Source: Chloroflexota bacterium
GTDB lineage: Bacteria; Chloroflexota; Anaerolineae; Anaerolineales; Villigracilaceae
NCBI GenBank assembly: GCA_024434165.1
Contig: QMIW01000006.1
Location: forward strand, 1-64,000
Reading direction: 5' to 3'
Length of the DNA: 64,000 nucleotides
Position numbers and translations under genes: made by a program. Within the stretch, counting starts at the first letter, position 1. Every line of letters starts with the position of its first letter. Shown here one piece after another: positions 1 through 64,000 of this stretch. The notes beneath the pieces are model-generated. The model had not been told where the DNA came from. It did not search any database and saw only the letters and a list, made by a program, of their open reading frames with translations.

Positions 1-1638
1 CGCGCTCTTGTTTGCGCCCGACTTGAAGTCGCCCAGCTGCAGCGCGGCGTTGTTTCCGAAGGGGCTGACGTGGCGGACATCCACCAGCAGTTTGCCGTGT
101 GTGCTGAAGGGCAGCGTGCCGCTCTTGCCTGCATACTTGAACTTGAGCGTCACGCCGGTGATGACGGCGTTGGCAGGCAGGGTCGTGTCGAACGACAACA
201 TGGCGCGATACTGCTTGTTTGCGGCATCATCTCCCACGTTGAGGGTCGAAGCGGTGTTGTTCTTCGTCCCGCCCACGCCGCTGGTCTCGGTGGATTCCAG
301 AATCCAGCCATCCTGCGAATCGGTGGAGATAAGAGTCAGAGTGGCGGAATTGACTTCGTATGCGCCTATATCGCATTGGATTCCAAACGGGCGCGCTATA
401 CCGCGCTGGTCGGTGGCGGGACAGCCGGAATTTGTTCCAGCATCAATCGCCGGGCTGCCCGCACTGAGCGCCATGGTTTGGGTAAAACCGCCGTTGTTTG
501 CCAGCGCGCCCAACATCGGATCAGCGTCAAGATTACCTTCGCCTGCATAGCCTCCCTGTACGATGCTGTAGGTGACGACGGGGGCGCTTGAATTCGTATC
601 AACGATTTCGCCTCCTGTGTTTCCATACATGATGCTATTGCGAATCGTTGGATTGCTGGAACCGTTGTAAATCGCGCCGCCGGCGGTATTGCCGCTAAAG
701 GTCACGTTGGTCAGGGTTGGATTGGCGCCAAGGTTTTGCATCCCGCCGCCAAATGCGGCGGAGTTTTCGGTAAACGTCACGTTGATCAGGATTGGATCGC
801 AGACGATATTGCGCATCCCGCCTCCTGCAGAGGCGGCAGAATTACCGATAAATGTCACGTTCGTCAGGATTGGAACACTGCCATCCGTGTTGTACATTCC
901 TCCGCCCATATTGCTGGCGGTATTCCCGCTGAAGGTCACATTCGTCAGGGTCGGATCGGCATCCTGGGTATATACCCCGCCGCCCAATGCGGCGGAGTTT
1001 CCGGTGAACGTCACGTTGGTAAGGGATGGAGTGATGTCTATATAATTGTACATGCCGCCGCCCTTGTCGTTCGCATGGTTGTTGCTAATAATCAGATTTG
1101 ACAAGGCAGGGCTTGCACTTGTAAGAATAAATATCCCGCCGCCATTTCCGTTGCTACCGATGCCCGTTGCATTCCCTCCTGTGATGGTGAAACCATCCAA
1201 AACCGCGGTGTTGAGCGTGGATGAAGCATTGACGACGTGATAGGAGTTGTCACTCATATCATTCGCCGTCCCAATGTCACCGCTCAAGATCGTCACGTTG
1301 GCTGCCGGGTCTCGCTCCGAGAGGGAGGACTCTGTGCCGGCAAAGCCGCCGTAAACCGCTACGCCGTTCTTGAGCGTGAAGGAAATGAACCGCTGCGTGG
1401 TTGTGGTCGGCTTGTACGTTCCGGCTGCCACCCAGATCTGGTCGCCGCTGGCTGCCGCGGCAAGCGCGCTTTGCAGGTCGGTGTAAGCATTCGTCCACGA
1501 AGTACCGTTGTTGGCTCCAGCGGCGTCGTCATTTACATAAATGATCCCCGCCGCGTGCGCAGGCTGGGCGGGCGCAGCCGCAAACAGGCTTGCCAATACG
1601 CTGGCAAAAACAATAAGATGAACAATACGATTAAACAT
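1..1638 (-). CDS. Secreted right-handed beta-helix protein (C-terminus beyond window)
   Basis: The reading frame is open to the left edge, so the C-terminus is missing; 546 codons are visible. The start ATG follows a clear 'ggag' ribosome site, and residues 1-30 form a signal peptide with a hydrophobic core ending near 'PAHAA'. Residues about 160-330 hold at least five coils of roughly 25-27 residues sharing 'LTNVTFSGNTA' and 'GGGM' elements, the pattern of a parallel beta-helix. A choice-of-anchor-like stretch ('SAGSPAIDAG', 'RGIARPFG', 'DIGAYE') follows at about 390-428, then a beta-rich segment resembling DNRLRE-type modules. Such proteins are exported adhesins or polysaccharide-active proteins in many environmental bacteria. 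The substrate cannot be told. Short open frames on the opposite strand here are shadows of this repeat. Confidence 0.85.
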   Translation of the reverse strand, partial: MFNRIVHLIVFASVLASLFAAAPAQPAHAAGIIYVNDDAAGANNGTSWTNAYTDLQSALAAAASGDQIWVAAGTYKPTTTTQRFISFTLKNGVAVYGGFAGTESSLSERDPAANVTILSGDIGTANDMSDNSYHVVNASSTLNTAVLDGFTITGGNATGIGSNGNGGGIFILTSASPALSNLIISNNHANDKGGGMYNYIDITPSLTNVTFTGNSAALGGGVYTQDADPTLTNVTFSGNTASNMGGGMYNTDGSVPILTNVTFIGNSAASAGGGMRNIVCDPILINVTFTENSAAFGGGMQNLGANPTLTNVTFSGNTAGGAIYNGSSNPTIRNSIMYGNTGGEIVDTNSSAPVVTYSIVQGGYAGEGNLDADPMLGALANNGGFTQTMALSAGSPAIDAGTNSGCPATDQRGIARPFGIQCDIGAYEVNSATLTLISTDSQDGWILESTETSGVGGTKNNTASTLNVGDDAANKQYRAMLSFDTTLPANAVITGVTLKFKYAGKSGTLPFSTHGKLLVDVRHVSPFGNNAALQLGDFKSGANKSA

Positions 1639-1666
1639 GGGTTACTCCTTTTCTAAATCTTGCCCC

Positions 1667-1672
1667 ACTATA
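1667..1672 (-). promoter_or_regulatory. Candidate -10 box for the beta-helix gene
   Basis: TATAGT on the minus strand lies 28 nt before the start codon, leaving room for a short leader with the ribosome site. No convincing -35 hexamer is seen at the usual distance. A 12-bp palindrome (GTACC-CC-GGTAC, 1719-1730) lies about 47 bp further upstream, between this gene and the divergent regulator. It could be an operator, but nothing else supports that. Confidence 0.4.
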
Positions 1673-1809
1673 CAAAATCCGCCGTTGAAAATGTTGACAT
1701 TTGTTGCACGTTGCGGAGGTACCCCGGTACTGGGTTTCGGAAGGGATTCGCGTGCTGCAAGCATGGATTAAATCTCTAATTTTTGGCTGGCAAACGGGCG
1801 CGCCTCAGG

Positions 1810-1815
1810 TAAAAT
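1810..1815 (+). promoter_or_regulatory. -10 box immediately before the regulator start
   Basis: TAAAAT ends six bases before the ATG of the XRE/NB-ARC regulator. With the usual 6-7 nt from -10 to the first transcribed base, transcription would begin at or within a base of the start codon, giving a leaderless mRNA. No Shine-Dalgarno sequence is present, which fits. Confidence 0.45.
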
Positions 1816-1821
1816 TCTTTC

Positions 1822-4407
1822 ATGGCAGAGCAAGCAAGCGGTCTCTCGCCCCGTGATTTCAATACCTTCGGCGAACTCCTGCGCTTCCTGCGCGTCCGCG
1901 CCGGGCTCTCTCAACGCGACCTGGCAGCCAGGGTTGGCTATCACTACAGCCACGTCAACCGCTTCGAGAAACAGCAGCGCGCCCCAGACCGCGCCACGCT
2001 GCTGGCGCATTTCATCCCCGCGCTGGAGATTCAGAATCAACCCGAATGGACGGAACGCCTGCTGGAACTCGCCGCCCAGGCGCAGGAAGAAACAAAGGAG
2101 GGTCAGCCAAAAACCGAATCCGTTTTCAGCGGAAAAAACGAATACCGGCTGCCCGCCAGCCTGGGAGCCATGATTGGACGCGAACAGGAAACCATCCTGC
2201 TCGCCAAACTGCTGCTTCAGGAAGATATCCGCCTGCTGACGGTCATCGGTCCGCCGGGTGTGGGCAAGACGCGCACCTCCCTGCATGTTGCGGAAAAAAT
2301 CGCGCATCATTTTTCGCACGGGGCGGTCTTTGTCAACCTTGCGCCGGTCGCCAAAGCCAGCCGCGTGCTTTACACCCTGGCGGACACCCTCGGCTTGGTG
2401 GAGACCAGCGCCGCTCCCAGCCTGCGGATGCTGCAAAGTTTTCTGCGCGATAAAAATCTGTTGATCGTGATGGATAACTTCGAGCAGGTGCTGGATGCCG
2501 CGCCGCACATGACCGAACTGCTGGGCGCCGCGCCCGGAGTCAAAATGCTCATCACCAGCCGCGAGGCGCTGCGCATTCAGGGCGAACGTGAATTTCCGCT
2601 TGCGCCCCTGCCGCTGCCCGAGGATGTCCATCTTTTGGAAGAATCGCCCGCGGTGCAATTATTCGTCCAGCGAGCGATTGCCGTCCAACCAGACTTTCAA
2701 CTCACCCCGGAAAACGCCCCGCTCGTGATGGAAATCTGCCGCCGCCTCGACGGGCTTCCCCTCGCCCTGGAACTTGCCGCTGCGCGCATCCGTTCGCTCA
2801 GCCTCGCCGACATGCTCGCCCAATTCGACCGGCTCTTCGATTGGCTCACTCGAGGGCGGCGCGACTCGCCCGCCTGGCGGCAGACCCTGCTCGGCGCCAT
2901 CGAGTGGAGCTACGGCTTGCTCACCGACCCGGAACGGACTCTGCTTGCCCGCCTTGCAGTCTTCTCCGGCGGGTGGACGCTGGAAGCCGCAGAAGCCGTA
3001 TGCAGCGATGAACGCCTCCTAAAAAAGAACAGGGTCGTGGACCTGCTTTCACAATTGGTGGATCGTTCCCTCGTCGTTTCAGAGCCGCATTTGGGAAGAG
3101 CGCGTTATCGCTTCCTGGACACCATTTTTCACTTTTCGCTTTCCAAATTGGAAGAATCTGGCAAAAAGGAGGAGTTGCGGGACCGTCATCTGGATTATTT
3201 CAGCGGATGGGCGGAAGCGGCGAAGGCGCGGCTCGAAACCGCACCCCCGCTGGAATTGCGCGGGCAGATGGATGCGGAGGGCAACAACATCCGTGCGGCG
3301 TTGGAATGGGGGCTGTCGAACAAGCAGCAAACCGAAACCGGCTTGCGGCTGGTCTGCTCAGCGGGGTCGGTGTGGCTCAAGCACAGCCACTTCAAGGAGG
3401 CGCTTGCGTGGGCGGAAAAATATCTCCCGTTATCGAACGAACATCCCAATTTAAAGGCGCGATTGCTATTCCTTGCCACGGCGCTTTCCTACTGGCGCGA
3501 CAATTTACAGCAAGCCCTGACCTATGGCGCAGAGGGTGCGCCGCTTGCCAAGGCGGTCGGCGCGTATGACGCCTGCGCCGGAATCCTGTGCTACATGGGC
3601 GACGCCCTGCGCGAAAGCGGACAATACGAAGCCGCCCGCAAAAACGTGGAAGAGGCGGTGACGCTTTGCCGCGAACATTTTCGCCCAATCCGCCTGAGCA
3701 TGGCATTGACCAGTCTGGGGATCATCCGCTATCAGATGGGAGAGCGCGACTTCGCCGAGACCCACATTGACGAGGCACTCGAGATCGCCGAGCGCGAAAA
3801 CAGCCTGTGGGCGCAGAGTTATGCCCTGCGTGTGCGCGCGGACAACCTGCGCTTCGATGGCAAGTTCGCCGATTCCTACCGCGCCTATGAAGAAGCGCTT
3901 TCGGTCTCGCGCGAGATTGACGACCGCATCAGCGTCGGCATGGAACTGGCAAACCTTTCCCTGCTGGCGAACGTGCTGGGCGATTATTCCGCCTCCGCAA
4001 ATTACGCCAGGAAGGCGCTCGCCCTTTTCCAATCCATCGGCAATGAATACCAACAGCCGTTCCCGCAGCGGATGCTGGCATACGCGCTGACGCATGAAGG
4101 AGACATTCAACGCGCCCGCGCCGCCTGCATGGAAAGCCTGAACGGCAATCGCGCCATCGGGCATCGCACCGGGGTCATTGCCTGCCTGGTTTGTCTCGCC
4201 TCCATTCTGTATGCAGAGGGGAATACCAGCGCCGCGCACGGTTTGCTTTCCACCTTACAGGCGGAAATCGCCGCGCATTCGGTTAAATTGATGGAACCGG
4301 ATGCAAAAGCGTTCAACCATCTGGTCGCCTCGTTGAAGGTGCGGGCGGCTCCCGTCGAGGAGAAAGGCGGGAGTCTCGTGGAGGTGCTTGGCGAATTGGG
4401 TTTGTAA
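1822..4407 (+). CDS. XRE-HTH / NB-ARC ATPase / TPR transcriptional regulator
   Basis: This 861-residue protein has an XRE-type helix-turn-helix at about residues 15-70 ('GLSQRDLAARVGY'). A STAND/NB-ARC ATPase follows, with Walker A 'GPPGVGKT' at 143-150, Walker B 'LLIVMDNFEQV' at about 213-223, sensor 'LITSRE' and a 'GLPLALELAA' motif near 312. A long helical C-terminal half resembles TPR repeats. The architecture is that of AfsR/LuxR-like STAND regulators, which oligomerise on ATP binding when the repeat domain senses a ligand or partner. It is divergent from the beta-helix gene, which makes that gene a possible target, by position only. The ATG is the first codon that includes the HTH. Confidence 0.9.
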   Translation: MAEQASGLSPRDFNTFGELLRFLRVRAGLSQRDLAARVGYHYSHVNRFEKQQRAPDRATLLAHFIPALEIQNQPEWTERLLELAAQAQEETKEGQPKTESVFSGKNEYRLPASLGAMIGREQETILLAKLLLQEDIRLLTVIGPPGVGKTRTSLHVAEKIAHHFSHGAVFVNLAPVAKASRVLYTLADTLGLVETSAAPSLRMLQSFLRDKNLLIVMDNFEQVLDAAPHMTELLGAAPGVKMLITSREALRIQGEREFPLAPLPLPEDVHLLEESPAVQLFVQRAIAVQPDFQLTPENAPLVMEICRRLDGLPLALELAAARIRSLSLADMLAQFDRLFDWLTRGRRDSPAWRQTLLGAIEWSYGLLTDPERTLLARLAVFSGGWTLEAAEAVCSDERLLKKNRVVDLLSQLVDRSLVVSEPHLGRARYRFLDTIFHFSLSKLEESGKKEELRDRHLDYFSGWAEAAKARLETAPPLELRGQMDAEGNNIRAALEWGLSNKQQTETGLRLVCSAGSVWLKHSHFKEALAWAEKYLPLSNEHPNLKARLLFLATALSYWRDNLQQALTYGAEGAPLAKAVGAYDACAGILCYMGDALRESGQYEAARKNVEEAVTLCREHFRPIRLSMALTSLGIIRYQMGERDFAETHIDEALEIAERENSLWAQSYALRVRADNLRFDGKFADSYRAYEEALSVSREIDDRISVGMELANLSLLANVLGDYSASANYARKALALFQSIGNEYQQPFPQRMLAYALTHEGDIQRARAACMESLNGNRAIGHRTGVIACLVCLASILYAEGNTSAAHGLLSTLQAEIAAHSVKLMEPDAKAFNHLVASLKVRAAPVEEKGGSLVEVLGELGL

Positions 4408-4467
4408 ACTCTCCACTTTCCCACTTGCAGTTATAATTGCGCGAGTCATTTCCCAAATGGAGTCTCG

Positions 4468-4935
4468 ATGGCGATCCCTGCCGGCATCCCCGCACCTGAT
4501 TTTGAATTAATGGACGACGCCCATACCCTTCGCAAACTTTCCGATTATCGCGGAAAAAACGTCGTGTTGTATTTCTATCCGAAGGACGATACGCCCGGAT
4601 GTACGAAAGAAGCGTGCAACTTCCGCGACGACTACTCTGCCTATGAAAAAGCCGGGGTGGTCATCCTCGGCGTCAGCCCGGATTCGGTCGAATCGCATGT
4701 GAAATTCAAGAAGAAATTCCAATTGCAGTTTCCGCTGCTTGCGGATGAGGGACATAAAGTCTGCGACCTGTACGGCGTGTGGGGACCCAAGAAATTCATG
4801 GGCAGGGAGTACGAAGGCGTACTGCGGACGACGTTTTTGATTGACGGCAGCGGCGTTATCAAAAAGGTGTATGAAAACGTCCGCCCGGCGGAACACAGCG
4901 CGGAATTGCTCGCGGAACTGGGTTTGAGTGCGTAA
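4468..4935 (+). CDS. bcp: Thioredoxin-dependent peroxiredoxin, Bcp/PrxQ type
   Basis: This 155-residue cytosolic thiol peroxidase reduces H2O2 and organic hydroperoxides using thioredoxin. The diagnostic segment 'DDTPGCTKEACNFRD' places the peroxidatic Cys at 45 and the resolving Cys at 50, five residues apart, as in the two-Cys PrxQ/Bcp subgroup. Full length for the family. The start follows 'ggagtctcg', and a TATAAT (4432-4437) lies 30 nt upstream of it. The gene stands alone and is followed by a hairpin terminator, so it is probably monocistronic. Its place just before an aerobic oxidase operon is sensible but not proof of co-regulation. Confidence 0.95.
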   Translation: MAIPAGIPAPDFELMDDAHTLRKLSDYRGKNVVLYFYPKDDTPGCTKEACNFRDDYSAYEKAGVVILGVSPDSVESHVKFKKKFQLQFPLLADEGHKVCDLYGVWGPKKFMGREYEGVLRTTFLIDGSGVIKKVYENVRPAEHSAELLAELGLSA

Positions 4936-4984
4936 ACTGCGTATCATGCGGTGAGTTATCGTGTTGTAAGTGTCTGATTTGCGT

Positions 4985-5015
4985 GCCGGCGGTGTAAAAA
5001 AACCGTCGGCTTGAT
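4985..5015 (+). terminator. Hairpin after bcp
   Basis: A 9-bp stem (4985-4993 with 5002-5010, one G-T pair) encloses an A-rich 8-nt loop and is followed by a modest T-containing stretch. It lies about 50 bp after the bcp stop. The weak T tract lowers certainty. Confidence 0.55.
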
Positions 5016-5080
5016 TCTCCGAGCCTTCCACGTCTGGAAAGAGGCGTTCGAAACGGGTCGTCCATCCGTCAACACAAAAC

Positions 5081-5109
5081 GTGACAATCGAGACGGATTT
5101 TGTTATAAT
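5081..5109 (+). promoter_or_regulatory. Sigma-70 promoter of the cytochrome oxidase operon
   Basis: GTGACA (5081-5086) and TATAAT (5104-5109) are separated by exactly 17 bp: five of six and six of six matches to the housekeeping consensus. The predicted start near 5116 gives a leader of about 98 nt before the subunit II gene. The intergenic region from 4936 to 5213 otherwise contains only the bcp hairpin and AT-rich leader sequence. Confidence 0.75.
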
Positions 5110-5213
5110 CGAAAATTGTGAAAATTGAGACAAATCAGACTTGATATGTCCAATTTTTAACGCAATCAATAAACGGGGTTTTTCCCCGCGCTAATCTTTT
5201 CAGGAGAGAGACT

Positions 5214-6233
5214 ATGCAACATTTTGTGGTTGTGGGAATTCTGGTGCTGGTGATGGCCGTTCTCACGTATCTGGGTCTTGACGCCATCGGGCTTGCAAGA
5301 CAGATGCATCCAGTGGCGGGAAGCGCGCAGGCGGCTTCGATTGACCAATTATGGAACTGGGAAATGATCGTCATTTCCTTTTTGTTTTCCCTCATCGTCG
5401 TGCCGTTGATCTACAGTCTGATCGTCTTCCGCCGCAAAAAGGGCGATACGACGGATGCCGAACACGTGGAAGGCAACACCACGCTCGAAATCAGCTGGAC
5501 GGTCGTGCCGCTGATCATCGTGATGGTCTTCGCATACCTCGGCGCATATTCCCTTGGGGAAGTCCGCCGCGTGGACCCGCAGGCATTTGTGGTCAACGTA
5601 AAGGCGCAGCAATTCAGTTGGACGTTCGAATACCCCGAATATGGAATTGTGAGCAATGAATTGTACCTGCCGGTAAACAAGCAGGTCGTTCTTAAGATGG
5701 AATCGGCGGATGTCATCCACTCGTTCTGGGTTCCCGAATGGCGCATCAAACAGGACGTTGTGCCGGGCCGCGTGACCGAGTACCGCGTCACCCCGACGCT
5801 GGAGGGCAGATTCAAGGTGCGCTGCGCCGAGTTGTGTGGTATGACGCACTACGCCATGGAAGGACCCATCGCCGTCGTCAGCCAGGCGGACTATGAGGCA
5901 TGGGCGGCAGAGCAGGTGGCGCTTGCCGCCGCGGCTCAGACTCCCGAAGGGCAGGGGAAACTTGCCGCTGTGAAATATGGCTGTGTGGGCTGTCACTCGG
6001 CGGATGGTTCGCCGCTCACGGGTCCCACCTGGTTCGGTCTGTTTGGAAAAGAAGAGGAACTGCTCGATGGCTCGACCGTTGTGGTTGACGAAGCCTATCT
6101 CATCGAGTCCATTCGTGACCCGAACGCCAAAATCGTGGCTGGGTTTACTTCGCCGTCCGCCATGCCGCCCTACCCGAACCTGACGGATGAAGAGATCGCG
6201 AACATCATCGCGTACATCCAAACGCTGAAATAG
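5214..6233 (+). CDS. coxB: Cytochrome c oxidase subunit II with fused cytochrome c domain (caa3 type)
   Basis: This 339-residue protein carries an N-terminal membrane helix (about 5-27) and a second at about 50-72. A periplasmic cupredoxin domain holds the binuclear CuA ligands: H169 ('VIHSFWVPEW'), then C204, E206, C208, H212 and M215 in 'CAELCGMTHYAM'. Residues 245-339 add a class I cytochrome c with heme motif 'CVGCH' (257-261) and a likely distal Met in 'SAMPPYP' (Met317). The fused heme domain marks a caa3 enzyme that takes electrons directly. A good ribosome site ('aggagag') precedes the ATG. First gene of the oxidase operon. Confidence 0.97.
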   Translation: MQHFVVVGILVLVMAVLTYLGLDAIGLARQMHPVAGSAQAASIDQLWNWEMIVISFLFSLIVVPLIYSLIVFRRKKGDTTDAEHVEGNTTLEISWTVVPLIIVMVFAYLGAYSLGEVRRVDPQAFVVNVKAQQFSWTFEYPEYGIVSNELYLPVNKQVVLKMESADVIHSFWVPEWRIKQDVVPGRVTEYRVTPTLEGRFKVRCAELCGMTHYAMEGPIAVVSQADYEAWAAEQVALAAAAQTPEGQGKLAAVKYGCVGCHSADGSPLTGPTWFGLFGKEEELLDGSTVVVDEAYLIESIRDPNAKIVAGFTSPSAMPPYPNLTDEEIANIIAYIQTLK

Positions 6234-6253
6234 ATTGGAAGAGGCATAATCCC

Positions 6254-8146
6254 ATGAAGAAATTCTTTTCAAGCGCCCTTGCGCGCGGCTTGTTCTGGCA
6301 GTTCGTCGGCATCCTGGCAGGGGCGGGACTGGTCACAGGTATTCGTGTGTTGATGGGCTTAAATGCAACCGATACCTTCTTCTTCACCGAACCTGCCTGG
6401 GTGGTGGGCGGGTTGACAGGCGCCCTGTTCTTCCTTGTCGGCTCCGGTGTGACCAGCGACTGGATCAAGTGGGCGCGCGGAATGGATACCCCCGAACACC
6501 ACGAGGAACATCATACCGGCTGGGAGAAGTACATCAATCTTTCCCTCGATCACAAAGTGATCGGCATCCAATACACGCTCATCGCGCTCGTGTTGATCAG
6601 CGTCGGCGGTCTGTTTGCGTTGATCTTCCGCACCGAGCTTGCCGCCTCGGAACTTCAATTCCTGACAACCGACATGAAGCTGTTCGGTCAGAACGGACCG
6701 CAGTTGTACAACACGCTGATGTCCCTGCACGGCATGATCATGATCGTTTCCATCCTGCTGGGCATTTCCGGCATCATCAACTATGTCGTTCCGCTCCTGC
6801 TCGGCGCACAGGATATGGCGTTTCCGCGCTTGAACGCATTCTCCTACTGGATCGCCGTGCCCGCGGCGGTGCTGCTGCTGATGAGTCTGGTGCTCGGCGG
6901 TTTCGATACCGGCTGGACGGGCTACCCGCCGCTCTCGGCGCGCGCGCCCGTCGGAATGCAGATGTTCTTCCTCGGCGTGTTTGTGGCGGGGTGGTCGTCC
7001 ATTCTGGGCGCGTTGAACGTGATTGCCACCGTGCTGCGCATGCGCGCCAAAGGCATGACCGCCATGCGGATGCCTATCTTCGTTTGGGCGGCAATCGCCA
7101 CTTCCTTGATCGCCCTGACCGCCACACAGTTGATCGGTCTCTCCTTTCAATTGGTCATGTTCCAGCGTTTGCTTGGCATGGGTTTCTTCGACCCCGCCAA
7201 GGGCGGCAACCCCGTGCTCTTCCAGCACCTGTTCTGGTTCTACTCCCACCCCGCGGTGTATGTGTTCGTCCTGCCCGGTCTGGGCGTGATTTCTGAATTG
7301 CTGCCCGTCTTCGTGCGCAAGCCGCTCTTCGGCTACCGCTGGATTGCGATGTCTTCGCTGGGCATTGCGCTGGTCGGTTTCGTGGTTTGGGCGCATCACA
7401 TGTTCACCTCGGGCATGAACGAGTACCTGCGTGTTCCCTTCATGTACAGCACCCTGCTGGTGGCGGTTCCCACCGGCGTGAAATTCTTCTCCTGGGTTGC
7501 CACGATCTGGAAGGGAAAAATCTCGACCCCGACCCCAATGCTCTTCGTGCTTGGCGCGATTGTGGTCTTCCTCATGGGCGGTCTTTCCGGTCCGCCGAAC
7601 GCAACCGTTTCCACCGACCTGCACCTGCATGACACCTACTTCATCGTCGGGCACTTCCACGATACGATCTTCGGCGGCTTCGTCTTCCCGTTCTTTGCCG
7701 CCATCTATTACTGGTATCCCAAAGCGACGGGCCGCAAGATGAACGAAACGCTCGGCAAACTGCACTTCTGGCTGATGACGCCTTCGTTCTTCGTGCTGAC
7801 CTTTGGCATGATGTATGTCGGCTTGATCGGCATGCGCCGCCGCATTGCGGACTACGACCCTGCGCTCGGCATTGACGTTTATCATCTCATCATGACGATA
7901 GCCGGTTACCTGATCGCCGTTTCCGTGCTCATCTTCCTGTACAACTTCTTCAACAGCCTCAAGAATGGCGAAAAAGCCGAAGGCAACGTGTGGGATTCGC
8001 GCTCGCCGGAGTGGCAGGTTCCCTCCCCGATGCCCGCGCACAACTACGACCAGCCCTTCGAGGTGGTTGGCGAGCCTTACGATTACGGCTTGAAAGATTC
8101 GGCGTACGTCCGCTTTGCCGGGACCGCCAAAAGCACACATAAATAA
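6254..8146 (+). CDS. coxA: Cytochrome c oxidase subunit I, A2-type heme-copper oxidase
   Basis: This 630-residue subunit carries the heme a / heme a3-CuB centre. Visible landmarks are a heme His in 'SLHGMIM', the CuB His-Tyr pair in 'FYSHPAVYV' (about H332/Y336), the CuB His pair in 'WAHHMF', and the heme a3 and a ligands in 'VGHFHDTIFGG'. The D-channel Asp is kept in 'DMAFPRLN' and the K-channel Lys in 'PTGVKFF'. Helix VI has Tyr-Ser before the His and no Glu in 'HPAVY', the signature of the A2 subfamily. About 80 extra N-terminal residues with two hydrophobic segments precede the canonical first helix. It follows coxB by 20 nt. Confidence 0.97.
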   Translation: MKKFFSSALARGLFWQFVGILAGAGLVTGIRVLMGLNATDTFFFTEPAWVVGGLTGALFFLVGSGVTSDWIKWARGMDTPEHHEEHHTGWEKYINLSLDHKVIGIQYTLIALVLISVGGLFALIFRTELAASELQFLTTDMKLFGQNGPQLYNTLMSLHGMIMIVSILLGISGIINYVVPLLLGAQDMAFPRLNAFSYWIAVPAAVLLLMSLVLGGFDTGWTGYPPLSARAPVGMQMFFLGVFVAGWSSILGALNVIATVLRMRAKGMTAMRMPIFVWAAIATSLIALTATQLIGLSFQLVMFQRLLGMGFFDPAKGGNPVLFQHLFWFYSHPAVYVFVLPGLGVISELLPVFVRKPLFGYRWIAMSSLGIALVGFVVWAHHMFTSGMNEYLRVPFMYSTLLVAVPTGVKFFSWVATIWKGKISTPTPMLFVLGAIVVFLMGGLSGPPNATVSTDLHLHDTYFIVGHFHDTIFGGFVFPFFAAIYYWYPKATGRKMNETLGKLHFWLMTPSFFVLTFGMMYVGLIGMRRRIADYDPALGIDVYHLIMTIAGYLIAVSVLIFLYNFFNSLKNGEKAEGNVWDSRSPEWQVPSPMPAHNYDQPFEVVGEPYDYGLKDSAYVRFAGTAKSTHK

Positions 8147-8163
8147 AGGCGAGGATCGAAAAA

Positions 8164-8946
8164 ATGGCACATTCAGAAAATAAATCGTCCGCCCTCATGC
8201 AGGGTGTGGTGATCTTCGTGTATCTCGCGGTCTTGACCGTGATCGAATACTTCATTGCTGTGGCGTTCGACGCCGTGCCTCTGCTCATCGTGGTGGCGGC
8301 GATAAAAGCCGGGCTGGTGATGTACTATTACATGCACATTTACAAATTGAACGAGGACGATGGAGAAGACCAGCACTCCTACCGCTACAAGTCCGGCACG
8401 AACCGCATTGGCTTGTGGTTGTTCCTGCTCTCGGATTCGTTCGTGTTCGCCGGTCTGATGGCGATGCGCGCCAACTTGCTCGGTCTGACCCGCCCGCACC
8501 TTAATCAGGTGCTCGGTCTGGCGGTGACCGCCATCCTGCTCGTCTCCTCCTTCTTCATGAACCGCGGCGAGACCGCCATGAAACACGGCGATAAAAAAGC
8601 CTTCATGACCAATACGCTGATCACCTTCCTGCTGGGCTTGGGCTTTTTGCTCGGCGTAGTGTTCGTGGAATGGCGGCAGGCGGCGCACGAAGGGCTGACC
8701 GCCGATTTTGGCAACCCGGTCTCCGGTCCGATGGGAGGCGTGTTCTACATGATGACCGGCATGCACGCATTCCACGTCCTGACCGGCTTGATCTTCCTCT
8801 TCGTGGTCTGGAACAACGCCCGCAAGGGCTTGTATACCGCCGAACAGCACTACCCCGTGGAAGCCGCCGCGGTCTACTGGCACTTCGTGGACCTGGTGTG
8901 GATTTTCTTCTACCCTGCGCTGTATCTCATCGGCACGGCAGTATAA
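8164..8946 (+). CDS. Fused cytochrome c oxidase subunit IV + subunit III
   Basis: The 260-residue product has two parts. Residues 1-65 contain two hydrophobic helices and the 'KAGLVMYYYMH' signature of the small prokaryotic subunit IV (CtaF/CyoD-like). Residues about 75-260 are a five-helix subunit III with 'GLWLFLLSDSFVFAGL', 'MTGMHAFHVLTG' and 'YWHFVDLVWIFFYP'. The two are normally separate genes in caa3 operons. Here one uninterrupted frame with a single ribosome site ('gcgagg') encodes both. Subunit III stabilises the core and the D-channel. This is the last structural gene; a hairpin separates it from the assembly genes. Confidence 0.93.
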   Translation: MAHSENKSSALMQGVVIFVYLAVLTVIEYFIAVAFDAVPLLIVVAAIKAGLVMYYYMHIYKLNEDDGEDQHSYRYKSGTNRIGLWLFLLSDSFVFAGLMAMRANLLGLTRPHLNQVLGLAVTAILLVSSFFMNRGETAMKHGDKKAFMTNTLITFLLGLGFLLGVVFVEWRQAAHEGLTADFGNPVSGPMGGVFYMMTGMHAFHVLTGLIFLFVVWNNARKGLYTAEQHYPVEAAAVYWHFVDLVWIFFYPALYLIGTAV

Positions 8947-8957
8947 ATGGAATAATT

Positions 8958-8988
8958 TCCGCCGCCGAACAGGCGGCGGATTTGTTTT
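8958..8988 (+). terminator. Hairpin between structural and assembly oxidase genes
   Basis: A perfect 9-bp G+C-rich stem (8958-8966 with 8972-8980, loop 'gaaca') is followed by 'tttgtttt'. This has the form of an intrinsic terminator, but it sits inside the operon only 12 nt before the SCO ribosome site. It may therefore attenuate, so that structural subunits are made in excess over assembly factors. Confidence 0.65.
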
Positions 8989-8999
8989 GGAGTTCAAAG

Positions 9000-9602
9000 A
9001 TGGATCGAAAACTATTTTGGATGGGCATCGGAATTCTTGTGCTGATCATCACAGCGGCGGCGCTGACCCTGATCTTTGGGCGGCCGCCCTCCTTTCGCGG
9101 GACGAGTTATGCAGAGCCGTTTCCGCCCGCGCCCGAAATTGCCCTCGCCAAAGCGGACGGCGGAATCTTTCGTCTGAGCGAACAGCGCGGCAGGATCGTC
9201 CTGCTGTTTTTCGGGTACACCTCCTGCCCCGATGTCTGCCCGACCACGCTGGCGGAAATGAAGCAGGTCATGGATGCCCTGCGCGGCGATTCGCAATACG
9301 TGCAGGTCGTGTTCGTTTCTGTGGACCCGGAGCGGGACACCCCCGAAAAAATCCAGGCGTATGCAAACCATTTTCATCCATCGTTCATCGGCTTGAGCGG
9401 CGCCGAGGCGGAACTCGAACCCGTCTGGCAGGCATATTCGATCTTCCGTGAAGTGGTGCAAAGCGACTCGGCGATGGGTGTCATCGTCAATCACACCGCG
9501 CGCACCTATCTGGTGGATTCCCAGGGAAACCTGCGGCTTTCCTACGCCTACGGAACCCCTGTGGAAGACATCGTCCATGATATAAAATTACTGTTGAAAT
9601 AA
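9000..9602 (+). CDS. SCO1/SenC copper chaperone for CuA
   Basis: This 200-residue protein has an N-terminal membrane anchor (about 5-27) and an extracytoplasmic thioredoxin fold. It shows the SCO copper site: 'CPDVC' with Cys76 and Cys80, and the distal His165 in 'VNHTARTYLVD'. SCO proteins deliver copper to, or reduce, the CuA site of subunit II. The ATG was chosen because it has a 'ggag' site 7 nt upstream and directly precedes the anchor; an earlier in-frame start would overlap the subunit III gene without support. The next gene starts five bases after its stop. Confidence 0.95.
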   Translation: MDRKLFWMGIGILVLIITAAALTLIFGRPPSFRGTSYAEPFPPAPEIALAKADGGIFRLSEQRGRIVLLFFGYTSCPDVCPTTLAEMKQVMDALRGDSQYVQVVFVSVDPERDTPEKIQAYANHFHPSFIGLSGAEAELEPVWQAYSIFREVVQSDSAMGVIVNHTARTYLVDSQGNLRLSYAYGTPVEDIVHDIKLLLK

Positions 9603-9607
9603 TCCCA

Positions 9608-10099
9608 ATGAATTTCACCCTGAAACGCATCCTTGTTTCGTTTGTCCTGGGGCTTGCGCTTGGCGCGCTGACCACCGAACTGGCGTATTTTTTCCTCAAA
9701 AGGGAGAACCGCGAACCCGCCGTCGTCGAGATTCTCATCCCGCCCGGCACGGCGGAGAAAATTCGGCGCGGCGAAGGCGAACAGCTCGACCTCCCCGATA
9801 CCATGCAGTTCGTGGTGGGCGACACAATCAAGGTGATCAACGAAGACAGCGAGAACCACAACCTCGGTCCGCTTTGGATTCCCGCCGGTTCCTCCGCCAG
9901 CCTGAAACTGGACTCGGAAGAGAACCTTGCCTACGAATGTTCCTTCCAGGCGGATAACTATTTCGGTCTCACCGTGCGGGAGCCGGTCACCTGGCGCACC
10001 CGTCTCTTCGGCATCTTCCTGGCGGGGTTTCCGCTTTCGATGATTTTCGTCATCTACAGCGGGCTGATTCCCGGCGGAAGGAAGAAGGAAACAGCATGA
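9608..10099 (+). CDS. Two-helix membrane protein with cupredoxin-like domain in the oxidase operon
   Basis: The 163-residue product has a hydrophobic helix at about 8-30, an exposed middle domain and a second helix at about 132-152, followed by a basic tail. The middle domain runs like a cupredoxin: 'FVVGDTIKVINEDSENHN', 'IPAGSS', then a Tyr-Glu-Cys-Ser-Phe element. H84 and C111 are candidate copper ligands. The usual second His and Met after the Cys are not obvious, so copper binding is uncertain. Its place between SCO and SURF1, overlapping the latter by four bases, argues for a role in oxidase assembly or electron/copper transfer. I do not recognise a named family. Confidence 0.7.
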   Translation: MNFTLKRILVSFVLGLALGALTTELAYFFLKRENREPAVVEILIPPGTAEKIRRGEGEQLDLPDTMQFVVGDTIKVINEDSENHNLGPLWIPAGSSASLKLDSEENLAYECSFQADNYFGLTVREPVTWRTRLFGIFLAGFPLSMIFVIYSGLIPGGRKKETA

Positions 10100-10833
10100 C
10101 CGTTTTGCGCCGCATGGTTTCGCCGAAGTGGGCGCTCACCACCCTGCTGGCGCTGGCTGGCATGGCGGTTTGCATCCGCCTCGGCATCTGGCAGTTGGAT
10201 CGACTCGACCAGCGCCGCGCCTTCAACGCGCAGGTGGAGACCATGCGCGCCATGCCGCCCCTGAATTTGAACGAGGAAATTCCCGCAGACATCGCTTCGA
10301 TGGAATGGCGGGCGGTGACGGTCACCGGGGAATATGACTTTGAGAATCAAGTTGCCCTGCGGAATCAAGTCCACGATGGGGCGGTCGGATATCACCTCAT
10401 CACACCGCTTCAATTCGACGGGACGGCTGTTCTGGTGAACCGCGGCTGGGTGCCCGCTGAAAGCGGCTCCGCGCCGGACGAATGGCGTGTTTACGATGAA
10501 GCGGGCGCGGTCACGGTGTCGGGGCAGATCCGGCTTGGGCAGGGCAAACCAGCCTTCGGCGGAGTCGCCGATGCGCTGCCGATGGACGGGAGCAGACTCG
10601 CAGTGTGGAACAACCTCGATGTGGAGATGATATCCACCCAGCTGCCTTATCCCATTCTGGATGTGTTCGTTCAGCCGAACGCCGGGGCGGGGGACGACGT
10701 TCCGCCGATACCCTACCAGCCGGCAATCGAATTGACGGAAGGCCCGCATTTCGGGTATGCTTTGCAGTGGTTTACCTTTGCGGCGATTTTGTTTTTCGGC
10801 TATCCATTCTATTTGCGAAAGCAGGACGACTGA
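10096..10833 (+). CDS. SURF1-family cytochrome oxidase assembly protein
   Basis: This 245-residue protein has the SURF1 layout: an N-terminal membrane helix (about 12-32) followed by 'LGIWQLDRLDQRRAFN', a soluble extracytoplasmic domain with 'VTVTGEYDFENQVALRN' and 'VNRGWVPA', and a C-terminal helix after 'GPHFGYALQWF'. SURF1 helps insert heme a into subunit I. The start overlaps the previous stop as ATGA, indicating translational coupling. Full length for the family. Confidence 0.93.
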   Translation: MTVLRRMVSPKWALTTLLALAGMAVCIRLGIWQLDRLDQRRAFNAQVETMRAMPPLNLNEEIPADIASMEWRAVTVTGEYDFENQVALRNQVHDGAVGYHLITPLQFDGTAVLVNRGWVPAESGSAPDEWRVYDEAGAVTVSGQIRLGQGKPAFGGVADALPMDGSRLAVWNNLDVEMISTQLPYPILDVFVQPNAGAGDDVPPIPYQPAIELTEGPHFGYALQWFTFAAILFFGYPFYLRKQDD

Positions 10834-10834
10834 G

Positions 10835-12151
10835 ATGAAATATTCCCTGCAAACTTCGTTTGCGCGCAGAACCCTGCTGCTTCTCGCGGCGACGTTCATG
10901 CTCACCGTGGTGGGGCGGCTGGTGACGGTTACGGGTGCGGCGTTCTTCTGTTCCGGCTGGCCCCTGTGCATGCCCACCGCGCCAATCGGCTATTTGAAAT
11001 TGTTTCACTTCGTTCTGGTGGGCATGGCTTCGATGGTGATGCTGGATGTGTGGCGCAAGGCGTGGCGTGAACAACGCCATCACAGGACGCTGCTGCCGCT
11101 CACGACCATTACCGGCGTGTTGTTTTTGGGGCAGTCGCTTGTGGGCGCGCTCAGCACAACCGAAGCGTATACGCTTCATCTTGTCGTGCTTCATTCGCTG
11201 ACGGCAATTGCATTGTGGATTTCGCTGGCGATGCTGGTGTTCATCTCCGGCACGTTGAAGGAGGATGGTATCCCCGATTATGCGGGGACGTTCGGTCAAC
11301 GTGCGAAGGATTTCTTCATTCTTTCCAAACCGGTCATTGTGCTGCTGCTGCTGGTGACGACCTACGGCGGACTGGTGGCGGGCGGCAAGGCATGGCCCTC
11401 CGCCTCGCTCACGTTCTGGACGTTGTTCGGCGGCGCGCTGGCGGCGGCGGGTTCGAGCGCATTGAACCAATATATTGACCGCGAACTCGACAGGAACATG
11501 CAGCGCACATCCAAACGCCCGCTGGCAGACGGGCGTCTGACGCCCGCCGAAGGGCTTTCATACGGGCTGGCGTTGTGCCTGGCAAGTTATTACGTGATGG
11601 CGGGGTATGTGAACCTGCTCGCCGCGCTGCTTTCGTTGACGGGGATCTTCTACTATGTGTTTTTCTACAGTATCTGGTTGAAGAAAGCAACGGTTCAAAA
11701 CATCGTCATTGGCGGGGGGGCGGGGGCGATTCCGCCGATGGTGGGTTGGGCGGCGGCGACCGGGGAACTCAGCCTGGCGGCGTGGATTCTCTTCGCCATC
11801 ATCTTCATGTGGACTCCGCCGCATTTCTGGGCGCTGGCGATTGTCCGCAAGAACGATTATGCGCGGGCTGGCGTGCCCATGCTGCCGGTGGTGGAGGGTG
11901 AAGAGAAAACCCGCAGGCAGATTCTGATCTACACGGTGGAGTTGATTGCGGTGACGTTGCTGCTGCCCATCCTCAACCTGGCAGGAACGATCTATCTCGT
12001 CTCTGCGAGCGTGCTGGGCGCGTTTTTGCTGTACGCCGCGTGGAAGGTCTTCCGCGTGGGCGGCAACAAAGTGGCATGGATGATGTATCGCTGGTCGAGC
12101 ATGTATCTGGCATTCATCTTCCTGGCGTTGATGCTGGATGCGGTTTGGTAA
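10835..12151 (+). CDS. ctaB: Protoheme IX farnesyltransferase with N-terminal half-CtaA domain
   Basis: In this 438-residue protein, residues 1-150 form four membrane helices resembling one half of a heme A synthase (COX15/CtaA), with the paired cysteines in 'FFCSGWPLC' and histidines in 'KLFHFVLVG' and 'LHLVVLH'. The Glu that normally precedes the first His by three is a Lys here. Residues 160-438 are a complete UbiA-type heme O synthase with 'NQYIDRELDRNMQRTSKRPL' and 'NIVIGGGAGAIPP'. It converts heme B to heme O. The ATG one base after the SURF1 stop is chosen; an ATG inside SURF1 is in frame but would extend the N-terminus without a matching domain. Confidence 0.92.
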   Translation: MKYSLQTSFARRTLLLLAATFMLTVVGRLVTVTGAAFFCSGWPLCMPTAPIGYLKLFHFVLVGMASMVMLDVWRKAWREQRHHRTLLPLTTITGVLFLGQSLVGALSTTEAYTLHLVVLHSLTAIALWISLAMLVFISGTLKEDGIPDYAGTFGQRAKDFFILSKPVIVLLLLVTTYGGLVAGGKAWPSASLTFWTLFGGALAAAGSSALNQYIDRELDRNMQRTSKRPLADGRLTPAEGLSYGLALCLASYYVMAGYVNLLAALLSLTGIFYYVFFYSIWLKKATVQNIVIGGGAGAIPPMVGWAAATGELSLAAWILFAIIFMWTPPHFWALAIVRKNDYARAGVPMLPVVEGEEKTRRQILIYTVELIAVTLLLPILNLAGTIYLVSASVLGAFLLYAAWKVFRVGGNKVAWMMYRWSSMYLAFIFLALMLDAVW

Positions 12152-12164
12152 ACAGCCCTGGCTT

Positions 12165-13727
12165 ATGACGCGGATATCCTTTCTTCAAAAATGGAATTCC
12201 GTAAATCACCCCTTGTTTGGGGTGATGTTTTTAATTTTATTTGGCGCGCTCTACAGCTTTTCCGCCCTGGTTTCCCCGTTTTGGGTGGGAAACGATGCGT
12301 GGTCGAACCTTCTTCCAATCATTCATTATCGCGATTCGATCTTGAACGACCGCAGCCTGCCGTTGTATACGGATCTTTGGTACGGCGGCAGGGCGCAGTG
12401 GGAAAATCCGCTGTGGAGTTTTCTCTATCCCCCCGCAACGGTCGTTTATCTTTTTACTCCGCTGGATTGGGGAACGCGCATCGTCTATGCGGGTCATTTG
12501 CTGTTTATTTTGTTCTCCGGGCGGAGGCTTGCTTCCTTGTTTTCGGACTTCGAACTTGAAAAGACAGCCGCCGCGATTCTTTTCGCCTCTCCCGTCCTGC
12601 CTGCCTTCACAGCGGGGCAATCTGAAAAGATCATGTCGTGGGGATGGGTCCTGCTGGGCGTATACTTCCTGCTCAGCCTGAGGCGGAGCGAATGGGAGAC
12701 GGGGCTTTGGGCGGGGCTTTGTTTGGGCATCATCCCGCTCACCGGTTCGAATTATTATGCTTTTTATGCGGGTATTTTGTTTTCATTCCTTCTTATCGGT
12801 CGTGGAAAATGGAAGACAGCCGCTTTCTTTGCGCTGGGCGCATCCATTGGGTTGCTGCATCTGCCGAGCGTACTTTACCTGGCGGGGGAATCTCGCGGGA
12901 ATGTCGCCCAATCCATACAGGAATTCCGCCTCAGTATTGCCGGGGTTGTTACGTCGCTGTCCATTGGGCTGGCAAAACCGATGGGCTGGGAAACCTGGGC
13001 GCCGGTTGGGGTGCCGGTTGTTTACCTGTTTTTCAAAAAGATATATTTGAAGTTCAAACATGCAGGCGCATGGATGCCGTTGGAACGTTCCCTGATGATC
13101 TCGCTTTTGATCTTTGTCCTCCTGGGGACGGGGCTTGCCTACACAGGCCATCATTTGTTGGATACGTTTCGCGTCCCCATGCGCGCCGTGTCGTTCATTG
13201 CTTTGGTTGTGCTTCTGGTGGTCATCGTCCGCCCGCCTCAGGCGCAGGGACAACGAAATAGCCTGCTCATCTTATCCGCGGTTCAGGTGGCGGTCCTTTC
13301 CATGATGATTCGACCCGATGGCGCTCTTTACAGTCCGTACGACGCGCAGGCGCAGCATTTGGCGGACCTGCTCAAGCAAAGCGGCGCCAAAAGTGTCTGG
13401 ATATCCATGCGGGAACTCAACGATATGTATATTCAAGCGGTTCTAAATCAGAACGGCTTATCCCTGCCAAACGTTTATTATGGAGACATGGGACAGGAAG
13501 TCAAAATCACCGGGGATTACTGCGGCTATTCATTCGACCATCTGGTCGTTCCGGCGCCGGCTGTAAAAGACAGCATTGAATTGAAGGCGGATATGGAATG
13601 GTCGGACGAGCGTGGTGAAATATCCATCCGCAGTCTGGAGCAGGTGGGGCGGACTGCCGTCAACGGGATTGACTACCAGGTTTTTCGAGTCCGCTGCGAT
13701 TTTAATGATACCGGGCAAATACCATGA
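12165..13727 (+). CDS. Polytopic membrane protein, GT-C glycosyltransferase-like
   Basis: This 520-residue protein has about ten hydrophobic segments and a C-terminal soluble tail of some 110 residues. An early extracytoplasmic loop contains 'GNDAWSNLLP' and 'RDSILNDRSLPLYTDLWYGG', resembling the acidic first loop of GT-C lipid-sugar glycosyltransferases and YfhO-like proteins. No named family is certain. An ATG nine codons upstream, inside ctaB, is also in frame. I prefer the one after the ctaB stop, although neither has a clear ribosome site. It runs directly into the next gene by an ATGA overlap. A role in surface glycan or glycolipid assembly is inferred. Confidence 0.75.
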   Translation: MTRISFLQKWNSVNHPLFGVMFLILFGALYSFSALVSPFWVGNDAWSNLLPIIHYRDSILNDRSLPLYTDLWYGGRAQWENPLWSFLYPPATVVYLFTPLDWGTRIVYAGHLLFILFSGRRLASLFSDFELEKTAAAILFASPVLPAFTAGQSEKIMSWGWVLLGVYFLLSLRRSEWETGLWAGLCLGIIPLTGSNYYAFYAGILFSFLLIGRGKWKTAAFFALGASIGLLHLPSVLYLAGESRGNVAQSIQEFRLSIAGVVTSLSIGLAKPMGWETWAPVGVPVVYLFFKKIYLKFKHAGAWMPLERSLMISLLIFVLLGTGLAYTGHHLLDTFRVPMRAVSFIALVVLLVVIVRPPQAQGQRNSLLILSAVQVAVLSMMIRPDGALYSPYDAQAQHLADLLKQSGAKSVWISMRELNDMYIQAVLNQNGLSLPNVYYGDMGQEVKITGDYCGYSFDHLVVPAPAVKDSIELKADMEWSDERGEISIRSLEQVGRTAVNGIDYQVFRVRCDFNDTGQIP

Positions 13728-15046
13728 ATCGCAAACGCGCCGCCATTCTTTGTTTTATTTTCTTTTTGTTTTTTTACGGCATCACCTCGCGGACGGATTT
13801 GCAGCTGACCGACGAGGTTGCGGTTTTTGCGTCTGCCATATCGCTGGCGGAGCAGGGCGACCTGGCGATTGACGAGTTGCGATGGTTGAACGACCAGATC
13901 AACATTGGCGATACAGGCAGGGACGGCCGCCTGTACGCAAAATATTTTCCCGGGAACATCATAACGGCTGCCGCCGCCTACCGCCTTGCGAGCCTTCCAT
14001 CGGACCAACCATATCTTTGGGATGTGCCAAAGGATCTGAATTCTGCAATGGAGGCGGTCCCGCTGGCTGCTTCCAACACCGGCGCGAGAACGGCGCTGAA
14101 GATCAATGCCGTGTTTGGCGCGTTGGCGCTGACCATGCTTTTTCTCCTTACACTTCGCCGCTTCAACTGGAAGACGGCAGTTGTGACCGTACTATTCGTG
14201 GGCGTTTGCACCGACTGGTGGTATCAATCGCGCGGGTTTTTATCCGAGGTGGGGGCGGGAGCGTTGTTGATGACAAGCCTCTATTTTGCAGACCTCCAGA
14301 GACCTCATGCCAGCGGGTTGGCTTTGGGGCTATCCCTGTTGTTCCGCCCGCCAAATCTTGTTGCTTTTCCGGTGTGGTTCCGCGCAGCGTGGGGTAAAAG
14401 GGCGCTTGTGTCTGTGTGGGGAATCCTGTTGGGCGGCTTTGGGCTTTTGTTTTTCAATTGGATCCGCTTCGGTTCCGTTCTCGATTTTGGCTATCAGGAT
14501 GAAGGCTTTTTGCCGCATTTGGCGGATGGTTTGTACGGGCTTTTGCTGAGTCCGGGGCGTTCCATCTTTTTATATTCGCCGCTCCTGACCCTCGCTATTC
14601 CCGGCGTGTGGATGTTCCTCAAAAAAGATAAGGCGTTAACCCTTGCCGCCGCCTCGACCGTTGTGCTTTATATTTTGATGACTGCCTCCTGGCATAGTTG
14701 GGATGGGGGCTGGTCCTGGGGATCCCGCCTGCTTACGCCGATTTTGCCTGTTTTGGGATTTTTATCTGCCCCGGTAATTGATTTTGCATGGGGCAGGCGC
14801 AGCGACTTTGCCGTTGTGCTGGTTCTTGCCCTGCTGGGGTTTGTGATTCAGCTGCTGGCTTTGGCGGTCAATCCGCTTGAGGTGCTGGTGAATGCCGTCA
14901 CCTTTGGAGGTGTGGAATACAACGAAACGGTTAATTCCATCGAAAATTCGTGGCTTGCTCTGCAGTGGCGCAGCCTGAGAGACTGGCAGCCCTGCATCCT
15001 CGATGCCTATACCCTGCGCCAGTGGTTTGGAAACTGCGGTCATTGA
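13724..15046 (+). CDS. Polytopic membrane protein, GT-C/GT39-like
   Basis: This 440-residue protein has an N-terminal helix, then an acidic loop with 'LQLTDEVAVFASAISLAEQG' (Asp-Glu in the position typical for GT-C transferases), and about ten further hydrophobic segments. The loop 'GRLYAKYFPGNIITAAAAY' is seen in uncharacterised GT39-like proteins. It overlaps the preceding gene by four bases and ends tail to tail with a minus-strand gene, overlapping it by seven. Probably transfers sugar from a polyprenyl carrier on the outer face of the membrane; acceptor unknown. Confidence 0.72.
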   Translation: MNRKRAAILCFIFFLFFYGITSRTDLQLTDEVAVFASAISLAEQGDLAIDELRWLNDQINIGDTGRDGRLYAKYFPGNIITAAAAYRLASLPSDQPYLWDVPKDLNSAMEAVPLAASNTGARTALKINAVFGALALTMLFLLTLRRFNWKTAVVTVLFVGVCTDWWYQSRGFLSEVGAGALLMTSLYFADLQRPHASGLALGLSLLFRPPNLVAFPVWFRAAWGKRALVSVWGILLGGFGLLFFNWIRFGSVLDFGYQDEGFLPHLADGLYGLLLSPGRSIFLYSPLLTLAIPGVWMFLKKDKALTLAAASTVVLYILMTASWHSWDGGWSWGSRLLTPILPVLGFLSAPVIDFAWGRRSDFAVVLVLALLGFVIQLLALAVNPLEVLVNAVTFGGVEYNETVNSIENSWLALQWRSLRDWQPCILDAYTLRQWFGNCGH

Positions 15047-16605
15047 CCCTTGACTTTGAAAACAATGATACCGACATTTTCATACATGATTTCAAGACCG
15101 TCTGTGATGGGTGTATCGTCTTTATCCGCCAGGACCCAGCGTGCCTGGGTTGCCGCCAGCCACTCTTTGGGCGCCTTTCCTTCAAAAAAGAGTTGTACTT
15201 CCCGTTGTTTTTCTTCAAAGTGGAGAGTCTCCATTTCGTGACCGATATAAACTCGCAGTCCGGTTTGCTGCGCGATGATTTGGCTGGTGGCGGCGTCCGC
15301 AAGGACGAAGTCGCCCGGCGCGGCGTTTTCATCCAGCCATTGTGCGGCAGCGTCAATGGCGCGCGGATAAAAAAGAGATTTTGGCTGCGTCAGGACATAC
15401 AGACTCGAATTGAGTATCAAAAACAGGGAAGAAACGGATGCGAACAACACATACGCAAAGCCCAGGAGTCCTTCGCGTTTTTTTAGCGCCTGCAGGGCAG
15501 GAGGGAGTTTTGCCATCACGAATTGAAATCCATACATGGCTAAGATTCCAAGCGGAATGGTGACGCCGAGCAGAAACCTGCGTTGAATCAATACAGGCAG
15601 GTAGGCGAGGAGAAACCCGCCTGCCACCCAAATAGACATGGCTCCCATGATTGGCTTCCTCTCTCGAAAAGACCGGATGATCCCAACGATGGCGAAGAGC
15701 CAGAAAGGAGCAAACCCCCAAAGGTAAAAAACCGGGGGCGGGGAGAGGGTTTCGTTTTGCCGCGTGAACTGACTCCAAACCGGGTCGCCCGCCAAAACCC
15801 AAAAGTTGTAGAAAAGCAGGGGAATTTGAACGATTGCGACGAAGAAGAGGGCATACCCCTGCCGGATGTCCATCTTCTTGTGCTTCCACCAGGTAAATAA
15901 AACGGCGCCCGCCATGGATAAGTCAACGACGGCGAAGGCAATGGGGTTGACCAGTTGGCTTGCAGCCGCCAGCAGGCTTACCCATGCAATGTTGCGCCGC
16001 CTGCCATCCTCCAGAAATTGGAAGAAGAAATACAAGGCGCCCGCCATCAGGGTCAGGGTGAAGGAGAAGGAAGGGAAAAGGGAAATGCTGAACAGGATGT
16101 ATGCGTCTATCAGCCAGAAATCAATGGGGGAAATCGGTTCGAGCGGCGCGCCGAGCATCAGTTGAAGCCAGCCGGCTCCCCCGCCAAGAACTGCCAGGAA
16201 AAAGGCAAAGCGGGCATGTGCTTTTTGCGGGAAGGTTTTATGAAAGAGCCGGTCAAGGACAAAGAGGGCGGTCAGCCCAAAGAGCCAGCGGGCGGCGTGG
16301 AAAACAGTTTCCACGTCGAGATTGAACAGGCGGCTGGCATGACCGAGCCAGATGTAAAACAAGCGGATGGATGCCGGGTTGTGGTCCTCGCTTGTGAATC
16401 GCAACTGATATGCCCATTCCCCCAGCCTCCCTGCCTGCATCATGGCGAGATGGACGGCGTAATCGGCGGTGTCGGTGTATGTGCCGCGAAAGGCAAGCGC
16501 GTCCGTTTCGGCGGATTTACCGAGCCAAAAGGGAATGGAACTGAATCCAAGAATGGCTACTGCCGCAAGCAGGAACAGAAGATTATCCGATACGTTTTTT
16601 TTCAT
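15040..16605 (-). CDS. Polytopic membrane protein, GT-C-like
   Basis: This 521-residue protein has an N-terminal helix, a loop with 'YTDTADYAVHLAMMQAGR' and 'SEDHNPASIRLFYIWLG', then about ten hydrophobic segments and a soluble C-terminal domain of about 120 residues ('LDENAAPGDFVLADAATSQ'). The tail resembles those of bacterial membrane glycosyltransferase-like proteins of unknown specificity. The start overlaps the stop of the upstream GT39 gene as ATGA, so the two are probably one transcript. Substrate not deducible. Confidence 0.72.
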   Translation of the reverse strand: MKKNVSDNLLFLLAAVAILGFSSIPFWLGKSAETDALAFRGTYTDTADYAVHLAMMQAGRLGEWAYQLRFTSEDHNPASIRLFYIWLGHASRLFNLDVETVFHAARWLFGLTALFVLDRLFHKTFPQKAHARFAFFLAVLGGGAGWLQLMLGAPLEPISPIDFWLIDAYILFSISLFPSFSFTLTLMAGALYFFFQFLEDGRRRNIAWVSLLAAASQLVNPIAFAVVDLSMAGAVLFTWWKHKKMDIRQGYALFFVAIVQIPLLFYNFWVLAGDPVWSQFTRQNETLSPPPVFYLWGFAPFWLFAIVGIIRSFRERKPIMGAMSIWVAGGFLLAYLPVLIQRRFLLGVTIPLGILAMYGFQFVMAKLPPALQALKKREGLLGFAYVLFASVSSLFLILNSSLYVLTQPKSLFYPRAIDAAAQWLDENAAPGDFVLADAATSQIIAQQTGLRVYIGHEMETLHFEEKQREVQLFFEGKAPKEWLAATQARWVLADKDDTPITDGLEIMYENVGIIVFKVKGQ

Positions 16606-18107
16606 GGCGAGACGTATAAATAAACCCGGATGTCATCCCATTCCTCGACGGCGTACAGGTCGAAGCGCTGATCCAGGTATTCAAGATGCGGGTGGGTGGG
16701 ATAGCCTTTGGATGTATATTCGTCAATGGATTGCTGGAAGATGACGAACCAGACCCGTTTTGCCCCGGCGGATGCGAACTCGAGGCTTTCATATCCCGTC
16801 AATTGAAACGCATCACGAACGGACGGGGAGAGCGTATCCACGCTGCTGTTGGGCGGATCCACGATGAAGCCTTGCGGGAGGCTGGCGTCGAGGACGAAGG
16901 CGGGCAGGTATGTCAATTTGCTGGAATGAACGACGACATCCCCGGTTTGCATTCGGTTTTGTATGCCGGCGTTGATTTCCGCATAGGGACCGTAGGGAAA
17001 GCCCTTGTAACTGGCGTGTTGGACGATTCCCATTCCTGCAGCGGCAAGGATGAAAAGTATCGCCGCGCCTTGAATCATGCGCGGGAGTCTGGTTTGCGTG
17101 AGCGACCACGCCAGCCAGACGCAGAACATGATGTGGGCGGGAAGCAGTGCGCGTTCGATATAAACCGGAACGATTTGCGATACGCTCCAGAGCAGGAGCG
17201 GGGGCATGAAAGCGAGGTAAGCCGCCCATGCAGCGCGCGGGGCGGCGGGATGTTTATTCCTCCGGGCAAGATGCGTTTGAAAGACCGCCAGCGCCAGGAT
17301 CATCATCGCCAGAAAGAAGCCAGTCATTAATTGAATTCCGGGCAGGGGCAGGTGCGGCAGGTAGAACAGGACGAGGGTGAAGGCGCGCTCGATGCCGGGC
17401 TGCTCCACCCAGAAGGAGGAACTGACCTTGGCGAACTGCGCGGGCAGTTGAAGCATCCAGGGCAGGTAAAGGATCAGGGCGGAGAGACCAGCCAGCGTCA
17501 CGGCGCGAAGCGTTTTCCAATCCCGTTGAAGAAGGGGCGTCAGGGCGAGCGTCAAAAGGTAAACCGCGGCAAGGTTATGCGTATATTGCGCCAGCGCGGC
17601 GGAAACGGCAAAGACGAACCACCAAACCCTTGAGCCGGTGCGGGCGCGCAGGAAGGCGAATGTCCCAAGCGCAAGCCACAGACTCAGCATGGAGTACATG
17701 CGGATTTCCTGCGCAAAATGGATTTGAAACGGCAGGAGGCTGGCAAGCCCGGCGGCGAAGAGCGCGGTATGCGGGTCGAATAATTCCCTGGCGATCTGAT
17801 GGGTCAACAGAACGACGAGCAGGGAGAGGAGGATGGAAAACAGGCGCGCCGAGACAACCGATGCGCCGAAGAATTCGAACCATGCCCGCAGACCGAAGTA
17901 GTAAAGAGGGGGATGTTCTTCCGCTGCGGAGGAGTCGGAGTTTTGAAAGAGGGTGTTGTTTAGAATTTCCGCCGGGCTTTGTTTTGCAAATAGAAGGGAG
18001 AACGCTTCGTCGTACCAGATGGGGCGGGATTGGATGCCGATAAGCCGCAGGACGAGCGCGAAGGACAGTATTGCCAGCAGCGGTAGGTTGAGTTTGGTTT
18101 TGCTCAT
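16602..18107 (-). CDS. Family 39-like membrane glycosyltransferase
   Basis: This 501-residue protein carries the clear GT39 start: a first helix followed by 'SRPIWYDEAFSLLFAKQS' with the catalytic-type Asp-Glu, then 'EEHPPLYYFGLRAWFEFFG' and 'QIHFAQEIRMYSMLSL', the loops conserved in ArnT/PMT-like enzymes. About eleven hydrophobic segments and a C-terminal soluble tail follow. These enzymes transfer a sugar from a polyprenyl-phosphate donor on the outer side of the membrane. The next gene overlaps its stop by four bases. The upstream minus-strand gene is 18 bases away, so three genes may be one operon. Confidence 0.85.
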   Translation of the reverse strand: MSKTKLNLPLLAILSFALVLRLIGIQSRPIWYDEAFSLLFAKQSPAEILNNTLFQNSDSSAAEEHPPLYYFGLRAWFEFFGASVVSARLFSILLSLLVVLLTHQIARELFDPHTALFAAGLASLLPFQIHFAQEIRMYSMLSLWLALGTFAFLRARTGSRVWWFVFAVSAALAQYTHNLAAVYLLTLALTPLLQRDWKTLRAVTLAGLSALILYLPWMLQLPAQFAKVSSSFWVEQPGIERAFTLVLFYLPHLPLPGIQLMTGFFLAMMILALAVFQTHLARRNKHPAAPRAAWAAYLAFMPPLLLWSVSQIVPVYIERALLPAHIMFCVWLAWSLTQTRLPRMIQGAAILFILAAAGMGIVQHASYKGFPYGPYAEINAGIQNRMQTGDVVVHSSKLTYLPAFVLDASLPQGFIVDPPNSSVDTLSPSVRDAFQLTGYESLEFASAGAKRVWFVIFQQSIDEYTSKGYPTHPHLEYLDQRFDLYAVEEWDDIRVYLYVSP

Positions 18108-18125
18108 AGCCGGTGGGCTTGTGTT

Positions 18126-19592
18126 TTATTTTCTCAGTATGACGGCGGTTTCGTCTTCGTACAGGGTCTGCCAGCCCTTTTCCTGCGCGAGTGCGCCTGC
18201 CAGATCGGAACCGCTTTCGATAACCGCCCATTCGATGCGGTAGGCGTTCATTAACTCCTCCCAGCCTTCGCTCATGGTGAGGATGGTTTCGTAGTCCATC
18301 GTCACTTCGCCGGTCACGTCGGCGACACTATCCACGAACGTCTTTTGCGGGTAAAGGGAAAACGCCAGATAACCGCCCCAATTGAGGTCGTTGAACATGC
18401 GCCCTTCCTGCGGGTTGGATGCAAGCCACGCCGCCGCCTTGACGGGGAAGGTGTCCGGGTCGAATTTGTAGAGTGCGGAAGCCGGCGGCGATGTAAGAAC
18501 AAGAACCGTCAATGCAATTGAAACGGCAGCGGGATACAAGGAGCCGGCGATTTTATTTTCGATCCCTGCAAGCGTATTTTCCAGCCTGTGGATGATTTTC
18601 AGGTTTCTCGTTTCGGAGAGCGTTTCCGCCAAAACAAAAGGTGCAGCGATGCCGTAAAGATGGATGTTGCGAAACGCCATCAGACTCATGGCGGTGAAGC
18701 CCGCGAGCAGCAAGCCCTGCCCGGCGGAAAGTTTCTCCCGTTTGAACGCCAGCAGGAAAATGGAAAAGGCGATGAAAGCCAGCAGGATTCGCATCTCCGG
18801 CAGTTGAAAGTTTGGCGCGTTCGCTTCCAGCATACGGGACATCAGGTACTGGTTGTTGACGAATCCCAGGATGCTGGTCCATGAACCTGCCCCGCCGGGA
18901 TTGAGCAGGCTTGCAAGGACGGATAAGATCAACGCCAGCCACAAGCGTTTGCCGAGGGCGGTATCCGCATTTTTCGGGTCGAAGAGATATTCCACCGCCC
19001 AGCCCGCCGCAAACGCGAGCAGCGCCAGCACGCCCGCGATGAAAACCCCATGCAGGTTGCTCCACAGAATCATCAAAGCCGGGAACTGCCAAATGGATGT
19101 TTTCTCGCCGCGCCGCAATTCGTCCGCCCAGATGAGCCAGACCGCCAGCAGAAACATGGAGAACAAATGCGGGCGGATCGCCCAGTTGAGCGAAGTGATT
19201 GCGGCGCCCCAGCCGACGAGAAAAAGAATGGGCAGCCGCAGGGAAAATCGTTTTACAAGATAGCCATAGGAAACATGGAATGTGCTTGCAAGCAGGATTG
19301 CGGAAAGCAAAACCAGCCCCTTCAAGCCGGCGGCGGCGTGGACAAGATGGTAAACGACCTGCGCCAGCCATTCATGCGAAACGTACTGCCTGCCCTCGTA
19401 GGGGTAGATCAGCGGCTCGGTGTTTGGCACGGCTTTATTTTCAAGGATGATCCTTCCAAAAAGAAGGTGCCTCGGAAGGTCGCCGTCGAGGTTGATCATG
19501 CGGTTTCCGAGCAGGAGGATGGCAAGGAATAGCGCGATAAAGAAAATGTCTTGCAGGCGCGGAAGGAATTTGATGATTCGCGTTGAATTCAT
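18126..19592 (-). CDS. Polytopic membrane protein of unknown function
   Basis: This 488-residue protein has about ten membrane segments and a 110-residue C-terminal soluble domain. Loop motifs include 'NLDGDLPRHLLFGRIILENK', 'NTEPLIYPYEGRQYVSHEWL' and, near the end, 'NDLNWGGYLAFSLYPQKTFV'. The first acidic loop and overall size resemble GT-C proteins, but the usual Asp-Asp/Asp-Glu is less clear, so assignment to glycosyl transfer is tentative. A TAAAAT box ends nine bases before the ATG, implying almost no leader. First gene of the minus-strand set of three. Confidence 0.7.
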   Translation of the reverse strand: MNSTRIIKFLPRLQDIFFIALFLAILLLGNRMINLDGDLPRHLLFGRIILENKAVPNTEPLIYPYEGRQYVSHEWLAQVVYHLVHAAAGLKGLVLLSAILLASTFHVSYGYLVKRFSLRLPILFLVGWGAAITSLNWAIRPHLFSMFLLAVWLIWADELRRGEKTSIWQFPALMILWSNLHGVFIAGVLALLAFAAGWAVEYLFDPKNADTALGKRLWLALILSVLASLLNPGGAGSWTSILGFVNNQYLMSRMLEANAPNFQLPEMRILLAFIAFSIFLLAFKREKLSAGQGLLLAGFTAMSLMAFRNIHLYGIAAPFVLAETLSETRNLKIIHRLENTLAGIENKIAGSLYPAAVSIALTVLVLTSPPASALYKFDPDTFPVKAAAWLASNPQEGRMFNDLNWGGYLAFSLYPQKTFVDSVADVTGEVTMDYETILTMSEGWEELMNAYRIEWAVIESGSDLAGALAQEKGWQTLYEDETAVILRK

Positions 19593-19601
19593 ACGGCTCG
19601 G

Positions 19602-19642
19602 ATTTTAACAGAAAACAGCCCCGGGCTTTTGCCGGGGGCTGT
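19602..19642 (-). terminator. rpoD terminator
   Basis: A 12-bp G+C-rich stem with one mismatch (19615-19626 and 19631-19642) begins five bases after the rpoD stop. On the minus strand it is followed by 'ttttctgttaaaat'. The TAAAAT in this tail also serves as a possible -10 box for the next gene, so terminator and promoter overlap. Confidence 0.8.
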
Positions 19643-19647
19643 CTGGT

Positions 19648-20862
<1,215 letters not shown>

Positions 20863-20980
20863 TCACACATCCAGTTTTATGGTAATGAGTTGTCTTACAA
20901 TTCACAAAGTTAGAATACACTTTTTTGTGCCGAAAAGCAATAGGTTTCGGGTTTTCAGATGCTTTGCAATGTTTTTGTAT

Positions 20981-21014
20981 TACGGCTGTCTGGAGGATGA
21001 TCCAGACAGCCGTA
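20981..21014. terminator. Perfect 14-bp inverted repeat after the Gld-like operon
   Basis: Arms 20981-20994 and 21001-21014 are perfectly complementary with a 6-nt loop, starting five bases past the DUF4340 stop. On the minus strand the sequence after the hairpin is A-rich rather than T-rich, so this is not a textbook intrinsic terminator. It may end or stabilise the operon mRNA. The remaining 118 bases to rpoD are AT-rich and likely hold its promoter, but no clean -35/-10 pair stands out. Confidence 0.6.
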
Positions 21015-21018
21015 TGGG

Positions 21019-21732
21019 TTAAGGAGTGGGCGTGGCTTCCGGGGTGGCGGTCGCTTCCGCAGTTGGTATCAGCGTGGGCGTGGATGTGGATGTGGGTTCC
21101 TCGGTCGCTTCGGGTGTGGCAGTTGCCAGGTAGGGCGGGGAACTCACCAGGTTGGTGAGCGCCTCGATTCCGTCCAGCGAGACGATATACATTTTGTCGT
21201 CCATCCGCACGTAGTAGCCGCTGTTGGTTGGCGTCACGCTTCCGACTTCAAGCACGCCGCTCGTCCCATCTTCGAATTCAACCGTGATGACGAACGCGGG
21301 CTGATCGAGACCGAAGACTTCCGGTTCGCCCTCGATCTCGCTTGTGATGAGCAAAGCCCCAACCTGGGACGCCGCCGCCTCCGCCAACCCCTGGTCTGCT
21401 TCTGATTCATCGGGCTGGGTCAACACCCAGGCGTTTTCCTCATCCCGCTCCAGCCGGACGGTTTCACCTTCCGCCGGCTTGACCTCGATGCTCGTGACCA
21501 GGCTGGTGGAATCAAAGAGGAACGCCGGTTCGCTGGTGGACGCGGCTTCCGCTTCCTCGTCCGTTTGAATGGGATTGTAGTTCAGGTAAATTGCCGCGCC
21601 GAGGACCGCCGCGAAGACGATCAGCGTGATCCACGTTCCGAGGCGGAAAACGGGCTTGGCTGGCTGCGCGGGAGCCGCCTCCCTGGTTCGTTTGGTGCGG
21701 GTTTTTGTTGGTTTCGTCGCTTTACGAGCCAT
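21019..21732 (-). CDS. DUF4340 membrane-anchored protein
   Basis: This 237-residue protein has a basic N-terminus rich in Lys/Arg/Thr, one membrane helix (about 32-52), and an extracytoplasmic domain with 'FDSTSLVTSIEVKPAEGE' and 'GLDQPAFVITVEFEDG', typical of DUF4340. Its tail of about 35 residues is almost only Thr, Pro, Ser, Ala and Glu and is probably disordered. DUF4340 proteins regularly follow GldG-like genes and are thought to work with that ABC system. It sits six bases after the GldG-like gene, in the same operon. Confidence 0.85.
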   Translation of the reverse strand: MARKATKPTKTRTKRTREAAPAQPAKPVFRLGTWITLIVFAAVLGAAIYLNYNPIQTDEEAEAASTSEPAFLFDSTSLVTSIEVKPAEGETVRLERDEENAWVLTQPDESEADQGLAEAAASQVGALLITSEIEGEPEVFGLDQPAFVITVEFEDGTSGVLEVGSVTPTNSGYYVRMDDKMYIVSLDGIEALTNLVSSPPYLATATPEATEEPTSTSTPTLIPTAEATATPEATPTP

Positions 21733-21738
21733 ACTTCA

Positions 21739-23352
21739 TTAACCTTTCCTGCGGCGCGCGATCCAGGCGGAGATGCCGAAGAACACTACCATGCCCGGCA
21801 GGACGATCACCGTCAGGAGCACAAGGATCAGGAAATTCAAATTGTTCGGCGCGATGAAGATGCGCTGGGTCTGCGGACGGGTGGTGATGTTCAACAGGTT
21901 TTCCTGTTCCGCCGCCCAATCCACGGAGTTGATGAACATATTGCCGTTGCCGTACACATCGAAGTTGATGTCAATGGCAAAGAGCGAGTTGCCGTACACG
22001 ACCACGCGCCCGCCGGTCTCGGTGTTTTCACCCGCCACCGCAAGATACAACGGGCCCTGCGTGTCGGCTGCGGGGTCGTTGGAAAGTTGTTCGCTGTTCA
22101 GGTCCGTTTCGCCCCAGGCGCTTTCGATGGTGCTGATGAGCCAGGTTTGAACGATGCCTTCCTTTTCGGAGGAAATGCTGAGACTGCGCGCCTGCGGCAT
22201 CACCACGATCAGGCTGCTCGTCAGGTTTTGGGTGATGGCGTGGTTCGGGTTGTAGAGCGAAGAGACCGCCTGGAAGGGATTCTGCGAACTGGCGGGGTCA
22301 ATGACCACGTCTTCATTGAGTTTGATGCCCCACTCGCGGACGAGGTATGCGGCGAGCGGGTCGTTGGCGGTTCCAAATTCCGTGAAGAAGCGCGGGTCTT
22401 CGAGGACGACGAGCGAGCCGCCGTTATCCACATACGTTTTCAGCAGTTCCACTTCCTCTTTGCTGACAGGTTTTTGGGGACCCGCAATCACAATCGCGTA
22501 GGCATCTTCGGGGATGACCGGATCGGTGAGCAGGTTGAGAGGATTGACGGTGTAGTTCTTCGCTTCCAGCGTGCTTTTGGCAATGGAATAACTCAGGTCG
22601 CCGCCGGGTTCCAGGGTCATTTCGCCGTGCCCTTGCAGGAAGTAGATCGCGCGCGCTTCCGGGCTGATGAGCCGCACCATCGTGCGGACGAGTTCCGTCT
22701 CGCTGGCGTAGGAGGCGATCTCCTTTTTATCGCCCATCTGGAGCAGAATCTTCCCGTCGCCGGTGATGCCCGCTTCGCGTGCCGCCACCGGGTCGAGGTC
22801 CGGGTTGACAAAGTCGTAATCGAATTTGCCGTTGCTGTTGTCCTTGAATTTCTTGAGCAAATCCTCGGCGGAACTGAAATCGAGGTTGTCGGTGTAGAAC
22901 GCGGTGGCGGTTACGTCATCCGGCAGGGTGGCGAGGATCTGCAGGGTCTCCTGGGAGAGCGTGTTCGATTGATCTGCCGTGAGATCCCACGGAGCGCCGA
23001 ACAGACTCTGGTTTTTGTAGACGATGTAATTGACTGCGACCAGGATGCCGACAAAAGCCAGGGTGAGGATCAGCGAATTGGAGCCGTAACGTGCCTGGCG
23101 TCCGGTAACGAGGCGGCGAATGCTGTCCGGCGACAGGAAGGCATACATGCCCAGTCCGATGAAGAGCAGTCCGACGCTGACCTGCAGGGCGATGTTAAGA
23201 GCGTTCTGTTGGGCTTCTTCCAGGTTGAACATGCCAATCCCGGTCAGGGCATTGGCGGAAGCGACCAGTCCTGTGGAAATACAGGCAAGCAGGGCGACGA
23301 TCAGCCCGATGAATGCGTACTTTGCGTATGGATTTTTCTTTTTGCCAGCCAT
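21739..23352 (-). CDS. GldG-like auxiliary component of ABC transporter
   Basis: This 537-residue protein has three N-terminal hydrophobic helices, a long extracytoplasmic domain ('LSQETLQILATLPDDVTATA', 'IYFLQGHGEMTLEPGG', 'PVSKEEVELLKTYVDNGGSL') matching the ABC_transp_aux/GldG family, and a final helix near 505-530. The family is named from gliding motility in Bacteroidota, but homologues are widespread without gliding. Start: the ATG overlaps the stop of the permease gene as TAATG. Longer in-frame starts inside the permease are rejected. Confidence 0.88.
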   Translation of the reverse strand: MAGKKKNPYAKYAFIGLIVALLACISTGLVASANALTGIGMFNLEEAQQNALNIALQVSVGLLFIGLGMYAFLSPDSIRRLVTGRQARYGSNSLILTLAFVGILVAVNYIVYKNQSLFGAPWDLTADQSNTLSQETLQILATLPDDVTATAFYTDNLDFSSAEDLLKKFKDNSNGKFDYDFVNPDLDPVAAREAGITGDGKILLQMGDKKEIASYASETELVRTMVRLISPEARAIYFLQGHGEMTLEPGGDLSYSIAKSTLEAKNYTVNPLNLLTDPVIPEDAYAIVIAGPQKPVSKEEVELLKTYVDNGGSLVVLEDPRFFTEFGTANDPLAAYLVREWGIKLNEDVVIDPASSQNPFQAVSSLYNPNHAITQNLTSSLIVVMPQARSLSISSEKEGIVQTWLISTIESAWGETDLNSEQLSNDPAADTQGPLYLAVAGENTETGGRVVVYGNSLFAIDINFDVYGNGNMFINSVDWAAEQENLLNITTRPQTQRIFIAPNNLNFLILVLLTVIVLPGMVVFFGISAWIARRRKG

Positions 23353-24098
23353 TAGCGCCATCTCCGAATTTCGATTGCGGTGGTGCCGATGAACAAGCCC
23401 AACGCCGTGAGGCTCAGGTAGTAGGTGATGCCCGCCAGGGTCATCGAGCCGCTGTTCATGTTCTGTGCGAAGTGAAAGGAAAGGCTGAGATAATTGAGGA
23501 ATTCGCCGCCTCCCTGCAGGAACTGGACGGGCAGGCTGATCATGAACCACAGGAAGAAGAACAGCCCAAGCGTGACGAAATACGCGGCGAACTGGTTGGT
23601 GAACAGCGCCGAAATTCCCACGCCCAGCGCCAGCATCGCCGCGCAGACGAGGACCAGACCAATATAGGAAGAGATCATCAACTTCCAGTCAATGCCCGGC
23701 GTGACGAGGTTCTCCAGAATGATCGGAAAGACAAGCGTGACCAGCGCGATGGAGAGGACGAACATCATCGCGCCCAGCCATTTTCCAGCCACCAGTTCAA
23801 AGTCGCGCACGGGGGCGGTGAGCATCAGTTCGAGCGTGCCCATGCGGGCTTCGTCCGAGAGCAGGCGCATGGTGAGCGCCGGGCTGAGGAACACCATCAG
23901 GAAGACGAACAGCCAGTTGGTGGGGGTGCCGTCCGGCGCGCCGCCGCCGCCCATAAAGGCGCTTTGGGCGCTGTTCAACAGAATCAGGGAGAAGTAAATG
24001 CCCAGCGGCAGGAGGATGGCGAACGCCACCACATACGCCAGCGGGCTGTTGAAGTAGTTATCGTATTCGCGTTTTGCGATTGTCCAGATGTTTCTCAT
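23352..24098 (-). CDS. ABC-2 type permease, GldF-like
   Basis: This 248-residue protein has six membrane helices and the start 'IAKREYDNYFNSPLAYVV', characteristic of ABC-2 permeases such as GldF/NosY. Other family features are 'RMGTLELMLTAPVRDFELV' (the coupling region before helix 2) and a short Gly-rich loop after helix 1. It pairs with the ATPase 11 bases upstream and the GldG-like protein overlapping its stop. The transported substrate is unknown. Confidence 0.92.
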   Translation of the reverse strand: MRNIWTIAKREYDNYFNSPLAYVVAFAILLPLGIYFSLILLNSAQSAFMGGGGAPDGTPTNWLFVFLMVFLSPALTMRLLSDEARMGTLELMLTAPVRDFELVAGKWLGAMMFVLSIALVTLVFPIILENLVTPGIDWKLMISSYIGLVLVCAAMLALGVGISALFTNQFAAYFVTLGLFFFLWFMISLPVQFLQGGGEFLNYLSLSFHFAQNMNSGSMTLAGITYYLSLTALGLFIGTTAIEIRRWR

Positions 24099-24109
24099 GG
24101 TCTTCCCTC

Positions 24110-25033
24110 TTATTTCTTCCTTGAGTCGTCGGTCAGCTCGAGGAAGATTTCCTCCAGGCTCATGCCGAGCGGGCGCAGTTCCAGCAGGTCGTAGCCGTCC
24201 TTGATGACCTGTTTGGCGACTTCGGGACGCAGGTCCTTGCCGGAAGAGAACTCGAATTCCACCGCGCCGTCTTCGTGGGTTTCCACCCGCTGAACGCCCT
24301 TGACCTTCTTGATGGTGTCGGCGAGTTCATCCGCCTCGCCGCGCACGCGCACGATCACGCGCTCCGCGCCGAGCAGGCGGGCTTGCAGGTTTTCGGTCGT
24401 ATCTTCGGCGACGATCTTGCCTTTGTTGATGATCAGCACGCGGTCGCAGAGGTTTTGCGCTTCGTACAACAGATGCGTGGAAAGCAGGACGGTGCGCTCC
24501 TTGCCGATCTCGCGGATGAGTTCGCGCACTTCCACCACCTGCCCCGGGTCGAGACCGATTGTCGGCTCGTCGAGGATCAGGACTTCCGGTCTGTGCAGAA
24601 GCGCCTGAGCCAGTCCCACCCGCTGGCGCATCCCTTTGGAAAGATTGCCGATGTAACCGTTGGCGCGGTCAATCAATCCCACCATATCCAGCACTTCCTC
24701 GGCGCGGTCGTCCACGTTGGGAATGTGGCGCAGTTCGCCCATGAATTTCAGATAATCGAAGACGATCATGTCGTTGTAGAGCGGAACCGTCTCCGGCAGG
24801 TAGCCGACGCGCCTGCGGACTTCGAGCGATTCCTCGACCACGTCATAACCGGCGACAATCGCCTCGCCGTCGGTGGGGGGCATGTACCCTGTGAGGATGC
24901 GCATGGTGGTGGTTTTCCCGGCGCCGTTCGGTCCGAGGAAGCCCACGATCTCTCCCTGCTGAGCGTCAAAGTTCAAGTTGTGGATGGCGCGCCGGGCGCC
25001 GTAGTCCTTTGTGAGACCACTAACTTTGATCAT
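24110..25033 (-). CDS. ABC transporter ATP-binding protein, GldA/CcmA-like
   Basis: This 307-residue ATPase has Walker A 'GPNGAGKT', the Q-loop region 'VGYLPETVPLY', signature 'LSKGMRQRVGLAQAL' and Walker B 'LILDEPTIGLDP'. A C-terminal domain of about 85 residues ('VIVRVRGEADELADTIKKV') is typical of DUF4162-bearing ABC-2 ATPases. First gene of the operon ATPase-permease-GldG-DUF4340, with a promoter 90-120 bases upstream. It energises the GldF-like permease. Confidence 0.95.
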   Translation of the reverse strand: MIKVSGLTKDYGARRAIHNLNFDAQQGEIVGFLGPNGAGKTTTMRILTGYMPPTDGEAIVAGYDVVEESLEVRRRVGYLPETVPLYNDMIVFDYLKFMGELRHIPNVDDRAEEVLDMVGLIDRANGYIGNLSKGMRQRVGLAQALLHRPEVLILDEPTIGLDPGQVVEVRELIREIGKERTVLLSTHLLYEAQNLCDRVLIINKGKIVAEDTTENLQARLLGAERVIVRVRGEADELADTIKKVKGVQRVETHEDGAVEFEFSSGKDLRPEVAKQVIKDGYDLLELRPLGMSLEEIFLELTDDSRKK

Positions 25034-25119
25034 TGCCTCTCCTTGTAAAAATTGTGAAAATGGCGGTATCGCAAATAAAAGACACAGCCCTAGGGCGGTG
25101 CCTTTTTATACCGCTGAAT

Positions 25120-25149
25120 ACTATACAATATCTGAATAATCGAAGTCAA
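25120..25149 (-). promoter_or_regulatory. Promoter of the Gld-like ABC operon
   Basis: On the minus strand TTGACT (25149-25144) and TATAGT (25125-25120) are separated by 18 bp, close to the housekeeping consensus. The expected leader is about 80 nt and contains the self-complementary 'gccctagggc' (25087-25096). The divergent alaX gene begins 60 bases away. Confidence 0.65.
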
Positions 25150-25196
25150 GCGGGTTGTCAACTTCTAATCCAACGCTAATCTGGAAGCGGCTGCGC

Positions 25197-25202
25197 TATA
25201 AT
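25197..25202 (+). promoter_or_regulatory. -10 box abutting the alaX start
   Basis: A perfect TATAAT ends six bases before the ATG, so the transcript should start at or next to the first codon. No Shine-Dalgarno is visible. The -35 region is weak. This supports a leaderless mRNA and the choice of this ATG over a TTG further upstream. Confidence 0.5.
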
Positions 25203-25208
25203 TGCCGC

Positions 25209-25928
25209 ATGACCGAACTTCTCTATCAAACCGATTCGTATCTCAAAGAGTTTCCCGCTGCCGTCACCCGTGTGGATGCCGAAACTCGCGCCGTCCTCCT
25301 CGATCGTTCTGCGTTTTACCCCGGCGGGGGCGGCCAGCCCTGCGATTTTGGGACGCTGGAAGTGAACGGCGTCGTATATCCGGTGGAAAAAGTTAAGAAG
25401 CAGGGCAGTGACGTGCTGCACTTTCTCGGCGGGAATGAGCCGTTGCCCGCTCCCGGCTCCGCAGCACACGGGACCCTGGACTGGGTGCGGCGATACCAAC
25501 TGATGCGCACTCATAGCGCTTTGCACATTCTGTGCGGGACGGTCTTCCGCGATTACGGGGCAAAGGTCACCGGCGGCGACATGGAGCCGCTCAAAGGACG
25601 CATGGATTTTGAATTCGAGACCATGCGCGGGGAGTTGGTGCGTGAAATCGAAACGGCGGTCAACTTTGAGGTCCAGCAAAGACGCGAAATTCGGGTGCGC
25701 ATCCTGCCGCGCGAAGAGGCGTTCCAAATCCCCGACCTCATCCGCACGAAGATCAACCTGCTGCCCGAGGGCATTCTGCAAGTCCGCACGGTGGAGATCG
25801 TCGGTCTCGACCTGCAAGCCGACGGCGGGACGCACGTGTCGAACACCTCGGAGGTGGGCAAAATCAAGGTGGTGGATTACAAGAGCAAGGGCGCCATCAA
25901 CAAACGGATTTACATCGAGGTGGAATAG
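25209..25928 (+). CDS. Alanyl-tRNA editing protein AlaX-like
   Basis: This 239-residue free-standing editing domain is related to the second half of AlaRS and hydrolyses mischarged Ser- or Gly-tRNA(Ala). Visible motifs are 'DRSAFYPGGGGQPCDFG' near the N-terminus and the zinc-site 'HSALH' (HxxxH) near residue 100. The late motif reads 'ADGGTHVSNTSEVG', where AlaRS and many AlaX proteins have a Cys in place of Asp before GGTH. The loss of that ligand suggests a three-ligand zinc site or altered activity. Length fits the medium AlaX group. Monocistronic by position. Confidence 0.88.
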   Translation: MTELLYQTDSYLKEFPAAVTRVDAETRAVLLDRSAFYPGGGGQPCDFGTLEVNGVVYPVEKVKKQGSDVLHFLGGNEPLPAPGSAAHGTLDWVRRYQLMRTHSALHILCGTVFRDYGAKVTGGDMEPLKGRMDFEFETMRGELVREIETAVNFEVQQRREIRVRILPREEAFQIPDLIRTKINLLPEGILQVRTVEIVGLDLQADGGTHVSNTSEVGKIKVVDYKSKGAINKRIYIEVE

Positions 25929-26012
25929 CCCAAATTGGGGAGGGAGATTTCCCGCCGGTGTTGTATAATGACCGAAACTGCTATCTGATAAAAAAAACAA
26001 AGGAGAATGCAA

Positions 26013-26426
26013 ATGAAATCGAAGAAATTTACGGTTTTGCTGGCTGTGCTTGCCCTGGTTGCTGCACAGCTGGCGTGCGCGCTCGGCGAACCGACGTTGA
26101 GCAACGTCCGCACGGCGAAGGATGCCGACGGCGTCCAGACTACAAGCACGTTCGGCGCGTTCGATACGGTGTATGTGGTCAGCGACCTGAGCAACGGCGT
26201 GGCGGGCAATATCATCACCTCCAAGTGGTTTGCGGAAAACGTGGATGGCGTGGATCCGAATTTCCTGATTGACGAAGCCGACATCAACGTGACCGAAGAA
26301 TCCTTCAACGGTACCATTTACTTCTACTTCGAGCCCCCCACAGACGGCTGGCCCACAGGCACGTACCGCGTCGAAGTGTATTTCAACGGCGCGCTGACGG
26401 GCACGGTCAACTTCTCGGTGCAATAG
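26013..26426 (+). CDS. Small lipoprotein with one beta-sandwich-like domain
   Basis: The 137-residue product starts with 'MKSKKFTVLLAVLALVAAQ' and a lipobox ending at Cys22 or so ('LVAAQLAC'), so it should be lipidated and exported. The rest alternates polar and hydrophobic residues with 'GTIYFYFEPPTDGWPTGTYR' and 'VEVYFNGALTGTVNFSVQ', resembling an Ig-like or carbohydrate-binding beta-sandwich. This ATG is preferred over one two codons earlier because 'aaaggag' is seven bases upstream of it. Function unknown. A strong terminator follows, so it is transcribed alone. Confidence 0.8.
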   Translation: MKSKKFTVLLAVLALVAAQLACALGEPTLSNVRTAKDADGVQTTSTFGAFDTVYVVSDLSNGVAGNIITSKWFAENVDGVDPNFLIDEADINVTEESFNGTIYFYFEPPTDGWPTGTYRVEVYFNGALTGTVNFSVQ

Positions 26427-26446
26427 TTTTTGATTTTGTTCGAGAG

Positions 26447-26480
26447 AGCGGTCATCAGAAATGGTGACCGCTTTTTGTTT
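26447..26480 (+). terminator. Intrinsic terminator after the small lipoprotein
   Basis: A perfect 8-bp stem (26447-26454 with 26465-26472) with a 10-nt loop is followed by 'tttttgtttt'. It begins 20 bases after the stop codon. Confidence 0.85.
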
Positions 26481-26697
26481 TGGGATGGGTCGAAATCAGT
26501 GATTATGCCCGTAGTAGGGCGCGATAGCACCTCGCCCATCAGCAGTGCGGCGTACCCTTTTGGCGGCGGGTGCAGCCGCTTTTTGCCCAAACGACTGAAG
26601 CCGTTCCTGCGTTTTCGTGATCTATTGATTTTGCCTCTCTCCGAACGCGCGGAGTCCATGTCTGTTTTGGTAAAATACCCCCAACCAAGGAGAGAGA
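26481..26697 (+). other. Intergenic leader region before the CBS gene
   Basis: No gene is visible. An interrupted G+C-rich hairpin (GCGGC-gt-ACCC paired with GGGT-gca-GCCGC, about 26547-26579) runs into 'tttttgcc' and could be a second terminator or an attenuator. A TAAAAT at 26671-26676 is a likely -10 box for the CBS gene, leaving a leader of about 15 nt with a strong 'aaggag' ribosome site. Confidence 0.5.
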
Positions 26698-28110
26698 ATG
26701 ACAGGATTACCAGAATCCAAAGAGAAGCGCGTATTCAACAACATCCTCGGCGCGATCGGGTATACGCCGCTCGTCCGGCTGGAGCGGATCGGCAAAGACC
26801 TGCCCGTGCCGCTGTACGCCAAATTGGAGATCATGAACCCCGGCGGCTCGATCAAAGACCGGGTGGGGGCGAATATCATCGAACAAGCCGAGAAGCGGGG
26901 TGAACTCAAACCGGGCGGGACCGTCGTCGAAGCGACATCCGGCAACACAGGTGTGGGGCTTGCCATCGCCGCCGCCCTGAAGGGCTACAAGACCATCTTC
27001 GTCATGCCCGATAAAATGAGCAATGAAAAGATCTTGCTGCTGCGGGCGTACGGCGCAAAGGTGGTCATCACGCCCACTGCCGTGGCGCCGGACGACCCGC
27101 GCTCCTATTACGAAGTAGCGAAGCGGCTCGCGCGCGAAACCCCGAATGCCATTTTAGCCAACCAGTATCACAATCCCGATAACCCGCAGACCCATGTGCT
27201 GACCACTGGTCCCGAAATCTGGGAACAGACCGAAGGCAAAGTGACCGATGTCATCATTGGCATGGGCACCGGCGGGACGATCTCCGGCGTGGGGCGTTAT
27301 CTCAAATCCAGGAACCCTGAAATCAAGATCGTCGGTGTGGATATCGAAGGTTCGATCCTCACTGAGATTTGGCAGAACAAAGGCAAAATCCCCGAAGGCG
27401 CGTATCCCAAGACCTATAAAGTGGAGGGGATCGGCGAAGACTTCCTGCCCTCCACAACCGACATTTCGGTCGTGGACTGGATCGAGCGCGCAGGCGACAA
27501 GGAATCCTTTTTATGGGCGCGGCAGTTGGTGCGTCAGGAAGGAATTTTTGCGGGCGGTTCCACCGGCTCGGCGATTGCAGGCGCGATGAAATACTGCCGC
27601 AAACTGAGCGGAGACCGCCTGGCGGTCGTCATTTTCCCCGATTCCGGCTCGCGTTATCTCTCCAAGTTCTACGACGATAAATGGATGCGCGAATTCGGCT
27701 TCATGTCCATGGAGTTCGGCGAGATGACCCTGCGCGACCTGTTGGTCGCCAAACCGAACAAGACCCTGTTCACCGCCGCGCTTGGAGATTCCATTCGCAA
27801 GGTGGAAGGCATGATGCGCCAGAACGCGGTCTCGCAGATGCCGGTGGTGGACAAGGACGGGATGCTGGCCGGTCTCATCGAAGAAGTGGACATGCTCAAG
27901 CACATGCTGGAAAAACATAACCACAGTCACGACGAGCCGATTGACGACCTCGTTCAAAATGCGGGTGCGGTCTATCCGCCCGACACCTCGCTCGATGAAG
28001 CCATGGCTTCGCTCACGGAGGGTTACGCCCTCATCGTGGTGGAACAGAGCAAACCGGTCGGCATCCTGACCAAGATTGACGTGCTGGATTACGTTGCCGG
28101 AAAGATCTAA
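26698..28110 (+). CDS. Cystathionine beta-synthase with C-terminal CBS domain pair
   Basis: This 470-residue protein has an N-terminal fold-type II PLP domain, with 'IGYTPLVRLERIG', 'NPGGSIKDRVG' (PLP Lys near 53), 'EATSGNTGVGLAIAAALKG' and the glycine loop 'GMGTGGTISGVGRYLK'. Two CBS modules follow in the last about 125 residues ('QNAVSQMPVVDKDGMLAGLI', 'EGYALIVVEQSKPVGILTKI'). The catalytic part is also close to O-acetylserine sulfhydrylase. The full-length architecture favours cystathionine beta-synthase, in which the CBS pair regulates activity. It makes cystathionine from homocysteine and serine in transsulfuration. 'aaggagagaga' precedes the ATG. Confidence 0.9.
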   Translation: MTGLPESKEKRVFNNILGAIGYTPLVRLERIGKDLPVPLYAKLEIMNPGGSIKDRVGANIIEQAEKRGELKPGGTVVEATSGNTGVGLAIAAALKGYKTIFVMPDKMSNEKILLLRAYGAKVVITPTAVAPDDPRSYYEVAKRLARETPNAILANQYHNPDNPQTHVLTTGPEIWEQTEGKVTDVIIGMGTGGTISGVGRYLKSRNPEIKIVGVDIEGSILTEIWQNKGKIPEGAYPKTYKVEGIGEDFLPSTTDISVVDWIERAGDKESFLWARQLVRQEGIFAGGSTGSAIAGAMKYCRKLSGDRLAVVIFPDSGSRYLSKFYDDKWMREFGFMSMEFGEMTLRDLLVAKPNKTLFTAALGDSIRKVEGMMRQNAVSQMPVVDKDGMLAGLIEEVDMLKHMLEKHNHSHDEPIDDLVQNAGAVYPPDTSLDEAMASLTEGYALIVVEQSKPVGILTKIDVLDYVAGKI

Positions 28111-28189
28111 GTTCCATTTCAGCGCCCCCGCCTGTCTGGGCGGCAGCCTCTTTGCCGGGCGCGGTTTCAAATAGATCGCGGCGAACATG

Positions 28190-28225
28190 AAAAAAGGATG
28201 CAGCCTGGCGGGCCGCATCCTTTTT
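28190..28225. terminator. Bidirectional terminator between convergent genes
   Basis: Stem 'ggatgc'/'gcatcc' (28196-28201 with 28215-28220), extended inwards by 'gcc'/'ggc' past one mismatch, is flanked by A6 on the left and T5 on the right. It can therefore stop transcription from both the CBS gene and the convergent lipoprotein gene. Confidence 0.85.
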
Positions 28226-28230
28226 CGCTG

Positions 28231-29025
28231 TTATCTTCCCGCAAACTGCGGCAGGATCGCGCCTTCGAGCAGTTTTACGATTTCCTCGTCGCTGCCGACG
28301 TACAGAGCCAGAATCCTGCCCGCCTTGAAGAAGTGCGGGTCGTCAACCCAGGTGATCATCGTTGTGCCAGCCGAGCTGCCGTCCGCGCTGATGGCGGCGG
28401 CGGTTTGCTCCATGTCGGAATTCGAGGCGAACTCGAACACCTGCACATCCGCGCCGTTGACTTTCAGGATTTTCCCCTCGACGGGAATGAACGGCTGTTC
28501 GACCGTCTCGCCCTCGACCACGTCTGCACCTTTGCTCACCAGCGTTTGAATCAAACTCAATTCGGTGAAGCCGCCTGCAAATTCCGCGCCGAAGGCGTCG
28601 GTCAACAGTGCGAGGGTGGCTTCATCGTTCCCGTCGTACAGCACGATCAAACCCGCCAGGCGGAAAAAGTGGCGCTCGTTGAGCCAGTTGACGTCCGCGT
28701 TGTCCACGCTGCCGTCGGCGTTCACGTGCTCCGAGTCGCGCAGCATATCGGCTTCGGTCTCATACTCGAACGTCTGAATCGCAACGCCGTTCACCAAAAG
28801 AACCCTGCCCGGCACGGAGAAGAAAGGCTGCTGAATCTCATCACCTTCCTCAACGACCGTGCCTTTCGACTTGAGGATCTGGATCAAAGTGACGCGATTG
28901 ACCGGATACACCGTATCGTTGCCTTCCGAGGAACGCGGCTCTTCTACAGATGGCGCGCCTCCTGCGCATGCAGCGAGCATAATCGCGGCCCCCGCCAAAA
29001 AAATCACTGACAAAAATCGTTTCAT
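28231..29025 (-). CDS. Lipoprotein made of two copies of an unrecognised domain
   Basis: The 264-residue product has a signal peptide with lipobox 'IMLAAC' and then two tandem copies of a roughly 100-residue domain. Matching pieces are 'LIQILKSKGTVVEEGDEIQQ' and 'LIQTLVSKGADVVEGETVEQ', then 'LLVNGVAIQTFEY' and 'LKVNGADVQVFEF', then 'NWLNERHFFRLAGLIVLYDG' and 'TWVDDPHFFKAGRILALYVG'. The second halves are the more conserved. I do not recognise the domain by name. The ATG is chosen for its 'ggagg' site and signal peptide; longer in-frame starts add no export signal. Probably lies on the outer face of the membrane. It ends at the shared terminator. Confidence 0.85.
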   Translation of the reverse strand: MKRFLSVIFLAGAAIMLAACAGGAPSVEEPRSSEGNDTVYPVNRVTLIQILKSKGTVVEEGDEIQQPFFSVPGRVLLVNGVAIQTFEYETEADMLRDSEHVNADGSVDNADVNWLNERHFFRLAGLIVLYDGNDEATLALLTDAFGAEFAGGFTELSLIQTLVSKGADVVEGETVEQPFIPVEGKILKVNGADVQVFEFASNSDMEQTAAAISADGSSAGTTMITWVDDPHFFKAGRILALYVGSDEEIVKLLEGAILPQFAGR

Positions 29026-29197
29026 GTTGTGCCTCCAATAAGGTTTTTTGCAGGCATAAGACGGAATTGCCCCCGAAAAGTTCCCGTTCCAACTCCCTGC
29101 CGCGCATGAAAGATTTTTACCGCCAAACACGCCGAAATGAATATGCCGTGTTTTGTATGGCAGCGAGTCGTTCTGATAAAATTCCAGCGAGCCCAAA

Positions 29198-30301
29198 ATG
29201 CGCCCAACATACCTTGAAATCAATCTTGCCCAACTCAAGCACAACCTCGAAGCCATCCGCGCGCATGTTTCGCCCGCGAAGGTCATGCCGATGGTCAAAG
29301 CCAATGCCTACGGTCACGGCGTGGACGGCGTTGCCCCCTTCATTGAACCGTATGTGGATTATTTCGGTGTTGCCATCGTGGAGGAGGGCATTTATCTTCG
29401 CAATCTGGGAATCAAGAAACCGATTCTGGTTGCAGGCGGGACGTTGATCGAGCAATTGCCCTTGTTCCTGGAACATGACTTAACTCTCACCGCCTCATCT
29501 CTCGACTTGTTGCTGGCTGCTGACCAGTTGGCTGAATCCACCCGCAAGCGGATGAAAGTCCATCTGAAGTTCGATACCGGCATGGAGCGGGTGGGCGTCC
29601 ACGAGTACGAAGCCGAAGAGTTCCTCCAGAAATCCCTTGCGTGCCGTCACCTGGAGGTGGAAGGGATTTATACCCACCTTGCCAACTCGGAAAAAGTGGA
29701 CAGGAAATACTCCCTCTTGCAGTTGGAGCGTTTTCAGGAAATTCTTCGTTTCTACGAAAAGAACAGCCTGCCCATGCCCATGCGCCATGTCTGCAATTCC
29801 GGCGGCATTCTGAACCTGCCCGAAGCGCATTTCGATATGGTTCGTCCGGGCGTTTTGTTTTATGGAATTTACCCGGGGCGCGGCATCGAACGAAAAGTGA
29901 ACGCTGCGCCGATTGCCGCGTGGAAATCGAAAGTGGCATACAGCAAGATCACCCTGCCCGGGCGGCCGGTCAGTTATGGGTCGTTGTGGCAGGCAGAGGA
30001 GAGTCCGACGCGCATCGTCACCATCCCGTGCGGCTACGCCGACGGCTACTTCCGCAACATGACAAACCGCGCGCGGGTCGTCATCCGCGGAAAATCCTAC
30101 CCGCAGGTGGGGCGCATCTGCATGGACCAGTTCATGGTCAACGCCGGCGGGGATGATATCCAGGTGGGGGATGAAGCGATCCTGCTCGGCGGCGGAATCA
30201 CGGTGGAGGAACTGGCAGACTGGGCTGGCACCAACGAGTACGAAGTGATGACGAGCATCAGCGCGCGTGTGCCGAGGGTGTACGTCGGTGCGGTACAATA
30301 A
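29198..30301 (+). CDS. alr: Alanine racemase
   Basis: This 367-residue PLP enzyme interconverts L- and D-alanine for peptidoglycan. The PLP lysine is Lys34 in 'MVKANAYGHG'. Substrate and phosphate contacts appear in 'HLKFDTGMERVGV', 'VEGIYTHLANSEKVD', 'HVCNSGGIL' and 'MVRPGVLFYGIYPG', and the second-subunit catalytic Tyr region is 'IPCGYADGYFRNM' followed by 'VGRICMDQFMVN'. Full length for the family. A -10-like TAAAAT (29177-29182) lies 15 nt upstream of the ATG and no ribosome site is obvious. It leads into the lspA-lspA-rluD-ltaE run. Confidence 0.95.
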   Translation: MRPTYLEINLAQLKHNLEAIRAHVSPAKVMPMVKANAYGHGVDGVAPFIEPYVDYFGVAIVEEGIYLRNLGIKKPILVAGGTLIEQLPLFLEHDLTLTASSLDLLLAADQLAESTRKRMKVHLKFDTGMERVGVHEYEAEEFLQKSLACRHLEVEGIYTHLANSEKVDRKYSLLQLERFQEILRFYEKNSLPMPMRHVCNSGGILNLPEAHFDMVRPGVLFYGIYPGRGIERKVNAAPIAAWKSKVAYSKITLPGRPVSYGSLWQAEESPTRIVTIPCGYADGYFRNMTNRARVVIRGKSYPQVGRICMDQFMVNAGGDDIQVGDEAILLGGGITVEELADWAGTNEYEVMTSISARVPRVYVGAVQ

Positions 30302-30328
30302 GCCGACAATTCGATCTTGAGGTGTTGC

Positions 30329-30877
30329 TTGAATTCCAAAGTGAAAGATTTTTTGTTGTTTTACGGGGTTTCCAGTTTGTCGGTTGCATTCGATCAGTGG
30401 ACGAAATGGTGGGTCAGGGAGAGCATACCCTTTGGCGGGCAATGGCTGCCGGAGTGGCTGGCATGGCTCAGCCCATACGCGCGGATCGTGCATTGGTACA
30501 ACAGCGGCGCGGCGTTCGGAATGTTCCAGAACGGGAATTTGGTTTTTACGATTTTGGCGTTTATTGTGATCGGCGTCCTTGTTTATTATTTTCCGCGCAT
30601 GGCGCATGAAGATTGGACGCTGAAACTGGCGATGGGTCTGCAATTGGGCGGCGCGGCGGGCAACCTGATTGACCGCCTGCTGATGGGCAAGGTGACGGAC
30701 TTTATTTCCGTATCCGTGTTCCCCGTGTTCAACGTGGCGGACGCTTCCATTACAGTGGGCGTGATCGTGTTGCTGCTCGGCGTCTGGATCAAAGAGCGCC
30801 GGGAGAAATTGGAGAGCGGGGAGGTGCCTGCCGCGGCAGACGCTTCTATCGAACCGGCAAAAGAAGGGCAGCAATGA
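30329..30877 (+). CDS. lspA: Lipoprotein signal peptidase (signal peptidase II), copy 1
   Basis: This 182-residue, four-helix aspartyl protease cleaves lipoprotein precursors before the lipidated Cys. Catalytic aspartates are D115 in 'GGAAGNLIDRL' and D138 in 'FNVADASI'; the family motif 'NSGAAFGMF' is present. The likely start is TTG, which has 'gagg' six bases upstream. A GTG four codons later lacks a ribosome site. A Pro/Ala/Glu-rich tail of some 25 residues follows the last helix. It overlaps the second lspA gene by four bases. Confidence 0.93.
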   Translation: MNSKVKDFLLFYGVSSLSVAFDQWTKWWVRESIPFGGQWLPEWLAWLSPYARIVHWYNSGAAFGMFQNGNLVFTILAFIVIGVLVYYFPRMAHEDWTLKLAMGLQLGGAAGNLIDRLLMGKVTDFISVSVFPVFNVADASITVGVIVLLLGVWIKERREKLESGEVPAAADASIEPAKEGQQ

Positions 30878-31419
30878 GCGACGTAAATTTGCAGGAAAAA
30901 GATCAGCCTCGCAGGGGGCGTTTTTTTATCCTTCTGTTTGTTGCGGGCGCGCTGGTCGCCCTCGACCAGTGGACGAAATGGCTGGTGCGCCGAAACATTC
31001 CATTGAACACGGATTGGCTGCCCGAAGCGCTGGAGTGGCTTGCGCCGTATGCGCGGCTTCGGCATATTCAAAACAGCGGCGTGTCGTTTGGAATGTTTCA
31101 GGATGGAAATACGATTCTGACCGTCCTTGTTTTGCTGGTGGTTGCAGGAATTCTCTACTACATTTCCAGGATGGAGAGCGAAAATATTTGGATGTGGACC
31201 GCCGCCGGGCTGTATCTGGGCGGCGCGGTGGGAAACCTGATTGACCGCCTGACGCTCGGCGGGGTGACGGATTTTGTCTCGGTGGGAAATTTTTACATTT
31301 TCAATCTCGCCGACGCCAGCATCAACATCAGCGTGGCGATGCTGCTGGTGTTGTTCTGGCTTGCCGAACGGAAGCCTTCCGAGCATTCCGAATCGAAGAA
31401 CCCGGAGGGGAATCCATGA
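30874..31419 (+). CDS. lspA: Lipoprotein signal peptidase (signal peptidase II), copy 2
   Basis: This 181-residue protein has the same four-helix layout as the preceding gene and all catalytic features: 'ALDQWTKWLVRR', 'NSGVSFGMFQ', D124 in 'GGAVGNLIDRL' and D147 in 'FNLADASIN'. The two copies are clearly paralogous ('DQWTKW' and 'LPE..EWLAPYAR' shared) but divergent in the helices, so this is an old tandem duplication. Both seem active. It overlaps copy 1 and rluD by four bases each, so three genes are translationally coupled. Confidence 0.93.
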   Translation: MSDVNLQEKDQPRRGRFFILLFVAGALVALDQWTKWLVRRNIPLNTDWLPEALEWLAPYARLRHIQNSGVSFGMFQDGNTILTVLVLLVVAGILYYISRMESENIWMWTAAGLYLGGAVGNLIDRLTLGGVTDFVSVGNFYIFNLADASINISVAMLLVLFWLAERKPSEHSESKNPEGNP

Positions 31420-32336
31420 GCGACCGCGTCGAACGATTTCACTTCGATGAAACAATACCGGACAGGCTGGACAAGTATCTCGTCTCCTGCCTGCCGGAGT
31501 TTTCGCGCGCGCGCATTCAGGGTCTGATCGCAGATGGCTTTGTCTTTGTCAACGGTGCGCCCGCCAGGAAAGCGGGACAAATGCTCGAAGACGGTTTCGA
31601 GGTCGAAGTGCGAATCCCGCCGCCTGTGCCGAGCGGCTTGATCGCGGAGGATATTCCGCTGAATATCGTTTTCGAAAACGACGACCTGATCGTGGTCAAT
31701 AAACCGGCGGGCATGGTCGTCCACCCGGCGGCGGGACATTATTCCGGCACGCTGGTCAATGCCGTGCTGGGCTACGACCCGGAGATGGAAGGCGTCGGCG
31801 GCGAGGAACGCCCCGGGCTGGTGCACCGCCTGGATAAGGAGACCTCCGGCTTGATCGTCCTGGCGAAGAATGAGCGCGCTCACAACTGGCTGCAGGACCA
31901 GTTCCGTTTGCGGAAGGTGGAGAAGACCTACCTTGCGCTGGTGGATGGCAAACCGCCCACGCCGGCAGGGCGCGTGGAGGCGCCGATTGGGCGCGACCCA
32001 AGCCATCGCAAAAAGATGGCGATTCTCCCGCCGGGCAGGGGGCGCGACGCCGTCAGCGAATACAGGACGCTGGAGTCGTTCAAGCGCCATACCCTGCTGG
32101 AATTTCATCCGCTCACGGGGCGCACGCACCAGATCCGCCTGCATTGTCAGTTTTTGGGCTGTCCGATTGTGGGCGATTCGGTATATGGCAGGCGCACGCC
32201 GACGGTGGAGATCAACCGGCATTTTCTGCATGCCTTTCGTTTGAAACTGGCGCTTCCCGGCGAAAAACAAGCGCGCATGTTCGAGGCGGAGCTGCCGGAG
32301 GAGTTGAAAGCAGTGTTGGAGGAAGTGAGGAGATAG
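31416..32336 (+). CDS. rluD: 23S rRNA pseudouridine synthase, RluD family
   Basis: This 306-residue protein has an N-terminal S4 RNA-binding domain (about 15-75, '[20 protein letters not shown]') and an RluA-type catalytic domain with '[16 protein letters not shown]' containing the catalytic Asp near 139, and '[14 protein letters not shown]'-like '[18 protein letters not shown]'. The S4 domain and size favour RluD, which modifies helix 69 of 23S rRNA; RluC or a paralogue cannot be excluded. The start overlaps the lspA stop. In many bacteria lspA and rluD are neighbours, as here. Confidence 0.93.
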
Positions 32337-32340
32337 GCCC

Positions 32341-33396
32341 ATGGATTATATAGATTTACGTTCCGATACCGTTACCAAGCCCACGCCTGAAATGCGCGAA
32401 GCGATGGCGGAGGCGGAGGTGGGCGACGATGTTTACGGCGACGACCCTACCGTGAACAAACTTCAAGAGAAAGCCGCCGGGATGCTCGGCAAGGAAGCGG
32501 CGCTTTTTGTCCCTTCGGGGACGATGGGTAATCTGCTCGCCTTGCTGTCGCATTGTGCGCGGGGGGAGGAGGTCATCCTCGGCGACAAGTCGCATATTTA
32601 CGTCAACGAGGCGGGCGGAATGGCGGCGCTGGGCGGAATTTACCCGCATCCCATCGCGAATCAAAAGGACGGCACGCTCCGGTTGGACGACATCCGCGCT
32701 TCGATTCAACCCGACGACCCGCACCGCACCGTTACGCGGCTCATCTGCCTGGAGAATACGCAAAACGTTTGCGGCGGCATTCCGCTGACGGCGGAGTACA
32801 CGGCGAAAGTGGGGGAGATTGCAAAGGAAAACGGATTGCGCCTGCACATTGACGGCGCGCGCATCTTCAACGCCGCCGCAGCATTGGATGTGGACGTGAA
32901 GGAACTGGCTGCGCCGGCGGATTCGGTCATGTTCTGTTTGAGCAAGGGGCTGGCTGCGCCGGTTGGTTCGATGCTTGTGGGGTCGAGGGATTTCATTGCG
33001 CGGGCGCACCGTCTGCGGAAGATGCTGGGCGGCGGGATGCGTCAGGTCGGTGTGGTGGCGGCGGCTGGGCTGATTTCGCTGGAAAAGATGACGGGCAGGC
33101 TTAAACAGGACCATGCCCGGGCGAGGAAACTCTTTGATGGCTTGAGGCAGGTCCCCGGTCTAAGGCTTGAGGCGGAGCCTGCATCCAACATGGTGTATTT
33201 CGACCTGGAGGATCGCATTCAGATGACGGACAATCAGATCATCGAAGAGATGAAAAAGCGCGGGGTGCTGGTGGATTGGTCTGCGCCGCGGCAGTTCCGC
33301 CTGGTGACCCATTATTGGGTGGATGATACGGCTGTGGAGCGCGCTGTGAGGGCGTTCGGCGAGGCGTTGAAGCAGGACGTTCTGTTTACACCGTGA
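32341..33396 (+). CDS. ltaE: Low-specificity L-threonine aldolase
   Basis: This 351-residue fold-type I PLP enzyme cleaves threonine or allo-threonine to glycine and acetaldehyde. Landmarks are '[18 protein letters not shown]', '[15 protein letters not shown]', '[13 protein letters not shown]', '[11 protein letters not shown]' with the PLP-binding Asp, and the Schiff-base Lys202 in '[14 protein letters not shown]'. Complete. It follows rluD by four bases and converges with the diguanylate cyclase gene, overlapping its end by 11 bases. Confidence 0.95.
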
Positions 33397-34915
33397 GCGC
33401 GGCTTCGACCTGGTTGCGTCCGCGTCGTTTGGCAATGTAAAGACGTTTGTCGGCAAGGTCAATCAGTTTTGTGATTTCGCCTGCTTCGTGAGGAAACACC
33501 GCAATTCCCATGCTGACGGTCGGGACCGGGAAGGTCTTGCTGTGGTCGAATTTGAAATCCGCCAGGGTCTGGGTGATGCGCTGAGCCACGAGTATGGCTT
33601 GATCGGCGTCGGCGTTGGGAAGGGAGATGGCAAACTCCTCGCCGCCCCAGCGGCCGACGGCGTCGCTGTGTTTGATGTGACTGCGAATGGCGTTACAAAG
33701 GCGGACCAGAATTTCATCCCCAATGGCGTGACCGAACGAGTCGTTGTATTGCTTGAAGTGATCAATATCCAGCATGATCAGGCTGAGGGGCTGGCTGGCG
33801 CTGCGGCATGCTTCCGCCTGCGCCCGCAGGGTCTGGATGAAATGACCGTGGTTGTACACGCGGGTCAGGCTGTCGAGGCGGGCTTCCTCCTCGACGAGCG
33901 CATGGTGATAGGTGTTATCCAGCGCCAGCGCCGCCCGCTGGGCAATGCTGATGAGGAGTTCGAAATCGCCGCGGTTGAACGCGCGGGGACGGTAGGAGGC
34001 AATCGCGATGATGCCGTTCACGTGCATGCCTTTCATTGGAACGCCCATCCATGAAAGGGAGGGTTTTGGTTTGCCGATGACGACCATGTTTACGTCGTCC
34101 AGGTTGAGCGGTTTTCTCAGGTCCGGCAAAAAGAGGGGTCTCTGGTGTTTGATGACCCAGCCGGAGAGCGAGCCTCCCAGTTTGTAGGCGATGTCGTGGA
34201 AGTATTCCCCGTCGTCGTAGAACAACTGCATTTGGAGGTTGCCGTTGTCTTCGATGCCGATGTAGTACGTATCCGCATCCAGCGCGTTGTGGAGCGCCGC
34301 GTTCAGGAGAGCGATCAGCTGCCGGGTATCCAGGGTGGAAACGATCTGCCGGCTGATTTCGTTGGCTGCTTCGAGCCGGTTGATTTGTTTTTGCGAAAGC
34401 GCCTTGACCTGCTGGACGGTCTCGACCACGATCACCACGGAGATCAGCAGGAAGGCGTGAATCACTTTTGTTATGAGCGGCGTGAAATTCAGGAAATAGT
34501 AGGCGAAGTGAAATGCCCCTGCGATGACGATCAGCAGCATGGAAGGCGCGCGTCCTGAAACAACGGCGGAGGAAAGCGCGGCGATCAAAACCATGGAATG
34601 AATCAGGTAGTCAATCTCCAGCGGGATGAGATAGATCAGCAGTCCCAGCGCAGTTCCTGCGATGACGGAGTTTGCCCACTCATAAATGACCCTGTTGGGC
34701 ATGGTGGTGTAGAGACGGTAATACGCCCAGATGTAGGCGCATCCCGCGATTCCGTAAGCGATGAGGATGAATTGGGCGGCGATGCCCGGATCGGGTTCCA
34801 GATAAAACGCGACGGCAATTACCAGGACAAGGTTGACCATCCCAATGATGATGGCGGGCAGAATGGGGATGATGTTTTCCTGCGGGTCGGAACCGAGATT
34901 GCCGGTTTTATTCAT
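33386..34915 (-). CDS. Membrane diguanylate cyclase with GAF domain
   Basis: In this 509-residue protein, six hydrophobic helices fill residues about 15-165, a short coiled linker leads into a GAF domain (about 190-330) and the C-terminus is a GGDEF domain with active-site '[11 protein letters not shown]' and the nucleotide-site stretch '[20 protein letters not shown]'. The inhibitory I-site (RxxD) reads Lys-His-Ser-Asp, so product inhibition may be weak. It makes c-di-GMP from GTP at the membrane. The start is three bases after the HD-GYP stop, with 'ttgga' as a possible ribosome site inside that gene. Confidence 0.93.
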
Positions 34916-34918
34916 CGT

Positions 34919-37900
34919 TTATTCCAACGATAATAGGACAGATTGGTTTTCATTCACCATTTTCTCGAACGCGTCAACAATTTGCGGGTCGAAAAGGATG
35001 CCCGCTTCTTCCTTCAGGTAGCGGATCGCTTCATGGGCGGTTATTTTTTGCCGGTAGGGGCGGTTGCTCGTGAGCGCATCGAACGCATCCACAACGGCGA
35101 ACAGGCGTGCCAAAAGCGGAATTTCTTCGCCTCTCAACCCGGAAGGATAGCCGGTGCCGTTCCAGCGTTCCTGGTGGTGGCGGATGATCGGAATGGTATC
35201 CTGCAAAAACGGGATCCCTTCCACGATCTTCGCGCCAATATCCGGGTGTGTTTTCATGATCTGCCATTCCCGTTCATTCAACGGACCCGGTTTGTGGAGG
35301 ATGGCATCGCTGATGCCGATCTTGCCAATGTCGTGCAGAATCGAGCCGCGTTCCAGAATCTTTAGTTGCTCGTTTGAGAAGCCGAGGGTCTCCCCCAGTT
35401 TTACCGCCAGGGCGCTCACCCTCATGCTGTGCCCTTCGGTTTCCTGGTCTCTGGCGTCCAGTGCGGAAATGAGCGAAGCGAGGGTGTGGTCGTACGTCCT
35501 TTCCAGCATGTCGTAGGCGGCTTTGATCTCCACAGCCTGCCGCCGCGATTCCACCAGCAGGAGCGAGCGTTCGAGCGCGATCGCCGCCTGGTTGACAAGC
35601 GCCTGCAGGTCGTTGGGATTCATGTTTGGTTTATGCCCCGGCTCGTCGGGGATATCCATCCAGAGCGCGCCGTATTTGCGGATGGGCGTCTGAATGGGCA
35701 TGCAGGCGCGAATCATGGACTGCCCCTGGGAGAAATAGATCAATTGCCCGGAACTCATCGCATCGCGGACCAGTTGAATGGGGTGCTCGACATGCGCATC
35801 ATTGCCGGACGCATGTAGTTTTACTTCCGCGGCGATGCTTTCGTCCTGGTTGAACAGGACGATTCCCGTGCAAACGCTTCTTGCGAGTTTATGAGCGGTC
35901 TGGGCGATGTCCGAAGCGGCGCTCTCCAAATCTTCCGAGAGGATGATCTGGTTGCTCAGGCGGTACAACAGGGAGGTGATTCGCAGGGAGGAGCGCAGTT
36001 CCTGCTGAAGCCAGGTGCTTTCGAATGCACCCGCCGCCTGAATGGAAAGAAGCTCCGCCAGCGCCTCATCGTTCTCGGTAAAGAAGACCTCGTTTTGTTT
36101 CCCGAAGGCGAAAATTCCGCCCACGTTCACCTGGTGCCAGCGAATCGGGATGATCAACATGCTCCGCAAACCGGGGTTGTCAATCACCAGGTCGGAGGTG
36201 GCGGAGTATCTTCGTACATCCCGAACCCGGAAGGGCTGGGACGCTTGAAATGCGATCTGGATGATGTCTTCATCTTCGATGGAGGTTTGCAGCGACCCGA
36301 GCAGGCGCGGGGCGCTGCCTGAGGAGGCGCTTTGGATGAAGTTCCGTTCCTGCCCCAACTGGATGTGGACATAGGTGAATTTCGCCTGAAGGACCTCCCG
36401 TGCGAGCGCGGCGACATCCTGCGCAGTGGAGGTCGGGTCCACCACAGAGGAAAGTTGACTGCCTGCCTGAATCAGACCCATCAGCCGCTGGTGATAGCCG
36501 GAACGCTCCCAGGCGCGCGTCAATTCTGCGGCGACGGCTTCCGCCAGCCCGATGTCAATGCTGCTGAAAGCGTTAACGGATTCGCTGTTGAGCACGATGA
36601 CGCCGTTCACATGCCCGTTGTGAATCAGGGGGATGAGCAGCGCGGAAAGGTTTGTTTCGTTTTCGAAAAGGATGTAATCGGCATCCGCGCGGATGTCGTT
36701 GATGATCTGCGTTTTCCGCTGGCGGTACGTCCTGCCGATGGCGCCTTTGGAACTGCTCTGCCGATAGCCGGCCGGAATCAGGTTGACCTGCCGTCCCGCT
36801 GCCGAGAGGAGCATAAATTCCTTGTTCTCCGGCTCGTGGACGTAAATGGTGGCGAGCGAGCAGTTCAACGCCCGTTCCAGCGTGTTGACCGCTAATTGCG
36901 CCGCCACGGGCTGGTCGAGATGGTTTTCGAGTTGCTGGCTCAATTCCAGCAGCAGCGTCAGTTGGGCGTTCCGCTTTTTTTCATTCGTCAGCTGGCGCGA
37001 AAGCACCTGGATTTGATCCGCCTGGGCGTTGATGCGGATGCGCGTAACTTCGTGAGTGGATGTATATGGCTTGAGGTATCTTGCCAGCCTCAAGGTCCAG
37101 ATGGAACCGGGCTCCAATTCCTCCTGCCCGGCGGTTTTCTCCGCCTCCTCCGCCGAGGACAGTTCCTGCATCAACCCGTTGATCGTCATCAGGATGGTGA
37201 TGATTTCGTAGTTGATGACGAGGAGGAGGATCATGTAAAAATAGAACGCCGCTTCGCGCGGGGTAATGAGGGTATCGGAAACAACATGCAGGGATTGTTC
37301 GACGGCAAGAAGAAGCGTGCCGAGGAAGATCAACAACGTCAGTTCGATGGTCGCGCCGATAATGATCACCCGGCGCCCCAGGATGTCCCCTTCCGGCGCG
37401 CTGATTTGAGCCCAGGGCAGAAAATCCCTCAACAGCAGAATCAGAATTGCCGCCGCCGGGACGACGAAGTTCGCGCCTTCACCGGAAGGAATGTAAAGGA
37501 TGCCCCACACGAGCCAGGGGATGATCTGCAAGCGCTGGAGGATGTAGTTGTATTTGAAGGCTGGCAGCACGGTTGTGCTGGCGCCCAGGAACGCGCTGAG
37601 AAAAAAACCAACCGCCGTTAGAGAAGCGGCAGCGGAGCCCGATCTTGTGACAGCCAGATGCGCTCCTATCAGGAAACCGATGAGGGCGAACGCCAGATCG
37701 AGCGGGTTTGTGTTCCCCAGCCGCCTTGCCGGGGGCAGAGCCAGCAGAGCCTGCATGATTCCCACGATCAGGAATACCCATGCTTCCTCGATGAAGCCGT
37801 GAACATGATACACCCGCGCGACTACAATGAGGAGAAACGCCGAAAGAAGCTGCGATAACTTCGCCAGCCTGAACGGCACGGGCAGAAGCATGTTGACTTG

Positions 37901-38071
37901 AAGAATGAGTGCGAAAATGAAGCACGCCATACCGGGTATGAGGAAAACCCAGCCCGGAAGATCCATATCTACGATGCGTGTCGAGACGGGAACCAGCATC
38001 AGGGCGATCCCCAGCCCTCCCAGAAGGAGCGAAGCAAATAGATTAAAGTTGTTTTCCGAGGGGCGTTTCAT
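34919..38071 (-). CDS. Membrane HD-GYP phosphodiesterase with three GAF domains
   Basis: This 1050-residue protein has about nine membrane helices in the first 300 residues, then a helical linker, three GAF-like modules (about 375-520, 535-690, 700-850) and a C-terminal HD-GYP domain. The HD signature is 'ILHDIGKIGI', and the GYP part is 'HHQERWNGTGYPSGLRGEEI'. HD-GYP enzymes degrade c-di-GMP. It is the upstream partner of the GGDEF gene. The start chosen is the ATG at 'MKRPSENNF'; an ATG six codons earlier is possible, and neither has a clear ribosome site. Confidence 0.92.
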   Translation of the reverse strand: MKRPSENNFNLFASLLLGGLGIALMLVPVSTRIVDMDLPGWVFLIPGMACFIFALILQVNMLLPVPFRLAKLSQLLSAFLLIVVARVYHVHGFIEEAWVFLIVGIMQALLALPPARRLGNTNPLDLAFALIGFLIGAHLAVTRSGSAAASLTAVGFFLSAFLGASTTVLPAFKYNYILQRLQIIPWLVWGILYIPSGEGANFVVPAAAILILLLRDFLPWAQISAPEGDILGRRVIIIGATIELTLLIFLGTLLLAVEQSLHVVSDTLITPREAAFYFYMILLLVINYEIITILMTINGLMQELSSAEEAEKTAGQEELEPGSIWTLRLARYLKPYTSTHEVTRIRINAQADQIQVLSRQLTNEKKRNAQLTLLLELSQQLENHLDQPVAAQLAVNTLERALNCSLATIYVHEPENKEFMLLSAAGRQVNLIPAGYRQSSSKGAIGRTYRQRKTQIINDIRADADYILFENETNLSALLIPLIHNGHVNGVIVLNSESVNAFSSIDIGLAEAVAAELTRAWERSGYHQRLMGLIQAGSQLSSVVDPTSTAQDVAALAREVLQAKFTYVHIQLGQERNFIQSASSGSAPRLLGSLQTSIEDEDIIQIAFQASQPFRVRDVRRYSATSDLVIDNPGLRSMLIIPIRWHQVNVGGIFAFGKQNEVFFTENDEALAELLSIQAAGAFESTWLQQELRSSLRITSLLYRLSNQIILSEDLESAASDIAQTAHKLARSVCTGIVLFNQDESIAAEVKLHASGNDAHVEHPIQLVRDAMSSGQLIYFSQGQSMIRACMPIQTPIRKYGALWMDIPDEPGHKPNMNPNDLQALVNQAAIALERSLLLVESRRQAVEIKAAYDMLERTYDHTLASLISALDARDQETEGHSMRVSALAVKLGETLGFSNEQLKILERGSILHDIGKIGISDAILHKPGPLNEREWQIMKTHPDIGAKIVEGIPFLQDTIPIIRHHQERWNGTGYPSGLRGEEIPLLARLFAVVDAFDALTSNRPYRQKITAHEAIRYLKEEAGILFDPQIVDAFEKMVNENQSVLLSLE

Positions 38072-38174
38072 TGGGGCTGAGGATAGCATAAGTAACAAAA
38101 ATAATCTACCTCTCAAAGGCCGGTTCCCTGCCGGGGCTGTCGTCGGACGCCCCGCAATTGGCGATTGTGATTTC

Positions 38175-38183
38175 TGATATAAT
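38175..38183 (+). promoter_or_regulatory. Extended -10 promoter before purine nucleoside phosphorylase
   Basis: TGATATAAT is a perfect extended -10 element (TGnTATAAT), which can work without a good -35. It predicts a leader of about 60 nt for the phosphorylase gene. Confidence 0.6.
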
Positions 38184-38250
38184 CCCACCGCAGATTGGCA
38201 TATTGGGGGATGCGCTCAATTGCAAATTTCACAGACATGGGTAGCCGCTA

Positions 38251-39090
38251 ATGCAAAATTTTATTTCCCTTAATCAAATTGACGAAGTTGTGCAGAAGAT
38301 ACGAAGCAGGATCTCGATTCAGCCTGTGGTTGGAATCATCCTCGGCTCGGGGCTGAACGGGTTGGCTGATTCCGTCCAGCAGGCGGTGTACATCCCGTAC
38401 AGCGACCTGCCGAACTTTCCCGTCTCGACCGTTCACGGACACGCGGGCCGGTTCGTGATCGGACAGTTGGAAGGCAAGCCGGCGCTGGTCATGCAGGGAC
38501 GGATTCATTACTATGAAGGATACAGCATGGGGCAGGTGACTCTGCCGGTGCGCGTCATGCAGAGATTGGGCATTCAGAACATGATCGTGACCAACGCCGC
38601 CGGGGGCGTGAACGCCGACTTCAACCCAGGCGACGTCATGCTGATTACCGACCAATTGAACCTCATGGGCATGTCCGGTCTCAACCCGTTGATGGGACCG
38701 AACCTGGACGAGATCGGTCCGCGCTTCCCGGATATGAGTCAGCCGTATGACCGCGCCTATTGCGAACTTGCACGCAAGGCTGCCGCGGAAAATAACATCA
38801 CCCTGCGCGAAGGCGTCTACGCAGGGTTGAGCGGTCCTTCCTTTGAATCCCCTGCCGACCTGCGCTTCCTGCGGCTGGCAGGCGCCGATGCGGTTGGAAT
38901 GTCCACCGTGCCGGAAGTCATCGTTGCCCGGCATGGCAATATGCGCGTGCTGGGACTTTCCGGCATCAGCAACAAAGCCAATCTCGACGGTTCCACCATC
39001 ACGACCCATGAAGAGGTGATCGAAGCGGGCCGGGTCATTACGCCGAAGATCGAAAAGATCGTCCGCGGCTTCCTGCGCGGCATGGGGTAG
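38251..39090 (+). CDS. Purine nucleoside phosphorylase, trimeric PNP-I type
   Basis: This 279-residue enzyme phosphorolyses purine (deoxy)nucleosides to base and (deoxy)ribose 1-phosphate for salvage. It shows phosphate-binding 'LGSGLNGLAD' and 'VHGHAGRFV', 'MQGRIHYYEGY', the 'TNAAGGVNADFNPGDVMLI' core, the base-binding region 'YAGLSGPSFESPADLR', 'DAVGMSTVPEVIVARH', and 'SGISNKA' carrying the catalytic Asn. This is the mammalian-type family (punA/xapA). Complete. The next gene follows by 13 bases. Confidence 0.95.
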   Translation: MQNFISLNQIDEVVQKIRSRISIQPVVGIILGSGLNGLADSVQQAVYIPYSDLPNFPVSTVHGHAGRFVIGQLEGKPALVMQGRIHYYEGYSMGQVTLPVRVMQRLGIQNMIVTNAAGGVNADFNPGDVMLITDQLNLMGMSGLNPLMGPNLDEIGPRFPDMSQPYDRAYCELARKAAAENNITLREGVYAGLSGPSFESPADLRFLRLAGADAVGMSTVPEVIVARHGNMRVLGLSGISNKANLDGSTITTHEEVIEAGRVITPKIEKIVRGFLRGMG

Positions 39091-39103
39091 TTGAACGATC
39101 CGA

Positions 39104-39781
39104 ATGGCGGCTCTTTACAAATTCCTCGCCTCGAATGAGGCGCTGATCTACATCCTGCTGGCAATCGGCGGATTGTTTTCCTTTCGCTGGTTATGGCGTT
39201 CATGGAACGAGTGGCGGGTGGCTGTTTTCACCCTGGAGCGCGAGTTTTCCGCCCGCCGCTTGGGGCGTTCCATTGCCCTGTCGGTCATCATCGTCACGCT
39301 GTTCTGCGCAGAGTTCTTCATGGCAACCTTCGTCATTCCGGGTCTGCCTGCGGATTTTTTTGTCGTCACACCCACGCTGGATTTTATCTCCACGCCCACC
39401 GGCACGCTTTCCGCCGGAATGATGACGCAATTTGCCAACCTGCCGCCCGGAACCCAAGCCGCCGCGGTGGGCTGCATCCCCAATCAAATCGAACTTTCCT
39501 TTCCCAAACCGGGAGATGAAATCAAAGGCGCAATCGAGTTGACCGGCACGGTGAACATCCCGAATTTCGGGTTTTACAAATACGAGGTCGCTCCGGCGGG
39601 GAGCGATACCTGGGCAACCATCGCGGCGGGCCGCTCGGTTGTGGTTGCCGGACCCTTGGGCAGGTGGGATACCACCGCCCTGACCCCCGGAGATTATCAA
39701 CTGCGCCTGGTGGTGGTGGATAACCAGGGCGTTCTCCTTTCCCCGTGCGTGGTGCCGGTGCGGGTCGTTCCGCTTCAATAA
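39104..39781 (+). CDS. Membrane protein with extracytoplasmic Ig-like domain
   Basis: The 225-residue product has two hydrophobic helices (about 12-30 and 56-76) with a basic cytosolic loop between them, then a Thr/Pro-rich spacer and a C-terminal domain of about 95 residues. In this domain 'CIPNQIELSFPKPGDEIKGA' and 'LTPGDYQLRLVVVDNQGVLL' suggest a fibronectin/Ig-like sandwich with one possible disulfide (Cys in 'GCIPNQ' and 'SPCVVPV'). I cannot assign a function. It is probably co-transcribed with the phosphorylase and the following GNAT gene. Confidence 0.7.
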   Translation: MAALYKFLASNEALIYILLAIGGLFSFRWLWRSWNEWRVAVFTLEREFSARRLGRSIALSVIIVTLFCAEFFMATFVIPGLPADFFVVTPTLDFISTPTGTLSAGMMTQFANLPPGTQAAAVGCIPNQIELSFPKPGDEIKGAIELTGTVNIPNFGFYKYEVAPAGSDTWATIAAGRSVVVAGPLGRWDTTALTPGDYQLRLVVVDNQGVLLSPCVVPVRVVPLQ

Positions 39782-39798
39782 AAACAGGAATTATTTTT

Positions 39799-40338
39799 AT
39801 GTCGGAAATTCAATTACGTCCCACAGTCGCCAGCGATCTTTCCCGTTTAATGGCGTTCGACCATTCGGTTACGAGCGATTCGGTCTGGCAGTTGGAACTG
39901 CGCCGGGATTCCGGGCAGGTGACGACCACCTTCCGTGAAGTGCGCCTGCCGCGTTCCATCAAGGTGGCGTACCCTCACAACCCGTTTGCCCTCGCCGATG
40001 ACTGGGTACGGAAGTCCATGATGTATACCGCCGTCGTCAATACGGAACTGGCCGGTTACATCAGCCTGCTCGAGCGCGGGACCGCCTCGGTGGTATGGAT
40101 CACCGACCTGGTGGTGGAAGCCGCCAGCCGCCGCCGCGGAGTGGGGACTGCCCTGCTGGCGGCGGCGCAGGGATGGGCGGAATCCCGAATGCACCGCCGC
40201 CTGATCTTCGAGGTGCAGTCGAAGAACCTGCCGGGCATCCGCCTTGCGCAGAAATCCGGTTTTGAGTTCTGCGGGTATAATGACCACTATTACATCAACC
40301 AGGACGTTGCCTTGTTCTTTTCCAAGATGCTAAAATAA
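39799..40338 (+). CDS. GNAT-family N-acetyltransferase
   Basis: The 179-residue product has the GNAT core: motif A 'ITDLVVEAASRRRGVGTALL' with the acetyl-CoA pyrophosphate loop RRRGVG, and motif B 'NLPGIRLAQKSGFEFCGYND'. The first 60 residues ('LRPTVASDLSRLMAFDHS') match other Chloroflexota GNATs; the acceptor is unknown. The start ATG has 'agga' eight bases upstream. A longer in-frame start lies inside the previous gene and is rejected. Confidence 0.85.
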   Translation: MSEIQLRPTVASDLSRLMAFDHSVTSDSVWQLELRRDSGQVTTTFREVRLPRSIKVAYPHNPFALADDWVRKSMMYTAVVNTELAGYISLLERGTASVVWITDLVVEAASRRRGVGTALLAAAQGWAESRMHRRLIFEVQSKNLPGIRLAQKSGFEFCGYNDHYYINQDVALFFSKMLK

Positions 40339-40393
40339 AAAAGTCCAGATCAGGGAACCTGGTTTGTTGTAAGATGTTTATCGGAAGGGCTTT

Positions 40394-42346
40394 ATGATTA
40401 ACGGTTGGTCTGAAACGTTTCTGGCGGGGATCCAGACGCTCAACCAGATCCTGACGGCGGGGATCGCCATCACGGCGTTTTCGCTTTTCCTTTACTCGCT
40501 TTCATTTAACTTGCGCGACAGGGTCGCGCGTTCGTTTGCCATTATCCTGCTTTGTGTGGTCGTCATCTTCACCACCGAAGCCTTGCAGGATAACTCCGGC
40601 TCCATCGAGGCGCTCGACCTTCTCCTGCGTTTGCAATGGTTTGGGCTGGTCTTCCTCCCGGCGGCGTATTTGCATCTTTCGGATGCCCTGCTCGTCACGG
40701 CGGGACGTCCCTCGCGCGGGCGCAGGCGCCTGGCGGTGCGCGGCATGTATGTCGTGGCGGTGGCGTTCCTTGTCCTGCTGGCGTTTGGATATTTACTTGG
40801 TCCCATCGTGCCGGATGGCAAACCGGCGCCTTACCTCCTCCGCACCGTTTGGACGGAAATCTTCACCATTTTTTACGTGACCGCCATGGTGTGGGCGGGC
40901 GTCAATTTTGCGCGCGCCTACAACCTGATGCTGACCCGTTCCGGGCGGCGGCGCATGTTGTACCTGATGGCGGGCGCGACCGCCCCGGCGCTTGGCTCCT
41001 ATCCCTATCTTTTGTTCGGTTACGGACTCGCCGCCCAGCACCAATATCTTTTCTGGATCACGGCAACCGTCATTAACATCCTCGTGGGTGGACTGGTCGT
41101 GGTCATGGCGTACTCGGTGGCGTTCTTCGGCGTCTCGTGGCCCGACCGGGTGATTAAGAGCCGCCTCTTCAAATGGATCATGCGCGGACCGGTGACGGCA
41201 TCCGTCACGCTGGCGTTGATGACGGTCGTGCGCCGCGGCGGTGAACTGCTCGGCGCGCCATACAGCGCCTTCGTGCCGTTCACGATGGTGGCGTCTGTTT
41301 TGTTGATGGAACACGCCATCACTTTCGCGGCTCCGCTGTGGGAACGCTGGCTGTTTTACGGGCGCGACCGGAACGAATTGGAGTTATTGCAGAACATCGA
41401 AGAACGCCTGCTGACCCAAAGCGACCTGCAGCAGTTCCTCGAAGCCGTCCTCGCGGCTGTGCGGGATCATCTACAGTCACCGGCGGCTTTTGTGGCGGCG
41501 CTGGATGACGTGACCCTCTCTCCCATCGTGGTGGCGGGCAACCGCGCCATGCTGGACCAGGAGAGTTTGACCGAAGCGCTCGACCATGTCAACGGCGATG
41601 CGCGGCGGGAATTCCTGTGGGGCAATTTCTGGGTGCTGCCCCTGCACCGCCGGAGGCATCCCGATATGGATCGGGATGAACTGCCGCCTTTGCTGGGTCT
41701 GCTTGGGGTTGCGCGAAAGGACTCGAGACCCGCCATGGAACACGACCAACGCGAAGCGTTGTGGCTTCTCGCCGAGCGCGCCGCCATCGCCCTGGAAGAC
41801 CGTCAGTTGCAGCAAAAAGTTTTCCGTTCGCTGGCAGATCTACAACCCCAGGTGGAATTGATCCAGCGGATGCGCGCCGCCGGACGTTACGACTCGCGCG
41901 CCAGCCTGCTCACCGAACCCCTGCCTCACGAAGCCGACCTCGCCAACTGGGTCAAGGACGCCCTCACGCATTATTGGGGCGGTCCAAAGTTTATGAACAA
42001 CCCTCTGATCAAACTCCAGGTAGTGCGCGAACTCGCAGAGAAGGAAGACGGCAACCTCGCCAACGCGCTGCGCTCCCTTTTGCGCCGCGCCGTGGACCAG
42101 GTCAAGCCGCGCGGCGACCGCAAATTCACCACCGAATGGATACTATATAACATCCTCGAAATGAAATTCATCGAAGGGCGTAAGGTGCGGGATGTAGCCG
42201 CCCGCCTCGCCATGTCTGAAGCCGACTTGTACCGCAAACAGCGCGTGGCAATCGAAGCGGTTGCGAGGGCGATTCTTGAAATGGAAGTCAACACCCTGGA
42301 CCGGGAGCCGGAAGACAGGCGCGCATTGTCTGAGTCCGGCGTTTAA
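40394..42346 (+). CDS. Seven-helix membrane protein with GAF-like region and C-terminal HTH-like domain
   Basis: This 650-residue protein has about nine hydrophobic segments in residues 15-310, resembling the N-terminal sensor of 7TM histidine kinases. A GAF-like segment (about 325-480) follows, then a helical domain. The last 90 residues read 'LANALRSLLRRAVDQVKPRG', 'EWILYNILEMKFIEGRKVRD' and 'VAARLAMSEADLYRKQRVAI', a pattern like sigma-region-4 helix-turn-helices found at the ends of other Chloroflexota regulators. No kinase domain is present. It may be a membrane-bound one-component regulator. A ribosome-like 'aaggg' lies just upstream of the ATG. Confidence 0.75.
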   Translation: MINGWSETFLAGIQTLNQILTAGIAITAFSLFLYSLSFNLRDRVARSFAIILLCVVVIFTTEALQDNSGSIEALDLLLRLQWFGLVFLPAAYLHLSDALLVTAGRPSRGRRRLAVRGMYVVAVAFLVLLAFGYLLGPIVPDGKPAPYLLRTVWTEIFTIFYVTAMVWAGVNFARAYNLMLTRSGRRRMLYLMAGATAPALGSYPYLLFGYGLAAQHQYLFWITATVINILVGGLVVVMAYSVAFFGVSWPDRVIKSRLFKWIMRGPVTASVTLALMTVVRRGGELLGAPYSAFVPFTMVASVLLMEHAITFAAPLWERWLFYGRDRNELELLQNIEERLLTQSDLQQFLEAVLAAVRDHLQSPAAFVAALDDVTLSPIVVAGNRAMLDQESLTEALDHVNGDARREFLWGNFWVLPLHRRRHPDMDRDELPPLLGLLGVARKDSRPAMEHDQREALWLLAERAAIALEDRQLQQKVFRSLADLQPQVELIQRMRAAGRYDSRASLLTEPLPHEADLANWVKDALTHYWGGPKFMNNPLIKLQVVRELAEKEDGNLANALRSLLRRAVDQVKPRGDRKFTTEWILYNILEMKFIEGRKVRDVAARLAMSEADLYRKQRVAIEAVARAILEMEVNTLDREPEDRRALSESGV

Positions 42347-42365
42347 TTTGAACAAGGAGCGAACT

Positions 42366-43331
42366 ATGGCTGGCGGAAAATCGAAAAGCGAGAACCTAAT
42401 GCCCGTGATTGACGACGGCTGGTGGGCGTCCGTATTAGCGGAGGAGAGCCGCTTCTCACAGCCTGCTCCTCGTTACGCGGAGTCAAAGCCCGAGGTCCGG
42501 CATGATGCGAAGCCGGAATCTGCGGAGAAGAAAACGGACGTTAATTGGAATCAGGTCAAGGAATTGTACATGAGCGACAGCATCGTTGACCTGACGGTTA
42601 CAGGACACAATCGCGGCGGTTTGCTCGTGGAAGGGGAGGGCGTCCACGGTTTTGTCCCGTTTTCGCATTTGATCGAACTTTCCGGGCGGACGGAGAACCT
42701 TGACCGTGACCACGACCTCGCGCCTTATGTGGGACGCAGACTGCGCCTGAAGGTCATCGAGTGTGTGCCGGAGGATGGGCGTGTGGTTTTTTCGGAACGC
42801 GCCGCGCAGTCGGAGCCGGGCAGGCGCGCCGAGTTGTTTCACTCGCTTCACGCCGGTCAGAAAGTAAGGGGCACGGTCACCAATATTACCGATTTCGGCG
42901 TGTTTGTTGACCTCGGCGGCGTGGAAGGTTTGATTCACATCTCCGAAATTTCCTGGGGACGGGTTTCGCACCCCGCGCAGTTGGTCAAGTTGGGCAGTGC
43001 GATTGATGTGCAGGTGCTCGACCTCGCACCCGAACGATGCCGGGTTGCCCTGAGCATCAAACGCTTGCAGCCCAACCCCTGGTTAAATGCCGAAACCGAT
43101 TTCCCCATCGGTTCGGTCAAACCCGCCACCATCACCAGCGTGCTTTCCTATGGCGCGTTCGCCCGGCTGGACGATTATGGCGTGGAGGGTTTGATTCACG
43201 TCTCTGAAATTCCGCAAGCCGAAGGCAAACCCCTGAGGGAATTTTTGCGCGAAGGCGATTCGGTTCAGGTCAGGATTCTGCATCTGGACGCCGCGCATCA
43301 ACGCATGGGTTTCAGCATGAAATTCGAATAG
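42366..43331 (+). CDS. Protein with three S1 RNA-binding domains
   Basis: The 321-residue product begins with a polar tail of about 60 residues. Three S1 domains follow: one degenerate ('DLTVTGHNRGGLLVEGEGV') and two typical ones with 'GTVTNITDFGVFVDLGGVEG', 'LIHISEISWGRV' and 'ATITSVLSYGAFARLDDYG', 'EGLIHVSEIPQAEG'. It resembles a shortened ribosomal protein S1, which helps the ribosome bind mRNA; S1-like regulators of other function are possible. A strong 'aaggag' site defines the start. The gene lies six bases before ftsK. Confidence 0.88.
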   Translation: MAGGKSKSENLMPVIDDGWWASVLAEESRFSQPAPRYAESKPEVRHDAKPESAEKKTDVNWNQVKELYMSDSIVDLTVTGHNRGGLLVEGEGVHGFVPFSHLIELSGRTENLDRDHDLAPYVGRRLRLKVIECVPEDGRVVFSERAAQSEPGRRAELFHSLHAGQKVRGTVTNITDFGVFVDLGGVEGLIHISEISWGRVSHPAQLVKLGSAIDVQVLDLAPERCRVALSIKRLQPNPWLNAETDFPIGSVKPATITSVLSYGAFARLDDYGVEGLIHVSEIPQAEGKPLREFLREGDSVQVRILHLDAAHQRMGFSMKFE

Positions 43332-43337
43332 AGTCCG

Positions 43338-45596
43338 ATGCCGCAGACCACACCCGCAGATAAAAGGAAATTCAAACAGGAAGGCGCCCCCTACCAGAGC
43401 GACTGGCTCGAAAGGCTGGCGCGTTTCAACGCGCAGTTCGGGCGCTTCGTGCGGGACGGGCTGGGCGTGGCGTTGACCGCGTTCGCGGCGATGATGTTGT
43501 TCGCCGTGCTCGAATCCATCTTCATCCAACTTGCGAACGGCGGCGATATTCCCGGCAACAACCTTGTGGGCGGACTGGTGCTTGCGCCTTTGACCCGCCT
43601 GCTCAGGAACTGGTTCGGACTTGGGAGCCTGTTCATCGTTCTCGGCATCGGATATTTGGGATATGCCCTCATCCGGCGCGAACGCGGCGGGACGAAGTGG
43701 GGACGCATCATCGCCTTTGAGATCGCCTCTCTTCTGACCTTGGGGCTGTTTGCCGTTTTCGGAGGCAACGATCTCCTCAAAGCGGAAGCGGGTTGGTACG
43801 GCGGCACGATTGGCTGGGGGCTGGTTACGTTGTTGTGGCGCGCTGCGGGGGGCATCCCCGGCACGCTCATTCTCCTGATTCTATGGCTTCTGGCGGCAGT
43901 GACCGCGTTCGGCGGCTGGTCGAAATTGGAAGCCTGGCTGGTGCAGGTCGCAGGCGAGGCGCACCCGCAGGCTGTAACTTCCCCCGCTCCTGCCGAAACC
44001 CAGGTTGAGGAAACTCAAAAGCCGAAGTCCGTGCCGCGGAAAAAGACGCCTGCCATCCCGCCGGAGTTTCGCACTTCGTTGAAATCCGCCGCCAAAAAAG
44101 AGGAAAAGACTCTCAAGCCGCCGCCCCGCGCCGACGATCTGCCGCCTCTGTCCATTCTGCTTGGCGATACCGCCGCCCGCGCCGACGAACGCACCATCAA
44201 CCAGACCGCGGGCTTGATCATGAAAACGCTTTCGGAGTTCGGCATCCCCGCCACCGTCATCGGCTACCGCGTGGGTCCTGCCGTGACGCAGTTTGCCGTC
44301 CAGCCGGGGTTCATCAAAAAGCCGGGCACCGACGAAGAAGACGTGCAGCAGATGAAAGTCCGTGTGGCGCAGATCGCCGCCCTGGAGAAAGACCTCGCGC
44401 TGGCGCTCTCCGCTCAACGTCTGAGAATCGAAGCGCCGGTTCCGGGCAAGCCTTACGTCGGCATCGAAGTCCCCAATATGCACAGTTCGGTCGTCCGTAT
44501 GAAGACCCTGCTCGAGTCGGATGCGTTCTACAAAGCGGGCGCTCCGCTCGCCATCGCCTTGGGGCGCGACGTTTCGGGCAACCCGCTTGTGGCGGACCTG
44601 GCGCGCATGCCCCATCTTTTGATTGCCGGCGCAACCGGCTCCGGCAAATCGGTTTGCATCACCTCCATTGCGGCGTGCCTTGCCATGAACAACACCCCGG
44701 AAGAACTGCGCATGGTGATGATCGACTCGAAGATGGTGGAGTTGATTCGCTTCAACGGTTTGCCGCATCTGTACGGCAAGGTGGAGACCAACTTGAACCG
44801 CATCATGGGCGTGTTGCGCTGGGTGGTGGTCGAGATGGAGCACCGCTACCGCCTGCTCGAATCCGCTCATGCCCGCGACTTGACCTCCTACAACAAAAAG
44901 ATGGCGCGCACTGCCAGCGGACAGCCCCTGCCGCGCATCGTGGTCCTGATTGACGAACTGGCGGACTTGATGATGTCTGCCCCGGACCAGACCGAACACA
45001 ACCTTGTGCGCCTCGCGCAGATGGCGCGCGCGACGGGTATTCATCTCGTGGTCGCCACCCAGCGCCCCTCCACCGATGTGGTGACGGGTCTCATCAAAGC
45101 CAACTTCCCGGCGCGCCTGGCGTTTGCGGTTGCCTCAGGAACGGACAGCCGCGTGATTTTGGATTACACGGGCGCCGAGTCTTTGCTTGGGCGGGGCGAT
45201 ATGCTCTTTCTCAACCCCGAGGTGGGCAGCCCCGTCCGCGCCCAGGGCGCGCTCATCACCGATATGGAAATCGAGCGCATCATCGCGCACTGGCAGAAAG
45301 TCACCGAGACATCGGAGACGGAAGTCCCGCCCTGGGAAAAATTATTGCAGGAGCCCGGCGAGGATGAAGACGACGGATTGGTCGAGCAGGCGGTTGCCAT
45401 CGTCCGCCAGCAGCAGCGCGCCTCGGCGTCCATGCTGCAGCGCCGCTTGCGAATCGGCTATCCGCGCGCGGCTCGTTTGCTCGACCAGCTCGAAGAGATG
45501 GGCGTGGTCGGTCCGTCGCAGGGCGGCGGCAAGGAACGTGAAGTGCTCATCGGCGAGGATGACGAAATTCCCGGAACGGGGGAATCTGAAGAGTGA
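43338..45596 (+). CDS. ftsK: DNA translocase FtsK/SpoIIIE
   Basis: This 752-residue protein has an N-terminal membrane part with four helices (about 40-200), a Pro/Lys-rich linker of some 70 residues, the alpha/beta motor and a C-terminal gamma winged helix. Walker A 'GATGSGKS' is near residue 431-438. The Walker B region is 'RIVVLIDELADLMM', and 'HLVVATQRPSTDVVTGLIKA' is the family signature. The gamma domain ('QQQRASASMLQRRLRIGYPR') recognises polar KOPS-like sites. It pumps DNA at the closing septum to resolve chromosome dimers. Confidence 0.96.
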   Translation: MPQTTPADKRKFKQEGAPYQSDWLERLARFNAQFGRFVRDGLGVALTAFAAMMLFAVLESIFIQLANGGDIPGNNLVGGLVLAPLTRLLRNWFGLGSLFIVLGIGYLGYALIRRERGGTKWGRIIAFEIASLLTLGLFAVFGGNDLLKAEAGWYGGTIGWGLVTLLWRAAGGIPGTLILLILWLLAAVTAFGGWSKLEAWLVQVAGEAHPQAVTSPAPAETQVEETQKPKSVPRKKTPAIPPEFRTSLKSAAKKEEKTLKPPPRADDLPPLSILLGDTAARADERTINQTAGLIMKTLSEFGIPATVIGYRVGPAVTQFAVQPGFIKKPGTDEEDVQQMKVRVAQIAALEKDLALALSAQRLRIEAPVPGKPYVGIEVPNMHSSVVRMKTLLESDAFYKAGAPLAIALGRDVSGNPLVADLARMPHLLIAGATGSGKSVCITSIAACLAMNNTPEELRMVMIDSKMVELIRFNGLPHLYGKVETNLNRIMGVLRWVVVEMEHRYRLLESAHARDLTSYNKKMARTASGQPLPRIVVLIDELADLMMSAPDQTEHNLVRLAQMARATGIHLVVATQRPSTDVVTGLIKANFPARLAFAVASGTDSRVILDYTGAESLLGRGDMLFLNPEVGSPVRAQGALITDMEIERIIAHWQKVTETSETEVPPWEKLLQEPGEDEDDGLVEQAVAIVRQQQRASASMLQRRLRIGYPRAARLLDQLEEMGVVGPSQGGGKEREVLIGEDDEIPGTGESEE

Positions 45597-45633
45597 GGAT
45601 TCGTTTCATGATGCGTACCGTGCCGCGCTGCCA

Positions 45634-45675
45634 AAAATCGTAAATCCCAAATCCCAAATCGAAAATCGTAAATTG
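45634..45675 (+). repeat. Heptanucleotide array before the CDP-alcohol phosphatidyltransferase gene
   Basis: Six back-to-back 7-bp units of the form NAAATNN (aaaatcg, taaatcc, caaatcc, caaatcg, aaaatcg, taaattg) end exactly at the base before the ATG. The array replaces any normal ribosome site and is far more A+T-rich than its surroundings. Confidence 0.8.
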
Positions 45676-46308
45676 ATGAACCCCAAACCCACCTTCACAG
45701 ACAGACTTCGCATTATCTTCAAGGGCATCCTGGACCCCATTGGCGCGTTCCTGAACCGGCTCGGCTTGACGCCCAACAGCATCACCCTGCTCGGTCTCGC
45801 GGGGACGACCATCGGAGCGTACGTCATTTCGCAGGGGCACATGACGACGGGCGCGTTCATCCTGCTGGCATCCGTTCTCGTGGATGCCTTCGATGGGACG
45901 ATGGCTCGTTTGCGCGGCGAACCCAGCGATTTCGGCGGCTTCGTTGATTCCGTCAGCGACCGCTACGCCGAACTCGTCACCTTTGGCGGCTTGCTGTACT
46001 ACTTCCTTGTGCGCAGCGATTCGCCCGGCGTAATGCTCACCTTCGTCGCCGCGGCGGGCTCGGTGCTGGTCTCGTACGTCAAAGCGCGCGCCGAGGGGCT
46101 TGGCTTTACCGCAAAGGTCGGCATCCTGACGCGCGTCGAACGTTATCTGGTTCTGATACCCTTACTCGTTTTCGACCAGCCGTTTATTGCGGTTTGCGTT
46201 ATTGCCGCGCTGGCGAACATCACCGCCTATCAGCGCATTCTTCACGTCCGCGCGCAGGGGCACGAACGCATGCGACTGGAACGCAAGAAAAGAGAGACGG
46301 CTTCCTGA
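45676..46308 (+). CDS. CDP-alcohol phosphatidyltransferase
   Basis: This 210-residue membrane enzyme has about six helices and the family signature D-x2-DG-x2-AR-x8-G-x3-D-x3-D, fully present in 'DAFDGTMARLRGEPSDFGGF' plus 'VDSVSD'. It exchanges CMP on a CDP-diacylglycerol or similar donor for an alcohol, giving for example phosphatidylglycerol phosphate or phosphatidylinositol phosphate; the acceptor cannot be read from sequence. The ATG is the first start after the ftsK stop that precedes the conserved 'LGLTPNSITLLGL'. The stop overlaps the lgt start by one base. Confidence 0.92.
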   Translation: MNPKPTFTDRLRIIFKGILDPIGAFLNRLGLTPNSITLLGLAGTTIGAYVISQGHMTTGAFILLASVLVDAFDGTMARLRGEPSDFGGFVDSVSDRYAELVTFGGLLYYFLVRSDSPGVMLTFVAAAGSVLVSYVKARAEGLGFTAKVGILTRVERYLVLIPLLVFDQPFIAVCVIAALANITAYQRILHVRAQGHERMRLERKKRETAS

Positions 46309-47105
46309 TGGAAGGCATTTCCCTTGGCCCGTTGTTTCTGCGCTGGAACGGGATTTTGCTTGCGCTTGGGATTGCCTTCGGCGTACTGCTCTTCGCCCTC
46401 GAAGTCAACCGCCGCAAACTGGACCTGGAGGTTGTCTACTACCTCTTCATGCCTTTGCTGATTTGGGGGCTGATCGGCGCGCGGCTGTGGCACATCTTCA
46501 CCCCGCCTCTTTCCTCGGTTCAGTTGGGTCTGACCACCCGGCATTATCTTTCCAACCCGTTGGATATGCTCGCCTTCTGGATCGGCGGCTATGGTTTTGC
46601 AGGCGCGCTGCTGGCGGGGATTCTCGTGCTCGTGTATTTCTCCCGAAAGTACGAACTTCCGTTTTGGGATTTGGTTGATTCCATCGCGCCTGGTGTTGCG
46701 CTTGCCCAGGCGGTGGGACGGGTGGGCAATTATTTCAACCAGGAACTCTATGGTCTGCCGGCAGACCTGCCCTGGGGAATTTTCATCCCGCCTGCCAGCC
46801 GCCTGCCCGGTTATGAAGCAGTGGAGTTTTACCATCCGCTGTTTGCCTACGAAGCGCTGTTGAACCTGGCGAACGCGGTTTTCCTGCTCTGGCTTGCGCG
46901 CCGGTTCGCCGAGAAACTCCAGCCGGGCGATGTGTTCCTTGTCTATCTTGGCTTTTATTCCCTCGTTCGTTTCCTGCTCGAATTCCTCCGGCTGGATGTT
47001 GCGCTGGCAGGCGGGTTGAACGTCAACCAGGCGTTCTTTGGCGTAACTTTCGTAGCTGCGGCGGCTGTCCTGTTCCGGCGGCATCGCCCGAGACGGGAAC
47101 TGTAA
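46308..47105 (+). CDS. lgt: Prolipoprotein diacylglyceryl transferase
   Basis: This 265-residue polytopic enzyme transfers diacylglycerol from phosphatidylglycerol to the lipobox Cys. The Lgt signature is present as 'GRVGNYFNQELYGLPADLPW', with a further family motif 'GARLWHIFT' and 'FYHPLFAYEALLNLAN'. Seven membrane segments fit the known fold. The ATG overlaps the preceding stop (TGATG), coupling it to the phosphatidyltransferase gene that may help make its lipid substrate. It supplies the first step for the many lipoproteins in this window. Confidence 0.95.
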   Translation: MEGISLGPLFLRWNGILLALGIAFGVLLFALEVNRRKLDLEVVYYLFMPLLIWGLIGARLWHIFTPPLSSVQLGLTTRHYLSNPLDMLAFWIGGYGFAGALLAGILVLVYFSRKYELPFWDLVDSIAPGVALAQAVGRVGNYFNQELYGLPADLPWGIFIPPASRLPGYEAVEFYHPLFAYEALLNLANAVFLLWLARRFAEKLQPGDVFLVYLGFYSLVRFLLEFLRLDVALAGGLNVNQAFFGVTFVAAAAVLFRRHRPRREL

Positions 47106-47181
47106 GGATTTTGTGAAGGGGGCGGGCGGCGGCGGGTAATAAAATGAAAAGAGCCCGTTTCTTTACCATAAAGGAAATCCC

Positions 47182-48111
47182 ATGATTGAAACCCAGGATT
47201 TAAGCAAGCAATTTCACGATTTTATGGCTGTGGATGGCGTCAACCTCTCCGTACAGTCTGGTCAGATTCTGGCGCTGCTGGGTCAGAACGGCGCCGGGAA
47301 GACCACCACCGTCCGCATGTTGACGGCGCTGCTGCATCCGTCACGAGGATGGGCGCGCGTCGCCGGGTACGACGTTGTCAGGAATGGACACGACGTCCGC
47401 GCTTCGGTGGGGGTGCTGACCGAACAGCACGGTTTGTACATGCGTATGACAGCGGTCGAATATCTCGATTTCTTCGGTCAGGTGTACAGCCTTGCGCCCT
47501 CCGCCAGGAAGGCGCGCAGTGAAAACCTGCTCGAATACTTCGGGCTGGCTGAGGCGGCGAAACGCCGCATCGGCGAATACTCGAAAGGGATGCGCCAGAA
47601 ACTGGCGTTGGCGCGCGCGATGATTCACGACCCCGGCGTGTTGCTGCTGGATGAGCCCACGTCTGCAATGGACCCGGAGTCTGCGCGGCTGGTGAGGGAC
47701 GAGATTGCGCGGCTGAAGTCGTCCAGCCGGACGATTGTCATCTGCTCGCACAACCTGACCGAGGTGGAAGCGCTGGCAGACAAGATTGCCATCATCTACC
47801 GCGGCAGGATTTTGGTGCAGGGAACGCTGGACGAATTGAAACGCAGTGTGCTGGGCGCGCCGGAATACGAGATTCGCTTTGCCGGGGCATGGAACGCGGG
47901 CGGGCTGGAACTGCCCAAAGGCGTGGAAAAGCTCGCTGAAACGCCGACCAGTTTGAAGGTCCGGGTGGAGGCGCCGCAGGCATCGAATCCGCAAATTCTC
48001 AAATTGCTGTCGGGCGCCCCCGTCATGGCGTTTCAGGAAGAAACGCGCACGCTCGAGCAGGTGTATTTGAAAGTGATGGCGGAAGCCAAAGGACGAGAGT
48101 ATGTTCAATAA
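47182..48111 (+). CDS. ABC transporter ATP-binding protein (ABC-2 exporter)
   Basis: This 309-residue ATPase has Walker A 'GQNGAGKTT', signature 'YSKGMRQKLALARAM' and Walker B 'VLLLDEPTSAMDPES', with a C-terminal extension of about 80 residues. It is of the NatA/DrrA-type that powers ABC-2 permeases. A TAAAAT-like box and an 'aaagga' ribosome site precede it in the 76-base gap after lgt. It overlaps the permease gene by 11 bases. Substrate unknown. Confidence 0.94.
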   Translation: MIETQDLSKQFHDFMAVDGVNLSVQSGQILALLGQNGAGKTTTVRMLTALLHPSRGWARVAGYDVVRNGHDVRASVGVLTEQHGLYMRMTAVEYLDFFGQVYSLAPSARKARSENLLEYFGLAEAAKRRIGEYSKGMRQKLALARAMIHDPGVLLLDEPTSAMDPESARLVRDEIARLKSSSRTIVICSHNLTEVEALADKIAIIYRGRILVQGTLDELKRSVLGAPEYEIRFAGAWNAGGLELPKGVEKLAETPTSLKVRVEAPQASNPQILKLLSGAPVMAFQEETRTLEQVYLKVMAEAKGREYVQ

Positions 48112-49537
48112 ATTGAGACCGGTGCTGCTTGTGGCGCGGCGCGAACTGCGCGACCAGTTCCGCGACTGGCGCGTGTTGATGCCGATGGCGATTCTGACGC
48201 TGGCGTTTCCGTACCTGATGAACGAATTTGCGAAACAGGCGGTGGACTTCCTGAACCAGTTCGACGCCAATTTGATCCTCGACCGGCTCGTGCCGTTCTC
48301 GATCATGATCATCGGTTTTTTTCCCATCACCGTTTCGCTGGTGGTGGCGTTGGAGTCGTTCGTGGGCGAGAAGGAGCGCGGGACCATCGAACCGCTGCTC
48401 AGTGCGCCATTCGACGACTGGCAGTTGTATTTTGGAAAACTGCTGGTGGGTGTGGTCACGCCGTTGGCTGCGAGTTATCTCTCCATCGGCTTGTACCTGA
48501 TTTTGATCGCGCGGCAGGGGCTGGACTTTCCGCCGCCCGCGGTGATGGTGCAGTTGTTCCTGCTTACGACGGCTCATGCGGTGCTGATGGTGAGCGCGGC
48601 GATCGTCATTTCGGTGCAGTCCACTTCGGTGAAGGCGGCGAACCTGCTGGCGTCGTTCATCGTGATTCCGGTGGCGATCCTGATGCAGGGCGAAGCGGTG
48701 ATGTTGTTTTGGGGCAACGAAAGGGTGCTCTGGCTGGCTGTGACCGGCGTGTTGATCATCGCCCTGCTGTTGATTCGCGTGGGCATTGCGCACTTTCAAC
48801 GCGAGTATCTGCTTGGGCGCGAGATTGATACGCTCAACTTCCGCTGGATGCTGAAAACCTTCTGGGTCAATTTTGTCGGCGGGGCGCGTTCGGTGCGGGA
48901 GTGGTATGGCAGGGCGCTGGGAGCCTCCCTGCGGCGTATTGCGCCTGCCCTGCTCTTTACGCTTTTGATCGCCGGGGCGAGTTTGTGGATGAGTTACAGC
49001 TGGGTGAAGGATAACGCGGCGAATGCGATCTCACACGCCTCGGCGGAAGACCGCGCCAGGCTGGAGGAAAACCTGGGAGAACTCCCCGACCTTTCCAGCC
49101 TGCGCGGACATCTCAACCCATCCTTCCTGTTCCTGAACAACACCCGCGCGGTTGCGTTCATCTTCGTCGCCGGGCTGGTCTCGTTCAGCGTGCTGGGAAT
49201 CCTGATTTACATGATCAATATCGCGCTTATCGGCGGTCTGTATGCGGTGTTCGAACTGCTGGGCGTGCAGTCGCTGCCGATGGTCTTTCTGGCGGGCGTT
49301 GCGCCGCACGGCGTGTTCGAGATTCCCGCATTGATGATCGGAAGCGCGGTGGTGCTGTACATCGGCGCCGCCATCGTCACGCCGCAGACGGGCAAATCCA
49401 TGGGCGAGGTGATATTGGAATTAATGGCGGACTGGGCAAAGATCTTCGTCGGTCTGGTTGTGCCTCTGCTGGCAATCGCCGCCCTGATCGAAGCGTACGT
49501 CACGCCGGGGATTCTGTTGAGGGTGATGGGAAGTTGA
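48101..49537 (+). CDS. ABC-2 type permease, NatB-like
   Basis: This 478-residue protein starts with a cytosolic 'VARRELRDQFRDWRVLMPM' and has a coupling helix in 'VGEKERGTIEPLLSAPFDDW', both typical for ABC-2 permeases. About ten membrane helices are split into two halves, with a large central loop (about 255-345) holding a predicted extracytoplasmic helix-rich segment. It is longer than classic six-helix permeases. It works with the overlapping ATPase, probably as an exporter. It ends three bases from the convergent LCP gene. Confidence 0.88.
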   Translation: MFNKLRPVLLVARRELRDQFRDWRVLMPMAILTLAFPYLMNEFAKQAVDFLNQFDANLILDRLVPFSIMIIGFFPITVSLVVALESFVGEKERGTIEPLLSAPFDDWQLYFGKLLVGVVTPLAASYLSIGLYLILIARQGLDFPPPAVMVQLFLLTTAHAVLMVSAAIVISVQSTSVKAANLLASFIVIPVAILMQGEAVMLFWGNERVLWLAVTGVLIIALLLIRVGIAHFQREYLLGREIDTLNFRWMLKTFWVNFVGGARSVREWYGRALGASLRRIAPALLFTLLIAGASLWMSYSWVKDNAANAISHASAEDRARLEENLGELPDLSSLRGHLNPSFLFLNNTRAVAFIFVAGLVSFSVLGILIYMINIALIGGLYAVFELLGVQSLPMVFLAGVAPHGVFEIPALMIGSAVVLYIGAAIVTPQTGKSMGEVILELMADWAKIFVGLVVPLLAIAALIEAYVTPGILLRVMGS

Positions 49538-49540
49538 GTT

Positions 49541-51049
49541 CTAATGCGTCAGATCCTGCGGCTGGAAGCAGGGTTCGTACTCCGCGCCGAGGATGACGCG
49601 GTATTGCGCCGCGCTGTTCGGGTCTGGGAGGGAGATCACGTTGGCGGAGTAGATTCCAAGCACGTTGATGATGGTCTGGCGCTCGTTGGGGTCCTGCCCG
49701 GTTGTGAAATCCACCAGCACCGAATTGGCGTAATCGCGCCGGTCGGCGGCGCCGGTGACGGTCTGGTAACCGGCGTAATTCAAGCGTGAAGCGGCGAGCG
49801 ATTCCATCGTCTCGAAGGGGGAGCCGTTCTGCACTTCCACGGTAATGGTCTCGCGCACTGCCGCATACGGGGAAAGGGTCGTGGCTTCGAGCATCAGTTG
49901 ACGCAGGGCGTCTTCCTGCGGCAGGAGCACGGATGCGCCGCCGGGCGTCGTCCATCCCTGCACGTAAGGCGGGCGGATGTAGTAACTGCGGATGTTGGCG
50001 TTGGTAAAGTTGACGGCGTAGGGCGCCATGCTCAGCATATCGCCCAGCGTGAGGTCGGTGATGACCGTGCTGGCGAGATCGTTGTAAAGTTGGGGGATTT
50101 TGCTGAAGGAATCCGTTTGCAGGGCTTTTTGGAAGAGCGTGCGAATCACCTCCTGCTGGCGGCGTCCGCGGTCGAAATCGTTGGATTTGGAACGCGAGCG
50201 CGCGTACCACAGGGCAAGGTCGCCGTCCATGTGCACCTGCCCGGGACCGACCGTGTACAGCCACCAGTTGTTTTCGTTGTTCGGGTCGTAGGAGGGATGG
50301 ATCAGACGCCAGTCGGTGTAGGCGCAGGCGACGGGCACATCAATCCCGCCGAGGGTGTCCACGATGCGGCGGAAGCCGTCGAACTCCACCATGGCGGTAT
50401 GGTCAATGCGGATGCCGAGATTTTGAAGGATCGTATCCTTCAGCAATCCTGCCCCGCCGCCGGGATACCCGCCCGATTCCCCGCTTTGGAAGGCGGTGTT
50501 GATGCGCTGCATCCCGACGGTGGGGATGTAAATCCACAGGTCGCGCGGGATGGAGATGAGGGAGACTTGTCCCTCCTTGTACCAGACGACGGCGATAAGC
50601 AGGGTGTCGGTGCGGTGGGATGTGCCGGTGGGGCGGCGGTCGGAACCGATCAATAGAAAGTTGATGGTCTCGTTATCCGTCAGCGGGGGGAGGGGCGTGG
50701 GGCTGACGCCGGGCGCTTCGGGCGGGGGCGCCGCCTGGGTCGGGAAGAGTTGCTCGATGGGGGCTGTCGCTGTCGGCGAGGCTTGAAGCGTGGGCGTCGG
50801 GGAGGGCGTCTCGGAAGGCAGAATCAACTGCGGCGCGGAGTTCGAGTCGAAAGAATACACCGGCGGCAGTGTGGGGGTAAACAGCGAGGGCGGAAAGGGG
50901 GTGGGGGTTGGGGTGGAGTTGGGCGCGGACGTGATCAGGATGAACGGCAGAGGGGGCTGTTCCTGTGAGGAAGCGGAAGCCGACGCGCCGCAGGACGCGA
51001 CCAGCCAGGCAAGGAGTACGGTCAATGCAGATCGGAAGGATGCTTTCAT
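49541..51049 (-). CDS. LytR-CpsA-Psr (LCP) family lipoprotein
   Basis: This 502-residue protein has a signal peptide ending in a lipobox ('LLAWLVASC') and a long Pro/Thr/Ser-rich spacer to about 150. The LCP catalytic domain follows, with 'NFLLIGSDRRPTGTSHRTDT', 'LISIPRDLWIYIP', 'GGIDVPVACAYTDW' and 'ALWYARSRSKSNDFDRGRRQ' carrying the Asp and Arg residues that bind the lipid pyrophosphate. The C-terminal about 100 residues resemble LytR_C. LCP enzymes attach glycopolymers from polyprenyl carriers to peptidoglycan. Most LCP proteins use a membrane helix; a lipid anchor is less usual. Confidence 0.9.
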   Translation of the reverse strand: MKASFRSALTVLLAWLVASCGASASASSQEQPPLPFILITSAPNSTPTPTPFPPSLFTPTLPPVYSFDSNSAPQLILPSETPSPTPTLQASPTATAPIEQLFPTQAAPPPEAPGVSPTPLPPLTDNETINFLLIGSDRRPTGTSHRTDTLLIAVVWYKEGQVSLISIPRDLWIYIPTVGMQRINTAFQSGESGGYPGGGAGLLKDTILQNLGIRIDHTAMVEFDGFRRIVDTLGGIDVPVACAYTDWRLIHPSYDPNNENNWWLYTVGPGQVHMDGDLALWYARSRSKSNDFDRGRRQQEVIRTLFQKALQTDSFSKIPQLYNDLASTVITDLTLGDMLSMAPYAVNFTNANIRSYYIRPPYVQGWTTPGGASVLLPQEDALRQLMLEATTLSPYAAVRETITVEVQNGSPFETMESLAASRLNYAGYQTVTGAADRRDYANSVLVDFTTGQDPNERQTIINVLGIYSANVISLPDPNSAAQYRVILGAEYEPCFQPQDLTH

Positions 51050-51297
51050 GAATCGTTGTTGTGCTTTGGATGAACTGTTTAGTATCTTACAAGTGAAATC
51101 CTTGCGTCGCGCGGCGCCGTGGCGGCATTTTTTGCGCAAGAATTTTTTACCGCAAAGGGCACGCTGTGCCTGCGGCTCTGCGTCTTCGCGCAGCGAACAG
51201 CAGTGCAGGCAAAGTACACGAAGGGGAATTAAGATTTTCCTTTGTGCGCCGTCATGACCTTTGTGGTTGAATCCTTTTTGGTTTCGGCTTGTCCGAG
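51050..51297. repeat. Intergenic relic with 'CACAAAGG'-type words and nested hairpins
   Basis: No gene is visible. The minus strand carries 'accacaaagg' and 'gcacaaagg' (within 51241-51268); the plus strand carries 'cgcaaagg' and 'acgaagg' words (51151-51224). A hairpin 'gcctgc'/'gcaggc' (51168-51173 with 51205-51210) encloses an inner 'ctgcg'/'cgcag' stem. This resembles degenerate interspersed repeat sequence rather than coding DNA. Confidence 0.45.
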
Positions 51298-52101
51298 TTA
51301 GGGAGTGGGGAAGGGGGTCAGGCTTGCCGTTTGAGTTGGCACGGCGGTGGGGGTTGGCGCAGTCGTCGGCGTATTGGGTATGGACGTTGCGCTTGGTTCA
51401 ACCGTTGCGGTAAACGGCAGGGCGGTCTCCGTCAGAGGGTCGGTGGGATGGGGAGTCACGGTGCTTCCGGGCAGGGGGGTGGGCACCGGCGTGCGTGTGG
51501 AGACGTTTGGTACCCACAATATCTCGCCGGGGAAGATGCGGTCGCCTGATTTGCAGTTGACGCTGCGGAGGGTGGCGGCGGTGGTGTAATGGTTGACGGC
51601 AATCGAATACAGTGTGTCGCCAGGCTTGACCGTGTAGGATTTCACCCAGCCGACCGCGCCGGGAATACAGGCGGCGACCGTGCTGGTGGGCGCAGGCGGC
51701 ACAAAGAGCGCCGTGCCGGGGATGAGGCTGTCCACGGCGAGGCAGTTCGCGCTCTTCAACTGTTCGCGGCTGACGCGGTACCTGGCGGCGAGGCTTTCCA
51801 GCGTATCGCCGGCTTGGACGATGATGGGAATCCAGCCGTTGGGCGGCTGGCAGGAAGTGGGCGGGATAACCGTGTTGGTTGCCGTAAGGGTGAGGGTTGC
51901 CGCTCCGGCGCTTTGCGTTTGCGTCGAAGGGAGCGTCGGCGTCGCCGTAACGGGCACGGGCGATGGGAACAACTGCATGGTTGGGGTCGGCGTGGCTTCG
52001 GGCACGAATTCCACCAGCGATATGGATAACGCACCCAGCATCAGCCCGATGGAGACCACGGCAACCACCAGCGCGTTACCGAACTCGCGCAGCCCTCGCA
52101 T
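51298..52101 (-). CDS. Membrane-anchored protein with two LysM domains
   Basis: This 267-residue protein has one N-terminal membrane helix (about 8-30), a Thr/Pro-rich spacer, LysM 1 at about 92-138 ('IIVQAGDTLESLAARYRVSR'), LysM 2 at about 155-200 ('YTVKPGDTLYSIAVNHYTTA') and a tail of some 65 residues made mostly of Thr, Pro, Ala and Val. LysM binds N-acetylglucosamine polymers, so it should hold onto peptidoglycan. It starts on the stop of the kinase-like gene (TAATG overlap), so the two are coupled. Confidence 0.9.
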   Translation of the reverse strand: MRGLREFGNALVVAVVSIGLMLGALSISLVEFVPEATPTPTMQLFPSPVPVTATPTLPSTQTQSAGAATLTLTATNTVIPPTSCQPPNGWIPIIVQAGDTLESLAARYRVSREQLKSANCLAVDSLIPGTALFVPPAPTSTVAACIPGAVGWVKSYTVKPGDTLYSIAVNHYTTAATLRSVNCKSGDRIFPGEILWVPNVSTRTPVPTPLPGSTVTPHPTDPLTETALPFTATVEPSATSIPNTPTTAPTPTAVPTQTASLTPFPTP

Positions 52102-54440
52102 TATTTCTTTCCCTTACCGCCGTGAGATTCCGCCGCCTTCTCGCTTGCAATCGGCAGCAGCACGCTGAACGTGGCGCCGACTCCCGGCTCGCTTTCCACC
52201 CAAATGCGCCCGTGCTGGGCTTCGGTCAACGTCTTGGCGATGGAGAGTCCCACGCCCGTATCGCCGACGCCCTGAATCAGGACGTTATCCGCGCGATACA
52301 AACGGGTGAAGACGCGCGGCAGGTCTTCCGCGGCGATTCCTCCGCCCTTGTCGGATACTTGAATGAGGATGAATTCCGCGCCGTTCTCGCTTCTGGTCTG
52401 GACTTTGAGTTTGATCGTGCCTTCAAAGGGAGTCGCCGCCCCGGCGTTTTGCAGCAAATGAATCAATATCTGCTGGAGCGCTTCCCGGTCCGCGCGGATC
52501 GGAGCGAGGCTTTTCGGCACTTCAAGATGAATGGAAATGTTCTTCTCCCGCACCTGCGTGCTGGTGTAGGACATGGCGTTGTCAATGATCAGGTTCAAGT
52601 CCACTGCTTCGGGCTTGAGTTCGTTCAAGTCCGTCGCCAGGGTGGTGATCTGGATCATGTCGTCCGTCAAACTGCGGATGCGCTCCGTGGACGCCTTGAT
52701 GCGTTCCACGAATTTTCTTTGCAGCGCGCCGAGAATACCCACCGACTCGCCGAGCAGGAGGTCGGTATAACCCACAATGGATGAGAGCGGCTGGCGCAGT
52801 TCCTGTGAGATGGAGGCGACCACTTCCGCCTGCTCGGTGTTCTTCGCGGCGATCTGCCCCTTCTCCAATTCGAGAACTTTCATGTTCGCTTCGGCAAGCA
52901 GATTCTGCAAACGCGCCACTTCCTGCAGGGTTGTCTTTAGTTCGTTCTCGACCTGCGCCGTAGTGGTCAGGTTCTTTCCGGCGCGCAGTTCGGCGTTTTC
53001 ACGCTGAAGGTTTTCGATGATCTTCTGCGACTCGTCCTGAGCCGCCCGCAGCGAAGCCAGTTCCGCAGCGCCGCCTTTCTCGGCTTCGGCGCGCGCCGCC
53101 TGCAGCTGCTGGTTCAACTCCTGGATGCGGCGTTCGAGGTCGGTCGCCTGCGCGCGCGCCATTTCGCTTTGCGCTTCCAGTTTGTTCATCTTCTGGTTGC
53201 GCTGGATGATGGGTACGAGCGATGCGGCGATGTTGGTCAGGAACGCCTGGTCTTCCGCGCTCCACGTGCGGTCGGAATACGGCGAGAGCAGAAGGATGCC
53301 GCCCAGCGATTCCTTTTCGGGCGTCAGGATGGGAATGCACAAAAGATGACCGGGGTTGTTCAAACCGAGAATGTCGCCCAATCCCTTGATGTCGGCGGAG
53401 GTGCTGCTGGCGGGGAGCCGCAGGGGGCGTCCGCGCTGAAGCGAATTTGCCAGCATGGGAATCGAACCCTTGCTCAGCGAGCCGCCTTCCAGCAATTCTT
53501 CACGAATCAGGTCGTATCCGCCCGCGATGATCATCTGGTTGTTGTTGTCGGTCAGGTAGATCATGAAGCACAGATCCGCGAGCATGGTTTGAGCAATGGC
53601 GCGCGTGATGGACTGGCTCAATTTGGTGGGGTTGGATTCGGCTGCGACGGCGAGCAGGGCGTGGAAGGTTTTGGGGTCGGTGCTGTACCGCCGGCGTTCG
53701 GGGCGTCCGGTGGTATCCTGCTTCAGCGTTGTGGGCTTTTGCGAAGGCTCGATCACCGTCCGTATGGGGGCGCCGAAACGCTGGGGCAGGGTGAGCAGAA
53801 TCGGAAACGCCGCCATGTAGGCGAGGCGCACAATGCCGGAATAATTTCCATCCGCCTGGGTGAGCAGATGACCCAAATGCCCCAGCGCGCCGAGGAAAAG
53901 CAGCAGAACCCCATACCACATCCCGTCCGGTCTGCGGATGAACAAGGTGATAATTCCCAGCAAGGCAAGGAACAGCGAGCCAATCTGCCAGATTTGGTCG
54001 TCGAGCGTCTGGTTGTAACTGACAAAGGCGATTTGCGGCTGCCAGAAGAGCAGGCTGAAGCCCAGGGCGGTCAGCACGAACAGGCTCAGCAGGGTCACGG
54101 CTGCGTCTGCCAGGCGGTTGGGTTCCGGGAAGGCATACAGCCAGGTGATCCAGACGATGCCGAACAGGATGAACGCGCGGTCCATGGGCGGCAGGATGGT
54201 TTTGGGGTCGAGAATTTGCTGCCAGCCCAGCCCGCTGAACAGGAACATCAACACCTGTGCGCCAAGCAGAATTCCCAGCCCGATAAATGCCCGCCGCGCC
54301 TGCGGAAACTCGCTTGCTCTCCAGTGATTAAATGCCGATTGAAGCGCGCTGGCGATCACGAAGACCAGCACAATGTAATAGATCAAATCCCCCGGCGGAA
54401 CGGTCAACTGTGTCAGGATTAGACTGGTAAATGCGCTCAT
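52101..54440 (-). CDS. Histidine-kinase-like membrane protein lacking the phosphoacceptor His
   Basis: This 779-residue protein has seven or eight helices in the first 240 residues, a GAF domain (about 265-420), a coiled coil (about 425-535), a HisKA-like dimerisation segment and a C-terminal HATPase. The H-box reads 'VVASISQELRQPLSSIVGY': Gln stands where the phosphorylated His belongs. ATP-site motifs remain: 'LLQNAGAATP' (N box), 'VSDKGGGIAAED' (G1) and 'GDTGVGLSIAK' (G2). So it may bind ATP without phosphorylating itself, or act as a sensor subunit for another kinase. No response regulator is adjacent. Confidence 0.9.
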   Translation of the reverse strand: MSAFTSLILTQLTVPPGDLIYYIVLVFVIASALQSAFNHWRASEFPQARRAFIGLGILLGAQVLMFLFSGLGWQQILDPKTILPPMDRAFILFGIVWITWLYAFPEPNRLADAAVTLLSLFVLTALGFSLLFWQPQIAFVSYNQTLDDQIWQIGSLFLALLGIITLFIRRPDGMWYGVLLLFLGALGHLGHLLTQADGNYSGIVRLAYMAAFPILLTLPQRFGAPIRTVIEPSQKPTTLKQDTTGRPERRRYSTDPKTFHALLAVAAESNPTKLSQSITRAIAQTMLADLCFMIYLTDNNNQMIIAGGYDLIREELLEGGSLSKGSIPMLANSLQRGRPLRLPASSTSADIKGLGDILGLNNPGHLLCIPILTPEKESLGGILLLSPYSDRTWSAEDQAFLTNIAASLVPIIQRNQKMNKLEAQSEMARAQATDLERRIQELNQQLQAARAEAEKGGAAELASLRAAQDESQKIIENLQRENAELRAGKNLTTTAQVENELKTTLQEVARLQNLLAEANMKVLELEKGQIAAKNTEQAEVVASISQELRQPLSSIVGYTDLLLGESVGILGALQRKFVERIKASTERIRSLTDDMIQITTLATDLNELKPEAVDLNLIIDNAMSYTSTQVREKNISIHLEVPKSLAPIRADREALQQILIHLLQNAGAATPFEGTIKLKVQTRSENGAEFILIQVSDKGGGIAAEDLPRVFTRLYRADNVLIQGVGDTGVGLSIAKTLTEAQHGRIWVESEPGVGATFSVLLPIASEKAAESHGGKGKK

Positions 54441-54475
54441 TCACACGCGATTATACTTCACTTGATAAATTGGCG

Positions 54476-54481
54476 TAGAAT
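54476..54481 (+). promoter_or_regulatory. -10 box abutting the TPR gene start
   Basis: TAGAAT ends seven bases before the ATG and no ribosome site is present, again suggesting a leaderless transcript. The gene is divergent from the kinase-like operon. Confidence 0.4.
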
Positions 54482-54488
54482 TGTCACC

Positions 54489-55895
54489 ATGTCACAACGG
54501 AAACGGACTCCGCGGTATATCGTTTTGATTCTGTCGGGGGTACTGGCGGCGTCGTTTCTTTTTTCAGGTTTCTCCAGCCTGCAAAAAGCGGAGGCGGCTG
54601 AAAAAAACGGCGAGCATCTTGCGGCATCCGAGTCGTATGCACGTGCGGCGCAGCGGCTCTTTTGGCGGGACGATCTGTGGGAGCGGGCGGGCATTTCTGC
54701 CGCGCAGGGCGGCGATTATCAAAAGGCGTTCGCTTATTTTGCGAAGCCGCCGGTCCTGACCGAGCAAGGCTGGTTGTGGCTGGCAACTTCGTATTATCAA
54801 AGCGGGGATATCGAATCCGCGATTGCGGCTGCCAGGGAGGGTCTGAATTCGTACGATTCAGCATCCCTGTTTCGTTTGCTTGCCTTCGCCTACCGCAGCC
54901 AAAAGGATTGGACGGCTGAAAAAGATGCGCTCGAAAACCAACTCCGGTTGAACGACGGCGACGCCTACGCTCATTACCGGCTTGGGTTGTTGTCCATGCT
55001 GGATGCGCCCGAGCGCGCCCTCGCGGAATTGACCCGCGCCTCTTCTCTTAATCCCGAAGTTGATTCCGCCGCCCAGACCTTGATCTCCGCCTTGAATGTT
55101 TCCGACACCCAGCCGGATGCTTCCGGTAAATCCGTGACGGTTGGCCGCGCCCTCGGCTTGGTGCAGGAATGGGAACTTGCCCTCCTCGCCTTCCAGCGAG
55201 CCGTGGAAGCGGACGCGGAAAATGCCGAGGCGTGGGCATGGCTTGGGGAGGCGAAACAGCAACTCGGTCAGGATGGACGCGCGGAACTCGACCGGGCGTT
55301 ATCGCTCGACCGGACCTCGGTCAATGTGCGTGCGCTGCGCGGTCTTTACTGGAGTCGGCTTGGGAAGTACGAGCAGATGCTTGCGGAATACCTGCTCGCG
55401 GCGGAGTATGAACCGGAGAATCCCCGCTGGCGCGCGAGCATCGGCGAGGCGTATGCCCGGCTGGGAGATGCGGCATCTGCGCTGGCGGCGTATCAACGCG
55501 CGGTGGAACTTGCCCCGAACGACGCCGGGTATCTGCGTCTGCTGGCGGTGTTCTGCGCGGAGAATGGGGTGTATGTGGAAGAGATCGGTTTGCCTGCCGC
55601 ACAGCAAGCCGCTGCGCTTGCGCCGAATGACCCGCTGATGATGGACGCGCTGGGGCTGTCGTATTTATCGTCCGGGCGGTATGCCAGCGCGGAACAAATC
55701 CTGCTGCAGGCTGTCCGCCTTGCCCCGGAGCATTTCCCCGCCCATATTCACCTCGCCTTGACGTATCTCGCGCAGGGGAATCGCTCCGCCGCTTTCAACA
55801 CGTTGACCTTCGTGCGCGATGCGGATGCGGGCGGCGTGTATGCCGAAACTGCAAAGCAATTGCTTCAAAAATATTTCCCACAGCATTCGCCATGA
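54489..55895 (+). CDS. Membrane-anchored TPR-repeat protein
   Basis: This 468-residue protein has an N-terminal membrane helix (about 10-28), then tandem tetratricopeptide repeats to the end. Clear examples are 'AHYRLGLLSMLDAPERALAE', 'AEAWAWLGEAKQQLGQDGRA' and 'PRWRASIGEAYARLGDAASA'. The repeats probably form a scaffold on the outer face of the membrane. Function not deducible. Start: ATG after TAGAAT; a TTG nine codons earlier is in frame but lies upstream of the -10 box. The next gene begins 13 bases after its stop. Confidence 0.85.
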   Translation: MSQRKRTPRYIVLILSGVLAASFLFSGFSSLQKAEAAEKNGEHLAASESYARAAQRLFWRDDLWERAGISAAQGGDYQKAFAYFAKPPVLTEQGWLWLATSYYQSGDIESAIAAAREGLNSYDSASLFRLLAFAYRSQKDWTAEKDALENQLRLNDGDAYAHYRLGLLSMLDAPERALAELTRASSLNPEVDSAAQTLISALNVSDTQPDASGKSVTVGRALGLVQEWELALLAFQRAVEADAENAEAWAWLGEAKQQLGQDGRAELDRALSLDRTSVNVRALRGLYWSRLGKYEQMLAEYLLAAEYEPENPRWRASIGEAYARLGDAASALAAYQRAVELAPNDAGYLRLLAVFCAENGVYVEEIGLPAAQQAAALAPNDPLMMDALGLSYLSSGRYASAEQILLQAVRLAPEHFPAHIHLALTYLAQGNRSAAFNTLTFVRDADAGGVYAETAKQLLQKYFPQHSP

Positions 55896-55908
55896 TAAAA
55901 TCACGCCC

Positions 55909-56556
55909 ATGTATCGCTTTTCCCTTCTCTTGTTTGTTTCTTTATTGTTAAGTGCATGTGCCGGACTTCCCATCGCCACGCAGGCTCCGGCTCAGGCGCA
56001 GCCCTCCGGGACGGTCCTTTTTCAGGATGACTTTGCCCAGCCCACCACCGGCTGGGACCGTTTCATGGTCAACGAAGGCGTTATGGATTATGACTCGGGC
56101 GGGTATCGCATCCTCGTCAACGACCTGGAGACCAACTTCTGGGCGACTCCGCGCCGAAACTTCAAAGACGTGCGCATCGAAGTGGATACGGGTAAACTGG
56201 CGGGACCCGATGAAAACCGCATCGGCGTCCTCTGCCGGTACAGCGGAGCGAATTATTATTTCTTTATCATCACCAGCGACGGCTACTACGGTGTGGGCTT
56301 GTTCAAGGACAATGCGGCAACTCTGCTTGGGCAAAGCGAATTGCAGCCTTCTTCGAATATCAACAAGGGGCTTGCCGTCAATCACCTGCGCGCGGACTGC
56401 GTAGGCGATACGCTCACGTTTTACATAAACGGTTTCCAGGCGGCGCAGGTAAAGGATGCCGCGCTGACCTCCGGCGATGTGGGCATGCTGGCTGGCACGT
56501 TCGGCGCACCCGGCGTGGATATCGTCTTTGATAATTTTGTCGTGCTGCAACCGTGA
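55909..56556 (+). CDS. Lipoprotein with jelly-roll (LamG/DUF1080-like) domain
   Basis: This 215-residue protein has signal peptide 'MYRFSLLLFVSLLLSACAG' with lipobox 'LLSAC', a short spacer, and a single beta-jelly-roll of about 180 residues ('LFQDDFAQPTTGWDRFMVNE', 'RIGVLCRYSGANYYFFIITS', 'LTFYINGFQAAQV', 'GTFGAPGVDIVFDNFVVLQP'). The pattern is that of concanavalin-like carbohydrate-binding proteins common in Chloroflexota. TAAAAT ends seven bases before the ATG, so it may have its own leaderless transcript in addition to reading through from the TPR gene. Confidence 0.85.
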   Translation: MYRFSLLLFVSLLLSACAGLPIATQAPAQAQPSGTVLFQDDFAQPTTGWDRFMVNEGVMDYDSGGYRILVNDLETNFWATPRRNFKDVRIEVDTGKLAGPDENRIGVLCRYSGANYYFFIITSDGYYGVGLFKDNAATLLGQSELQPSSNINKGLAVNHLRADCVGDTLTFYINGFQAAQVKDAALTSGDVGMLAGTFGAPGVDIVFDNFVVLQP

Positions 56557-56561
56557 AGAGC

Positions 56562-56650
56562 AGAGAATAGTGAATAGAGAGCAGTGAATAGAGAATAGTG
56601 AATAGTTAGTGGGTAGAGTGTGGAGATCGGTAAACTACTCTCTACTCTCT
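56562..56650 (+). repeat. Inverted heptanucleotide array before mtaB
   Basis: Seven forward 7-bp units (56562-56610) alternate 'agagaat' and 'agtgaat' with small variations. After a 23-base spacer, three more units of the same kind lie in reverse orientation (56631-56650, on the minus strand 'agagagt', 'agagagt', 'agtttac'). The two sets can pair imperfectly into a long hairpin just upstream of the mtaB start. Confidence 0.8.
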
Positions 56651-56658
56651 TTATTTCC

Positions 56659-57933
56659 ATGAAAATCTTCCTCGATACCATCGGCTGCCGCCTCAATCAG
56701 GCGGAAATCGAAGCCATGTCCCGTCAGTTCCGTGCAGCAGGGCATGAAATCGTTGCTTCCGCCGACCACGCCGATATGGCGGTGGTCAATACCTGCGCGG
56801 TCACCACGCAGGCGGCATCCGATTCGCGCGGGAGGATTCGCAATATTGCGCGCGCAGGCGTGGGGAAAATCGTCGCCACCGGCTGTTGGACGTCCATCCA
56901 GCCGAGGGAAGCCGCCGCGCTCCCGAACGTCCGGCATGTGGTCGCCAACGACAAAAAGGATTACCTTGTGCCCGAGGTGCTGGGCTTGCCCAGGGAAACC
57001 TTCGACCTCGAGCCGATGGACCGCGTGCCCATTCCCGGCTTGCACCGCCGCACACGCGCCTTCATCAAAGTGCAGGATGGCTGTGATAACCGCTGTACGT
57101 TTTGCGTCACCACCATCGCGCGCGGCGAAGGGCGTTCGCGTCCGCTCGCGGACGTCATCAACGACATCCATGCTGCGCTGGCGGGCGATTCGAAGGAAAT
57201 TGTTTTAACCGGCGTGCACCTCGGTTCGTGGGGGCAGGAGATGAATTTCCACCTGCGCGATCTGGTCAAAGCCATTCTGCGCGAGACGGACGTCCAGCGG
57301 TTGAGATTATCCTCCCTCGAACCCTGGGATCTGGACGCCGACTTCTTCTCCCTTTGGGCAGACGCGCGCCTCATGCCTCACCTGCACCTGCCTCTGCAAT
57401 CCGGGAGCGAATCCACCCTGAAGCGGATGGCGCGCAAGACCACGCCCGACTCGTTCCGCGAACTGGTGAAAGCCGCCCGCGCCGCCATTCCCGATGCCGC
57501 CATCACGACGGACCTCATCGCCGGATTCCCCGGCGAAACCGACGACGAATTTGCGGAGACACTGGATTTCGTCCGCGAGATGCAATTCTCCGGAGGGCAC
57601 GTCTTTTCGTATTCGCCGCGTCCCGGCACCGGGGCGGCAAAGATGAAGGGGCAGGTCAGGCCCGAGGTCCGCAAGAGGCGGAATCACATCCTGCAGGAGG
57701 TGATTGGAGAGTCGGCAAAATCCTATCGAGAGAAATTCATCGGGCAGGCGATGTCCGTGCTTTGGGAATCCACCAGCGAATACGGCGAATACGGCTGGCG
57801 CATGGAAGGCTGGACGGGCAATTACCTGCGCGTGAGCGCCATTGCGCCTTCGCCGCGCTGGAACGAAATGGATGTGGTGACGCTGGAGCGGGTGGATGGG
57901 GAGAAATTGACGGGCATCATTCGGGGTGCGTAG
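56659..57933 (+). CDS. mtaB: tRNA N6-threonylcarbamoyladenosine methylthiotransferase, MtaB type
   Basis: This 424-residue radical-SAM enzyme adds a methylthio group to t6A37 of tRNA. The N-terminal UPF0004 domain has cluster cysteines C10 ('TIGCRLNQAE'), C46 ('NTCAVT') and C76 ('ATGCW'). The radical-SAM triad C142, C146 and C149 is in 'QDGCDNRCTFCVTT'. A TRAM-like C-terminal domain ends the protein. 'CRLN' and overall length favour MtaB over MiaB. The ATG follows the heptamer array directly and no ribosome site is evident. Confidence 0.92.
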   Translation: MKIFLDTIGCRLNQAEIEAMSRQFRAAGHEIVASADHADMAVVNTCAVTTQAASDSRGRIRNIARAGVGKIVATGCWTSIQPREAAALPNVRHVVANDKKDYLVPEVLGLPRETFDLEPMDRVPIPGLHRRTRAFIKVQDGCDNRCTFCVTTIARGEGRSRPLADVINDIHAALAGDSKEIVLTGVHLGSWGQEMNFHLRDLVKAILRETDVQRLRLSSLEPWDLDADFFSLWADARLMPHLHLPLQSGSESTLKRMARKTTPDSFRELVKAARAAIPDAAITTDLIAGFPGETDDEFAETLDFVREMQFSGGHVFSYSPRPGTGAAKMKGQVRPEVRKRRNHILQEVIGESAKSYREKFIGQAMSVLWESTSEYGEYGWRMEGWTGNYLRVSAIAPSPRWNEMDVVTLERVDGEKLTGIIRGA

Positions 57934-57997
57934 TCCGTAATGGGCGCGGGCAGCGCGATAATTACGAATGTCACTATTTGAAATGAGGGAGGAAATG

Positions 57998-58003
57998 TAT
58001 AAT
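57998..58003 (+). promoter_or_regulatory. -10 box for folD
   Basis: TATAAT is followed after five bases by an ATG and after 38 bases by the better-supported folD start. Transcription starting near 58009 would give a 33-nt leader carrying 'aaggag'. Confidence 0.5.
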
Positions 58004-58041
58004 TTTTTATGGCATTTTCAAACAAAAAAGGAGCGAAACCG

Positions 58042-58953
58042 ATGACCGCGCAATTGATTGACGGAACCGCCATCGCGCAAAAGGTGCGCGATGAAGTGAA
58101 GGAAAAAGTAGCCAAACGACTTGCGGAGGGAAAATCCCAGCCGGGGTTGGCAACCGTTCTGGTAGGGGACCGCATTGACTCGGCGACCTATGTGAGCATG
58201 AAGCAAAAGGCTTGCGCTGAACTGGGGATGACCTCGTTTCATCACCCCGTCCCCGCGGATATCACCCAGGAAGACCTGGAAAAACTCATCAAGGAATTGA
58301 ATGCCGACCCGAAGGTGAACGGAATCCTCGTGCAGCTGCCCCTGCCCGATCATCTGGATGAAGAGCGCGTCCTGCAGCTGATCAGCATCGAGAAGGACGT
58401 GGATGGGTTCTCGCCGATCAATCTCGGTCGTTTGGCGCAGAAGGGACGCGAACCGTTGTTCGTGCCTTGTACGCCCTACGGCTGTATCTACCTGCTCAAG
58501 GAAGCCGGGGTGAAGATTGCGGGCGCGAATGCGGTGGTCCTGGGCCGCTCGAATATTGTCGGCATGCCTGCGGCTTTGCTGCTCATCAAGGAAAACGCCA
58601 CCGTAACCGTCGTCCACTCGAAAACGAAGGACATCCCGGCTGTGCTGCGCAACGCGGACATCATCATCGCCGCCATCGGGCGCGCAGAAATGGTTCGCGG
58701 CGATTGGATCAAACCCGGCGCGGCGGTCATTGACGTGGGCATCAACGGCATTCCGAAACTGAACCCCGACGGCACGCCGATGATCAGCCAGAAGACCGGC
58801 AAACCGATGCAGAAACTCGTAGGCGACGTCAACTTCGAAGAGGCGAAAGAGGTGGCGGGATTCATCACCCCCGTCCCCGGCGGTGTGGGTCCGATGACGA
58901 TTGCGATGCTGATGGCGAACACGCTCCGCGCGGCGGAAATTCAGGATAAATAA
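58042..58953 (+). CDS. folD: Bifunctional methylenetetrahydrofolate dehydrogenase/cyclohydrolase
   Basis: This 303-residue enzyme interconverts methylene-, methenyl- and 10-formyl-tetrahydrofolate. The catalytic Lys54 is in 'ATYVSMKQKACAE'. Other landmarks are 'VNGILVQLPLPDHLDE', 'KDVDGFSPINLGRL', 'PCTPYGCIYLL', the NADP-binding 'GRSNIVGMPAALLL' and 'PVPGGVGPMTIAMLMANT'. The ATG chosen has 'aaggag' eight bases upstream and matches the usual N-terminus. An ATG 11 codons earlier is in frame but would add a Lys-rich tail encoded by the ribosome site itself. Confidence 0.95.
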   Translation: MTAQLIDGTAIAQKVRDEVKEKVAKRLAEGKSQPGLATVLVGDRIDSATYVSMKQKACAELGMTSFHHPVPADITQEDLEKLIKELNADPKVNGILVQLPLPDHLDEERVLQLISIEKDVDGFSPINLGRLAQKGREPLFVPCTPYGCIYLLKEAGVKIAGANAVVLGRSNIVGMPAALLLIKENATVTVVHSKTKDIPAVLRNADIIIAAIGRAEMVRGDWIKPGAAVIDVGINGIPKLNPDGTPMISQKTGKPMQKLVGDVNFEEAKEVAGFITPVPGGVGPMTIAMLMANTLRAAEIQDK

Positions 58954-59004
58954 GCTGTCTTTGGCGGGCGCGCTTCGCTTGGCAAAAAATTGTGCATGGT
59001 GAGA

Positions 59005-59039
59005 ACAAATTAGTCCCGTGGGCGGCGGGACTAATTTGT
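59005..59039 (+). terminator. folD terminator, perfect 14-bp hairpin
   Basis: Arms 59005-59018 and 59026-59039 are perfectly complementary with a 7-nt loop and end in 'atttgttt'. The hairpin could act in both directions, but only plus-strand genes flank it. Confidence 0.8.
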
Positions 59040-59056
59040 TTGCCCTATTAAACCCC

Positions 59057-59099
59057 TTGACATAATAATAGATTTATACTACTATTGATTTGTTAGTAG
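59057..59099 (+). promoter_or_regulatory. padR promoter overlapped by a dyad operator candidate
   Basis: TTGACA (59057-59062) is a perfect -35; TACTAT at 59080-59085 lies 17 bp downstream, while TATACT at 59075 would be only 12 bp away. The inverted repeat CTACTA-N9-TAGTAG (59079-59084 and 59094-59099) covers the -10 box and first transcribed bases. This is where an autorepressor would bind. Confidence 0.55.
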
Positions 59100-59131
59100 C
59101 GTCAATTTGATATTATTGAAAGGGAACTGGG

Positions 59132-59488
59132 ATGACCGAGCTTAGTCTGCATACAAAAAAGTTTCAAAAGGAACTGAATGCCGGGACGTCTTCGCTTGTG
59201 CTGTTGAGCGTCCTCAGCCGCAGCGATGAACCGATGTACGGGTATCAGATCGCAAAACTGCTCGAGCAGAGCGGTCCCGACGTCCCGATGATGAAGCAGG
59301 GAACACTATATCCCGTGCTGCGCTCGCTCGAAGATAACGGCTTGCTGGAAAGCAGGGTCGAACCGTCGGTATCCGGGCCGCCGCGCAGGTATTACAAGAT
59401 TACCGGCGAAGGACGCGCCGCCCTGGTGGAATGGATCGAACTTTGGAAACAAACGAAAAAATTTATAGACGCAATTTTGAAAGGATGA
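59132..59488 (+). CDS. PadR-family transcriptional regulator
   Basis: This 118-residue winged-helix protein shows the PadR pattern: 'SRSDEPMYGYQIAKLLEQ', 'MKQGTLYPVLRSLEDNGLLE' and 'GPPRRYYKITGEGRAALVEW'. A short C-terminal helix should mediate dimer formation, as in subgroup 2 PadR proteins. It is followed four bases later by a HAAS/sensor membrane protein, the standard pairing for this group. It probably represses its own operon through the dyad upstream; the inducer is unknown. Confidence 0.93.
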   Translation: MTELSLHTKKFQKELNAGTSSLVLLSVLSRSDEPMYGYQIAKLLEQSGPDVPMMKQGTLYPVLRSLEDNGLLESRVEPSVSGPPRRYYKITGEGRAALVEWIELWKQTKKFIDAILKG

Positions 59489-59492
59489 CATC

Positions 59493-60374
59493 ATGTTTAA
59501 CGCAATCGAAGAATACCTTGACGCTTTGAAAACGGAGATGAAGAATGCAGACCCTGCGCTGGTGCAGGATGCGCTTGCGGATGCGCGCGAGCATCTTACG
59601 CTGGCGCTTTCTGCGGCAAGGGAAAAACATCCGGGTGTAAGCGACGCAAACGCGCTGCAAGCCATTATCGAAGAATACGGTTCGCCTGAAGAGACCGCCT
59701 CCGCCTACCGGGAAGTGGAGCGGCGCACGCCGCCCGCCATTTCGCAGGTCGTTAAACCGCGCTCCTTCCTTGGGCGATTCTTTGGGGTGTACGTTGATCC
59801 GCGTGCGTGGGGCGGATTGCTGTACATGCTCATCGCATTCATTACGGGTGTTTTCTATTTCACCTGGGCAGTGACGGGAATTTCGCTTTCGATTTCCTTC
59901 CTGATCTTTATCTTTGGTTTTCCGCTTGCCCTGTTGTTTCTGCTTTCCGTGCGCGGACTGGCGTTGTTGGAAGGGCGTCTCGTGGAAGCCCTGCTCGGCG
60001 TACGGATGCCGCGCCGCCCGCTGTTTTCCCATCAAGGCATGAAGTGGTTCGACAGACTCAAGGCGTTGGCGGCGGATAAAGCCACATGGATGATGCTGGT
60101 GTATATGCTTCTCCAATTTGTATTGGGAACTTTATACTTCGTGGCAATTACGGTGGTGTTGAGTTTCTCGCTGACGGGAATTGCATTTCCGATCCTGCAG
60201 GATTTCTTCCGGCAGGGAGTCTACATCGGCAGCGTCCGTTACATCTTTCCGCCGTACACATATCCATTTTGGGTATTGGGCGGTTTCCTGCTGTGGACGA
60301 TCTTCATGCACATCGTGCGTGAGGTTTCCCAGTTCCATGGCAGGCTGGCAAAGTGGATGCTGGTCTCCGAATAG
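59493..60374 (+). CDS. HAAS domain plus membrane sensor domain protein
   Basis: In this 293-residue protein, residues 1-75 form the helical HAAS/DUF1700-like domain ('IEEYLDALKTEMKNADPALV', 'LQAIIEEYGSPEETASAYRE'), which in other genomes accompanies PadR and is thought to contact it. Residues 85-285 have four to five helices in two pairs with 'RFFGVYVDPRAWGGLLYMLI', resembling the 'putative sensor' domain normally found at the N-terminus of actinobacterial histidine kinases, but with no kinase attached. It is likely to pass a membrane signal to PadR by protein contact. Confidence 0.85.
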   Translation: MFNAIEEYLDALKTEMKNADPALVQDALADAREHLTLALSAAREKHPGVSDANALQAIIEEYGSPEETASAYREVERRTPPAISQVVKPRSFLGRFFGVYVDPRAWGGLLYMLIAFITGVFYFTWAVTGISLSISFLIFIFGFPLALLFLLSVRGLALLEGRLVEALLGVRMPRRPLFSHQGMKWFDRLKALAADKATWMMLVYMLLQFVLGTLYFVAITVVLSFSLTGIAFPILQDFFRQGVYIGSVRYIFPPYTYPFWVLGGFLLWTIFMHIVREVSQFHGRLAKWMLVSE

Positions 60375-60389
60375 TGTTCGTATTTGAGA

Positions 60390-60430
60390 AATCAAAACAG
60401 TCCAGCGCAAGGCTGGACTGTTTTGATTTT
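60390..60430. terminator. Bidirectional terminator, 17-bp stem
   Basis: Arms 60390-60406 and 60412-60428 pair perfectly around a 5-nt loop, with A/T-rich ends on both sides. It separates the convergent HAAS-sensor and GH25 genes. Confidence 0.9.
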
Positions 60431-60436
60431 TACAGT

Positions 60437-62653
60437 TTACGGCTTGATGAGCAGACCGAGATGATTTCCGACCCGGCGTTCCCTGCCGGGTTTGCCCATA
60501 TCAACGGGGGAGTTGAGGACGCGCGCCTTGCCGTCGAAGCCGCGAATGACCATTGCAGACGAACCGCCGCCATCCATGTTTGCGCCGGTGTGGACGCCGT
60601 AGGAGATGAGCAGTTCCGCCAGTTCGGGGAAGGTCACGCCTTCGCTGTAGCCGGGCTGACGTCCATCCACAACCATCAGAGTCAGCCAGCGTCCGTTGCG
60701 GCTCAGCCCGATGGCGGTGCGCGGATTGGGCGCCTGGGCTGCAAGGTTCTTCACCACGACACCGTCCTGCACCACCATGCGGTCTCCGGCAACGGCGTTG
60801 AAGACTTTGCCTGTTTCCTTGTTGAAGGTCACTTGATTCTTTTGACCGATATAAACCACCGGCTGGATGGTCTTCTTGGGTGAATAGATTTTCCCGCGCG
60901 AAGCGGCATAGTCGCTGATGCGCACCGGGTCGCCGCCGTTCGGGCAAAGCGCGGCGGGGTCGTAGGAAGGATCCAGATAACTGAAATACCCGCCGTTGAT
61001 GGCGGCATGCAGTTTGAACTCTTCCAAAAACTGCGAGGTTGTGCGGGTGCAGAGAACATCCGTGTTGTTCGGGGAAGGTGTAACCAAAAACTCCAGTTTC
61101 AGGGTTTGCAGGTCAACAGCGAGGACATGCACAACGACCTGGCGCGGGGCGCTCAGGTCTTTTCTCAGGTAGGTGACTCCTGCAAACAGGTTTTGCGTGA
61201 TGGATGCGGGCCGGCTGGCAGTGGTGATCTGGACGAGATAATCTTTGGAGCACCAGCCAGCCTGACCGTCCAGTTTTTGGATCTGCACCCATTCCGGGTT
61301 CGATGAATCGTCCAAAGCGGGGACGGTATCGTTCTTGGAAAGTTTTGCCAGGATTTTCCCGGAGAGGCTGGGTGTTTCACGAACGTTCAACGTCGTTGTG
61401 TTGACTCGATACCAGTTTTTGTCCTTGTGTTCCGGGACGGGCGTGGTGGCGGGCGGTTCCTGCGGCGTGGGCGCGTGGACGCTGATCAGGTATTCGCTGA
61501 AACTCCAGCCGACCAGGCTGCCATCCTGTTTGCGAATCTTGAGCCAGGAACCGTCGGTATTCGAGTCAATGCGCTCCACAATTTCGCCAAAGTAGACCAG
61601 CCCAATCGAGTCGTATTCCAGCCCCGGTCCTTCGCGCACTTTCAGCGAAGAGGCGGTGACGCGGTACCAGTTTTCGTCCTCGTCGTCGGGCGGGGGCGTG
61701 GGTTCGGGTTGGGGCTCAGGGGTTGGCTCAGGCTCGGGTTCAGGTTCAGGCGTCGGTTCGGGCGAGGCGTAGAGTCGCTGCAGGTAGGCGGCAAAACTCC
61801 ATCCGGTCAGGCTGTCATCCTTTCTGCGAATCTTCAGCCATGTCTTGTCGGGATTGGAATCCACTTCCTCGACGACTTCATTGAGGAGGATACTGCCAAT
61901 CTGCGTGTAGCCAAGTCCGGGTCCTTCGCGGACTTTGAGGGATGGCACGGTGACCCGGAGATATTTCGTCGGTTTGGGCGGTTCGGGGAGCGGCGTATCG
62001 CTCAGCCCAAAGCGCTGGCGGAACGCATTGATATCGCCGTTGAAGTAGTTCAGGTCAATGTTGAGGCTTTCCACGCCGTAGAGAGTTCCATCGCCGTTGT
62101 CGGTGAACTGCCAGAGGGTCCAGGTCGTCCACGGTTTTGGGACGAGGGGGCTGGCGACGCCGTAGTTTGCGATCCACAGCGGATATTGCTTGAAGTAATT
62201 CAGGGACGCGGCAGGGATGCCGGCGGCTTCGGTATTTTCCCGCCAGTAGTAATAGCCGGTGTAAACGCCGATCTCTTTTCCCGGCGCAAGTTCCTTGACG
62301 CGTTCAAGGAAGGTGTACCAATGCTTCCAGCCTTTGAAAGGTCCGTTGTAAGTGTCTTCGAAATCGCCGAAGAGCGGCAGTTCGCCGAAATCTCCCTCGA
62401 ACATGGATGCCCATTTTTCCGCCTGCCGCTTCGGGTCTATGCGGCTGTCGTAAAACCAGTAGGAACCGCGCGGCAGACCGGCTGCTTTCGATTCGCGCCA
62501 GTTGACTTTGAAGTCCCGGTCGCCCCACAGGTTTTGCCCCGCGCGGATGATGACGTATCCGGCGTTCGAGCGCATTTTGACGAAGTCTATCCCTTGCGGG
62601 GTTTGGGGGTCGTCCTGGTAAAAGCTGACATCGGGTCCGATGACGTTTGCCAT
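60437..62653 (-). CDS. GH25 lysozyme - three SH3 - phosphodiester glycosidase (NAGPA) protein
   Basis: The 738-residue product starts with a GH25 muramidase domain (1-215: catalytic Asp in 'GPDVSFYQ', 'GDFEDTYNG', 'WTLWQFTDNGDG'). Three bacterial SH3 repeats follow (about 228-290, 320-385, 405-475), each with 'LKVREGPGL' or 'LNVRETPSL' and split by Pro/Glu linkers. The C-terminal NAGPA domain (about 485-738) shows 'AINGGYF', 'PRTAIGLSRNG', 'NMDGGGSSAM' and 'ERRVGNHLG'. It should cleave and bind cell-wall glycan and remove a phosphodiester-linked sugar. No signal peptide or helix is present although all parts suit an extracellular role. Strong 'ggagg' site. Confidence 0.92.
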   Translation of the reverse strand: MANVIGPDVSFYQDDPQTPQGIDFVKMRSNAGYVIIRAGQNLWGDRDFKVNWRESKAAGLPRGSYWFYDSRIDPKRQAEKWASMFEGDFGELPLFGDFEDTYNGPFKGWKHWYTFLERVKELAPGKEIGVYTGYYYWRENTEAAGIPAASLNYFKQYPLWIANYGVASPLVPKPWTTWTLWQFTDNGDGTLYGVESLNIDLNYFNGDINAFRQRFGLSDTPLPEPPKPTKYLRVTVPSLKVREGPGLGYTQIGSILLNEVVEEVDSNPDKTWLKIRRKDDSLTGWSFAAYLQRLYASPEPTPEPEPEPEPTPEPQPEPTPPPDDEDENWYRVTASSLKVREGPGLEYDSIGLVYFGEIVERIDSNTDGSWLKIRKQDGSLVGWSFSEYLISVHAPTPQEPPATTPVPEHKDKNWYRVNTTTLNVRETPSLSGKILAKLSKNDTVPALDDSSNPEWVQIQKLDGQAGWCSKDYLVQITTASRPASITQNLFAGVTYLRKDLSAPRQVVVHVLAVDLQTLKLEFLVTPSPNNTDVLCTRTTSQFLEEFKLHAAINGGYFSYLDPSYDPAALCPNGGDPVRISDYAASRGKIYSPKKTIQPVVYIGQKNQVTFNKETGKVFNAVAGDRMVVQDGVVVKNLAAQAPNPRTAIGLSRNGRWLTLMVVDGRQPGYSEGVTFPELAELLISYGVHTGANMDGGGSSAMVIRGFDGKARVLNSPVDMGKPGRERRVGNHLGLLIKP

Positions 62654-62786
62654 ATCTGCCTCCGAGTTGTGCGCGTAAATAAATTGACAATGGGTCAGTT
62701 GAAGTGATGCGCTGAGTAGAGCGAGGTACTATCTCGCTTTGCTTCACTTCCTCCTTTACCGCTGCCAATAAATTCTCACCTTGCGC

Positions 62787-62886
62787 GGTAGGGGTGACCC
62801 AGCCATGTTTTTGCAAAATGTCTGGCGCAGGGCGACCCTTTCTTGCAGATAGGCTGCCTGTTTTGCTAAAACGGGTCGCCCCTGCG
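62787..62886. repeat. Palindromic intergenic repeat with GGGTCGCCCCTGC arms
   Basis: A left arm (62827-62838) and right arm (62873-62886) are complementary apart from one extra base. A degenerate third copy ('ggtaggggtgaccc', 62787-62800) precedes them. The 34-base loop contains the small palindrome 'aggctgcct'. It lies in the 257-base gap between yraN and the GH25 gene, where no coding sequence is seen. Confidence 0.6.
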
Positions 62887-62910
62887 ACAAAATCGCGTAA
62901 GGTAAGTAAA

Positions 62911-63270
62911 TTATATACCAATTGCATTTTCAAAATGGGTGATGACGGGTTTCCCGCCCGGTTTGCCTTCGATGGCGATGACGTCAATCTGCCAGTGGTC
63001 AACCCCGTTTTCGGCGGCGTAATGCTGGGCTGCATTGAGCATGTGTTCGCGTTTGCGCGCGGTGATCTGGTGTTCGGGGAGGAAGTCTCTGCTGGCGGTG
63101 AGCGTTTTCACTTCCACGAAAACGATGACATCACCCTGCCGGGCGACGATGTCAATTTCCCCGTACGGTGTGCGGACGTTGCGGGCGACGATCTCGTGTC
63201 CACGTTCCGCGAGCCATTTTGCGGCAACCGCCTCGCCCCATGCGCCGACTTTTTGGTTGTGTTTGCTCAT
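62911..63270 (-). CDS. UPF0102 / YraN-family nuclease-like protein
   Basis: This 119-residue protein has the small restriction-endonuclease-like fold of the family. The start 'GAWGEAVAAKWLAERGHEIV' and the core 'TPYGEIDIVARQGDVIVFVE' followed by 'VKT' supply the PD-(D/E)xK-type Glu, Asp and Lys residues. Family members are almost universal in bacteria and their role is unclear, with DNA processing suggested. It overlaps the glycosyltransferase stop by four bases. Confidence 0.93.
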   Translation of the reverse strand: MSKHNQKVGAWGEAVAAKWLAERGHEIVARNVRTPYGEIDIVARQGDVIVFVEVKTLTASRDFLPEHQITARKREHMLNAAQHYAAENGVDHWQIDVIAIEGKPGGKPVITHFENAIGI

Positions 63271-64000
63271 GGAATGAACGGCTCCACGAGGCTGCGCAGG
63301 CGGGTGCGCCAGCTGCTTTTACGGGGTTTCGACTCGTTCACCAGCCGCTCGTAATGTTCGAGCATGATGGCTGTGGTGCGTTCGATGGCGTACGCGCTTG
63401 CTGCTTCACGGGCGGAAAAGCCCATTTGCGTGCGCAGTTCCACGTCCAGGCAGAGGCGGGTAAGTTTGGCGGTGAAGGCGGGCAGGTCGTTCGTCGCCAG
63501 AAAGCCGGTCACGCCGTCTTCGACCGTATCCCCGACACCCACAGATTCCATGCCCATCACGGGCAAGCCTGCGCCCATCGCCTCGATGACGGAGAGCGGG
63601 TGCACTTCCGTCACGGAAGCGGTGGTGAAGATGTCGCACATGGCGAGATGGGAGGGCAGTTGGTCGTAGGGTATCCTGCCCGTCATCCGCACCCGGTCGG
63701 AGAGATAGAGTTTGCCGATCAATGAATGAATCTCTTCTTCGTATTGCTGGATGCCGCCGCCGATGAGAAGAAGGTGCGCATTGGGCACGGCTTTCGAGAC
63801 GCCGGCGAAGGATTCCAAAAGAAACGGCAGGTTTTTTTCGAGCGCGATCCTGCCCGCATATACGAGCAGGATGTCGTCTTGTTTGTAGCCGAACTGCTCG
63901 CGCGGAAGCGGCGTTGCGGATTGGAAACTCTTCAGGTCCACGCCGTTCGGCACGACTTCGATGCGTCCCTCCACTTTGAGCTCGCGCAGGACTTTTTCCA
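63267..64000 (-). CDS. GT4-family glycosyltransferase (N-terminus beyond window)
   Basis: The frame is open to the right edge; 244 codons of the C-terminal half are visible. They show the GT-B donor-binding domain: 'VVPNGVDLKSF', 'LVYAGRIALEKNLPFLLESF', 'HLLLIGGGIQQYEEEI' and the E-x7-E element 'TEVHPLSVIEAMGAGLPVMG'. It uses a nucleotide sugar (UDP- or GDP-linked) to glycosylate a lipid or polymer. The acceptor domain and start lie outside. Coupled to yraN by overlap. Confidence 0.92.
   Translation of the reverse strand, partial: EKVLRELKVEGRIEVVPNGVDLKSFQSATPLPREQFGYKQDDILLVYAGRIALEKNLPFLLESFAGVSKAVPNAHLLLIGGGIQQYEEEIHSLIGKLYLSDRVRMTGRIPYDQLPSHLAMCDIFTTASVTEVHPLSVIEAMGAGLPVMGMESVGVGDTVEDGVTGFLATNDLPAFTAKLTRLCLDVELRTQMGFSAREAASAYAIERTTAIMLEHYERLVNESKPRKSSWRTRLRSLVEPFIP

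Follow-up and report, generated by a model that had tools for sequence, protein, structure and literature searches.

A convergent heptamer array upstream of mtaB and dispersed heptamer arrays in a Chloroflexota genus

The gap between a putative lipoprotein gene and mtaB

The window, the 64,000-nucleotide stretch of DNA analysed here, carries two co-oriented genes separated by a gap of 102 nt, with the stop codon of a putative lipoprotein gene ending at 56556 and the ATG of mtaB at 56659 (Table 1). The downstream gene had been named mtaB in a sequence-only reading, and the name is borne out by a match to the NCBIfam equivalog TIGR01579, at 361.7 bits against a cut-off of 357.05; the same ATG is the mtaB start in most orthologues, and folD follows downstream by Pfam and NCBIfam. 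The product of the upstream gene is putatively a lipoprotein, judged by its N-terminus; Pfam and NCBIfam searches of 55906-56553 returned no family, and the tail of the gene is common to syntenic orthologues.

Table 1. Coordinates of features in the window
Feature	Position	Strand	Basis and remarks
Putative lipoprotein gene	55909..56556	+	upstream neighbour, tail ...FDNFVVLQP*, chosen start; ORF from 55819
Forward purine-rich heptamer arm	56557..56609	+	~7 units YAGWGAR
Spacer	56610..56630	+	sequence reading, comparison with CFX11 and CFX3
Inverted pyrimidine-rich arm	56631..56650	-	2-3 units; ends eight bases 5' of the mtaB ATG
mtaB, tRNA t6A methylthiotransferase	56659..57933	+	ORF list, Pfam, NCBIfam
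Second heptamer array, AAATCGT/AAATCCC words	45632..45673	+	TRF, lag scan; different word class

The inverted heptamers that had been described 5' of mtaB are indeed present, approximately seven YAGWGAR units facing approximately three in the opposite orientation, with the forward arm beginning slightly earlier, at 56557, than first described. The window contains 7 matches to three consecutive YAGWGAR units (at most three mismatches), where shuffles predict 0.07; of the seven, six lie on the forward strand within 56554-56609 and one on the reverse strand at 56631-56651, with 3 mismatches. The inner-side complement to the forward arm scores 11 against a shuffle mean of 6.7, a score reached by 1 of 200 shuffles, and the end of the spacer runs into the second arm as GGTAAACTACTCTC, resembling CFX11 and CFX3. 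TRF detected periods of 7, 14 and 21 inside 56557-56606, and another array at 56635-56650. The 14-bp super-repeat of the sequence-only reading is imperfect, with 3.1 copies and 86% matches. That reading also took the array for the whole mtaB leader; the array does fill the 102-nt gap, but the gap separates co-oriented genes and is a putative 5' UTR at most. The second heptamer array of the window stands shortly 5' of an ATG, and its version in CFX11 is shorter.

A functional structured mtaB leader, whether attenuator or slippage switch, would lie where this array lies, directly 5' of the ATG, and in CFX3 and CFX11 the leader has a somewhat more stable fold than its shuffles (z -2.16 and -1.69, respectively). 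The window leader folds no better than its shuffles (z 0.45 and 0.28), a search of it against Rfam up to E 1 gave one match, to a snoRNA family (E 0.49; 19.3 bits, the threshold being 44), and no promoter- or terminator-like sites were found on the forward strand at 55700-58200. Orthologues have different inserts at this place, or their gaps measure 7-27 nt and contain hardly any insert or none. A structured RNA leader, not kept in orthologues, was rejected on these grounds, and a regulatory leader of this kind is highly improbable; the earlier suggestion of a structured 5' UTR finds no support, nor does anything peculiar to mtaB, the genome having eight class-1 arrays. We infer that the array probably has no role in the control of mtaB.

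Word classes in the genome, the family and the phylum

Word classes were counted as three consecutive units in the genome carrying the window (4.4 Mb, 98% complete; hereafter the own genome), which holds 19 matches in 8 arrays for class 1 (YAGWGAR), 155 matches for class 2 (GACVRTN) and 8 for class 3 (GTRAWTG), with 0 matches for each reversed-pattern control. A single consensus for all heptamer words, GNNANTN, was dropped on reading, as several words do not fit it. The sequence-only reading had called for such a genome-wide count and for a comparison of unit numbers, and had reserved the verdict of a chance low-complexity leader for a genome with no other such arrays and an identical unit number in all strains. 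Other arrays exist, and unit number and type at the mtaB site differ among the window, CFX11 and CFX3, so that this verdict does not apply, the comparison being one of species and not of strains.

Of 120 genomes in a family sample, 67 contain class 1, as do 8 of 101 in a phylum sample. The maximum among the 120 family-sample genomes is 253 class-1 matches, in another genome of the same genus (G108). Class 2 is present in 19 of 19 selected congeners, own genome counted, and in 28 of 301 genomes of a phylum sample (15 of 18 inside the family, 13 of 283 outside); outside the family it is strong in two genomes, G370 with 34 matches and G308 with 155 matches and 6 in its control. The distant G308, of family f66 in the same phylum, thus equals the 155 of the own genome, and the distribution is patchy. 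Within one genus, class-2 matches range from 0 or 1 up to 155. The reversed class-1 pattern also matches in 15 of the 120 family genomes (for example, 27 matches in G015 and 15 in G056), as does the reversed class-2 pattern in some phylum-sample genomes (10 in G044 and 13 in G210, for instance); these matches may be other heptamer words, and the counts beyond the own genome are therefore not pure.

A lag scan of 35 loci (642 kb) gave 11 intergenic sites at lag 7, 11 at lag 14, 5 at lag 28 and 3 at lag 21, and lags outside the multiples of 7 never gave more than 2 sites. Lag 7 also led in DNA labelled coding, with 20 sites, a count that is high partly because the ORF caller, taking the farthest start, drew leaders into ORFs. 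Class-2 arrays prefer intergenic DNA and tolerate gene interiors: 14 of 50 lie in ORF interiors (the 50 being drawn from the first 100 of 155 matches), as do 454 of 1000 stretches taken at random from the same loci.

Architecture of the arrays and their turnover at homologous sites

The arrays are dispersed, convergent and heterogeneous. We read the architecture of class 2 from 50 clusters of the own genome, drawn from the first 100 of 155 matches and picked by three strict units in a row; 35 are convergent, a GAC arm followed by a GTC arm, 0 are divergent and 15 are single-armed. In the loci of 19 congeners including the own genome, 11 of 22 class-2 clusters are convergent, 0 divergent and 11 single-armed, one of the 22 (L148) being also among the 50. 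Among 15 class-1 arms, 10 are faced by a complement on the inner side (equalled in at most 5 of 200 shuffles) and none has one on the outer side; the set counts one array twice, as L065 and L132, and omits the arm of L019, a string identical to one of L017. The mode of class-2 units per arm is 4, found in 19 forward and 18 reverse arms, of 35 each, and 16 of the 35 arm pairs keep one 7-nt phase (p 8e-6), all among the 100 of 155 matches listed. In this common phase the unit approximates GWCNATN, a pattern that reads alike on either strand; its second letter is A in the left half of the element and T in the right half. In the class-2 logo, position 5 is a purine, position 6 a pyrimidine and position 4 almost without T, letters that are partly set by the search, as the clusters were picked by the strict pattern.

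Unit order was tested on the same 50 clusters, from 100 of the 155 matches listed, and does not differ from that of shuffles. Of 225 neighbouring pairs 29 are identical (25.3 expected, sd 4.3), as are 21 of 148 pairs at a distance of two units (16.3 expected, sd 3.4), neither being a significant excess. The two arms of a pair agree at free positions no better than re-dealt arms do, whether in the best register (0.650 against 0.666) or in a fixed inner register (0.481 against 0.495); in a fixed outer register agreement is 0.466 against 0.511 (sd 0.022), about 2 sd under the null. Arm-to-arm templating and compensatory pairing were rejected for class 2 on this agreement, and copy-and-paste ancestry or recent tandem duplication was not seen, with the weak exception of two arm pairs that have 4 identical units in common against 0.4 expected. 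Unmatched arms, random order and the lack of a neighbour excess argue, for class 2, against a conserved hairpin, recent copy-and-paste and recent slippage.

These two arm pairs are among the observations that would suit a MITE- or REP-like palindrome moved by a transposase, with its inward polarity due to common descent, as are the dispersed, inverted placement in gaps and genes and the three matches to Y1_Tnp (PF01797) in the genome. Apart from the two pairs, unit orders are no more alike than shuffled ones, and the approximately 3-kb loci of the three Y1_Tnp matches contain no class-1 or class-2 heptamer pairs, so that a RAYT link finds no support as far as Y1_Tnp genes are concerned. Class 2 does not consist of near-identical copies with fixed terminal inverted repeats, as a MITE would. 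By reading, the arrays are not the single GTAG- or CGTC-tagged palindromes of REP/RAYT systems. A real MITE of the lineage looks different, one copy (G000, L251 6397-6542) having 17 matches of 88-99% identity in CFX11 and an empty site there. We regard a mobile palindrome as unlikely. Two MITE-like inserts with inverted ends were observed in L251, at 6397-6542 and 9754-9906, with empty sites in CFX11; the inverted ends of the second also occur beside a Y1_Tnp match (L258).

CFX11 (G121) is the closest relative among those examined, with an MtaB 94% identical over residues 55-410. Its alignment with the window falls into blocks that are 76-93% identical, mostly 88-92%, with their order kept; the first 4.4 kb and some further stretches do not align. 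Six class-2 elements can be aligned with a CFX11 counterpart, at an identity in ungapped columns of 0.73-1.00 (flanks 83-99%) and with 0-18 gap columns, 6-18 of them in three of the six pairs; five of the six reach 0.83-1.00, near their flanks, and the sixth (C105) 0.73. This closeness to flank identity suggests that units do not scramble fast. Two loci could not be aligned across the array, a query with C49 found no synteny in CFX11, and one class-2 array of the own genome (C114, L251:13422) is without a counterpart there, at a place that aligns uncleanly. An array 5' of a gene that we take to be nuoL has kept its length, with 96 of 107 bases identical.

Leaving out C105, the GAC core differs between orthologues at 3 of 104 positions and the other positions at 18 of 136 (Fisher p 0.005). 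Core G and C show no differences (0 of 69, or 0 of 83 with C105 counted), and the middle base differs in 3 of 35 cases (6 of 42 with C105); the five middle-base changes readable by eye are A-T swaps, which would turn the unit round in place. Selection on the core is possible given that it changes less than the rest, though the units were chosen by their GAC/GTC core in one species.

We compared mtaB leaders from 37 of 77 loci (L050-L085 and L112, the others being more distant or cut) together with the window, 38 in all, of which 34 have the same upstream gene. The 34 syntenic gaps comprise seven class-2 foldbacks and one single class-2 run, three class-1 foldbacks (the window, CFX11 and, from the complement test, CFX3), one class-3 array, one other heptamer array by reading (L076), six gaps of 7-27 nt with little or no insert, and 15 others, several with unrelated palindromes; a threshold had put L112 under 'other', though the complement test shows a class-1 foldback there. 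The leaders of L051 and L054 hold what look like class-2 remnants. The three class-1 leaders have in common a centre of GGTAAACTACTCTC and near forms and differ in unit number and type. At another place the own genome carries a GTAATTG array and CFX11 GATCAGTG/CACTGAT words; at yet another, CFX11 carries a class-1 array and the own genome an GGGAGAGG palindrome. Different word classes thus occupy one site in different species. The mtaB gaps of L062, L079 and L066 carry other palindromes (GTCATTGCGAGG..., GTAGGGGCGAGG...), words that are presumably dispersed repeats. Within mtaB itself, a linker at approximately codons 100-120 holds heptamer words of differing classes in relatives, in frame and often with unchanged length (for example L050 ~10300-10360, L077, L078, L080 and L081).

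The differing unit numbers of three species at the mtaB site are what an ordinary, neutral slippage microsatellite with an inverted duplication would leave, and congeners carry homogeneous GTAATTG runs, with approximately 12 identical units in G054, that look like slippage. Differing classes at one site would be hard to obtain in this way; in class 2, neither adjacent units nor units two apart are identical significantly more often than expected, arm length peaks at 4 units, and polarity is strict. Class 3, like the unit numbers of class 1, may well be subject to slippage; as the account of the array we consider it improbable.

Origin, role and comparison with known heptamer systems

We read the mtaB array as a product of DNA turnover and not as a switch built for mtaB. 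Our best explanation, held with moderate confidence, is that it is one copy of a dispersed, convergent repetitive DNA element, produced by turnover and tolerated in the gap. Its short arms of 7-bp units face each other, the G-strand arm first and the C-strand arm second, and it probably sits between two co-oriented genes for the reason that this place can bear an insert. Several observations count against this explanation: the conservation of the core (3 of 104 against 18 of 136), which points to selection on it, the run of identical GTAATTG units in G054, the gap columns in three of six orthologue pairs, and the identity of 0.73 for C105.

As to how such an element could arise, we tentatively and weakly favour a stuttering synthesis of heptamers onto 3' DNA ends, in which identical G-strand words would be added to both ends of a break and the two extended ends then joined. 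Synthesis of this kind would yield inward-pointing, unequal arms with their unit types in random order; it would strike genes as well as gaps, and word classes would differ from genome to genome. At the mtaB site, unit number would change by gain or loss of whole units. Counting against it, the analysis of class-2 arrays turned up neither an enzyme nor a template nor a clean empty site, and the common 7-nt phase of 16 of 35 arm pairs, among the 100 of 155 matches listed, is not predicted by the joining of two independent ends. A broader form of the idea, which we hold to be quite improbable, is that convergent heptamer arrays are written by a DNA-end activity common to bacteria of several phyla and are its scars at repaired breaks; the activity would stutter in the manner of a telomerase or a terminal transferase, with a degenerate, lineage-specific 7-nt template.

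The conserved core and common phase would find an explanation if the heptamer were the site of a DNA-binding protein, bound as two facing groups of approximately four, for instance in chromosome organisation. Selection would then keep the core letters and leave others free, as the orthologue pairs and, in letters partly set by the search, the class-2 logo suggest; arms with a mode of 4 units that need not match would be accommodated equally. A range from 0 or 1 to 155 class-2 matches in one genus would be unusual for the sites of a core protein, 14 of 50 arrays (from 100 of the 155 matches listed) lie in ORF interiors against 454 of 1000 random stretches, and the mtaB site carries differing classes across species. 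Binding sites would thus explain the core and the phase, and end synthesis the polarity, the random order and the choice of class. We treat binding sites as possible though doubtful, an estimate that overlaps with that for the best explanation, as the dispersed, convergent nature of the arrays holds under both.

Dozens of genomes are at hand here from a single genus; their copy numbers vary widely, and their arrays combine several word classes with one inward polarity. Together with the differing homologous sites this makes the origin of the arrays testable: slippage, copy-and-paste, binding sites and end synthesis predict differing unit orders, arm matching and empty sites.

Heptameric repeats were reportedly found, in 2007, to be over-represented in many bacterial genomes, and the STRR heptamers of cyanobacteria (Calothrix) stand in tandem; the likeness of the present arrays to STRR covers the tandem 7-bp form alone. 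Among the titles listed in searches of open-licence papers, none concerns heptamer arrays in Chloroflexota. Direct TAACTGA repeats have been described from Beggiatoaceae, cyanobacteria and Bacteroidetes, shortly 5' of start codons, with strain indels in 7-nt steps, strain-specific paths and mixture with other heptamers; the main genome had 169 direct sets and one indirect set (MacGregor 2015, PMC4679880). The mtaB array likewise consists of heptamers shortly 5' of a start codon, in another word, and CFX11 has a GATAACT/GATCACT word array related to TAACTGA. GTAG- or CGTC-tagged REPs are dispersed short inverted repeats, often paired and some inside genes, and Chloroflexi are named there among the phyla with GTAG repeats (Di Nocera et al. 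2013, PMC3733652). The present arrays resemble them in being dispersed short inverted repeats, often paired and some within genes; a CGTC REP, however, consists of one stem of 8-9 bp that is tagged at its end, whereas here the repeats are heptamer tandems.

The closest likeness is to Xanthomonas, for which one report describes heterogeneous G-rich heptamers, (GGGANTN)n, mostly of four units and mostly intergenic, with 7-11% overlapping ORFs at least partly and with 70 and 75 convergent pairs of close repeat sites; they are dispersed, and when two species were compared, repeats of similar length were not found at corresponding genes (Rehm et al. 2015, PMC4692102). The same report cites STRR as heptanucleotides and states that, as of 2015, heptamer repeats lacked a detailed literature (PMC4692102). 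The present arrays agree in having 7-bp units with fixed and variable positions, two convergent arms close together (15 of 50 class-2 clusters being single-armed, from 100 of the 155 matches listed) and, in class 2, approximately four units per arm, with approximately seven and three in the class-1 array of the window. The intergenic preference is found here too but is weaker, 14 of 50 arrays lying in ORF interiors by our own measure (again from 100 of the 155 matches listed). Unlike the GGGAATC repeats of Xanthomonas, YAGWGAR and GACVRTN units lack a GGG tract, and the present case differs further in its several word classes per genome, its Chloroflexota host and the different classes followed at one site over relatives. 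In these terms the window array belongs to the known convergent-heptamer kind described in 2015 from Xanthomonas, here without G-tracts and in another phylum.
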